From assembly GCA_012523035.1 (NCBI GenBank), contig JAAYJH010000114.1:1-42205 (forward strand): 42,205 nt of DNA, given 5' to 3'. The DNA comes from Fibrobacter sp. (GTDB lineage Bacteria; Fibrobacterota; Fibrobacteria; Fibrobacterales; Fibrobacteraceae). Shown in pieces: positions 1-42,205 of this stretch. Numbering within the stretch: the first letter of the stretch is position 1; every line of letters starts with the position of its first letter. Made by a program: the position numbers and the translations under genes. Under the pieces are notes generated by a model. It worked only from the letters and a program-made list of their open reading frames with translations, ran no database searches and was not told the DNA's origin.

Positions 1-1
1 A

Positions 2-961
2 CAAACAAAAATAGTGTGGAGTTTTACTCGACCAGAATCTATAGAGAATTTACCAAATTATGTTCAGAAAGTTAAAAAGAAATCCTTTCAAGAATTTTAT
101 CACCTTTTTACTGCTAAAATTTGGGTAATGAATGCAGGGACAATGATTCCCAAAAAAAGAAAAAATCAGTGGATTATAGACACTTGGCATGGAGATCGTG
201 CTTTTAAGCGTGTGCAAGTGTCTAGTGATGGCTCTTCTACATTGGATCAAGCCTATAAAAATGTTGATGTGGTTCTTTCTGCTTCTGATTATGGAGAAAA
301 GGTGATTCGTGAAGCCATGAAGCATAAGGGAGAAATTTTACGGATTGGTAGTCCTAGAAATGATTTGTTTTTTAAAACTAATTCAAAAGAAGTTCTAAGA
401 ATTAAAAGTAAATTGAAGCTAAATCCCTCTTCGAAACTTATCCTTTTTGCTCCTACATTTCGAGGAGAAGGGGAGGCTGTAGAGTCCTTAAACTTCTCAA
501 AATTAATAGATTCATTAGAAAAAAAAGATACTTGTTCGTGGTATTGTTTAGTTAGACAGCACTATAAAGTTCCACCACAAAGAGAATGGACTAAAGATTC
601 AAGGATTTTCGATGTTTCTAATTATCCAGATATTCAGGAATTATTGTTAGTGTCTGATATATTGATTTCGGACTATTCTTCTTTGGCCGGAGATTATGCT
701 TTGCTTTTTCGTCCCATATTTCTTTATGTTCCAGATATAGAAGAATACAAATCAGGGAAAGGTTTGTATTTTGACTTAGAAGAAAGCCCTTATGTGTTAG
801 CAAAAAATGAAGCAGATTTATTTCATAAAATAGTAAATTTTAGTTTAGAAGAAGCCTCTAAGAATTGTAGTGATATTTTAGATTTTTATGGAAATGTGAA
901 TGAAAATGGTTTAGCTTCTGAAAAAGCAGTCCAATGGATTTTAGAAAAAAAGGATGAATGA
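2..961 (+). CDS. CDP-glycerol glycerophosphotransferase family protein (5' partial)
   Basis: The frame is open to the window edge, so the N-terminus lies upstream; the GTG at 14 is not a convincing start because the preceding in-frame codons continue the family pattern (KIVWSF). The family transfers glycerol- or ribitol-phosphate from a CDP carrier onto a growing polymer or glycan at the inner face of the membrane. Visible marks are a TWHGD block, a GSPRND segment, the LFAPTFRG strand and a C-terminal block with YPDIQELLLVSD and SDYSSLAGDY, which in this fold bind the CDP-polyol. The stop overlaps the next start as ATGA at 958-961, so it is translationally coupled to the Stealth gene. Two further family members lie at 5548-6738 and 10100-11272. 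The exact polyol donor cannot be told from sequence. Confidence 0.88.
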   Translation, partial: QTKIVWSFTRPESIENLPNYVQKVKKKSFQEFYHLFTAKIWVMNAGTMIPKKRKNQWIIDTWHGDRAFKRVQVSSDGSSTLDQAYKNVDVVLSASDYGEKVIREAMKHKGEILRIGSPRNDLFFKTNSKEVLRIKSKLKLNPSSKLILFAPTFRGEGEAVESLNFSKLIDSLEKKDTCSWYCLVRQHYKVPPQREWTKDSRIFDVSNYPDIQELLLVSDILISDYSSLAGDYALLFRPIFLYVPDIEEYKSGKGLYFDLEESPYVLAKNEADLFHKIVNFSLEEASKNCSDILDFYGNVNENGLASEKAVQWILEKKDE

Positions 962-1953
962 ATATGGATTTTGTATTAATATGGGTGGATGGCTCTGATC
1001 CAAACTGGCAAGCACAAAAAAATCTGTACTCAGGAAAACCTGCTGGCGATTCTCCTGCTCGATTTCGAGATTGGGACTTGTTAAAATATTGGTTTCGAGG
1101 CGTAGAAAAATTTAGCCCTTGGGTGAACAAAGTGCATTTTGTCACTTGTGGCCATTATCCAGATTGGATGAACCTAAACGCCCCTCAATTAAATTTTGTA
1201 AGGCACTCAGATTATATTCCAGAAGAATATTTACCTACTTTTAATTCTCACACGATAGAGCTTAATTTGCATAGAATTGAGGGCTTGTCAGAAAAATTCG
1301 TTTATTTTAACGATGATATGTTTTTGATAGATTCTATGGAACCCACGGATTTTTTTAAAAAAGGATTGCCTTGTGAAGAAGTTTTAATGCAACTCCTTGT
1401 TTTTAAAAAATTTAGCATGGCAAAATCAATTGATAATTATAACACTGCTATTATCAATAAAAATTTTTCTAAAAGAAAAGTTATTCAAAAGAACCTATTG
1501 AAATTTTTTAACCCTGTGTATGGACTCTACGGAAATTTATATTCACTGTATACCTTGCCTGCTCCATTATTTACAGGATTTAAACACACTCATACAGCAC
1601 AATCTTTCTTAAAGAGTACTTTTGAAGAGGTGTGGGCAAAAGAATATGAGTTTTTAGACAATACATCAAAATCTAAGTTTAGAGATTTTGATAATGTAAA
1701 TCAATATCTATTGCATCATTGGCAAATTGTACAGGGCAAAATTGCTCCAACCAACTTTAAAAAACACAGGGCTCGTTTTGACTTAGACATTATAGATTCT
1801 AAAACAGTATCTGAGTGCATTCGCAGGCAATCTAAAAAAATGATATGCTTGAATGACGAGGATCATTTAACAGAATCATTCGAAGTTATGAAAGAACAAT
1901 TTATCAGTGATTTTGAATATATTTTACCTGAAAAATCCAGTTTTGAAAAATAA
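958..1953 (+). CDS. Stealth-family sugar-phosphate transferase
   Basis: This 331-residue protein opens with VLIWVDGSDPNWQ, the hallmark Stealth conserved region 1. CR2 follows (RFRDWDLLKYWFRGVEKFSPW, ending in FVYFNDDMFL around residues 112-122). The later FKHTHTAQ and HHWQIVQGK segments fit CR3/CR4. Characterised Stealth proteins are hexose-1-phosphate transferases that make phosphodiester-linked capsule polymers. It overlaps the preceding glycerophosphotransferase gene by 4 bp and is followed by a LicD gene after 1 bp, so three phosphodiester-forming enzymes share one transcript. The donor sugar is not known. The family assignment is firm. Confidence 0.9.
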   Translation: MNMDFVLIWVDGSDPNWQAQKNLYSGKPAGDSPARFRDWDLLKYWFRGVEKFSPWVNKVHFVTCGHYPDWMNLNAPQLNFVRHSDYIPEEYLPTFNSHTIELNLHRIEGLSEKFVYFNDDMFLIDSMEPTDFFKKGLPCEEVLMQLLVFKKFSMAKSIDNYNTAIINKNFSKRKVIQKNLLKFFNPVYGLYGNLYSLYTLPAPLFTGFKHTHTAQSFLKSTFEEVWAKEYEFLDNTSKSKFRDFDNVNQYLLHHWQIVQGKIAPTNFKKHRARFDLDIIDSKTVSECIRRQSKKMICLNDEDHLTESFEVMKEQFISDFEYILPEKSSFEK

Positions 1954-1954
1954 T

Positions 1955-2755
1955 ATGAAGTATCTAAGTCAAGAAGAAATCAAAGAAAGTCAATTGGCCA
2001 TTTTAGATGTTTTTGTTAAAATATGTTCTGAACACAATTTGCAATATTTTTTGTGCGGGGGTACTTTACTTGGTGCTATTCGACACCAAGGCTTTATCCC
2101 GTGGGACGATGATATTGATGTGTTTATGCCAAGACCAGATTTCGAAAAACTTTTAAAATTAACTTTAACAAAACCTTATGAGATAGATTTTTATAGGAAT
2201 GGAAAAGGAGTTAGACCCTTTATTAAATTACTGGATACAAGTATAATTGCTTCCGAAAAAAACACCACAAGAAGTGGCTTCTTATGGGTGGATGTTTTTC
2301 CAATAGATGGTCTTTTTGAAAACAAAATATTGAACAAATATCATTTCAAAATAGTTTTATTTTTGAGAAAAGGGGTTTATTTTGGTTTTAGACCCAAAAC
2401 AGGTTTTATCGGAAAAATCCTTTTGTTTCTATTAAATAAGGTGAAGATTCATCCTAAAAAAGTAAATGTCTTTTTTTCTTTACTAGTAGATCAATTGTCT
2501 AAAATCAAGCAATATGAAAAAAGCTCTTATGTAGGTGGAATTGCTTGGGGTTACGGACCTCAAGAGCGAATGCTAAGAAAGGACATGGAGCAGGCGTGTG
2601 AAGTTATATTTGAAGGAAAAAAGTATTTAGCACCAGCGATATATCATCAGTATTTAAAAAATCTATACGGAAATTACATGGAACTACCTCCAGAAGAAAA
2701 ACGCAAAAGTCATGGTTTATTGGCCTGGAGAACTTTAGAAAAAGAGGTCTCTTAA
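1955..2755 (+). CDS. LicD family phosphotransferase
   Basis: LicD proteins transfer phosphocholine, or in related members other phospho-alcohols, from a CDP-activated donor to a glycan. The diagnostic motif is at the N-terminus: CGGTLLGAIRHQGFIPWDDD, with the DDDID metal-binding acidic cluster. I chose the ATG at 1955, one base after the Stealth stop, rather than the non-ATG start at 1907 that would overlap the upstream gene by 47 bp. The protein is about 266 residues, the usual size. It is the last gene of the plus-strand trio and its stop overlaps that of the convergent membrane protein at 2752-2755. No choline kinase or CTP:phosphocholine cytidylyltransferase is in the window; TagD- and TarI-like enzymes are, so the donor may be a CDP-polyol. 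That last point is inference. Confidence 0.88.
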   Translation: MKYLSQEEIKESQLAILDVFVKICSEHNLQYFLCGGTLLGAIRHQGFIPWDDDIDVFMPRPDFEKLLKLTLTKPYEIDFYRNGKGVRPFIKLLDTSIIASEKNTTRSGFLWVDVFPIDGLFENKILNKYHFKIVLFLRKGVYFGFRPKTGFIGKILLFLLNKVKIHPKKVNVFFSLLVDQLSKIKQYEKSSYVGGIAWGYGPQERMLRKDMEQACEVIFEGKKYLAPAIYHQYLKNLYGNYMELPPEEKRKSHGLLAWRTLEKEVS

Positions 2756-4020
2756 TCTTGATTCAAAGTGTATTTAGAGGGACTGTTTTTTGTTAATTCC
2801 TCTTTGGTATCTTCGGTTTTTTTGTTTTGTAAATAAAGAATGGCTATGAAAAAAGAACTAGTAATAAAAAAGTTCGAAACCATGGAATCACTCACAAAGT
2901 AGCTGACCATATTGAATAGCATCCAAGAGGAAATCATACGAAGCAGAAGGCTGTTATTTCTAAATCGCTTGTACATAGATAAAAATAAAAATAACATAAA
3001 AAGAAGGTAAAAAGTGGTTCCTATGGCTCCTGTTTGACCAATCACAGAAGAAAACCCAGAGTCTGCATAAACAGAGTCTCGTTCTTCTATCCATATGAAA
3101 AAGTTGTAATAGATATCAAAAATAGGTGAATTGTATCGATAAGCGTTCCATGAACCGATAGTGGACCAGCCAGCTCCTAATGGAAAATGTTTTATCGCTA
3201 ATAAAATAGCTACAACATAGAATGTAGCACGAATAGAATCTTCGTCTGTATAGTATAATATTTTTTGGAAGGAAATAGCAAAAGCACTTATAGCAATTAA
3301 AACTATAAAGGGTATTAAAAACTTGAAGTTAAAAGCGTTGTTTTTTGCAAGAAAACTAAACGATATAAAAAGTAACAAAAAGAAATAACCGCGATCTCGA
3401 GCAGAAAGAAAACAGAGAAGACAAAGAACGAATATATAGAATTTTCGTTCTTTAAAAAGGAGCAAGAACAAAAATGTCACAACGGTCATAAAATAAGTGC
3501 CGTGATAAAATATAAATTGGTATGGGGGTAACAAACGGTTCGCAATATCATTAGAAGTCATCCCCAGTCCAAAAGTTTGTTCTAGTAACCAAAATGCGAG
3601 CATGAAAAGACTTAAGATTTTGGCGAAAAAGATAGTTGGATCAAGCCAAGTCTTCATTTTTTGTGGAGAGGTGTCTTGAAAAAAATAAATTGTCGCATAA
3701 AAACCAAGAAAAAAAGAACTATAATTTACAATGTCCATCAATTGAGGGTAGATTTTGGGTTGATAGGCGAAAAGCATGGAACCTAAATATCCAGAAACTA
3801 TAAAGCCCCCAAAAAACAAAAACATGACTTTTTCGATAGTGAACCACTGGAAGGGAGTTTTTTTATGAATCATTTTTAATATGGAGCCAGTTATAACCAT
3901 TATAAGGAATAGCTTTGGTGGCATATTTGCAACTTCACCACCAAAGTTCAAGGCTTCTTGTAAAAAACGAACCTTACCAAAAATTAATACAAAGAAAAGA
4001 GAAAGGAAAATGTATTTCAT
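2752..4020 (-). CDS. O-antigen polymerase/ligase-like membrane protein (Wzy/WaaL type)
   Basis: This 422-residue, strongly hydrophobic protein has about ten to twelve predicted membrane segments and a Lys-rich C-terminal tail. A SARDRGYFF segment lies mid-protein, and a long extracytoplasmic loop around residues 270-320 carries GAGWSTIG, YNSP and a DSGFSS patch followed by GAIGTTFYLL. This layout is typical of O-antigen polymerases and ligases, which join undecaprenyl-linked repeat units or transfer the finished chain on the periplasmic face. It is convergent with licD (4-bp overlap) and divergent from the EEP-family gene. Polymerase and ligase cannot be separated by sequence alone, and the family is poorly conserved, so the call rests on topology and glycan context. 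Confidence 0.75.
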   Translation of the reverse strand: MKYIFLSLFFVLIFGKVRFLQEALNFGGEVANMPPKLFLIMVITGSILKMIHKKTPFQWFTIEKVMFLFFGGFIVSGYLGSMLFAYQPKIYPQLMDIVNYSSFFLGFYATIYFFQDTSPQKMKTWLDPTIFFAKILSLFMLAFWLLEQTFGLGMTSNDIANRLLPPYQFIFYHGTYFMTVVTFLFLLLFKERKFYIFVLCLLCFLSARDRGYFFLLLFISFSFLAKNNAFNFKFLIPFIVLIAISAFAISFQKILYYTDEDSIRATFYVVAILLAIKHFPLGAGWSTIGSWNAYRYNSPIFDIYYNFFIWIEERDSVYADSGFSSVIGQTGAIGTTFYLLFMLFLFLSMYKRFRNNSLLLRMISSWMLFNMVSYFVSDSMVSNFFITSSFFIAILYLQNKKTEDTKEELTKNSPSKYTLNQD

Positions 4021-4135
4021 TAATAATCCTATAGATAGAAATATATTTATCTCTGGAGAGAAAAAGAAGATAAAAATCTATTTCATAAGCTAAAAATTTG
4101 TATTTTATGTTTCAATTCATATTTGGATTTCTATA

Positions 4136-4969
4136 ATGAAAAAAAACACTCTTCTTTTAGTCTTTTTATTGTCAACAAGTTTTCTATTAGCAGCAGAACT
4201 TCATTTAGGTTCATGGAATGTGAGGTGTGTAGAAAAAAAGGATTCTTTGGCTGGGGATGCTTGGAGCAAAAGGGTGCCAGAAATTGCAAATTTGATTCAT
4301 TTTCTAGATTTTGATATTATAGGCATTCAAGAGTCAGATTCTCTACAAAGTTTGGACTTAAATCGTTTTCTAGATGGATATTCTTTTTATGGCCCCGATC
4401 CAGAAAGTGCTAATCCAATATTTTATAAAAATACAGCTTTTGAAGTTTTAGACAGTGGTTTTTTTTGGATATCTAAGACAGATCATGTTAGAAGTAGAGG
4501 CTGGGACGCTCGAGATCATCGTACTTGTGTGTGGCTTAAATTAATTCAAAAAGACAGTCAAAAAATATTTTATGTTTTTAATACGCATTGGGATCACAAG
4601 GGTGCAGAAGCTCGCTATCAAAGTGCTTTGCAAATGTTAGAAAAAATCCCACACATAGTTGGAGACGATTCTTGGTTTTATCTAGGAGATTTGAATGCCA
4701 AGCGACACCAAAAAGCATTGAAGACCATTGAAAAAAGTGGAGTGGCTTATTTTGCTATGGATTCTGCAAGTTATGTGTATGCACCTACAGCCTCTTTTAA
4801 TCATTACAAATACGATAAAGTAGGCAAACACACTATTGACCATATATTATACAGTGGAGCTATGTCTATCCTTCGATATGGTATATTAAATATGACTTAC
4901 TGGGATGGTGAGAAGATGCGTGTCCCTTCTGACCACCACCCTATTTTTATGCATGTGAAACTAAAATAA
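4136..4969 (+). CDS. Secreted endonuclease/exonuclease/phosphatase family protein
   Basis: A 277-residue protein with a Sec signal peptide (MKKN, then a hydrophobic stretch ending around LLAAE). The EEP fold follows: LGSWNVRC (metal/substrate Asn), DIIGIQES (catalytic Glu), YLGDLNAK (Asp and Asn), an HTIDHIL block and the terminal SDHHPI (Asp-His pair). All core catalytic residues of the DNase I/phosphatase superfamily seem present, so an active phosphodiesterase or phosphatase outside the cytoplasm is expected. Substrates in this superfamily range from DNA to phospholipids and inositol phosphates. Its setting among phosphodiester-glycan genes makes a role in trimming phospho-alcohols possible, but this is speculative. 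It is transcribed alone, convergent with the TagD-like gene 10 bp away. Confidence 0.85.
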   Translation: MKKNTLLLVFLLSTSFLLAAELHLGSWNVRCVEKKDSLAGDAWSKRVPEIANLIHFLDFDIIGIQESDSLQSLDLNRFLDGYSFYGPDPESANPIFYKNTAFEVLDSGFFWISKTDHVRSRGWDARDHRTCVWLKLIQKDSQKIFYVFNTHWDHKGAEARYQSALQMLEKIPHIVGDDSWFYLGDLNAKRHQKALKTIEKSGVAYFAMDSASYVYAPTASFNHYKYDKVGKHTIDHILYSGAMSILRYGILNMTYWDGEKMRVPSDHHPIFMHVKLK

Positions 4970-4979
4970 AAAGAAAAAA

Positions 4980-5375
4980 TTAGGCTTTTAACCATTCTTT
5001 AATTTCTGTGGTACTTACTCCTTCAGTTCGAGGTAAATAAAGTACTTCACAATAAGCTTTTAAAAAATCAAATTTGCCTTTCCAGTCGTCACCCATCACA
5101 AATAGATCACAGTTTTCATTTTGAATGTCTATGATTTTTTGTTCCCAGTTGTCTTCTTTAATCACTTTTGTAACCACTCGAAGGGCTGCTACAATATCTT
5201 TTCTATCTTCAAAAGGGATTGAGCAAACTTTGTTTTTTAATAGATTAAACTCATCTGAAGATATGGCCACCACCACCTCTTCTGCGAGTGAGGCGATTCG
5301 CTCTAAAAGTCTTAAATGACCGATGTGGAACAAGTCAAAAGTACCGTAAGTAATTGCTCTTTTATATGCTTTCAT
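4980..5375 (-). CDS. tagD: Glycerol-3-phosphate cytidylyltransferase (TagD-like)
   Basis: A 131-residue protein, the normal TagD length. It begins AITYGTFDLFHIGHLRLLER with the HxGH nucleotide-binding motif, then has AISSDEFN, MGDDWKGKFD and the C-terminal RTEGVSTTEIKEW signature. The family makes CDP-glycerol from CTP and glycerol-3-phosphate in the cytosol, the donor for the CDP-glycerol glycerophosphotransferases encoded on both sides. It is separated from the upstream minus-strand cluster by 172 bp, so it may have its own promoter. Related enzymes act on ethanolamine- or other alcohol-phosphates, but the RTEG/STT signature and neighbours favour glycerol-3-phosphate. Confidence 0.88.
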   Translation of the reverse strand: MKAYKRAITYGTFDLFHIGHLRLLERIASLAEEVVVAISSDEFNLLKNKVCSIPFEDRKDIVAALRVVTKVIKEDNWEQKIIDIQNENCDLFVMGDDWKGKFDFLKAYCEVLYLPRTEGVSTTEIKEWLKA

Positions 5376-5547
5376 GTCTTCAATTTAGAGGTTAAAGTTG
5401 AAAAGTATGGTTTTATAATTGACAGCTAAAATGCCAAATCATTTTTAAATATAGAATGTTTTTGCAAAGACACACATAAAGAAATTGAACACTGTGTTTT
5501 AATAGCCCGATAGTCTGAGATATGTTAAGCTTTTGAATATGGAGTTT

Positions 5548-6738
5548 TTATTCCAGAACTTCAGTTTGGTTAGAGCTGGTGGGTTTATTGTCGATTATAT
5601 TTAATATGAGATTAGCTGTTTTTTGAGAGGCAAATCCATCTTCTTTGAGTTCATTTTCAGAAAAGAAAAGCTCCGTTTTTTTTATGAAGTTTTCTATGTC
5701 AAATTCTAAAACTTGTTTTTCTAACTCGTCGTTATCAGTGGCACAAGTGAAAGGAAGAGTAAAAGGGTCCATTAAAAGGCCTCTTTCTTCTACATAGTTT
5801 TGAATGTCAGGTGCATACATAAAAGCAGGTTTTTTTTGTATTAAATAATCAAACATGCAACTTGAATAATCTGTGACTAAAACCCCAGCACTGAGAAGTA
5901 ATTCTTGGATGTCTGGATAATGGGTGGCATCGATGATTTTTGAATTGAAAATCGGTTTATTGGCGTCGTGTTTTACAGCCCAAGGGTGCAACCGCAAAAG
6001 GCATACCCACTTCCCATTGAATTTCTTTTCTAAGTTCAACAAAAGTCTAGGAAGGTCTAAGACCAATTGATCCCATAGAGCAGAGGTTTTTCGAAAAGTG
6101 GGGGCATACAACAATATAGAAGTGCTTGAATCTATATTAAAAAAACTTCTGACTTGAAGAGAAATCTTTTGCTTGGGATTTGCAAAAATATCATTTCTGG
6201 GGTAGCCAAATTCAGCAATAGGGCCGTGATACCAAAATGCTCGCTTGTAAAATTGAGTACAAAAAGTGCTGTTAGAAATCATTAAATTGATTTGTGGCGA
6301 ATCGTACTTGGCAATTTTTAAAAACTTAGGAGTGATTTTGTCGGCGGCGTCTCCCTCGGACTTTTTAATACCTATGGCACCATGCCAGGTTTGTATATAA
6401 AACTGTTTTTTTCTTTTCTTCTCATAGGTTCTTTTGCGAACATTGTCCACCCAAACTTTAGCGGTAGCAAGCTCCCAATAAGAACGAATGGAGCGGTATT
6501 TTACATATCGAACGCCTTTTGCTAATGTGTCTTTATATTTGGGAAGGCAAGTCCATACAATATCAATGGATTTAGAAGAGTCCATAGCCAAGAGGGCTTC
6601 TGTAATATACTTTGGATTGCAAGCATAAGCACGACCAAAGTAATTGTCAAAAACAATTTTATTCTGCTGTATGGGAAATATTCGAAACAAATAAAAAATC
6701 ATTTGTCGAAGGAAGTCCCTAGGATGAAATCGGCTCAT
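5548..6738 (-). CDS. CDP-glycerol glycerophosphotransferase family protein
   Basis: A 396-residue full-length family member. The N-terminus has a membrane-associating hydrophobic patch, then FDNYFGRAYACNPKYI, TAKVWVDNVRKRTYEKK and the catalytic-type QTWHGAIGIKK. The C-terminal half has FGYPRND, LLYAPTFRK, LRLHPW, YPDIQELLLSAGVLVTDYSS and the YAPDIQNY block. It should add a polyol phosphate from a CDP donor to a lipid-linked or glycan acceptor at the cytoplasmic membrane face. Its start overlaps the stop of the SDR gene by 4 bp, and it closes the minus-strand operon that starts at 11272. It resembles the paralogue at 10100-11272 throughout, so the two probably arose by duplication and may act on different acceptor positions. 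Confidence 0.9.
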   Translation of the reverse strand: MSRFHPRDFLRQMIFYLFRIFPIQQNKIVFDNYFGRAYACNPKYITEALLAMDSSKSIDIVWTCLPKYKDTLAKGVRYVKYRSIRSYWELATAKVWVDNVRKRTYEKKRKKQFYIQTWHGAIGIKKSEGDAADKITPKFLKIAKYDSPQINLMISNSTFCTQFYKRAFWYHGPIAEFGYPRNDIFANPKQKISLQVRSFFNIDSSTSILLYAPTFRKTSALWDQLVLDLPRLLLNLEKKFNGKWVCLLRLHPWAVKHDANKPIFNSKIIDATHYPDIQELLLSAGVLVTDYSSCMFDYLIQKKPAFMYAPDIQNYVEERGLLMDPFTLPFTCATDNDELEKQVLEFDIENFIKKTELFFSENELKEDGFASQKTANLILNIIDNKPTSSNQTEVLE

Positions 6739-7808
6739 TTTCGTTGATTTTTTAAGCTTTGGATGAGTCGTAAGTACGCTTCTTTTAAAGAGACGCTTGG
6801 AGCCCAGCCTAGTTTTTGAAGTTTTGCAGAGCTGAGTTTAAGTTTGGTATCTGGAGCGTAACCATGTACATGTGCATTTTTTGGAATATCAAATTGGAGT
6901 TTAATTTCTTGGTCAGCGATTTCATGGATAATCATTTGAGCCATTTCTTTGATGCTTGTAGTGGTACTTTCGTTGGTGACGGTGTAAGTCTCACCCTTTT
7001 CACCTTTTATTAAGAGCAATAAAATAGCTTGAATGGTGTCTCTGGTGTAACAATAATTGCCATAAGAGAGTCCAGTCGATCGGAGGATGATGTCTTTTTT
7101 TTCGATCACACTTTTTGCAAACTGAGCGAAAACTCTATTTTCACTATAATCCACGCCCGCTCCAAAAGTTTGAGAAAGTCTAGCCACACAAACAGGGACT
7201 TGGTATTGAGAAGCATAAGAGGTGCAAAGTAATTCAGAAATCCTTTTACTTTCTGGGTAACTACTCCTCACATTAGTCAAGTCAAGGTAACCTAAATCTG
7301 CTTCTGTTGCTCGCTGACTGGAGTCTTCGACTACTCCATAAGCTTCCATCGAAGACAAATAAACAAAAGCCTTTATTTTTTTTTGCAGTGCTAAGCGTAA
7401 AAGTCGTGAAGTGCCAAGTACAGAACTTTCTATAACATCGACAGGTTTTTCTACAAAATCTTTGGAACTTGTGATGCTTGCTGTGTGTATTAGATAATCT
7501 ATGGGGGCTTCGATGTCTATTTTTTGATTTAAGTCTAGGTGGACAAAATCAAGCCCTTCTCGCTGGTGCAGAAATTCAAAAATTTTTTTAGCTTTTTCTA
7601 TATTACGAACACCAGCTAAGATGCGAATTTTCGAGCTATAAAGCCTATTTCTGCAGGCTATGGCTTTGATAATTTGAGAGCCTATTAAACCTGTAGCACC
7701 AGTGATGAAGAGAGTAGAGTGCTCCAAGGAAGTCCAAGGAATCTGTTTGGAATGAGCAATAATTTCTAAATCTTCTTGTAAAATAGGGTCTTGTGGGCTT
7801 TCTAACAT
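6735..7808 (-). CDS. Extended SDR NAD-dependent epimerase/dehydratase
   Basis: A 357-residue extended short-chain dehydrogenase. The Rossmann nucleotide motif ITGATGLIGSQIIKA lies at about residues 50-64, after an N-terminal extension (ILQEDLEIIAHSKQIPW) that I associate with SDRs found beside IspD/TarI-type cytidylyltransferases. The active site shows LSSMEAYG and YPESK (YxxxK). It starts directly after the cytidylyltransferase stop, without a gap, and overlaps the next glycerophosphotransferase by 4 bp. The neighbours suggest it makes or modifies the polyol or sugar that the cytidylyltransferase activates. It is not the MDR-type TarJ ribulose-phosphate reductase, so its substrate is open. 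Confidence 0.82.
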   Translation of the reverse strand: MLESPQDPILQEDLEIIAHSKQIPWTSLEHSTLFITGATGLIGSQIIKAIACRNRLYSSKIRILAGVRNIEKAKKIFEFLHQREGLDFVHLDLNQKIDIEAPIDYLIHTASITSSKDFVEKPVDVIESSVLGTSRLLRLALQKKIKAFVYLSSMEAYGVVEDSSQRATEADLGYLDLTNVRSSYPESKRISELLCTSYASQYQVPVCVARLSQTFGAGVDYSENRVFAQFAKSVIEKKDIILRSTGLSYGNYCYTRDTIQAILLLLIKGEKGETYTVTNESTTTSIKEMAQMIIHEIADQEIKLQFDIPKNAHVHGYAPDTKLKLSSAKLQKLGWAPSVSLKEAYLRLIQSLKNQRK

Positions 7809-8534
7809 TTAAAATCCAAATATTTGTGCGTTTTCTCTGATTTCGTAAATAGCTCTAAATAAATAAAAATCCATAGGAGTCGTGATTTTTATGTTTTCAC
7901 TAGGGCCTTCTACGACAAATAAGTTTTTTCCATAATAAGACATAAGGGTTGCCGAATCAATAAAGTCCAGCTTATTTTCTTTTTTTGCTTTTTGATGCGC
8001 GTCCATGATTTCGTGGAGGTAAAAACTTTGTGGGGCTCTAGCTAAAAGACAAGTGTTTCTATTTAAAATGGAGTCTACTTTTGCTTGATCAGAACTAGTG
8101 ATGATAGTTTCTATTGCAGGAGCTACAGTGATGGCAGAGCCATTTTTTTTAACACTTTGAATGTTTTGACTAATAAGTTCTTCTGAAATGAGAGGGCGGA
8201 CTCCATCATGGATTAAAACTACTGTTTCACGGGGTGTTTTATTGTCATTAAAAATCGCTTGAAGGCCATTGAATATAGACTCTTGTCCTGTTTTTCCTCC
8301 AGAGACAATCCACTGGATTTTTTTTAAACCATGTTCTTCTAATAATTTTTTTAAATAGGGAATCCAAGATTCAATGCTGACAACACAAATGTTATCTATT
8401 TGTGGGTGTTTTTCAAAATATTCTAAAGTATGCAAAATAATAGCACGACCATTGAGTTCTAAAAACTGTTTTGGCTTGGCAGTGGATTTCATTCGAATTC
8501 CAGAACCACCGGCAAATATAAGAGCTGTATTCAT
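7809..8534 (-). CDS. IspD/TarI-family cytidylyltransferase
   Basis: A 241-residue member of the IspD/TarI group, which transfers CMP from CTP to an alcohol phosphate. It shows the nucleotide loop FAGGSGIRMKSTAKPKQFLE, HDGVRPLISEE, the RAPQSFYL block and the terminal ENIKITTPMDFY segment. IspD (MEP isoprenoid pathway) and TarI (ribitol-5-phosphate) cannot be separated by core motifs alone. I favour a TarI-like role because the gene sits between a flippase and an SDR in a glycan operon with glycerophosphotransferases. If true, the locus would make a second CDP-polyol besides CDP-glycerol. An MEP-pathway role cannot be excluded from this window. Confidence 0.85.
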   Translation of the reverse strand: MNTALIFAGGSGIRMKSTAKPKQFLELNGRAIILHTLEYFEKHPQIDNICVVSIESWIPYLKKLLEEHGLKKIQWIVSGGKTGQESIFNGLQAIFNDNKTPRETVVLIHDGVRPLISEELISQNIQSVKKNGSAITVAPAIETIITSSDQAKVDSILNRNTCLLARAPQSFYLHEIMDAHQKAKKENKLDFIDSATLMSYYGKNLFVVEGPSENIKITTPMDFYLFRAIYEIRENAQIFGF

Positions 8535-8564
8535 GATAATTAATATAGCAAAAAGATTTTTATT

Positions 8565-10103
8565 TTAATTTTTTAGTGAAACTCCAAGCTTTTTTAGAGC
8601 ACTTGAAAGAAAATTTATCAGAGTGTTTTTTTCACTTGGATTAAAAACTATAAACCAAGCCCCCAGGAATAGGAGGATTGTAGAGCCCAAAAGAGTCCAT
8701 GCAAAGTGTAAAAATGGATTTTGGAATACATTGAAGTAAGGGAAATACAAAAGCAAGAATATAGCCAAAGTGAGTGGGATTAATTTTAGAGGCACTTGCT
8801 TAAAAAAAACAAGTTTGCTCATATTAGAATATTTCGAGGCAAAAATCACTCTAACCATCACTACCAAAAAGTCTGAGGCAATGATTCCCACAAAAACATA
8901 CAGAGGAGAAAGGCCGTTTTTTAACAAAAAATAAGATATAGGGAAAACCAATACATTCAAAACACTCAATGCGATTTCATAGTATTTAATAATCCCGATC
9001 CCCATAATTAAAAAGTTTAAGCCTCTAGCAATCATTACCAAAAGAACGGTAGCTAAAGTGAGTTGACTAAAAGCCACCGTGTACTCAGGGACATTTTTTA
9101 ACCATATCGAAAGCACAAAGGGCATCTCTACAATCAAAGGGATAGAAAAAAATGCAAACAATAAATAAGAAAACTTGCACACCGTGATGCTTTGAGAAAT
9201 TGCTTTTTTTATTTCACCGTTACCTATATTACTCATTATTTGCGGGTTAGTGGTCCTAAAAATCATATCGGAAAAAAACACCACATTTTGTCTGACTGTA
9301 ATAGAAATTCCATAGGCGGCGTTGATTAATGTTCCAAAAAACATATTCAATAAAACAGGCATCCCTTGTCCTTTGGCAATATAAGTGGATGATTCTAAAA
9401 CATTCCATCCAGAAAAACCAGCCATTTCTTTCATTAGCTTTTTGTCTATGGCTTTGAGATTGATTTTAGATTCTGGATAATAGATTCGAGAGTATAGTCT
9501 CCTCAAAGACCTTAAAATTAAAAGGATAAAAGTCAATAAAACTCCATAAGTAGCCAGTCTATCAAAAGGTGAATAAAAAAGATAAATAGCAATGGCTAGC
9601 TTCATTAAGGACTCTATAAGACTAAAAAGTGCAAAGATAAACATTTGCTCGTGAGCATTAATTAAAGAATCGTATGGGACAGTGATAATAGATAAAAAAG
9701 TGGAAACCACCATAGAGTGAAAAATGATTTTAGCGACTAATATTCGTTCCGGGTCTATTTTTAAAATTCCATTGAATAAAAAAAGCCCCGCAGCTTCTAA
9801 AATGATTACAAAAATAAAAGCAATGATAAAGTGTAAGACCATAGAAGTGTTGAAGACTCTGCTCATGGCTTCTAGGCCTTGTTTTTTTTGATGAGAGAGA
9901 TATCGCTGAGTGGCGGTACTCATGGATTTATTTAAAAATGACAGAGCACCAATGATTCCTGCCACAAGAGAAAACAAGCCGTAATCACTAGCTCCTAAAG
10001 CTTCTAAGACCAATCGTGTAGAAAACAAAGCGATAAACATGGTCGCTATCATTTTACCATACATTATAAAGGTGTTGATAATGATTTTAGAAGAGTTTTT
10101 CAT
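8565..10103 (-). CDS. Wzx-type polysaccharide flippase (MOP superfamily)
   Basis: A polytopic membrane protein of about 512 residues with roughly 12-14 membrane segments and the family opening FSTRLVLEALGASDYGLFSL. It would move undecaprenyl-linked repeat units to the periplasm, matching the polymerase-like protein at 2752-4020. I chose the ATG at 10103 (MKNSSK) because it overlaps the upstream stop as ATGA; a start at 10121 would lie further inside the upstream gene. It is the second gene of the minus-strand operon, followed by the cytidylyltransferase after about 30 bp. Confidence 0.87.
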   Translation of the reverse strand: MKNSSKIIINTFIMYGKMIATMFIALFSTRLVLEALGASDYGLFSLVAGIIGALSFLNKSMSTATQRYLSHQKKQGLEAMSRVFNTSMVLHFIIAFIFVIILEAAGLFLFNGILKIDPERILVAKIIFHSMVVSTFLSIITVPYDSLINAHEQMFIFALFSLIESLMKLAIAIYLFYSPFDRLATYGVLLTFILLILRSLRRLYSRIYYPESKINLKAIDKKLMKEMAGFSGWNVLESSTYIAKGQGMPVLLNMFFGTLINAAYGISITVRQNVVFFSDMIFRTTNPQIMSNIGNGEIKKAISQSITVCKFSYLLFAFFSIPLIVEMPFVLSIWLKNVPEYTVAFSQLTLATVLLVMIARGLNFLIMGIGIIKYYEIALSVLNVLVFPISYFLLKNGLSPLYVFVGIIASDFLVVMVRVIFASKYSNMSKLVFFKQVPLKLIPLTLAIFLLLYFPYFNVFQNPFLHFAWTLLGSTILLFLGAWFIVFNPSEKNTLINFLSSALKKLGVSLKN

Positions 10104-11272
10104 TGTTTTGAAGGACTCCAAGATTGGATGTATTGGACTACTTTTCGAGATGCTTCACCCGTCTCATTCATTTTAATGTTTTTTAGAAAAGCATTTAAGT
10201 TTTGATGATAAGTTTGAGTTGAAAAACTTTGAATTTTAGAGTTTAGCTCTTCATTATTTTTTGCTATTGGAAAGGGGAGTTTTTCAAAATCAAAATAAAA
10301 CTCTCGCTCTTTTTGATAAGCCTTTATGTCGCTTGCATATAAAAAAACAGGTTTTTTTTGAATAGAAAACTCAAACATGGTGTTGGAGTAATCGGTAATC
10401 AATATATCGCTGGCCACCAAAAGTTCTTGCATATCGGGATAGTCACTAGCGTTTATGACTTGCTTATCAAAAGTTATACAGTGAACTTGATCCACCACTT
10501 CTGGGTGCAATCGAACTAATACAATCCAAGAGGTAGCTTGGAATACTTGCATAGAGTTTAGTAATTGTTTGTAGTCTATATTGCATGCATCTAAATTAAA
10601 ACTAGATCTAAAAGTCGGAGCATATAAGATGATTTTATCTGAAGACGATAGAGAAAAGTGATTCAAGACTTTTTCTCTTATGTGAGGGGGTGTGTGTACC
10701 AGTATATCATTTCTGGGGGATCCAAAATTTAAAACCTCTCCTTGGTAAGCAAAGGCAGTGCGGTACATTTGAGTCGAAAATTCACTGTTAGAAAGCATTA
10801 AATTCACATAGCGATTGCTTAGAGTTAGTAAACGAGCGTACCTCAAACTCCCTTTATTTTGGGGATTGTCGTTGCCTAGTTTTTTAAGTGAAATAGAGCC
10901 GTGCCAAGTTTGAATGAAGAGTTGCTTAGAGCGTTTTCTAAAATAATGGACTTTGTGTTGGTTGTCTATCCATACTTGGGCTGTGGCGAGTTCATAAATA
11001 GAGCGAAAGGAGTGGTATTTGGTTTTTCTTATTTTAGAAGGAAGAGCTATGCTTAGATCTTTTAATATCCAGACTAAATCATAAGAATCATTTTCTTTTA
11101 AGAGCTCTTTGGCAATGTATTTTAAGTTACAACCATAGCCATTCCCAAAAAAATTGGAAAAAACCACTTTGTTTTTTTGTATAGGGACTAACCAGAAAAA
11201 ATAAAAAGCAAAAACTTTGGAGTAAAACTTTATTTTTCTTCGAAAAAAGACGAAAATTTTAGAGAGGGACAT
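10100..11272 (-). CDS. CDP-glycerol glycerophosphotransferase family protein
   Basis: A 390-residue family member. The N-terminal region is hydrophobic and basic, then come FSNFFGNGYGCNLKYI, TAQVWIDNQHKVHYF and QTWHGSISLKK. Later motifs are FGSPRND, LYAPTFRS, VRLHPE, YPDMQELLVASDILITDYSN and YASDIKAY. The role is transfer of glycerol-phosphate or a similar unit from a CDP donor to a membrane-anchored acceptor. It is the first gene of the operon running down to 5548 and overlaps the flippase by 4 bp. The 111 bp upstream of its start separate it from the broken SDR gene; I found no clear promoter there. Confidence 0.9.
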   Translation of the reverse strand: MSLSKIFVFFRRKIKFYSKVFAFYFFWLVPIQKNKVVFSNFFGNGYGCNLKYIAKELLKENDSYDLVWILKDLSIALPSKIRKTKYHSFRSIYELATAQVWIDNQHKVHYFRKRSKQLFIQTWHGSISLKKLGNDNPQNKGSLRYARLLTLSNRYVNLMLSNSEFSTQMYRTAFAYQGEVLNFGSPRNDILVHTPPHIREKVLNHFSLSSSDKIILYAPTFRSSFNLDACNIDYKQLLNSMQVFQATSWIVLVRLHPEVVDQVHCITFDKQVINASDYPDMQELLVASDILITDYSNTMFEFSIQKKPVFLYASDIKAYQKEREFYFDFEKLPFPIAKNNEELNSKIQSFSTQTYHQNLNAFLKNIKMNETGEASRKVVQYIQSWSPSKQ

Positions 11273-11383
11273 GGAAAATCCTTAGTATAAATCATTTTTT
11301 GGCTCTACATTCCAAATATAGACTCTCTCTAAAATATAAAAAGAGCTCTTGTGATAAAGCCCCCTTTTTATGAAATATTATTT

Positions 11384-12148
11384 TTAATAAGCAGTAAAGC
11401 CTCCATCTACAGCGATGCACTGTCCGTTCACATAAGAACTGGCATCTGATGCAAGCATCGCCGCTACGGCTGCAATTTCTGTACCTAGTCCCATTCTGGG
11501 GTTTGCACCCATTCCCGACGCAGTCATTGCCATCCCTTTTTTATTGATGTTTTTCATGAAGTCTCCAGAAGCGATATCGGTTTCTATTCCGCCTGGACAA
11601 ATAGCATTGCATCGAATGTTTTGTGTGGAATACATAAAAGCCGTGTTTTTGGTGAGGCCAACTAAAGCGTGTTTAGAAGTAGTATAAGCAGCACCTGCTC
11701 GGGCTCCACATAAACCACCAATAGAGGCTATATTGATAATGACGCCTGCTTTTTGAAGCTTCAAAAAGTGTTTCACAGCACTTCTAGTGGTATAGAATGG
11801 CCCGTTCACATTGATGTTCATGACTTTTTCCCACATTTCATCACTCACATCACTCACTGGACTAAAGTCATCCATAATTCCAGCATTGTTAATCAAAATA
11901 TCTAAGTTTCCAAAAACTTCAATAGCTTTGGTCACAATGGATTCAGCTTCGGATTGTTTTGAAATATCTGCTTAAAAAGGGATGATTTCTCCAGAAAAAT
12001 CGTGAGCTTTTTGAGCTAGCAGTTCTAATTTTTATAATCTTCGAGCGATGGCGAGTACTTTTGCTCCTTCTTTTGCAAATTTAAGTGCTATATCACTGCC
12101 CATACCAGCACTAGCTCCTGTGATGAGAGTTACTTTGTCTTTTAACAT
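11384..12148 (-). pseudogene. Classical SDR oxidoreductase interrupted by two in-frame TAA codons
   Basis: Read from the ATG at 12148, one continuous frame of 254 codons encodes a classical SDR: VTLITGASAGMG (cofactor loop), LDILINNAG, NIASIGG, an active-site YTTSKHALVG (YxxxK), ICPGGIETD and a C-terminal NGQCIAVDGGFTAY. The frame is interrupted twice by TAA, on the plus strand at 12032-12034 (after AIARRL, before KLELL) and at 11972-11974 (after GEIIPF, before ADIS). No frameshift is present. A strong GGAGG (plus-strand CCTCC at 12156-12160) precedes the start by 7 bases. Both stops replace positions where Glu, Gln or Lys is common, so each could be a single substitution. A shorter product from an internal start would lack the NAD(P)-binding loop. 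I call it a recent pseudogene; sequencing error is the main alternative. Confidence 0.8.
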
Positions 12149-12289
12149 CATACAACCTCCATATATTAATTATAAAACTATGTTTTTAATCAAAAAAAAC
12201 TTGTGAATATGAAAAGAAAGTCAATAAATCTTTACAAAAGAGAAAAATTCGAGGTTTTTATGCGCTTTCATCTTTTATAGATCAAAGAC

Positions 12290-12318
12290 TTGTATTTTAA
12301 CTGTTAATATTTTATACT
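12290..12318 (+). promoter_or_regulatory. Sigma-70-like promoter for the small cysteine peptide
   Basis: TTGTAT (12290-12295) and TATACT (12313-12318) are separated by exactly 17 bp. Transcription would start near 12325, giving a leader of about 70 nt before the ATG at 12395. The match is good but the region is very AT-rich, so chance matches are possible. Confidence 0.5.
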
Positions 12319-12394
12319 TTTAAAGTAGATTAAAAAAGTATGATGCTCATTTAAAATAAGCTGAATATGTTTGGAAAACTTAAAGGATATGATC

Positions 12395-12616
12395 ATGCAA
12401 AAAAAAGATGAAAAATTGAATGCAAAAACAGCTATAGATCTTAGTCTTCGTGAAAAACGAAAAGTTGAAATTTTAGATGCAGATGGCGAACAAACAATTG
12501 CTCTAAATCAAATGTGCGATGAGTCTTGTGACGGAGATGGCACTACAGACTACTGGGGCGTTCACGAAGGTGGCGAGTGGCATGTTTGTATTATCAAAGA
12601 CAGTTGTTCAAACTAA
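12395..12616 (+). CDS. Small cysteine-containing peptide of unknown function
   Basis: I do not recognise this 73-residue product. I chose ATG 12395 because AAAGGA at 12383-12388 is spaced about 6 bases before it; an ATG at 12389 and a TTG at 12371 are in frame but worse placed. The N-terminal 40 residues are charged and Cys-free (MQKKDEKLNAKTAIDLSLRE onwards). The C-terminal 33 residues hold four Cys (41, 45, 65, 71), plus Gly, Asp, two Trp and a Ser/Thr set (MCDESCDGDGTTDYWGVHEG and then WHVCIIKDSCSN). There is no signal peptide or membrane segment. The leader/core-like split recalls ribosomal peptide precursors, but no modification enzyme is nearby; a small metal-binding or disulfide-bonded protein is an alternative. 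It is monocistronic, convergent with otsAB. Confidence 0.65.
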   Translation: MQKKDEKLNAKTAIDLSLREKRKVEILDADGEQTIALNQMCDESCDGDGTTDYWGVHEGGEWHVCIIKDSCSN

Positions 12617-12658
12617 TTTCACTGATGGATCTCAAGACAAGTGAATTTCTCTTTGTGG

Positions 12659-14875
12659 CTAAGGAAACACCAAGTATTCTAATAGTCGAAGAACTGCTTC
12701 AGGATTTTGGAATCGATATTTAGCCAAACTCTTTCCTTTACCCACTTTAACAGTGTGTGCATGACTTGGCAGAACAGCAAATAAATCTTCGTCGGTCCTA
12801 TCATCTCCAATGGCTAAAATAAAAGGTATATCAAAGCTTTTTAAGAGTCTTTTAGCACCATCGCCTTTGTTGATTAATATGGGGCGAACCTCTACTATAT
12901 GGTTGCCTTCGAGGCAGATAAATTCCGTGTTGTTTTGGAGCTGGTGAGATAGTTTTTTCAAAAGTGTTTTTGCAATTTCTTTTCCATAAATAGGATCTGC
13001 TTTTCTGTAGTGCCACACTAAACTTGCTTTTTTTTCTTCAATAAAAGAGCCGGGGCATCTTTTTACAAATTCTCGCATGATGTTTTGGTAGGGTTCTTTC
13101 CATTGATCGTTTTGGTTCCAGTAATGATGCCACTCCGAGCCTTTTATTTTGTGGCTAGCTCCATGTTCTGCAACCAAGTGAACGGAAAGTTCTCCAAACC
13201 ATCGCTCTAAAAACTCATGATTTCTCCCTGAAATAATGACTACTTCATTATAAGAGTCAGACAATAGCCTAGATAAAACTTCATAAACTTGGGGACTAGG
13301 AATGGCTTTTTGTGGATCGGGATGAAAGGGTGAAAGTGTACCGTCGTAATCCAACAAAAAGAGTCTTTTTTCTGCATTTAAGTAATTTGTTTTAATGTTC
13401 TCCAGAATCTTTCCAACTAGAGAATCAGATCGGCTTTCCTTTTGCATTTTAGCTGCATTATGGAGAGCATGTAAAAAATCATTGGCCCATACAAAAACAT
13501 CGTAAGAGTGTATTCGTTCTTTTAAATTGGACCACAAAGAATGCTTTTCTGTGGGAGAAAGTTCAAGTGCGGTTTTAATAGTATCTGCTATTTCATCGAG
13601 ATCATTGGGGTTGATGGTCAAAGCTTCTCTAAGCTCACTTGCGGTCCCTGCCATTTCACTCAAAATTAAAACACCTGGCTCATGAGGAGGCTGACTTGCT
13701 ATAAATTCTTTGGCTACCAAGTTCATCCCATCTCGAATAGGAGTAATGAGGGCTAAATCCGACAAAGCATATAGAGCGATGAGTTCGTTTCTGTTGAGGT
13801 GTTTGTATTGATAAGTAATCGGAGTCCAATCCAGAGAGGCGAACAATCCGTTGATACGACCTACTTGAGATTCTATATCGAGTCTCATCTTTTGATAGCT
13901 AGGGATGTGGTCTCTTGACGGTACCACTACCATATTAAAAACCACCTCATTTTTATATTCTGGATATTTATTAAAAAAGTGTTCAATTGCAAGCAACCTT
14001 TCAAAGATTCCTTTGGTGTAATCCAATCGATCCACAGAAAACATGAGTCGTTTATTGGCTATGGCTTTTTGTATTGCTTTTTCTTCTATTTTAACTTTGG
14101 AAGACAGGTAATCTTGTTCAAAGGCTTGGGCATCGATTCCAATAGGAAAGGCTCCTAACCTGGTTAAACCCTCAGTGGTTGAAACCCAGTTCCCTTCTAC
14201 ATGAGAGTCTATAAATTGTAGCACGCATTGTGAAAAATGCTGCATATAGTCAAAAATATGAAAACCTATTAAATCGGCTCCTAGCACACCTAATAACAGT
14301 TCTTCTCTCCATATTCTTGGGAATTGTTTGAATATTTCATAAGATGGAAAAGGAATATGAAGAAAAAAACCAATTTCTAAAGAAGAAGAAAAGTTTCTTA
14401 ATAATTTTGGCAACAAAAGGAAGTGATAATCGTGAATCCATATGGTATCATTTGGATTTAAAAAGTTTGAAACATATTTGGAAATGGATTCATTTGCATT
14501 TTTGTATAATTTGTAGTCTTCTTTAGAAAAATCAACTAAATGTGTGAAATAGTGAAAAAGAGGCCAGATTTGATTATTACAAAATCCTTCATAAAAGCCA
14601 TCTTCTTCTTTAGATAAATGGATAGGTATAAGGTCAAAATAATTTTGATTGGCTTTTTCACTCACATGTTTTAATTCTTCTCGAGTGTCTTCAGAAATCC
14701 CAAACCACAATATTTTAGAATTGTTTTCTGTTCCTTCTTTGTTTTTATAGAGCCCTTTTGCGTACGAAAACATAGCGGAAACGAGCCCACCTGAGTTTTG
14801 TACAAGTTTTTTGTTTTCAATGTGAAAGGGTAGTCTATAAGAAATTATAATCAGTCGTCCACTATGTGGTGGCAT
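12659..14875 (-). CDS. otsAB: Trehalose-6-phosphate synthase/phosphatase fusion (OtsA-OtsB)
   Basis: A 738-residue bifunctional enzyme. Residues 1 to about 465 form a GT20 synthase (NSGGLVSAM, HDYHFLLLPKLLR, DRLDYTKGI, LALITPIRDGMNLVAKE), which joins UDP-glucose and glucose-6-phosphate. The rest is a HAD phosphatase with LLDYDGTLSPF around residue 500-512, IISGRNHEFLERWFG and AIGDDRTDEDLFAVL, which removes the phosphate to give trehalose. All HAD motifs are visible, so both steps are probably active in one cytosolic protein. It follows the GH15 gene with a 1-bp overlap (TAATG at 14873-14877), so translation is coupled. Separate OtsA and OtsB are usual in proteobacteria; the fused order resembles that of eukaryotes and some other bacterial phyla. 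Confidence 0.93.
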   Translation of the reverse strand: MPPHSGRLIIISYRLPFHIENKKLVQNSGGLVSAMFSYAKGLYKNKEGTENNSKILWFGISEDTREELKHVSEKANQNYFDLIPIHLSKEEDGFYEGFCNNQIWPLFHYFTHLVDFSKEDYKLYKNANESISKYVSNFLNPNDTIWIHDYHFLLLPKLLRNFSSSLEIGFFLHIPFPSYEIFKQFPRIWREELLLGVLGADLIGFHIFDYMQHFSQCVLQFIDSHVEGNWVSTTEGLTRLGAFPIGIDAQAFEQDYLSSKVKIEEKAIQKAIANKRLMFSVDRLDYTKGIFERLLAIEHFFNKYPEYKNEVVFNMVVVPSRDHIPSYQKMRLDIESQVGRINGLFASLDWTPITYQYKHLNRNELIALYALSDLALITPIRDGMNLVAKEFIASQPPHEPGVLILSEMAGTASELREALTINPNDLDEIADTIKTALELSPTEKHSLWSNLKERIHSYDVFVWANDFLHALHNAAKMQKESRSDSLVGKILENIKTNYLNAEKRLFLLDYDGTLSPFHPDPQKAIPSPQVYEVLSRLLSDSYNEVVIISGRNHEFLERWFGELSVHLVAEHGASHKIKGSEWHHYWNQNDQWKEPYQNIMREFVKRCPGSFIEEKKASLVWHYRKADPIYGKEIAKTLLKKLSHQLQNNTEFICLEGNHIVEVRPILINKGDGAKRLLKSFDIPFILAIGDDRTDEDLFAVLPSHAHTVKVGKGKSLAKYRFQNPEAVLRLLEYLVFP

Positions 14876-16665
14876 TAATTGTATTCCTCCTGAAAAAATG
14901 GAAGTTCCTTGGCTTGTGCTATTCGTTTGACAGCGTTCATTAAACCAACATGGCTATAGGTTTGAGGGAAATTTCCCCATTGAGATCCGTCAATAGAAAC
15001 ATCTTCACTAAAAAGTCCAAGGTGATTAGAATAATTGAATAGATTTTTGAGATGTTCTGTGGCTTCATCGACTTGTCCAACACAAGCAAGAGCCTCTGCT
15101 CTCCAAAAAGCGGTGATCAAAAAGGTATTGTCGGGGGTCCCAAAATCGTCTGCATTTTTATATCGAAAAAACAAACTATTAGGGGCAGAAAGTTCTGATT
15201 CTAAAGAACGGAGGTGTTCTAGTGCTTTATCGGGGTTTTCTTTCAAATAACCTAAAGTGATAAGTTGCAGAGTACTGGCATCGGCAACAGAGGAGTGACG
15301 GGCTTGCCCATAGCGTTTAAGCTCTGAAAAATAAGTCGATTCTAAACGATTTTTTGCCTTTTCTCTTAATTTAAGAGCTAAATTGAGAATGTCTTGATTA
15401 TGGTGTTTTTTGGCTGCTGTGATTGCCGCGTTGGCACCCGCCCAGTGGAACAAATAAGTGTAGGTATGGGCTTGTCTTAAATTTCTAAACTCCCATAGTC
15501 CAGCATCGGGTGTGTCGAAATGAGACTCCATTAATAATAGCAAATGCTTGATTAAATCTAAACTAGGGACTTCTCTATAAGACAAGAGTCTTTGATCGAC
15601 ATACAAAGGTAAAATGGCGGTGAGCATTTGGCCATATACATCGAATTGTTGTTGAATGTTGGCATTGTTGCCCAGTCGAACAGGGCCGCTATCAAAGTAA
15701 CCTTCCCAGTCTAAATTGTATTCATCGGGAACAGGCTTTCCAGTTAAAGTATAAAGAGGTGAGATTTTATCTTTAGATTTACTAATAATGTTTTCAAGAT
15801 AATGAAAGTATCGCTCCATTTCATTAAAGTGACCAATATCTGCAAAAGCACGGATAGTATAATAAGAGTCTCGCATCCATGAATATCTATAATCCCAGTT
15901 TCTACCGGAATGTAAAGACTCTGGTAAAGAGCTGGTTCCTGCAGCTATAATAGCTCCAGTATCATCAAACTGATGCAGTTTTAAAATCAGGGCAGAGCGT
16001 ATGACTTCTCTTTGAAAAATACCATGAATAGAAGTAGATTTAACCCATTCTCTCCAGTATCTAGTAGTGAGATGTAAAAATCGATCTCCAGTTTCTACAA
16101 TAGGAGCCTCTAAAGGAGGCCCATAAGAAAAAACAAGCCAGGCCGTTTCTGACAATAAAAGTTCTTCTTCTTCTTTGATATAGCTTAAAGATAAATTGGT
16201 GGTAAGCCTTGTAGTGGCACCCATGCCCAAAAAGAGCAAATGATTGCTCCCTTGAGTGACTTCAATTTGGTTTTTATTTTTTGGGATTGCAGGGAGGCAT
16301 TTGATTAGAAGTTTTGGATTGCCCGATAGTTTTTCTATTTTTCTAAATAGCATGTTTGGCATAAATCTTCGTCCATGTTCTGCAAAACGGGGAGCAAAAT
16401 CAGTGACTCGAATTTCACCTTCTTGGGTGGCTATTTCGGTACATAAAACATTAGTGTTTTCTTTGTAGTATTGTTTGATTGGGATGGCATTTGGGGGGAC
16501 TAATTGGAAAACACCACTTTCGGGTTTGGAGCTCAATAGATTTCCAAATATAGGATAAGAATCAAATCGAGGCATACACAACCATCTCACAGAAGCAAGA
16601 GTGTCTATGTATCCCATATAGGAACAATTGCCTATCACACCCATGTTATATTTATGAGAAGTCAT
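14875..16665 (-). CDS. GH15 glycoside hydrolase (glucoamylase/trehalase-like)
   Basis: A 596-residue protein with the N-terminal beta domain often found on bacterial GH15 enzymes (GNCSYMGYIDTLASVRWLCM) and a GH15 (alpha/alpha)6 catalytic domain: GRNWDYRYSWMRDSYYTIRA near residue 260, PVRLGNNANIQQQFDVYG, PDAGLWEFRN with the likely general acid Glu near 394, and ITAFWRAEALA with the likely general base Glu near 523. Family members include glucoamylases, dextran glucosidases and actinobacterial trehalases. No signal peptide is present, so it acts in the cytosol. Its pairing with otsAB suggests trehalase or maltooligosaccharide hydrolysis as part of trehalose balance. The start at 16665 has AAGGAG six bases upstream. 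Exact substrate unresolved. Confidence 0.88.
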   Translation of the reverse strand: MTSHKYNMGVIGNCSYMGYIDTLASVRWLCMPRFDSYPIFGNLLSSKPESGVFQLVPPNAIPIKQYYKENTNVLCTEIATQEGEIRVTDFAPRFAEHGRRFMPNMLFRKIEKLSGNPKLLIKCLPAIPKNKNQIEVTQGSNHLLFLGMGATTRLTTNLSLSYIKEEEELLLSETAWLVFSYGPPLEAPIVETGDRFLHLTTRYWREWVKSTSIHGIFQREVIRSALILKLHQFDDTGAIIAAGTSSLPESLHSGRNWDYRYSWMRDSYYTIRAFADIGHFNEMERYFHYLENIISKSKDKISPLYTLTGKPVPDEYNLDWEGYFDSGPVRLGNNANIQQQFDVYGQMLTAILPLYVDQRLLSYREVPSLDLIKHLLLLMESHFDTPDAGLWEFRNLRQAHTYTYLFHWAGANAAITAAKKHHNQDILNLALKLREKAKNRLESTYFSELKRYGQARHSSVADASTLQLITLGYLKENPDKALEHLRSLESELSAPNSLFFRYKNADDFGTPDNTFLITAFWRAEALACVGQVDEATEHLKNLFNYSNHLGLFSEDVSIDGSQWGNFPQTYSHVGLMNAVKRIAQAKELPFFQEEYN

Positions 16666-16814
16666 AAATATCTCCTTGGTTTACAGCTGTGCTAATAAAG
16701 GTAAAAAAAATAAAAAAAGCACAGTAGAAAATTAAATAATGAAAAAAGGGTTTATTAAAACTTAATTAAATAAAATAGAAAAAGAGAGAGTCAATAGCAT
16801 AAATCGTAGTTTAG

Positions 16815-16846
16815 AAAATAAAAAGCCCACCGATGAAGGTGGACTT
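16815..16846 (-). terminator. Rho-independent terminator of the PAS-gene operon
   Basis: The arms AAGCCCACC (16823-16831) and GGTGGACTT (16838-16846) form a 9-bp stem with one G-U pair and a six-base loop. On the minus strand it is followed by a T-rich run (plus-strand A-rich 16815-16822). It lies just downstream of the PAS gene stop at 16871 and would end the operon beginning at 19589. Confidence 0.8.
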
Positions 16847-16870
16847 GTTGTATATAAGGAAGTTCAAAAA

Positions 16871-17395
16871 TTAAAGGGCTACTTCTTTGCGAGTGTAGTT
16901 TTCATTTAAAACAGATTCGGCACAAGCAGGGCAATAAGAAGGCAAATGAATCCGTTGTTTTTTGACTATGCTTTTTAACTGCATACCACATATATCGCAT
17001 TTTGAAAGTTGCAAAATAGAAGCTTGTTTTCCTGTCGGAGTGACAGAAACACTTTCTTTAATAGAATTTGTAAGCTTTTGAATTCTATTTTGATAAATCA
17101 TTTCTCCATTTTTATTTTGGACTACATCTCGGGAAATGCTGCATTTGAAGCTTCGTCCTTTACGGTTCTTTAGACGCGTGACAAAATGAATGTTCGCACT
17201 TTCATCTTGTGGGGTGTTTTGATAAGTGTCCCAGTCTTTGTGATGGCGATACAAGTCTTTGATATAATGCCATTGGACTTCTTTTTCTTCAAATCCAAAA
17301 AACTTGCAAAAGTTTTGATTGGCTCGCAAAAGACGGCCATGTTCATTCACTTCGCAAAAAGCTGTTTTTTCGTTTTGTGTATTTAGAGTTTTCAT
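16871..17395 (-). CDS. PAS-domain protein with C-terminal zinc-motif
   Basis: A 174-residue protein. Residues about 8-108 form a PAS sensory domain (EVNEHGRLLRANQNFCKFFG, then DRD-like SISRDVVQNKNGEMIYQNRI), which in this family binds small ligands or mediates contacts. The C-terminus has two CxxC pairs (Cys133/136 in CDICG and Cys155/158 in CPAC), a likely zinc site. There is no kinase, GGDEF or DNA-binding domain, so it may be an adaptor or a soluble sensor. The start overlaps the upstream lipoprotein stop (ATGA at 17392-17395) and has GGAGG six bases upstream. It is the last gene of the TIGR02147-type operon. Confidence 0.75.
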   Translation of the reverse strand: MKTLNTQNEKTAFCEVNEHGRLLRANQNFCKFFGFEEKEVQWHYIKDLYRHHKDWDTYQNTPQDESANIHFVTRLKNRKGRSFKCSISRDVVQNKNGEMIYQNRIQKLTNSIKESVSVTPTGKQASILQLSKCDICGMQLKSIVKKQRIHLPSYCPACAESVLNENYTRKEVAL

Positions 17396-18753
17396 TGAAT
17401 ACCTCCATGGTTATAGTAGCGGTAGAGCACATCGGACTGTGAAATAGCCTTTATACTGAATCGCACTTCGTCTAGTTTAAAATTCAAGTTTTCTTTTCCA
17501 AAATAAATAGCTTCGTCGTTTTCTTCCCATTGCTGGATGTTGGTTGTTTGAGTGGCCACAAGATCTCCATTGAGATACAAGTTGATTTGAACGCCATCCC
17601 ATACTACAATGGTGTGTACCCATTGTTGAAGAGGCATGCTTTTGGGAGCAATAACCGCATTTTCACAATCGAGGAGTTTGCCTTGACCGTCAGCAATAAA
17701 AAATGCCAAAGAGTTTTGTTTTACACCGCACTCATTTTTGATCACAGCTAAACTAAAGAGACTTTTGTTTTCTGTTTCTCCGTAAGCGAGTTTGCCAATT
17801 AAGTTTTTACGATAACTTAAAATGGAATCTATCTCATTAAAATCTTCGATATAAACAAGGGCTTCCATAGTAAAGCTAGAGGTGTTATTTAAGCTTCCAC
17901 GATCATTTTCAATGACAACAAAGTCTGAGGCTCCGTTAAAAACAAGGGCATTGGATTTCACTCCTTTATCTAAATAAACATCTCCATAAACCACACCAAT
18001 ATCTGCACGGCCACGAGCGTCATAGATGTATTTTGTTTGAGAGTTTTCTTGTAGAACATCCATAGGCCACCAACTAACCAGTCCATATTCTACTGATACA
18101 GGTATTTCTATGCTAACTAGCTCTTGTGAGTTTTCAGAATGTAAAAGTTTTGGAGGTTCTTCTATTTGTGAAAGAGGTCCAGAAGAAATTAAATAGTCAG
18201 GATTAGAAAAATCCACCCAAAAATAAGAGTCATAATATCGACTCAGGTCAGGAGATTTTACATAAACAAAATGTGAACCCATGGGAATCGAGTCTATAAT
18301 AAAAAAGCCTAAACTATCGCTTGTAGCCTTCCAATCAGTGCCGGGCAAGGATATCTCTATACTTTGATAAGAGCTGTCTCCACTCAACTTAGTGTGTCCA
18401 GAAAAGCGAGTAATACTTTTAAGAGTATCTTGTATATTCAAAGAAATACCTTTATATTCAATAATTTGGTAAAAAGCTTGTTCTAAAGATTTCCCAGAAA
18501 CACCATAAAAACCAGGCTCTTTTATTTCAAAATTAAAGTGTCCTTCCCTGTCAGTGGTATCTGTATAACTCAAAGAACTATCGTTAAAAGCACGCAAAGA
18601 AACGGGAACACCGTTAGCGAGTTTATTGTTAGAATCATATAAAACTCCAGCAATAGAGTTGGTCTCTTCGGTGACTCCTCCAGCAATTTTTCCCTCACAA
18701 CTCCATAAAAATAGAGCCATGAACAATAAAAATATATATTTCATGAGCTTCAT
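17392..18753 (-). CDS. Surface lipoprotein with carboxypeptidase-like and LamG-type domains
   Basis: A 453-residue lipoprotein: signal segment and lipobox LWSC with Cys19 as the acylated residue. Two carboxypeptidase regulatory-like beta-sandwich units follow (SIAGVLYDSNNKLANGVPVS near 32-52, and RFSGHTKLSGDSSYQSIEIS near 110), then a LamG/concanavalin A-like domain from about residue 225 (YGLVSWWPMDV, LVFNGASDFVVIEND, TMEALVYI, VHTIVVWDGVQINLYLNGDL, LDEVRFS). LamG domains bind glycans or proteins, so cell-surface attachment or polysaccharide recognition is plausible. It overlaps its neighbours by 4 bp on both sides and so is coupled to the TIGR02147-type regulator and the PAS protein. I see no catalytic motif. 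Confidence 0.85.
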   Translation of the reverse strand: MKLMKYIFLLFMALFLWSCEGKIAGGVTEETNSIAGVLYDSNNKLANGVPVSLRAFNDSSLSYTDTTDREGHFNFEIKEPGFYGVSGKSLEQAFYQIIEYKGISLNIQDTLKSITRFSGHTKLSGDSSYQSIEISLPGTDWKATSDSLGFFIIDSIPMGSHFVYVKSPDLSRYYDSYFWVDFSNPDYLISSGPLSQIEEPPKLLHSENSQELVSIEIPVSVEYGLVSWWPMDVLQENSQTKYIYDARGRADIGVVYGDVYLDKGVKSNALVFNGASDFVVIENDRGSLNNTSSFTMEALVYIEDFNEIDSILSYRKNLIGKLAYGETENKSLFSLAVIKNECGVKQNSLAFFIADGQGKLLDCENAVIAPKSMPLQQWVHTIVVWDGVQINLYLNGDLVATQTTNIQQWEENDEAIYFGKENLNFKLDEVRFSIKAISQSDVLYRYYNHGGIQ

Positions 18754-19589
18754 GGTTGGCTCTCCTTGGAGTGAAGGTTTTTGGTCAATGGAAATAGCTG
18801 CATATTCAAGCGATACACTTTATCAAAACCAGAGTCCTCTACAATAATAGACATCAATCGTTTTCTAAATTCAGCGATTTCATTTTTGATTCGTTGTGCT
18901 GTTGAATCAGTGACACTAAATGTCAATCCAGAAAAGTCTCTTTCTTCTGGATCGATATTTTCTAAAGCGTTTAGGGCTAGTTTTCCCATTTGCTGGTGCA
19001 TTGCTCTAATAGTCATAGAAGCAACTTCTAGATTTCCAGTAGAGATAGCTTGATTGGTTTTTGTATACTTGTTTTTCTCTGTTTTTTGGATTAATTCTGT
19101 TTTAATTAAAGTGTTGATAGCCTTTTTAACATCGTTGGCAGAGGTTTTTTCTATAAAAAGAGAAGCGTATTCTGCGGGGCTTAAATTTTGAAAGGCCTCT
19201 ACTAATTCTCTAAGCACAGGATTTCGCCAAGAAGAAAAATATTCAAACTGTTTTTCACTGATCAAGCTCACTTGAGCTTCACTGGCAATTTCTAACATTT
19301 TTTGATAGTGGATTTTCTTCAGCTCTGGTTTTTTTTGCTGATTGAAATTCACCAATTCTCTAAAATAAAGTAAATCTTTGCCCACCAAATCCATTGCTTG
19401 GGCTGTTCGTTCAATGCCCACTTGACTTAAATTGGCTTTGTTTTCACTGACCAGCTTTAAAAACACTGGCGAAGCGTAGCCTGCTTTGGATGCAAATTTA
19501 CGCCAAGTAAATCCAAATCGTTCACGATATTCATTATAAAAATCTTGAATATAGAGTCGAAAGTTTTCATATGTTATCACTGGCTTCAT
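18750..19589 (-). CDS. TIGR02147/DUF4423-type regulator
   Basis: A 279-residue protein matching the TIGR02147 family pattern: N-terminal YENFRLYIQDFYNEYRER and FTWRKFASKAGYASPVFLKL, a helix-turn-helix-like segment, followed by ELVNFNQQK, FEYFSSWRNPVLRELVEA and the C-terminal DFSGLTFSVT and AEFRKRLMSIIVED. This is a large paralogous family in Fibrobacter, also seen in some predatory deltaproteobacteria. Members are thought to be transcription regulators next to the surface protein genes they control; this is largely inferred. It begins the operon with the LamG lipoprotein and PAS protein, with 4-bp overlaps. A TATATT-like -10 lies on the minus strand near 19594-19606, close to the ATG. Upstream TGATACA boxes could be its sites. 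Confidence 0.85.
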   Translation of the reverse strand: MKPVITYENFRLYIQDFYNEYRERFGFTWRKFASKAGYASPVFLKLVSENKANLSQVGIERTAQAMDLVGKDLLYFRELVNFNQQKKPELKKIHYQKMLEIASEAQVSLISEKQFEYFSSWRNPVLRELVEAFQNLSPAEYASLFIEKTSANDVKKAINTLIKTELIQKTEKNKYTKTNQAISTGNLEVASMTIRAMHQQMGKLALNALENIDPEERDFSGLTFSVTDSTAQRIKNEIAEFRKRLMSIIVEDSGFDKVYRLNMQLFPLTKNLHSKESQP

Positions 19590-19629
19590 ATTTTAAATAT
19601 ATCTCTTTAAATCAAAAAAGCAAGCTTTA

Positions 19630-19800
19630 TGATACAAAATCTTTGTTATTTATTAGAAAACGCCGTTTTTCTCCGATTTTAAGTGTTTTTAGGTAAAATC
19701 TATGATACAGTTTTTTGGAAATGTTTTTTTTTGATTTTCAAGGGCTTTCTTAAAAAAGGGGTGATACAAAGTTCATCTTAAATATTTTTTGTTGTGATAT
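19630..19800. promoter_or_regulatory. Repeated TGATACA boxes, possible operator sites
   Basis: TGATACAAA at 19630-19638, TGATACAG at 19703-19710, TGATACAAA at 19762-19770 and a weaker TGATAT at 19795-19800 share the same strand. Spacings are 73, 59 and 33 bp. They lie upstream of the TIGR02147-type regulator gene. Repeated boxes before a regulator gene suggest autoregulation, but no binding data are available and the region is AT-rich. Confidence 0.35.
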
Positions 19801-19808
19801 GGGTCTTT

Positions 19809-19923
19809 CCTCCCTTCTAGAGTTTTTGAGAAAAGATTTCAAGAGAAGGGAGGTCGGGTTTTCTGTTCCTATCTTTTTTGGACTTTAAAGCCAAAAAAGG
19901 ATATCCACGACACCCCCTAAGGC
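19809..19923 (+). repeat. Structured intergenic element, copy 1
   Basis: The element has two stems. Stem 1 is CCTCCCTTCT (19809-19818) with AGAAGGGAGG (19844-19853), a perfect 10 bp. It is followed at once by TCGGG, then stem 2, ATCTTTTTTGG (19871-19881) with CCAAAAAAGGAT (19891-19902), with one bulged base. It ends CCCCTAAGGC at 19923. Copy 2 at 41278-41463 has the same order with compensatory changes in both stems. From memory, similar sequences with GGTCGGG and ATCCCTAA ends occur between genes in Bacteroidota-related genomes, but I cannot confirm that here. It may be a non-coding RNA or a mobile palindromic element. Confidence 0.7.
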
Positions 19924-19966
19924 AAAAACAGAGGGAAATCTTTTTGAAAGTCTTAGAAAAGATTTC
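19831..19966 (+). repeat. Competing inverted repeat with two alternative partners
   Basis: AAAAGATTTC occurs at 19831-19840, inside the loop of stem 1 of the element, and again at 19957-19966. GAAATCTTTT at 19935-19944 is perfectly complementary to both over 10 bp. The local hairpin (19935-19966) has a 12-nt loop; the long-range pairing would cross the element. Only one can form at a time if this is RNA. Confidence 0.5.
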
Positions 19967-20106
19967 AATAGGGAGTAAAAATTAATGTTTGTTTCAGTGC
20001 AAACACTAAGTTTTCTGGTGTGTTTGGCCGTAAAGGCATCAAAAAGCCAGGCGCTTCTGAAACTTCATACAAAAGAGAAGTTTTTGAGTGAAAAATGGGT
20101 GTTTTT

Positions 20107-20136
20107 TTGTGAATTGTAAATAAATGTTAATATAAA
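20107..20136 (+). promoter_or_regulatory. Candidate promoter of the helicase gene
   Basis: TTGTGA (20107-20112) and TATAAA (20131-20136) are 18 bp apart, placing a start near 20143, about 42 nt before the ATG. The match is partial in a very AT-rich stretch. Confidence 0.3.
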
Positions 20137-20184
20137 TGGAGTTTTTCTGATATTATTGTAAAAAGAAAGATTATATTCAATAGA

Positions 20185-23100
20185 ATGCAGAATTTAGATA
20201 CATTTTTGTTTTTTGATATTGAATGGAATCCAAGTACAGATAAAGTTCGAGAGTTTGGTTTTGTGCTTGCAGATAAAGAGCACAAGGGTCCTTATCCAAA
20301 TCCTTTATTAGAAGCTTTTGAAGAGGCAAAATATGTGGTGGGTCATAATATTTTAGACCATGATTTACCAGTTTTAAGTCGGTTGTATAAATTAAAAGTT
20401 TCAGAAGAATTGGTCCTTGACACTCTATTGTTGTCTTCTTTATTGTTTCCTTTAAAGCCTTTTCATGCCCTAAGAAAAGAATACATTCAAAGTCCAGAAG
20501 AGGCTTTTAATCCGCTTTTAGATGCTCTTTTGGTAAAAAAATTACTTTTAGAGTGCGTGAAAAAATGGGATACTTATGCGTGGCAATTGCAAATCTTGTT
20601 GTGGATGTTTTTAAGAAAAGAGACGGGTTTAGCTCCTTTTTTTAATTTAGTGACGATCAAAAATAAAGAGTCTAGGGAGGCCCAAAAAGAAGTCCAACAG
20701 TGGTTTCAAAGCCATTATCGGTCTAAAATTTGCTTTCAAAAGCCTTTTCAAGAAGAATGGAAACTATATAAGGTGGAGTGGGCTTTTTTACTCGCGTTGT
20801 TTTTTGAAGAGGGTGAGAGTGATTTTTTGCCGCACTGGATACAAAATAAATACCCTGCACTGGATGAGATCTTAAAGAATCGCCGACTTGTTTCTTGCAA
20901 AAATAAAAACTGTGCTTATTGTTCTAAAATCCTAGATCCTAAAGTACAGCTTAAAAAGTATTTCAATTACACCGAGTTTCGACGCTTTTCAAAAGAAGAA
21001 GAGACGCCATTGCAAGAAATTGTAGTGCAGTCCGCAATGGACAAAAAATCTTTTTTGGCGGTGTTTCCAACTGGAGGAGGTAAAAGTTTAACCTTTCAGT
21101 TGCCAGCTTTGATTGCAGGAGATTTGCTAGGGGCTTTGACCGTGATTATTTCTCCTATTCAAGCGTTGATGAAAGATCAAGTGGATGTTTTAAGTATGCG
21201 ACACCAGATAGATCAGGCGGTGTATATTAATTCTATGTTAAGCCCTTTGGAGAGAGCCCAAGCTTTTGAGGATTTATATGAAGCTAAAAAAAATATCTTG
21301 TATATTGCCCCAGAATCTTTGCGTTCAGAATCGATTTTTAAGTTGTTGTCGAATCGACGCATTGAGCGTTTTGTGCTAGATGAGGCCCATTGTTTTAGCT
21401 CTTGGGGGCATGATTTTAGAGTGGATTATTTGTATGTGGCTGATTTTATCAAAGATTTGATGCAAGCAAAAAACATTAAAACAGGGATTCCCGTCAGCTG
21501 TTTCACCGCGACTGCCAAAAAAACAGTGATCCAAGATATTCAAAATTATTTCAAAACTCGGTTGGATTTAGATCTAGAGCTTTTTAGCACAGATGCCAAA
21601 AGGAATAATCTAACTTATGAGTTTTTGCCCGCTTCTGTTGATGCTAAAGATAGACAGGCAGTGCTTTTGAATGTGCTTAAAGATGTTGAAAGGCCAAAAA
21701 TTGTATATAGCTCTACTGTGGCGGATACGGTAAAAGTGAGTTCCTATTTAAAAGAGCATGGCTTACGAGCTGCTGCCTATAACGGTCAAATGGATACAGA
21801 GCTAAAAATCCAGCTTCTAGAAGATTTTCAAAACGAAGAAGTCGATACAGTGGTGGCGACTACGGCGTTTGGCATGGGAGTGGATAAAGATAATGTAGGC
21901 TTGGTGGCTCATTATAAAATTTCTTCAACATTAGAAAATTATGTGCAAGAAACAGGGCGAGCGGGTAGAGACCCTAATATCCAAGCCCATTGTGTGACGC
22001 TTTATAACGAAGCGGATTTGAATTCTAATTTTCAATTGTTGCACTTTTCGACAATGACGCATTACCAAGTGAGTAGTGTGTGGAGGTATCTGAGCAGCCT
22101 TGCCAAAAAACAAAAAAAGATAACTATGTCGGCCCTTGAAATTGCTGATAAATGTGGGTGGACAGAAAAAGAAGAAAATATGCAGGCATTGATGACAAAA
22201 GTTCGGACGGCTATTTTGATATTAGAAGAGCAAGGTTTTTTGTACCGTAAAAGGAATAAATCCTTGATGTATGCGACCTCGAGCACAGTGCATAATGTGG
22301 AAGAAGCCAGAAAAAAATTAGGAGGAGATGCTGTAGATGTTTTGGGCAGTGATGAGAATATTGCATTTAGGATTATTCGATTGATAATTTCTAAGCGCTG
22401 GACTAGAGAGCCAGAGTGTAGTTTAGATGAGTTATTGCATTCACTAGGTTTAGAGCGAAAAGCGGCAAGGAGTGGTTTGAGACTTTTGCGCAGCAAAAAA
22501 ATGCTAGAAGCCAAAAACGATTTGAGTTTAAAGGTGACGCACACAGGGCCTTTTACTAGTAAAAGTGTTTTGAATCGAAGTAAAGAATTAAAAAACACGC
22601 TCCTGACTCAGTTTCAAGATTTTCAAGTGGGTGAAAAAATGTTTTTGAATTTGTCGAAGTTAAATTCGATGATAGAATCAAGTGCAAATACCACACGGAA
22701 AAATTTATTTGTGTTACGAGGGATTTTGAGATACTTGGCTCACGAAAGTGTGGCTGATATTCGATTGATTGAAGCCGGGAGGCAGATTTACCAAATAGAG
22801 TTTTTGATAGAGGTTGAATTGCTTTCTAATAAGTTAGAAAAGTCCTGGTCTTTGTTTGAAAATTTAGTGGATGTTTTGCTTCAAAAAAGTGTTAAAAATG
22901 ATCCTTTAGTTTGGACTTCTATAGATGAATTAGTAGGGCTTGTGTATGAACAAGAGGCTATAAGCTCTGTAGAAAAACAAAAAAATATAGAATTTGCCTT
23001 GCTTTTTTTACACTCTATTTCTTCGATTGTTTTGGACAAAGGTTTACTGGTTTTTTATAACGCGATGCAAATCGAAGTGAACGAAAATAAAAGCAATCTC

Positions 23101-25197
23101 CAGTTTAAAGAAGAAGACTTTGCACTTATAGAACAGCATTATCAAAAAAAAGCAGAAGCTATTCACGCTGTTGGAGAGTATTCTCGATTGATGATAGAAG
23201 GGGATACCAAGGCGGCAGAAAAACTTTTAGGAGATTATTTTATTGAAGACCCAGAAGTTTTTAGAATGCTTTATTTAGGAGGCATAGATTATAGCACGAT
23301 GGCTTCTAGTGCACTTAAAAATAAAATTGAGGATGTGGATGAGGACCAACGAAAAGTAATTCGAAGCAGGATGAAACATATACTGGTCGCTGCGGGCCCG
23401 GGGTCTGGAAAGACGCACTTGTTGGTGCACAAAGCGGCTTCTTTAATATGGTTAGAAAAGACTAAACCAGATTCTATTTTAATGCTCACTTTTACAAGAG
23501 CTGCTGCTAAAGAAATCAAAAAACGACTACTGAAGTTAGCAGGTCCTTTGGCTTATTCGGTGAATGTGAGTACTTTTCATGCGCTGGCTTTTTCTATTTT
23601 GGGGCTCCAAGGCTCCAAAGAAAGCTTAAGCAAAAGAGTGATTAGTAGTGCTGTGGAGTTGATAAAATCTGGAGAAGAATTATCACTGGGAGTGCCTAGT
23701 GTTATTTTGGTTGATGAGTTTCAAGACCTATCAAAAGATCAATATGAACTTTTAAAGGTCCTTTATAATTTGGGAGAAAAGGAGCCAAGGGTTATCATTG
23801 TTGGCGATGATGATCAAAGTATATTTGCTTTTAGAGGTGGAAATCCTATCTATTTTAGACACTTTGAAGATGAGTTTTCACGAGTTCAAAAGCATTTTTT
23901 AACTAAAAACTATAGGTCTTTACCTAAAATAGTCAATTCAAGTAATATTTTGCTAAAAGAACTTCGTCATCGAGTGAAAAGTGATTTGCTTTCTGTTTCA
24001 CAAAAAAGTGGAGCCGCCTCTTTGAGTTTTTATGAAGAAAAAGATCCCTCTTTATGTTCTTATATGGCAGCATTTTTGGCAGAGAAACAGTTAATGGAAA
24101 ATCCCGATGAAAGCTGTGCTATCCTATCATTTAGAAATCAAGAGCTGTATCTAACGGCGGCCAAATTGGAAGATTTAAAAATGCCTTATCGATTGATTAA
24201 GGGTTCCGAAATGAGACGGTTTAATTTAGCCGAAACAAGAGAATTGAATTACTTTATTGAATATATTTCTAAGCAAAATACAGTGGGGAAACGACCATGG
24301 AGTTTCCAAGAGTTTAATAATTTACTTTTACAGGTACAAAAAAAATATAAAAACCTAAATTCTCCTTATAATTGGGACTTGCTTTTGAAGATTGGAGAGG
24401 AGTTTTTAAAAGAAGAAAAAGAATTAGATCAACATGGAGTGGTGTTTAGTAGTTTCATGAGCTATTTGCAAGAAACTGTGATAGAAGATTTTTCTGGAAA
24501 AAATAAAAATTTGATTTCTGTGGGGACCATGCACAGTGCTAAGGGTTTAGAGTTTGATCATGTGTTTTTGTCTTTAGGAGATTGGAGCCCTGATTCAAAA
24601 AATGAAGATAAAAAACAAGAGGATTTTAGGCTCCTTTATACAGCGTGTACTCGTGCTAAAAAGTCTATTTGTGTGTTGGGCCACAGTCAAAAACTTCCTA
24701 AAAACTGGTTAGAAACTTTTACCATAGAGAAGTTCTCACAAAAAATAATCCATCCAACAGAATTGAGTGTAGAGCTTTCCTTAAAAGACATTGACTTGGG
24801 CTTTTATTTAACCAAAAAGGCAAAGAAAAATCAAGAGAAAAAACAAAAAACTTCGGCAAAGACTAAACTTAACTCTTCTGAAATAGAAGATGAAAATGTA
24901 ACTGAAAAACTGATTTTACAAAAGCAAGTACTTCAAGATAAAATTCAAAACATTGCCTTAAGAGAAAAGTTTAAACTGAAAAAAGTGAAATACAACAACT
25001 ATGCTTTGGTTTATGATGGTGAGGTGTGGGCTTATTTTTCTAAATCATTTAGAAACGAAGTGTTTGATGCTTTGTTAAGAAAACAGATGAAACCTGTGAG
25101 TGCAGTTCTGGACCAAGTGGTTCGCTGGCGTTCTGATCAAGGCGAAGAAGTTTGGGTACCTTTGTTTAAGGTTTTATTTAAAACTGGAAGTAAATGA
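20185..25197 (+). CDS. Exonuclease-RecQ-UvrD triple-domain DNA helicase
   Basis: A 1670-residue fusion. Residues 1 to about 125 form a DnaQ-like DEDD exonuclease (FFDIEW with Asp11/Glu13; VGHNILDHDLPVL with Asp60; NPLLDALLV with Asp113). A small Cys cluster follows (CKNKNCAYC near 235-245). The RecQ helicase begins near 275: FPTGGGKSLTFQLPA (Walker A about 294), LDEAHCFSSWGHDFR, TAFGMGVDK and QETGRAGRD. A UvrD/Rep helicase starts near 1050: AAGPGSGKTHLL (Walker A about 1068), LTFTRAAAKEI, VDEFQDLSKDQ, GDDDQSIFAFRGG, KNYRS, TMHSAKGLEFDH and LYTACTRAKK. Both motors look intact and move 3'-5' in their families. The C-terminus ends in a Lys-rich linker and a small basic domain. The role is probably DNA repair or restart; a defence role is possible but unsupported. 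The 3' end overlaps the convergent MBOAT gene by 20 bp. Confidence 0.92.
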   Translation: MQNLDTFLFFDIEWNPSTDKVREFGFVLADKEHKGPYPNPLLEAFEEAKYVVGHNILDHDLPVLSRLYKLKVSEELVLDTLLLSSLLFPLKPFHALRKEYIQSPEEAFNPLLDALLVKKLLLECVKKWDTYAWQLQILLWMFLRKETGLAPFFNLVTIKNKESREAQKEVQQWFQSHYRSKICFQKPFQEEWKLYKVEWAFLLALFFEEGESDFLPHWIQNKYPALDEILKNRRLVSCKNKNCAYCSKILDPKVQLKKYFNYTEFRRFSKEEETPLQEIVVQSAMDKKSFLAVFPTGGGKSLTFQLPALIAGDLLGALTVIISPIQALMKDQVDVLSMRHQIDQAVYINSMLSPLERAQAFEDLYEAKKNILYIAPESLRSESIFKLLSNRRIERFVLDEAHCFSSWGHDFRVDYLYVADFIKDLMQAKNIKTGIPVSCFTATAKKTVIQDIQNYFKTRLDLDLELFSTDAKRNNLTYEFLPASVDAKDRQAVLLNVLKDVERPKIVYSSTVADTVKVSSYLKEHGLRAAAYNGQMDTELKIQLLEDFQNEEVDTVVATTAFGMGVDKDNVGLVAHYKISSTLENYVQETGRAGRDPNIQAHCVTLYNEADLNSNFQLLHFSTMTHYQVSSVWRYLSSLAKKQKKITMSALEIADKCGWTEKEENMQALMTKVRTAILILEEQGFLYRKRNKSLMYATSSTVHNVEEARKKLGGDAVDVLGSDENIAFRIIRLIISKRWTREPECSLDELLHSLGLERKAARSGLRLLRSKKMLEAKNDLSLKVTHTGPFTSKSVLNRSKELKNTLLTQFQDFQVGEKMFLNLSKLNSMIESSANTTRKNLFVLRGILRYLAHESVADIRLIEAGRQIYQIEFLIEVELLSNKLEKSWSLFENLVDVLLQKSVKNDPLVWTSIDELVGLVYEQEAISSVEKQKNIEFALLFLHSISSIVLDKGLLVFYNAMQIEVNENKSNLQFKEEDFALIEQHYQKKAEAIHAVGEYSRLMIEGDTKAAEKLLGDYFIEDPEVFRMLYLGGIDYSTMASSALKNKIEDVDEDQRKVIRSRMKHILVAAGPGSGKTHLLVHKAASLIWLEKTKPDSILMLTFTRAAAKEIKKRLLKLAGPLAYSVNVSTFHALAFSILGLQGSKESLSKRVISSAVELIKSGEELSLGVPSVILVDEFQDLSKDQYELLKVLYNLGEKEPRVIIVGDDDQSIFAFRGGNPIYFRHFEDEFSRVQKHFLTKNYRSLPKIVNSSNILLKELRHRVKSDLLSVSQKSGAASLSFYEEKDPSLCSYMAAFLAEKQLMENPDESCAILSFRNQELYLTAAKLEDLKMPYRLIKGSEMRRFNLAETRELNYFIEYISKQNTVGKRPWSFQEFNNLLLQVQKKYKNLNSPYNWDLLLKIGEEFLKEEKELDQHGVVFSSFMSYLQETVIEDFSGKNKNLISVGTMHSAKGLEFDHVFLSLGDWSPDSKNEDKKQEDFRLLYTACTRAKKSICVLGHSQKLPKNWLETFTIEKFSQKIIHPTELSVELSLKDIDLGFYLTKKAKKNQEKKQKTSAKTKLNSSEIEDENVTEKLILQKQVLQDKIQNIALREKFKLKKVKYNNYALVYDGEVWAYFSKSFRNEVFDALLRKQMKPVSAVLDQVVRWRSDQGEEVWVPLFKVLFKTGSK

Positions 25198-27028
25198 ATG
25201 GTTGAGAGTCTGCACTCATAAATTGGTAGATAATAAAAATAGCTATGATTGTGAAAAACATTTGCAAAACCAAAGGGGCACTGGCAAAATAGTAGCGGTA
25301 CAAGCGTTTGAAACGGTCTGGAAGCCAATGTATAAGCATGCCTAATGCAAAAACTAAAATGATGTTTTTGTATTCCATTATCATGTTTGGCAGTGTTTTT
25401 AAGCTCCATGGGCTTCCTATTTGACGAATCATGTTGGTGGCTGTTTCCCACGCTGTTTCGTTGGCCTCAACTGGATCTAAATTGGAACCAGACCTAAAGA
25501 ACAATCGAGTGAATGTGATAAAAACAAAAGTCAAAAATACATTCCATACAGTAAAAATCCATTGTATTTTTTTCTTAGAAAATAGACTGTATAAAAGCCC
25601 TAAGTATATACCAATTAAAATAATACCACTCCAAACACCGATAATGCTTAAAAGTGGATGAAATGAGTATTTGTTGATAATCAAGCAAGCGGCTGTGATC
25701 ACAAACATAATAAAGGCTCTTAAAGTGGTAGGGAATCGGACCCATAATCGGTGTAAAATCATCCCCGCCCCATTCAATCCACCCCAAATCATAAAATTCC
25801 AGCTAGCACCATGCCATAATCCACCCAAAAGCATGGTGGTCATATTGTTCATTTGAGTGGTGATAGAACGGCGGTCTTTGCTGTTGAAATAGGCATAAAT
25901 AGAAAGCCCTATAAAAAACGCTGCCAAAATAAATGCAATGAGAAAGCTTCCAGAAAGAATTATAGCCACAAGAGAAATGATAGCGATCCAAAAAAAAGTG
26001 CCTACGCTAGCCCTTCTATTGCCGCCAAGCGGTATGTACAAATAGTCTCTAAGCCAAGTAGATAAAGACATGTGCCAACGCCTCCAAAAACCAGCTGGAT
26101 TGATGGCCTTGTAAGGGGAGTTAAAGTTTTGAGGAAGGTGAAAACCCATTAAAAGGGCTACGCCGATAGCTATGTCTGTATAACCAGAAAAATCGGCATA
26201 AACTTGCAAAGAATAGGCAAAAAGGGCTAGTAAGTTTTCAAATCCTGTAAAAAGTAGGGGTGTTTCGAAGACTCTATCTACAAAATTCGTCGCTAGATAG
26301 TCGCTCATGATTATTTTTTTGGCGAGTCCGTTGAGGATCCAAAAAATAGCAAGGCCAAAAGTGCGTCTGGGAAGCACAGATTTTTTATACAATTGAGGTA
26401 TAAATTTGTTCGCTCGAACTATAGGACCTGCCACCAGTTGCGGAAAAAATGTCAAGTAAAATCCAAAATCTAACAAGCGGTTTACAGGCAATACAATTTT
26501 TCGGTAAACATCTACAATATAACTAATGGCTTGGAATGTAAAAAAAGAAATACCTACAGGAAGAATAATTTGATCCACTAAAGAATGGGTTTTAAAAAAA
26601 TAATTAGTCCCAGCGGCAAAAAAATTGTAAATTTGAAGCTCTACTCCTAAGGTTTTGTGCAATAGATCTAAGAAAAAATAGCTGTATTTAAAATAGCTTA
26701 GAGTGAATAAGTTTAGTGCAACTCCCCAAAAGAGAAAAAACAATCGGAAAAACTTTTTATCAAATAAATGGATGGCTCTGGCTATATAATAGTTGAGTAA
26801 AACCGTGAATATTAAAATTAAAACATAGCTACCACTGGTTTTGTAGTAAAAGAAAAGGCTTACAAAAAATAAAAATGAATTCCGTAAAAAGAATTTGTTG
26901 TGTATTAGTGAGAATACTGCAAAAACAAGGGCAAAAAAAGCCCAAAAATAAAATTGAGTGAATAATAAAGGAGAATTTTGATTAAAAGAAAAAATATGAG
27001 TGAAATAAGAAAGCAGGCTTTCAATCAT
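25178..27028 (-). CDS. MBOAT family O-acyltransferase (AlgI/DltB-like)
   Basis: A 616-residue polytopic membrane protein with about a dozen membrane segments. Core motifs are WRRWHMSLSTWLRDYLYIPL near residues 312-332 and GGLWHGASWNFMIWG near 400, which carries the conserved catalytic His of the family. AlgI-like proteins pass acetyl groups across the cytoplasmic membrane to an extracytoplasmic transferase that acetylates a polysaccharide or peptidoglycan. Two SGNH proteins lie immediately upstream in the operon (4-bp overlap with the second) and are the natural partners. The target polymer is unknown; the glycan made at 1-11272 is one candidate. The C-terminus ends QPFIYFQF, a common ending in this group. 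Confidence 0.92.
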   Translation of the reverse strand: MIESLLSYFTHIFSFNQNSPLLFTQFYFWAFFALVFAVFSLIHNKFFLRNSFLFFVSLFFYYKTSGSYVLILIFTVLLNYYIARAIHLFDKKFFRLFFLFWGVALNLFTLSYFKYSYFFLDLLHKTLGVELQIYNFFAAGTNYFFKTHSLVDQIILPVGISFFTFQAISYIVDVYRKIVLPVNRLLDFGFYLTFFPQLVAGPIVRANKFIPQLYKKSVLPRRTFGLAIFWILNGLAKKIIMSDYLATNFVDRVFETPLLFTGFENLLALFAYSLQVYADFSGYTDIAIGVALLMGFHLPQNFNSPYKAINPAGFWRRWHMSLSTWLRDYLYIPLGGNRRASVGTFFWIAIISLVAIILSGSFLIAFILAAFFIGLSIYAYFNSKDRRSITTQMNNMTTMLLGGLWHGASWNFMIWGGLNGAGMILHRLWVRFPTTLRAFIMFVITAACLIINKYSFHPLLSIIGVWSGIILIGIYLGLLYSLFSKKKIQWIFTVWNVFLTFVFITFTRLFFRSGSNLDPVEANETAWETATNMIRQIGSPWSLKTLPNMIMEYKNIILVFALGMLIHWLPDRFKRLYRYYFASAPLVLQMFFTIIAIFIIYQFMSADSQPFIYFQF

Positions 27029-28485
27029 GGGTAGGCCTTTTGGGGTTTAATTTTACTTGAAGGAGATTCTGCTGGTAAATGGGACAGGTGGTGGCTGTAT
27101 GCTTTTAAAAGAGCTTCATAAAAAAGATCTCCAATGATCTTATAGCCTGTGCTGTTAAAATGCACTTTGTCTTTTTTAGCTAGTTTTGCCTTTTCCCATT
27201 CTGCCATAGACCCTAAACCTCCCATTATGGAAAATAAATCCCACACCGCCGCTTTGTGTTTTTGAGCCAATTTATAAAAGTTCTGTTTGGCAATTTCACC
27301 ATTAGGGTGTTTTATATAACGCCACCGATTTTTTTTTCTAAAAGAATCATTATTGGTGGTAAATATTATAGCTACACCAGGATTCACTTTCTGAATGATT
27401 TGAATCAAAGAATCGTAATCACTTAAAAATTTTTTTTCGTTGAATCGCTCTACATTGGCGTCGTTAATTCCAATAGAAAAAATGACCAAGTCAGGCTTAA
27501 AAAACTTCAGTTCATGCTCTAATTTAGGGCAGGCTAAATATGACTCCACCTTGGCACCATTGATGCCTATGTTGGTATAAGAAATTCCTGGGAAATCATT
27601 TTCAACTAATAATCCAGTCATTGTGAATTGGTGTTGCAACGCTTTAAGGGTGTCTTCTACAGCTAAGGAATCATAAAACATAGAGTCCAAAGCTAAAACT
27701 TCTTCTTTTTTTAAGGAATTCAAATTTAGGGAATCTATTTTTAATAAGTTCAAAAGAGAGTCTTGTAATAGAGAGTCATTCCATCGAAATGATAAAATTA
27801 AAGAGTCGGTCAACCTAGGGAGTTCAAACACATAAGATGCACTAGAAGTGTCTAAAACACCTTTATAAAAAATACTGTCCAATAAGATTTGTGGTTCTAC
27901 ATCGTTCAAGCTTGAAAAACCGAACAAGCGGACTCTATTAAAAAGCCAAATAGGAACAGGGTTGTATTTGTTTAATAATAGGGTGATTTCGGCCTGAGGA
28001 TCGGTGGTGCTCACTGCAATTCCAAGCAAGCCCAGTGGTTTAGATATTTCTCTCAGCACATTTCGACTCATGTCCCACTTCCCTTTGTAATATGAAGCAT
28101 AGCTAGAGGGGGTGTTGGTCCTGGCGGCAGAATATGGAAATACAAAGCCACGACTAGAAGCTTGACCTGGATATTGTGTGGCTAGTTTTTCTCGGACTCT
28201 ATTAGAAAACACATCAGCTTGGATATGAGAACCACCAAAGTGGGCAATTCGAATTTGACCCTTATTTTCAAAAATCAAAGTGTCTAGTTTTTTGTAAAAT
28301 TGCTGAAATTTTTTGTCTCCAAGGGGGAAGTTTAACTCATTGATGTCAGTATTGATAAAAGAGTACTTTTCGAGCGAGTATTCAGAAGCTTGGAGTGGAT
28401 TTGTACATAGCGACAGGAATAAAAACAAATAGATGGTGGGTCTAAAAACCCATATGTTATATTTTTTTTGCATCCGTAAATACAT
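27025..28485 (-). CDS. SGNH/GDSL hydrolase-fold protein, acetylation partner
   Basis: A 486-residue protein with an N-terminal signal or anchor (hydrophobic FRPTIYLFLFLSLCT). The SGNH signature is modified: IRIAHFGGSHIQADVFSNRV (block I, with Gly-Ser-His instead of Gly-Asp-Ser), SIGINDANVE (block III region) and DKVHFNSTGYKIIGD (Asp and catalytic His block). AlgJ/AlgX-like and related SGNH proteins transfer acetyl groups in the periplasm. The gene starts within TAATG overlapping the previous stop and ends overlapping the MBOAT start. An alternative start at 28473 (MQKKYN) also fits. The neighbours point to polysaccharide O-acetylation. Confidence 0.8.
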   Translation of the reverse strand: MYLRMQKKYNIWVFRPTIYLFLFLSLCTNPLQASEYSLEKYSFINTDINELNFPLGDKKFQQFYKKLDTLIFENKGQIRIAHFGGSHIQADVFSNRVREKLATQYPGQASSRGFVFPYSAARTNTPSSYASYYKGKWDMSRNVLREISKPLGLLGIAVSTTDPQAEITLLLNKYNPVPIWLFNRVRLFGFSSLNDVEPQILLDSIFYKGVLDTSSASYVFELPRLTDSLILSFRWNDSLLQDSLLNLLKIDSLNLNSLKKEEVLALDSMFYDSLAVEDTLKALQHQFTMTGLLVENDFPGISYTNIGINGAKVESYLACPKLEHELKFFKPDLVIFSIGINDANVERFNEKKFLSDYDSLIQIIQKVNPGVAIIFTTNNDSFRKKNRWRYIKHPNGEIAKQNFYKLAQKHKAAVWDLFSIMGGLGSMAEWEKAKLAKKDKVHFNSTGYKIIGDLFYEALLKAYSHHLSHLPAESPSSKIKPQKAYP

Positions 28486-30035
28486 TACTCCACCTCTGCT
28501 TCTTTTTGAATCAGTTGCTCTTGACGAGAAGAATCTGCAAAAGCTTTAATGTCTTTTAGCTTGGCATCATCTATTTTATGAGCATCTCTGAACTTATAAA
28601 AATCATAATAAGTTTTGATTGAATTGCTAAACAAGTCGCCCATATGAGCTGCACCATGCCTTGTAAAGTGAATGAAATCGGTGTGTCCAAGGGGAGGGTT
28701 TGTTTTGGTCCACTTTTGAATGGAGCCGTCTCCGCCCATGACGCGGTGCATATCCCAATAAGCTACGCCATTTTCTTCGCAAACTTCTTGAAGGGCTTGA
28801 ATGACCATAGATAAACCAGGGTATGTTTGTAGTTTACCGTTGATGCGTTTGGCCATATCTGCAGGACCAATAAAGAGAATGTCTGCATCAGGGTTTACCT
28901 CCTGAAGGGTTTTGATTTGTTTGGTGATGATTCTTTTTATCCAATTGATATTTTTTTTGGATGCACCAGGGACCAGGTTTCCTCCGTATTCCATTATAAT
29001 TAATTTGGCATTTAAAGCGGAATAAGCTTCTTTTAAAAGTGGGGGGTGAATACGGTGAAATATGGTGCCAGAACTCCCTCGCATGGGGACATTGTTTACT
29101 GCTACACCGTAAGTTCCATCCATGGATACGCCATAAATTTCAGCCCTTCCAGAAAAAGAAAACCGCACTCTATTGCTTGGATTTTCTAAGTTCCATTCAT
29201 ATATGTTTAAGTGCTCCAAGCGAGTGACTTGCGGTGTGCTTGCTTGTGCATTTTTGACTTTCTTTTTTTCTGTTTCACCACTCCATTCTGAGTAGGTGGA
29301 GTCATAAAACAGACTCACATTAAAACGAGATTCTTTCCCTGTTAAAACCCGTATTTTTTGGTAGTCTCCTACATTTGGAAATTGCTTTAATCGATTGGGT
29401 CTTGGTTTGATGGTCACACTTGCAGAGCCGTTGAGCGTGGCAAATTGCGCCAAAGGGCCATAGCGATTGTGTGTAGCTTCTTGCTCTTTTTGGCCAAATA
29501 AAATATAACGGTTTAAAGCGTCGGAGCTCCAGTGTTGTGTGCTCATAGAGGGGATGTCTAAAACAGCCGGCAAAAGTCCAGGTCCATTGCCTCCAAACCA
29601 GTTTTGCATGGATTGACGAATAGTCGAAGATATGCGATCTTCTTCGATTTGTGAGTCTCCATAATGGAATATGTGCAAAACTTCTGAGTTTGCTTTTGCT
29701 TTTTCTAGATTGCTAAAGAATCGATCGAACCAAGTCGGGTCATTGTTGGGTAAATTAAATCGAGTGGCACCAGATTCAAAAAAAGACTCATAAAAATGAA
29801 GAGAATCGGCGTAAGCAGAAAATTCTCTTTGCCTTGTTTCTGCAAGCATTCGCTGGATAGCGGCCTCAGGATCTTCGCCTTTTTCTTTAGTGGGGACTGT
29901 GAAAACACTAGATAAACTAGGGAATCGAAGTGTTGTGTTTGAAATTTCTATCCCTTCTTCGGGGTAAAAAAAAGCGAGAAGGGCTAAAGAAAAAAATAAA
30001 ACAAGTATAAAAGAAAGGGTTTTAAGAGGGCTCAT
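28485..30035 (-). CDS. SGNH/GDSL hydrolase-fold protein, membrane-anchored
   Basis: A 516-residue protein with an N-terminal membrane anchor (LSFILVLFFSLALLAFFY), then the SGNH domain: HIFHYGDSQIEEDRISSTIR (GDS nucleophile block near residue 125), KLIIMEYGGNLV (Gly-Asn block), FIGPADMAKR and HTDFIHFTRHGAAHMGDLF (catalytic Asp and His block). Catalytic residues look complete, unlike the paralogue downstream. The start lies 14 bp inside the hisS 3' end with no obvious ribosome-binding site, suggesting coupling to hisS translation. Likely periplasmic acetyltransferase or esterase working with the MBOAT protein. Confidence 0.82.
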   Translation of the reverse strand: MSPLKTLSFILVLFFSLALLAFFYPEEGIEISNTTLRFPSLSSVFTVPTKEKGEDPEAAIQRMLAETRQREFSAYADSLHFYESFFESGATRFNLPNNDPTWFDRFFSNLEKAKANSEVLHIFHYGDSQIEEDRISSTIRQSMQNWFGGNGPGLLPAVLDIPSMSTQHWSSDALNRYILFGQKEQEATHNRYGPLAQFATLNGSASVTIKPRPNRLKQFPNVGDYQKIRVLTGKESRFNVSLFYDSTYSEWSGETEKKKVKNAQASTPQVTRLEHLNIYEWNLENPSNRVRFSFSGRAEIYGVSMDGTYGVAVNNVPMRGSSGTIFHRIHPPLLKEAYSALNAKLIIMEYGGNLVPGASKKNINWIKRIITKQIKTLQEVNPDADILFIGPADMAKRINGKLQTYPGLSMVIQALQEVCEENGVAYWDMHRVMGGDGSIQKWTKTNPPLGHTDFIHFTRHGAAHMGDLFSNSIKTYYDFYKFRDAHKIDDAKLKDIKAFADSSRQEQLIQKEAEVE

Positions 30036-31323
30036 TTTTTAAGTATTCCACAATATCTTGAATAGAGCCTATGTGCATAAGCCCTTTAGATAAATCTTTA
30101 AATTCATAAGTGTTTTCGGTCGCCTTTTCACCATCCACATAAACAACACAGCGAGCACCTTGGCTGTTGGCTTGGTCCATTTGCTTGGAGAGCTTCGTTA
30201 TTTCTAATGGATGAGCCACATTCAAGTGAAGCTCCCTAAATTGGTTGGCAAGCACAAACACCTTAGGAAAATCATTGGTAAATGAAGCGATATAAAGATC
30301 GATTTTTGGGTGTAAATCAGGGATTAAATCGTGGTCTTTCAATAAGTTGGCAAGCACTACATCACCCATTCCAAAACCTACGCCTGGCACTTTTTGACCC
30401 CCTAAGTTTTCACAAAGGTTATCGTATCGCCCTCCTCCTGCAATAGCCCGCATGGATTTTGCTCGATCAAAAACTTCAAATACAATGCCCGTGTAATAGG
30501 CAAGTCCGCGAACAATGCTCAAATCTAAGCCAATATAAGGCCCAAATCCTGTATTTTCAATTAAATCAAATAAGTTTTGCAAGTCGTTTAAAGCTTGGAT
30601 AGAGTTTGGACTGGAGATCATCGTTCGTATTTCGTTCAAACTTTTAGATTCCATGAAAGTGTTTATTTTCTGGACTTGTGTTTCTAAAAGGCCAAGCTCT
30701 AAAAGGGTGCTTAAAAAAGCTTCGGGACTCGTTTTGAGCCTTCGATCGAGAGCGGGATAGACCAAGTTAGGGTCTGAGACTCCTATTTCTATTAAATAGT
30801 TAGCCAGCAGTTCACGACTAGAAATACCTATGCTAAAATCATCTGCAGACAAGCCAAATTCTACAAGCATCGCTACAATAGCAGAAATCAAATCAGCTTC
30901 GGCAAAAACACTCTCGGTGCCAATGACATCCAAGTTCAGTTGAAAAAACTCCCTTAAACGGCCTTTTTGAGCCCTTTCATATCGAAAAAGTCTGGGAATA
31001 CTAAACCATTTGAATGGTTTTTTTATGGTGTTTCCTTTTTGGACTATCAAACGGGCCAAGGTAGGGGTCATTTCAGGCCTAAGTGCTAAAGCCCTGTTCC
31101 CTTTGTCTTCAAAGTGATAGAGCTGGCTTACAATTTCATCGCCAGATTTACCGGTGAAAAGTTCTAAATGTTCAAAAATAGGGCCTTCGTATTCTTCATA
31201 TCCAAATCGTTTGGATACTCGTTTCCAAGTGTCAAAAATAAAATTCTGTAATCGCATGGATTCAGGGTAAAAATCGCGAGTCCCTTTAGGGAGTGTGGGT
31301 GCTTGTCTTTTTGCTTTACTCAT
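30022..31323 (-). CDS. hisS: Histidyl-tRNA synthetase
   Basis: A 433-residue class II synthetase. It shows the N-terminal PKGTRDFYPE, motif 1/2 region (LRPEMTPTLARLIV, PRLFRYERAQKGRLREFFQ), the histidine-specific GLAYYTGIVFEVFD and motif 3 AIAGGGRYDNL. The anticodon-binding domain follows from about residue 335. It charges tRNA-His in the cytosol. It is the promoter-proximal gene of the operon with two SGNH proteins and MBOAT, so an envelope modification module may share its transcript. It is divergent from mdh with 119 bp between the starts. Confidence 0.96.
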   Translation of the reverse strand: MSKAKRQAPTLPKGTRDFYPESMRLQNFIFDTWKRVSKRFGYEEYEGPIFEHLELFTGKSGDEIVSQLYHFEDKGNRALALRPEMTPTLARLIVQKGNTIKKPFKWFSIPRLFRYERAQKGRLREFFQLNLDVIGTESVFAEADLISAIVAMLVEFGLSADDFSIGISSRELLANYLIEIGVSDPNLVYPALDRRLKTSPEAFLSTLLELGLLETQVQKINTFMESKSLNEIRTMISSPNSIQALNDLQNLFDLIENTGFGPYIGLDLSIVRGLAYYTGIVFEVFDRAKSMRAIAGGGRYDNLCENLGGQKVPGVGFGMGDVVLANLLKDHDLIPDLHPKIDLYIASFTNDFPKVFVLANQFRELHLNVAHPLEITKLSKQMDQANSQGARCVVYVDGEKATENTYEFKDLSKGLMHIGSIQDIVEYLKNEPS

Positions 31324-31388
31324 ATCTTTAAACTTAGTAAAAAAATAGTGTTTTTTTTGATTCAGATTTTCTATCTATACATTCATAG

Positions 31389-32378
<990 letters not shown>

Positions 32379-32397
32379 TTTGATTTAAGAAAACTTG

Positions 32398-32430
32398 AAG
32401 GCTCTATTTTATAATAGGGCCTTTTTTTTA
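32398..32430 (+). terminator. Rho-independent terminator of mdh
   Basis: AAGGCTCTATT (32398-32408) and AATAGGGCCTT (32413-32423) form an 11-bp stem with one G-U pair and a four-base loop, followed by T7. The right arm extends into the 3' end of the convergent gene (stop at 32409-32411), so the hairpin may act for both strands, though only the plus side has a strong T-run. Confidence 0.88.
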
Positions 32431-32819
32431 ATTTCTTGCGTAGGGGAAACTCTTTTTAGTACTTTAAAAATGACCAGTAAATGGCCGAAGTAGCGTGGAA
32501 AGGCCATGATTAAAACGCCTAAACACATGATTAAAATAGCTGCAGTTAAACCGATAGGGACCAAAGTTTTGGCAATAGGCAATAAGTCTTGACTGATTTG
32601 ATTTAAAAGCTTCCACAGCTCCTGATCTTCTTTAAAAGTCTTTAGTGCGATTTTACCTGTAAAACTAGTGTACCTTTGGGTCGCTAAAAGTACAGTTGAG
32701 TCTGCAAAAACAAGGGCTTTTTCAAAAATTTTTACAAAAAATGAGACAATTACGCCAATCAAAAAGACAAGCGACCCTATAACGCGTACCACTCGAGTTT
32801 CTGTAAAAGCACCCCTCAT
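32409..32819 (-). CDS. Small membrane protein of unknown function
   Basis: I do not recognise this 136-residue protein. It has two clear hydrophobic segments, about residues 14-36 (IGSLVFLIGVIVSFFV) and 83-107 (LVPIGLTAAILIMCLGVLIM), with a polar middle of about 45 residues and a basic C-terminal tail (KKKALL). The start overlaps the Aas-like gene stop by 4 bp, so the two are translationally coupled. A link to phospholipid repair is suggested by position only. Confidence 0.7.
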   Translation of the reverse strand: MRGAFTETRVVRVIGSLVFLIGVIVSFFVKIFEKALVFADSTVLLATQRYTSFTGKIALKTFKEDQELWKLLNQISQDLLPIAKTLVPIGLTAAILIMCLGVLIMAFPRYFGHLLVIFKVLKRVSPTQEIKKKALL

Positions 32820-35800
32820 TTTGCCACCAATGAAAGAGCTATCTCTTTGACTTCTTTTAAATTCATCTTTCCGCTCCCTAGTTTAGGTAAATTTTCTACA
32901 TTATATGCTTGGCTAGGAATCAACAAAGGGGGAACACCTGCTTTACGAATCCCTTGTAGCACATCACTTGCTTTTTGATCTCCTTCGTATAACAAAATAA
33001 GTCGCTCTCCTTTCACAGAATCTGCTACAGAGGTAACGGCATAATCAAAACCTTTTAAAATATTAGTGTCTTGGATTCGTAGTTCCACTGCTCCTAGGCT
33101 CACCATTTCGCCTCCGATTTTAGCAAAACGACTGTACCTATCGACAATAGTCAAAAATCCATCTTCATCTAAGTGTCCTTTGTCTCCGGTTTTATACCAT
33201 TTTTTTCCATCGATTTCTATAAGTACTTCTTTTGTTTTTTGAGGGTTGTTCAAGTAACCCACCATCACCTGACAACCTCCGATTAAAATCATTCCAGCTT
33301 CTCCAACTGGCAACTCTTCATTAGTTTCTGGATCTACAATTTTAAATCGAGTTCCAGGGAGGGCCATACCCACAGTCCCTGGTTTATTATTGATTTGCAT
33401 AGTCAAAAAGTCATTGAGCAAAATGTTTTCTGTATTCACAGAAGCAACGGGTGTGGTCTCTGTGCAACCGTAACCTTCGAAAATTTCTTTTCCAAATTTC
33501 ATTTTAAAAGAATCTTGAAGTTCTGGCCTTAAGCTTTCTGCCCCGGCAATAATGATTCGTAAATATTTAAAAACCATAGGGTGGACTAATTTGTTGACCA
33601 CAAAAGCCCTTAAAAAAGTAGGGGTACCCACAAAAATAGTCACTTTGAATTCAGCACAAGCCCTAGCCATGGTTTTCACATCGGTTGGGTCTGCAATAGC
33701 GACAATGGGGCAGCCTTCTACTAAGTTTAACAAGGTGGTCACAGTGAGACCAAAAGAGTGGAATAAAGGGAGTTCTGCAAGCATCACATCCCCTCGACTC
33801 ACATTTAAAATACAAGAAGTTTGCTCAATATTTCCGATCAAATTATAATGAGACAACATCACACCTTTTGGAGTCCCTTCTGAGCCAGAACTGAATAAAA
33901 TGGTGGCCACACTAGAAAGTTTAGTCTTTTTGAAGAATAAAAATTCAATCAAGAAGGTGGGCAACAATACACCGACTAACAAATAGTACAAGAGTGTTCC
34001 TTTAGAAATAGTTTCTTTCACCTCTTCTGCAAAGATCACTTTACACTGAGCACCGCCCATATTATAAAAATCATTACCTCTGTTTTTCATTTTTTCTAAA
34101 AACTGCGAACTGGTGATCACTGTTTTTATGTTGGCTTCTTGAATGCATTTTGCTACTACATCGGGAGAGGAGGTGTAGTTTAAGTTACAACTCACTTTAC
34201 CCAAAACCCAAGTCGCTAGATTCACAATGATTCCACCTGGAGTGGGTGGAAGCATGATCCCAATGTTTTTTTGCCCTGCTGTGGCTTGTTTTATTTTTCG
34301 ACTATAGGCAAGCACTGCACAGAGTAATTTATAGCCAGATAAATGGGCCCCATCGGGACTATAAATAGAGGGACCAAAACGAACCACTTTTTTACAAGTC
34401 CTAAGCCAAGAAGAAACGACTGATTTTCTAAAACAAATGGCTTGAGACCATGCATCTATAGAAATATCTCGAATGATTTCACGGATCTCATTGGCTGGAG
34501 TTTTCATAGAAACTGGTTTTCCAAACGCAACTGTGGCAGCTCTTGGAGAGGTGAAGTCATGCATGTCTGAACCACTATAACTATAGCGACTGCCCCACAT
34601 CCCTTGAATATAAAAAGGAATCACAATGGCGTTCGTATTTTGTAAGGCACTAGAAAAATCAATTGTAAAGGGCACTACATGAGGGGCTTTAGAAACCTCT
34701 CCAGTAGGAAACAGAACCACAGCCTCTCCACGAAGCAAACACTCATTGATTTCTAGAAGGGCTAGTTCTGGATCTCTGGCGGGGATTCGTATCATCCCTA
34801 GCTTTTTTAAAATGATTCTAAGGTACCATTTTTCAAAGTGATCTTTATTGGAGGCAAAGCGAAGGGGTCTGGGACTTGCCATTTGCAAAATAGCCCAATC
34901 AATAAAACTGTGATGGTTCCCAACCAACAAGGCTGCTCCATCGTTGGGGATATTTTCTAAGCCTAGCACCTGCATTTTATAACGACTAAAAATAAGCCGA
35001 AGCACAGAGCGAATAAACACCTGAGGCATATAAAACCAAAACCAAATAAAACCAAACAAAAATATAAAACTCAAACCAAAAAAGAAATGGTGTGGAGTCA
35101 TTCTAGTATAGTAGAGCAACAAAGAGTAAAGCCCTAAAAAGATTGCAAGTGCAATAGCTTGCACCATATTGCTCACGGCTAAAATACGGCCAGAAGTACT
35201 GGGGCGGGTGTTAAATTGAAGCACTGTATTGAGAGGGACCAGCAAAAGTCCTCCTCCAAGCCCAATCAAAACAAACAAAACAGTGAGTAATATGGGGTTT
35301 AAGGTGAAAGGGATCAAAAACATCGCTAAAGCGGTTCCCAATACCCCCATAGGTATAAGTCCAATTTCTATAAATGTCTTAGAAGTCCTGGCCGCAATCA
35401 AAGAACCAATTGCAAGACCAATAAAGGTGTGGATCAAACTGTCTTGGAGCACAGAGAGCCCGTGTTCTCCAGAAGCATCTTGAAATATAAGCACAAAAAC
35501 CTGTGCCATAGCCCAAAACATAGACAAACCAATGATAGTGGAGCGTACATTTCGGTTAGACCAGGTCGAATTAAAGGTCCTTTTACTCGAACGCAGTTTA
35601 GAAAAAGAATCTTCTCGACCCACATTAGGAATCCAAAAAGAAACTATTGTTGCCAGTAAGCTCATACCCACTAAAATCCACGGATACGCAATGGATTTAG
35701 ATGAAAAATCGTTTAGGGTAGAACTGGTCGAAATAGATTGAGTGAAAAGGAGCCCAAAATGCATCAACCATGAGGAGCCAAGCAAAGCAAGTATCGAAAT

Positions 35801-36226
35801 CAATTGTAAAAAAGCATTGGCATAACTTAATTTTTCGGTGCCAAACATTTCTTTTAAAACACCATATTTTGCAGGGCTATGGACAGCGAAACCCGAAGCC
35901 AGTGCAAGTGTGAGCCAGTATGCTAATTTTGGATATCCCGCGGTAGAGCAGATAGCCATGCTCATCACAGTGAGTGTCATAAAAAAAGAGCTCCAAGCCA
36001 AGACTTTTGGTTTGGGGAATCGATTTGAAAAATAACTAGCAGGTGCCATCACCAAAATATAAGGCAATAAAAACAATCCTTGCAAAAGGATACTCTGCCA
36101 CAAAAAGTGTGTAGAAGTAGAAGTGCTTGAAATGACTTTTTGAGTATATATAAACACACCCATTTGCACAAATGTTGTTGCAAACACAGAGATAAAATAT
36201 CGATTAGTCCCTTTGATTTTCCACAT
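32816..36226 (-). CDS. aas: Acyl-ACP--phospholipid O-acyltransferase fused to LplT-like transporter
   Basis: A 1136-residue three-part fusion. Residues 1 to about 400 are an MFS/LplT-like lysophospholipid flippase with about 12 membrane segments. A PlsC-type acyltransferase follows with NHHSFIDW near 438 (HX4D) and LFPTGEVSK. The C-terminal half is an AMP-binding acyl-ACP synthetase: LFSSGSEGTPKGVMLSH near 784, GYGCTETTPVASV near 918 and YKTGDKGHLDEDGFL near 1011. The protein would import lysophospholipid and re-acylate it with acyl-ACP. In Escherichia coli LplT and Aas are separate. It lies 15 bp after pepP and overlaps the small membrane protein by 4 bp. Confidence 0.93.
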   Translation of the reverse strand: MWKIKGTNRYFISVFATTFVQMGVFIYTQKVISSTSTSTHFLWQSILLQGLFLLPYILVMAPASYFSNRFPKPKVLAWSSFFMTLTVMSMAICSTAGYPKLAYWLTLALASGFAVHSPAKYGVLKEMFGTEKLSYANAFLQLISILALLGSSWLMHFGLLFTQSISTSSTLNDFSSKSIAYPWILVGMSLLATIVSFWIPNVGREDSFSKLRSSKRTFNSTWSNRNVRSTIIGLSMFWAMAQVFVLIFQDASGEHGLSVLQDSLIHTFIGLAIGSLIAARTSKTFIEIGLIPMGVLGTALAMFLIPFTLNPILLTVLFVLIGLGGGLLLVPLNTVLQFNTRPSTSGRILAVSNMVQAIALAIFLGLYSLLLYYTRMTPHHFFFGLSFIFLFGFIWFWFYMPQVFIRSVLRLIFSRYKMQVLGLENIPNDGAALLVGNHHSFIDWAILQMASPRPLRFASNKDHFEKWYLRIILKKLGMIRIPARDPELALLEINECLLRGEAVVLFPTGEVSKAPHVVPFTIDFSSALQNTNAIVIPFYIQGMWGSRYSYSGSDMHDFTSPRAATVAFGKPVSMKTPANEIREIIRDISIDAWSQAICFRKSVVSSWLRTCKKVVRFGPSIYSPDGAHLSGYKLLCAVLAYSRKIKQATAGQKNIGIMLPPTPGGIIVNLATWVLGKVSCNLNYTSSPDVVAKCIQEANIKTVITSSQFLEKMKNRGNDFYNMGGAQCKVIFAEEVKETISKGTLLYYLLVGVLLPTFLIEFLFFKKTKLSSVATILFSSGSEGTPKGVMLSHYNLIGNIEQTSCILNVSRGDVMLAELPLFHSFGLTVTTLLNLVEGCPIVAIADPTDVKTMARACAEFKVTIFVGTPTFLRAFVVNKLVHPMVFKYLRIIIAGAESLRPELQDSFKMKFGKEIFEGYGCTETTPVASVNTENILLNDFLTMQINNKPGTVGMALPGTRFKIVDPETNEELPVGEAGMILIGGCQVMVGYLNNPQKTKEVLIEIDGKKWYKTGDKGHLDEDGFLTIVDRYSRFAKIGGEMVSLGAVELRIQDTNILKGFDYAVTSVADSVKGERLILLYEGDQKASDVLQGIRKAGVPPLLIPSQAYNVENLPKLGSGKMNLKEVKEIALSLVAK

Positions 36227-36241
36227 ATATAACTGTATTAC

Positions 36242-37636
36242 CTATAAATTTGAAGTGAATTTTGATGGAGCCATCCAGGCTTCTATTTCAGAAACTGTTT
36301 TGGGGATAGATTTAGATAAATTAATACACCCAGTCTCTGTGATTAAAAGATTGTCTTCAATACGAATCCCAATTTGTTCTTTATAAAGGTTTGATTGGAT
36401 TTCGAGTTCAAAATGACCATACAATCCAGGCTCGTTAGAAATAAGCATCCCGGCTTTCAATTTCTTGTCCAAAGATCTTCCTTTGGGGTCTCCTTCGTGT
36501 ATAAATTCTCCTATAAAATGACTCACTCCATGGGGCCGTTTATCGTATAACAATTTATAGGATCCACCTTTTTTCACCAAACGATTTTCTAACTCGCGGA
36601 TAATAAAATCCCAAACCAGAGGGTCTAGTTCAGCCAAACTAAAACCAGGTTTGACTTGAGCCTCATGAAAGGCTTGAGCGTCCAAAACGATATTATAAAG
36701 GAGTTTTTGCAAAGGATTAAAAACGCCAGATATAGGGATAGTCCTTGAAATATCGCTATGTTGGGTGTTCACTCTAATACCAAAGTCCAATAAAACTAAG
36801 TCACCAAGACACAAAGGCTCATCTTTTTTTGAATAATGTAAACTACACGCATTTTTACCGGCTGCAACTATCGTAGGAAACGCTAAATCTCCATCACTTT
36901 GCAGTTGCAGTGCCAAATTGAGTTGTAAGGACAAATCTCTTTCTGTTTTATAAGAACCCATGTTTTTTAAAATAGATAAAAAAGCATCTTTGGAAATAGC
37001 TTGGGCTTTTTGAACCAGAGTCACCCTCTCTTCATCTAAGCTCATCCTCAAGTCTAGGTGCACATCGGCAATGTTTTTTAGATCCATAGAATCGGGTAAA
37101 AAATCTTCTAATTTTTGAACAAACTTCGCATTGTGGTCTGTATGAATAGCATCATAAAAAAAAGCATATGCCTTTGCAGGAGTCTTAGACCTCTCACTCA
37201 AGTCTAGAATTTTCCCCCATAAAGCACCATTGGGCAAAATGTTTTCAAAACCCGTCAAAGATTTCAAATCCTCTAATTCCACTTCATACCCCATGCGTTT
37301 CCCTAGCCAAAACTCTTTGTTTGCGTTTTTGGGTGGGATAAATAAAATCTCTTGATCTTCTTTTTTTGGAGCCAAAGGGTCTAGCAACAAATAACAACCC
37401 ACTTGATTTATTCCTGTTAAAAACAAAAAGGCAGGGTCTTGAATAAACCGAGTCCACACAGAACTAAAAGTTTCATCGAGTCCAGGTTCAATAGAAACTC
37501 CAGCAAAAACGCAAAAAGAATCCAAGTGAGAAAGCAAGTTTTCTCGTCGCTTTCGGTAAGTTTTTACAGGATTATTCAAAAAATCAGAAATAAATACTTC
37601 AGAATATTCACTTAAAAGGGCATTGTTCTTGTTCAT
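36242..37636 (-). CDS. pepP: Xaa-Pro aminopeptidase (M24B)
   Basis: A 464-residue aminopeptidase P. An N-terminal domain (residues about 25-180, FLFLTGINQVGCYLLLDPLA) precedes the pita-bread catalytic domain. The two-metal ligands are visible: Asp284 and Asp295 (LLDFGIRVNTQHSD), His373 (VSHFIG), Glu402 (NEPGLYGHFE) and Glu427 (IRIEDNLLIT). It removes N-terminal residues before proline in the cytosol. First gene of an operon with aas and a small membrane protein. No strong ribosome-binding site is seen; a TATATA-rich stretch upstream (37678-37690) may be a promoter shared with the divergent gene. Confidence 0.93.
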   Translation of the reverse strand: MNKNNALLSEYSEVFISDFLNNPVKTYRKRRENLLSHLDSFCVFAGVSIEPGLDETFSSVWTRFIQDPAFLFLTGINQVGCYLLLDPLAPKKEDQEILFIPPKNANKEFWLGKRMGYEVELEDLKSLTGFENILPNGALWGKILDLSERSKTPAKAYAFFYDAIHTDHNAKFVQKLEDFLPDSMDLKNIADVHLDLRMSLDEERVTLVQKAQAISKDAFLSILKNMGSYKTERDLSLQLNLALQLQSDGDLAFPTIVAAGKNACSLHYSKKDEPLCLGDLVLLDFGIRVNTQHSDISRTIPISGVFNPLQKLLYNIVLDAQAFHEAQVKPGFSLAELDPLVWDFIIRELENRLVKKGGSYKLLYDKRPHGVSHFIGEFIHEGDPKGRSLDKKLKAGMLISNEPGLYGHFELEIQSNLYKEQIGIRIEDNLLITETGCINLSKSIPKTVSEIEAWMAPSKFTSNL

Positions 37637-37721
37637 TAAGAAAAAATTTAGCTTTTTCTACCTTTTATTTTTTCTTCTATATATATTTTAAAGCAACACA
37701 GACTAGCATGGAGCTTAAATA

Positions 37722-38012
37722 ATGTCTTTTTTAAAAAAATGGAAACTTTTCTTTGTCGTTAGCATTGTTATTTTCTTTACTGCTTGTGCAGGTTCTTCTG
37801 GTGGAGGCGGTGACCATGGAGATTACGATGGTAGTGGCACTAGTGGTGGCGATGGTGGAGCCAAACAAACAGTCGTGAATAAAAACGAACTAAAAGACGC
37901 AGAAAAAGAGGCGATAGGACTCACCGAAGAAAACCACAAGCTTCGTCGAGAAATCTTTGAGGCCAAACACCAACTAGGCATACCTGTAGAACAACAATCA
38001 GGAGATGAGTAA
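37722..38012 (+). CDS. Small Gly-rich lipoprotein
   Basis: A 96-residue predicted lipoprotein with a hydrophobic signal and lipobox FTAC (Cys22), a Gly/Ser/Asp-rich linker (GSSGGGGDHGDYDGSGTSGG) and a C-terminal charged helix (KDAEKEAIGLTEENHKLRRE) with coiled-coil character. I do not recognise a family. GGAG lies nine bases before the ATG. The last 8 bp overlap phoH (ATGAGTAA), so it heads a coupled operon with phoH and pgpH. Confidence 0.75.
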   Translation: MSFLKKWKLFFVVSIVIFFTACAGSSGGGGDHGDYDGSGTSGGDGGAKQTVVNKNELKDAEKEAIGLTEENHKLRREIFEAKHQLGIPVEQQSGDE

Positions 38013-38964
38013 GTCTATACGATACCCCATTGCAGATGATTTAAAACAACTCATCGCTGGAGAAAACGATAAAGTCTTTAAAATACTAGAGACTCGTTTT
38101 TTGGTGTCTATTCAAACCAGACTTCCAGGTCTCTTTATTGAAAGCAAAAGTAAAGACAGCAACATACAAGCTACGCTTAGTTTGTTAGACCAAATGAAGT
38201 TTTCTGCCCAAAGAGGTGAAGTCATCACAGAGGACTGGTTGCGGCGTTTATTAGAGCCCAAAGCACTCCAAACACTTCAAGACCCAAGTGTAGTAGGCCA
38301 GTCTATACTGCAAAATCGTTATGGATTTGCGGTGAGCCCAAGAACCATCAATCAAAAAAAATTGGTACAAGCTGTGGAGCAAAATGATATTGTATTTGCA
38401 AAAGGACTAGCGGGCACGGGTAAAACTTTTTTGGCAGTAGCTCTTGCAGTGGCTAGCCTAGAGCACAAAGAAGTGGAACGAATTTGCTTAGTGCGTCCTG
38501 CAGTAGAAGCGGGGGAGTCATTGGGCTTTTTACCAGGAGATCTTAAAGAAAAAATTGCCCCTTATTTGCGTCCAATTCACGATAGCTTGAGTGAGTTATT
38601 GCCCGCAGAAAAGCTAAAGCGATATCAAGAAACTGGTGCCATAGAAGTGGCTCCTTTGGCCTATATGCGTGGTCGCACACTAAAACGGACCTTCATCATA
38701 TTAGACGAAGCTCAAAATACAACGGTGGCTCAAATGAAGATGTTTTTAACAAGATTAGGGAATCATAGTAAGGTCATTATCACTGGAGATCCATCACAGG
38801 TTGATTTATCCAAAGGCTTAGAATCTGGTTTTATTCATGCTATTCGTTTATTAAAAAACATACAAGGGATAGCCCACATTGAATTAGATGCTAGCGATGT
38901 TTTAAGGCATCGTTTAGTCAAAGAAATCATCAATGCTTACGAAAGCGAAAAGGAATGCTCATGA
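38005..38964 (+). CDS. phoH: PhoH family ATPase
   Basis: A 319-residue PhoH-like (YbeZ type) ATPase. Walker A is [13 protein letters not shown] near residues 134-146. Then come [31 protein letters not shown], Walker [12 protein letters not shown] near 230, and GDPSQVDL. The family is linked to rRNA processing and RNA turnover, often beside YbeY; no ybeY is in this window. GGAG lies just before the ATG but very close to it, inside the lipoprotein gene. The stop overlaps pgpH by 4 bp. Confidence 0.93.
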
Positions 38965-41225
38965 AACTCACTCCAATGAAAATCTCTGCAATCTTGGGGT
39001 GGGTTTTTGTATCTCTCTTGGCGGTACTTTTGTTTCCAGACAAAGAACTGGCACAAAAAGCAGAAACACCTTATTTAGGAGAAGTCAGTGCTAGGACTCT
39101 CATTGCACCCATATCATTTGAGGTGCCCAAGACAGAGCAAGAATTAGAAGTTGAAAGGCAAAAAGCCAGTGAAAAAGTCAATGCTGTTTTTGAATTCAAT
39201 CCCGACGAAACGGAGAAAATCTTAAAAACGCTAAAGCAATTTCTATCAAAAATCAATACTTATGGCATCTTAAAACAAAACATTGAAAAAAGCACCGACA
39301 TGGATTCTGTGCAAGCACTCACCAAACAAACCTCAGTACTTTTTGATTCATTAAAACAAAAACTTTCTACCACAGCCATTCAAAAACTAAGTGTAGAAAA
39401 CAAAGCCAGAGACTCCTTGTATGCAGCTTTTCAAAAAATGTTAGAAAAAGGGGTTTCTAACACTTTAATCACCAACAATAAAACCACATTAAAATTATTC
39501 AAAGACAATTATAACGCCCCAGACATTCCTTTTATCACTTACACTAATTCCAACGTCTCTTTAATCAAAGGAAACTCTGAAATCATCATAGAAGTGGCAC
39601 AAATTCAACCCAAAGAACACCGAATCGATGAAACTTTTGCTGAACTTCAGATAGCATTCCCCAAAAACCAAGGTTTACAGAGTGCGTTTTATGAAGTTTT
39701 ATATGTATTCACAGAACCCAATATTTTTTACTTAGACAAAGAAACAAAACTTCGTCAAAAAAACGCAAAAGATCAAGTACACCTATCCAAGGGAATGGTT
39801 CCCAAAGGGATAGAAATAGTTGCTCAAGGCTCAATCATTACCAAAGAAATTTTAGAAAAGATCGAAGCATTACAACAAAGCCTTCAAAAAGAGGCTGGCA
39901 ACAAAGCCCTCACTGCACCCTATGGGCAAGCCCTTTTACTATTTAGCATAGTCTCTGGATTTTTCTTGTTTTTCTTAGTCTTTGCAGGCACACATTTGAT
40001 CAAGAAAACAAGGCATATATGGGCAATCATCTCTTTACTTGCCTTTCAACTCATTCTTTATTGGTTATTCCACCGCATATCTAGAGAACTAGCTCAAGGA
40101 CAATCTATTATTCCAGACACAGTTGATCTGATATGGATATATCCGTTTAGCTTAGGACCAATCATTGCCACAGTCCTCTTCAACCGTCGTGTTGGGCTTA
40201 TTTTTTCTCTATTTTCATCAGTTTTTTTAAGTTTTTTAGGCGGTTACGACCTCACTGTCATGATATCCTCATTTTTTGTCTGTTGGGCGACCATAAACTT
40301 TTTAGCACGCATGCGGTATCGGGCACAATTTGCGTGGGGCATCTTATTTGGGGTCACTATGTTTGCCTTGATGTTAGTGATTAATCTATTACTTAGAAAC
40401 AGACTTGCATTCGATGTATTTTACACCTCGTTTATAGCAGGCTCCTTAAATCTTGTGCTTTGTACAGCATTAGCTTCTGTATTATTCATTCACCTAGCCG
40501 AAAAACTCTTTGGCATCACCACTTTTTTAAGCTTAATGGAAATGTCAGACTTTAACCGACCTGCTTTGAAACGAATTTCAGAGCTTGCGCCGGGCTCCTT
40601 TCACCACAGCATACAAGTTTCAAATTTAGCCGAAAAAGTCGCAGAATACATAGGAGCAAATGCTTTATTAGTTCGAGTCATGGCCTTGTATCACGACATT
40701 GGAAAAACCTTAAGACCAGAGTTTTTTACCGAAAATCAAAAAAACGGCATCAACCCACACGATAGTTTGGACCCCTATCAATCCATGAAAATCATAGCCT
40801 CTCATGTAGAACAGGGGCTTAGCCTAGCCAAAGAATACAATATTCCAGATTTGGTAGCCTCTTCTATCGCAGAACATCATGGCACCACCACCGCACAATA
40901 TTTTTACCATGCGGCAAAAAAACTCCATCCCGACCGAGAAATCAAAGAATCAGACTTCAAGTACAAAGGTCCCAAACCTCAAAGCAAAGAAACCGCAATA
41001 CTCATGCTGGCAGACTCCATAGAAGCCACCAGCCGAGCCATGGAAGGAGCCTCTCCAGAAAAATTAGCCGAAATGATTCGAAACACCATCGATTTGCGAC
41101 TAAAAGAGGGCCAGTTTAGCGAAACAGAACTCAGCGTCAAAGACCTAGCCAAACTCGAAAAAGCCTTTTTATTAAGCCTAGACGGCACTTTTCACACCAG
41201 AGTAAAATACCCCTCTCAAAAATAA
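38961..41225 (+). CDS. pgpH: Membrane HD-domain phosphodiesterase (PgpH/YqfF-like)
   Basis: A protein of about 754 residues with the PgpH layout: an N-terminal membrane segment ([15 protein letters not shown]), a long extracytoplasmic 7TMR-HDED domain to about residue 315, a seven-helix membrane domain to about 530, and a cytosolic HD domain with [30 protein letters not shown] near 575-590, ASHVEQGL and AEHHGTT. Characterised PgpH proteins hydrolyse c-di-AMP; no cyclase is in this window. I chose ATG 38961, which overlaps the phoH stop as ATGA and has AGGA six bases upstream, over 38955. The pairing with phoH recurs in many phyla. Confidence 0.92.
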
Positions 41226-41599
41226 AGTTTAGCATCAAACTATAAAACAGCTTTTATAAATCGAATCAAGGGCCTTCCCCGCCCTTATTCATATTGACAA
41301 TCCCTTATTTTGCAATGAAATCGCCAAACATGAACTCGAAAAGCAAAATAAAAAGACAGAAGGGCGGGTCGGGCTTTCCACTCCAATCTTTTTTGTTTGA
41401 AAGCCTAACAAAAAAACTAGACACGCACCAACAAAAAAGGATTTCCATTACAATCCCTAAGGCAATCATTTCAAACGGAATCTCCTTAAGAAACACAGTC
41501 AAAAACAAACGCGTTTAAAGCATTCAAGCCCTTTAAAACAAATTTTCTTAATAATCTTATAGAATTCAATCCATAAAAGAAAAATAGTTGCAAAAAGTA
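41226..41599. other. Non-coding stretch after pgpH
   Basis: No credible gene. After pgpH there is an AT-only hairpin (TATAAAA at 41241-41247 with TTTTATA at 41252-41258), then the structured element copy 2 (41278-41463), then about 135 bp of AT-rich DNA before the tRNA promoter. Confidence 0.65.
41278..41463 (+). repeat. Structured intergenic element, copy 2
   Basis: Stem 1 is CCCGCCCTT (41278-41286) with AAGGGCGGG (41360-41368), followed directly by TCGGG. Stem 2 is ATCTTTTTTGTT (41386-41397) with AACAAAAAAGGAT (41430-41442). It ends ATCCCTAAGGC at 41463. Compared with copy 1, stem 1 has a T-A to G-C swap and stem 2 changes GG/CC to GTT/AAC, both keeping pairing. The stem-1 loop is longer (73 nt) and contains its own hairpin (TTATTTTGC with GCAAAATAA). 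Confidence 0.7.
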
Positions 41600-41628
41600 T
41601 TGACAAAGAGGAAGAGACTTAATATATT
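41600..41628 (+). promoter_or_regulatory. Strong sigma-70-like promoter of the tRNA operon
   Basis: Perfect TTGACA (41600-41605), a 17-bp spacer and TATATT (41623-41628). Expected start near 41635. It is the best promoter match I found in the window and precedes a small membrane protein gene and two tRNAs. Confidence 0.85.
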
Positions 41629-41662
41629 TGGTCTGTAATTTGGTGGTGACTAGTAGGAATTT

Positions 41663-41863
41663 ATGAAAAATAAAAAAACTATTTTAATCATGCTAGTTGG
41701 AATGATTTTGTTAGCACTGGGTTTTGTGCTTTTAGCTCAAGGTCCGGGTCCTAACAATCCATTGTCTCTGACAGTTGCCCCTATTATTTTAGTATTTGCC
41801 TATTTAGTAGTGATTCCCGTAGGAATCTTATGGATGGGTAAAAGCAAAAAAAAGGGCGATTAG
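41663..41863 (+). CDS. Small two-helix membrane protein overlapping tRNA-Val
   Basis: A 66-residue protein with two hydrophobic segments (residues about 7-25, ILIMLVGMILLALGFVLLA, and 37-57, TVAPIILVFAYLVVIPVGIL) and a Lys-rich tail. The pattern resembles short DUF3098-like membrane proteins of Bacteroidota-type genomes, though I cannot confirm the family. AGGA lies five bases before the ATG. Its last three codons, GGC GAT TAG, lie within the first ten bases of tRNA-Val, so processing of the tRNA 5' end would cut the message inside the stop-codon region. Confidence 0.75.
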   Translation: MKNKKTILIMLVGMILLALGFVLLAQGPGPNNPLSLTVAPIILVFAYLVVIPVGILWMGKSKKKGD

Positions 41864-41928
41864 CTCAGCTGGTTCAGAGCAGCTGCCTTACAAGCAGCGG
41901 GTCAGCGGTTCGAATCCGTTATCGCCCA
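41854..41928 (+). tRNA. tRNA-Val (anticodon TAC)
   Basis: Full cloverleaf: acceptor GGGCGAT with ATCGCCC, D-stem GCTC/GAGC, anticodon stem GCTGC/GCAGC with loop CTTACAA, T-loop TTCGAAT. Discriminator A; CCA is not encoded (TCA follows). It reads Val GUN codons. Confidence 0.96.
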
Positions 41929-41932
41929 TCAA

Positions 41933-42007
41933 GGGGTGGTGGCTCAATTTGGTTAGAGCACCGGCCTGTCACGCCGGAGGTTGCGAGTTCAAGCCTCGTC
42001 CATCCCG
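41933..42007 (+). tRNA. tRNA-Asp (anticodon GTC)
   Basis: Acceptor GGGGTGG with CCATCCC (one G-U), anticodon stem CCGGC/GCCGG with loop CTGTCAC, T-loop TTCAAGC, discriminator G. CCA is not encoded. It lies 4 bp after tRNA-Val, so both are cut from one transcript. Confidence 0.96.
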
Positions 42008-42008
42008 T

Positions 42009-42043
42009 AAAAAGAACCCTATATTTAGGGTTCTTTTTCTTTT
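42009..42043 (+). terminator. Rho-independent terminator after the tRNAs
   Basis: AAAAAGAACCCTA (42009-42021) and TAGGGTTCTTTTT (42026-42038) form a perfect 13-bp stem with a TATT loop and a T-rich tail. It ends the small protein-tRNA operon. Confidence 0.92.
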
Positions 42044-42063
42044 AAAAATAAAAACATTAAAAA

Positions 42064-42106
42064 CAGATCCTCTCCGCCATGACGAGGGCTTTGCCCGTGG
42101 CAATCC
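42064..42106. repeat. REP-like palindromic element
   Basis: GCCATGACGAGGGCTTTGCC lies within an imperfect palindrome: GGGC/GCCC around a TTT loop, and outer GCCA/TGGC. It ends in GTGGCAATCC. This recalls extragenic palindromes of the type that contain 'catgacgag...gtggcaatcc'. Only one copy is in the window, so repetition is not shown. Confidence 0.4.
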
Positions 42107-42205
42107 ATACGATATAAAAGTAGAAAGAGAGAAGTTAAAAGTTATAAATTTTCAAAGATGAACTATTTTTTCGCAAACACATCCCACATTCCAGGCACGC
42201 ATCCC

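Follow-up and report, generated by a model that had tools for sequence, protein, structure and literature searches.

The window analysed here, a 42,205-nucleotide stretch of Fibrobacter sp. DNA (contig JAAYJH010000114.1), contains two copies of a structured element (Table 1). The gene at 20185-25197, just downstream of copy 1, encodes a 1670-aa protein that joins two helicase halves, one of RecQ type and one of UvrD type, and one gene of the window falls in TIGR02147, which is named as a Fibrobacter succinogenes paralogous family. An earlier note on this DNA had described the two copies as sharing the order stem 1, TCGGG, stem 2, CCCTAAGGC, with compensatory changes in both stems. Indeed, both copies are present in the window with this order of blocks, stem 1 changing from CTCCCTT/AAGGGAG to CGCCCTT/AAGGGCG (a T-A pair becoming G-C) and stem 2 from TTTTTTGG/CCAAAAAA to TTTTTTGTT/AACAAAAAA. 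The note overlooked that the functional strand is the minus strand, that the CCCTAAGGC end pairs with GGGCCTTCC on the far side to form a closing stem, and that the true limits of the copies are those of Table 1. Its description of a two-copy element holds inside the window but not genome-wide: the genome (2.2 Mb in 125 contigs, 99.6% complete) carries 13 copies.

Table 1. Parts of the two element copies in the window.
Feature	Position	Strand	Basis
Copy 1, full Flavo-1 element, 121 bp	19803..19923	-	RF01705 match and alignment of the 13 copies of this genome
Copy 1 closing stem, 5′ arm GCCTT	19919..19923	-	
Copy 1 hairpin 1 (Rfam Flavo-1 core; stem 2 of the earlier note)	19856..19917	-	
Copy 1 hairpin 2, CCTCCCTTC..GAAGGGAGG (stem 1 of the earlier note; outside the Rfam model)	19809..19853	-	
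Copy 1 closing stem, 3′ arm AAGAC (C-A mismatch to the 5′ arm at one position, minus strand)	19803..19807	-	
Copy 2, full Flavo-1 element, 192 bp	41272..41463	-	RF01705 match (63.3 bits) and alignment of the copies of this genome
Copy 2 closing stem, 5′ arm GCCTT	41459..41463	-	
Copy 2 hairpin 1 (Rfam Flavo-1 core)	41371..41457	-	
Copy 2 hairpin 2, CCCGCCCTT..AAGGGCGGG, long loop	41278..41368	-	
Copy 2 closing stem, 3′ arm AAGGC	41272..41276	-	

Both copies match, on the minus strand, the Flavo-1 RNA of Rfam (RF01705), described by Weinberg et al. 2010 (PMC2864571), and both cover its 76-position model end to end. Copy 2 scores 63.3 bits (E 1.1e-11, at 41363-41468), above the curated covariance-model cut-off of 42 bits; copy 1 alone, with 37.4 bits (E 2.7e-6 within its stretch, at 19848-19928), falls short of it but has every block in common with the 12 other copies of the genome. 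Both copies are thus members of a known family. The earlier note had assigned the element to no known class, wrongly, and had itself set a match to a named Rfam family as what would count against novelty; such a match did occur. The covariance model that it had proposed was built, and pairing is kept in further copies. When folded singly as DNA, the two window copies only modestly beat their shuffled versions (z -1.5 and -2.5), and the case is therefore carried by comparative evidence. The element is far beyond chance, given the E value of copy 2, the 13 copies in the genome and the pairing seen across 36 sequences.

Alignment of the 13 copies showed that the repeat unit is longer than the Rfam model. 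It consists of a closing arm (GCGTT, GCCTT or GTGTT), an A, hairpin 1, a GA linker, hairpin 2, one base, the closing 3′ arm (AACGC, AAGGC or AACAC) and a CC tail. The two arms change together, and the closing stem therefore covaries within a single genome. Hairpin 1 (GGG..CCC, with G- and A-rich internal loops) is the Rfam part, with the same internal loops; hairpin 2 (CCCGCC..GGCGGG) and the closing stem GCCTT..AAGGC are both missing from RF01705. The full element is a three-way junction of closing stem, hairpin 1 and hairpin 2, and the full-length model explains the orphan-RNA look of the published hairpin.

In a wider sample, the 5-bp closing stem (GCGTT/AACGC, GCGTG/CACGC, GCCTT/AAGGC and similar types), which is followed by a single-stranded CC-AAAT tail, pairs exactly in 133 of 134 parsable copies; its last position is split evenly between T (68/135) and G (67/135), matched by A or C. 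Across 36 aligned copies, 96.3% of cells hold standard pairs, compared with 80.8% for shuffled partners and less than 50% for slid partners. Double-changed cells number 89, versus 27 in shuffles, and double changes occur at 11 of the 18 pairs. Since the search pattern fixes some columns, this result is carried by the free ones, namely the closing 3′ arm, position 15-46, the apical stem and hairpin 2. Such strong covariation, within the genome and across phyla, supports the proposal of the earlier note that structure, of RNA or of hairpin DNA, is selected. In most copies the stem of hairpin 1 is perfect except for a conserved C bulge or C-A mismatch and for two internal loops of 3x3, of which the outer mostly reads GNA/GNA; these features could be contact points for a protein.

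We found Flavo-1 in only 3 of 37 genomes of the same family, a patchy distribution. A wider search with the core pattern GCGTKAGGGAT..AGCG..AGCGNANAGCCCGACC matched 12 viral contigs and at least 119 stretches in named genomes from several Bacteroidota orders, as well as one planctomycete MAG, where contamination is possible. Per-genome counts made with a new full-element covariance model (R1) ranged from 1 to at least 150 in 20 genomes picked as carriers, and from 0 to at least 129 in 38 genomes of the Aquimarina group. A blastn search with a Flavobacterium copy gave matches in plasmids and phages; the same search with the element sequences of the Fibrobacter genome gave no match in plasmids or phages. 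One 9169-bp viral contig with Mu-like phage genes (L063) has two inverted copies, one at each end, and may simply break at the repeat.

The ends of the element are sharp, as judged by flank composition in 135 copies, with bias outside the element restricted to two or three pyrimidines next to its 5′ end and about six bases after the 3′ CC (AAATAA-like). Among 175 copies we detected no target duplication: direct repeats at the ends gave no signal beyond that expected by chance from 336 combinations. A search for extended inverted ends found none, no split elements with large cargo in the hairpin loops were seen, and no clean empty sites were found among Flavobacterium, Aquimarina and Bacteroides plasmid relatives. 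Half-elements are almost absent (267 left and 268 right halves, with one clear truncation).

Placement relative to genes was assessed with crude ORF calls (longest open frames). Convergent gaps are enriched (30% versus 13% expected by length) and divergent gaps depleted (15% versus 24%). The median distance of copies is 58 bp to gene 3′ ends and 148 bp to 5′ ends, and it is the tail side of the element that comes nearest to gene 3′ ends (median 28 bp versus 82 bp for the other side). Orientation to genes is nearly random, with 28 copies in the same and 46 in the opposite orientation in tandem gaps, and orientation to replication is random (71:70 on seven Flavobacterium chromosomes, assuming a terminus opposite dnaA).

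The types of base pair bear on whether RNA or DNA forms the fold. Of the 3276 pairs of closing stem, core and hairpin 2 in 197 distinct copies, 28 are G.T and 6 A.C (G.T 0.85%), and a small tRNA control from the same loci (15 genes) gave 29 G.U among 323 pairs (9.0%); G.T is thus about tenfold rarer in Flavo-1 than G.U in tRNAs. G.T nevertheless exceeds A.C (p 0.0002), and therefore one strand is the folding one. An initial count of 4 G.T and 7 A.C among 648, read as no strand preference, was withdrawn on this larger set. The C-A 'mismatches' of apical hairpin 1 (255 cells), which appear to be a conserved non-canonical feature, were excluded from the comparison. Low wobble together with one-strand folding is as expected for DNA that folds as a single strand, or for perfect arms that are often renewed, and is compatible with RNA.

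Comparison of related sites pointed to exchange of parts. Downstream of one conserved Flavobacterium gene, the model found the element in 14 of 30 genomes, mostly at the corresponding intergenic site; there the core is kept, and hairpin 1 and hairpin 2 are replaced by unrelated hairpins. Identical hairpin-2 sequences also occur with many hairpin 1s and with both closing-stem types, which suggests that copies may exchange hairpins. Bacteroides plasmids carry one or two copies each. Plasmids p5482 (L323; element at 18640-18728) and pBxylCL11T00C03-1 (L331) are 99.96% identical over 2.7 kb, and this homology stops, with single-base precision, at the element's GCG end, beyond which they are unrelated. 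This is a single event. In more than 30 other plasmids, the shared sequence is limited to the p5482 element and about 110 bp on its tail side. In other plasmid comparisons the element is kept with no break. In several large Bacteroidales plasmids (L325, L326, L333, L336-L338) a Flavo-1 copy is retained upstream of a gene for a JAB-domain (RadC-like) protein, with flanks only about 80% alike.

These properties resemble those of REP elements of the GTAG and CGTC families, which are extragenic and palindromic, have high and variable copy number, favour gene 3′ ends and convergent gaps, and have a short unpaired tail at one end (PMC3733652). Flavo-1 is likewise extragenic, repeated and near gene 3′ ends. 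It differs in size and shape, with 65-190 bp and three arms as against the single hairpin of 20-40 bp of REPs (PMC3733652), and in the start, where Flavo-1 has a base-paired GCNT and REPs have a GTAG or CGTC tag that is unpaired (the 5′ GCGT/GCCT is base-paired in 133/134 parsed copies). Unlike GTAG-type REPs, Flavo-1 is not linked to RAYT genes. Y1 transposases (IS200/RAYT, PF01797) are absent from three carriers, G000, G072 and G077, with 13, 49 and 33 copies, and no element core lies beside the PF01797 loci L029-L058. Y1 transposases were accordingly rejected as the mobiliser for lack of co-occurrence; in several carriers they are not the mobilising protein, or have been lost. CGTC REPs share with Flavo-1 the lack of a known transposase (PMC3733652). 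Transposase genes between paired inverted Aquimarina copies were also considered, and the four stretches read held only ordinary genes.

Like MITEs, Flavo-1 is non-autonomous, dispersed, palindromic and near genes, but it lacks target-site duplications, and its inverted end is just 5 bp long. With integron attC sites Flavo-1 shares a single-strand fold specific to one strand, a conserved base that includes unpaired nucleotides, and a variable terminal hairpin. Unlike them, it forms a three-way junction, has ends GCGTT..AACGC instead of RYYYAAC..GTTRRRY, and was not seen in cassette arrays.

Taken together, the compensatory structure, sharp ends, lack of target duplication, variable copy number, occurrence on plasmids and viral contigs, and concentration near the 3′ ends of genes amount to REP-like behaviour. 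We consider it probable that Flavo-1 is a dispersed, non-autonomous, REP-like DNA repeat that folds in single strands and has been mis-filed as an sRNA. This suggests a longer, three-armed relative of REPs, scattered in Bacteroidota, some other genomes, plasmids and phages, and not a dedicated small RNA. The repeat is extragenic and measures about 65-190 bp, and one of its strands adopts a fixed three-way junction; the structure would form when the DNA is single-stranded, a putative structure-specific protein would recognize the fold and copy or exchange it between sites, and copies would otherwise be tolerated downstream of genes. Several observations count against this reading: neither a mobilising enzyme nor a clean empty site was found, one-strand folding (G.T over A.C) is also expected of RNA, half-copies are nearly absent, unlike in many dead repeats, and low wobble could also arise by renewal of perfect arms. 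A bolder version, in which Flavo-1 represents a new class of single-strand DNA element that is mobile or recombines, with a putative structure-specific enzyme that exchanges hairpins and with a role as breakpoint for module exchange in Bacteroides plasmids, seems doubtful. If Flavo-1 is a DNA repeat, a common Bacteroidota repeat family with its own mobilising or exchanging enzyme becomes testable.

The enrichment in convergent gaps and near gene 3′ ends would suit a cis-acting element at mRNA 3′ ends that stabilises transcripts or limits read-through, its hairpin being selected in read-through RNA. Any hairpin sequence would then serve, in keeping with hairpin swapping. We nevertheless regard this as unlikely, because no T-run follows the element on either strand (the 3′ flank is AAATA and the 5′ flank T/C-rich, therefore A/G-rich on the other strand), both orientations occur in tandem gaps, and the exact base conservation of the junction would be left unexplained. 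An intrinsic terminator was rejected on the same flank composition (135 copies). Quite unlikely is a trans-acting sRNA gene in several paralogous copies, the RNA junction being protein-bound or pairing with targets; strand-specific conserved unpaired bases, the excess of G.T and the Rfam type 'Gene; sRNA' speak for it, and the rarity of G.U-type pairs relative to tRNA, the copy number of up to at least 150 per genome and the inconsistent gene orientation speak against it. In the F. psychrophilum transcriptome, moreover, Flavo-1 matches show no distinction between sense and antisense relative to transcribed regions, and many lie outside them (PMC9723704), which speaks against a consistent transcript. 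Finally, a site for site-specific or structure-dependent recombination that shuffles modules, especially in plasmids, and does not spread itself would account for the p5482 breakpoint, for the wholesale hairpin differences around a kept core in Flavobacterium and for one hairpin 2 with many hairpin 1s. It is very unlikely, given one clear breakpoint event, no recombinase family shown to co-occur and the position of most compared plasmid copies in uninterrupted conserved backbone.

Rfam has classed Flavo-1 as an sRNA since 2010, and it is counted as one of the most abundant sRNA families of bacteria (PMC9029176); the literature searched gave no account of its function. Neither the pair statistics nor the placement nor the copy number seen in this analysis supports the sRNA type, and should Flavo-1 prove to be a dispersed DNA repeat, its listing as an sRNA family and the genome annotations built on it mislead. 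New here are the complete architecture, an occurrence that extends beyond Bacteroidota, and evidence that the label 'sRNA' is probably wrong.

Two further observations concern the neighbourhood of individual copies. At L028 (G007:C143), a short Flavo-1 variant lies near an ORF that, judged by eye, apparently contains a reverse-transcriptase-like YVDD stretch. In F. aquidurense (L134, 4563-4680), a Flavo-1 copy has close to it another repeat, self-complementary and about 110 bp long (GTCATTTCGAGGAACGAGAAATCTC..), which occurs at many sites in Flavobacterium genomes and resembles CGTC-type REPs.
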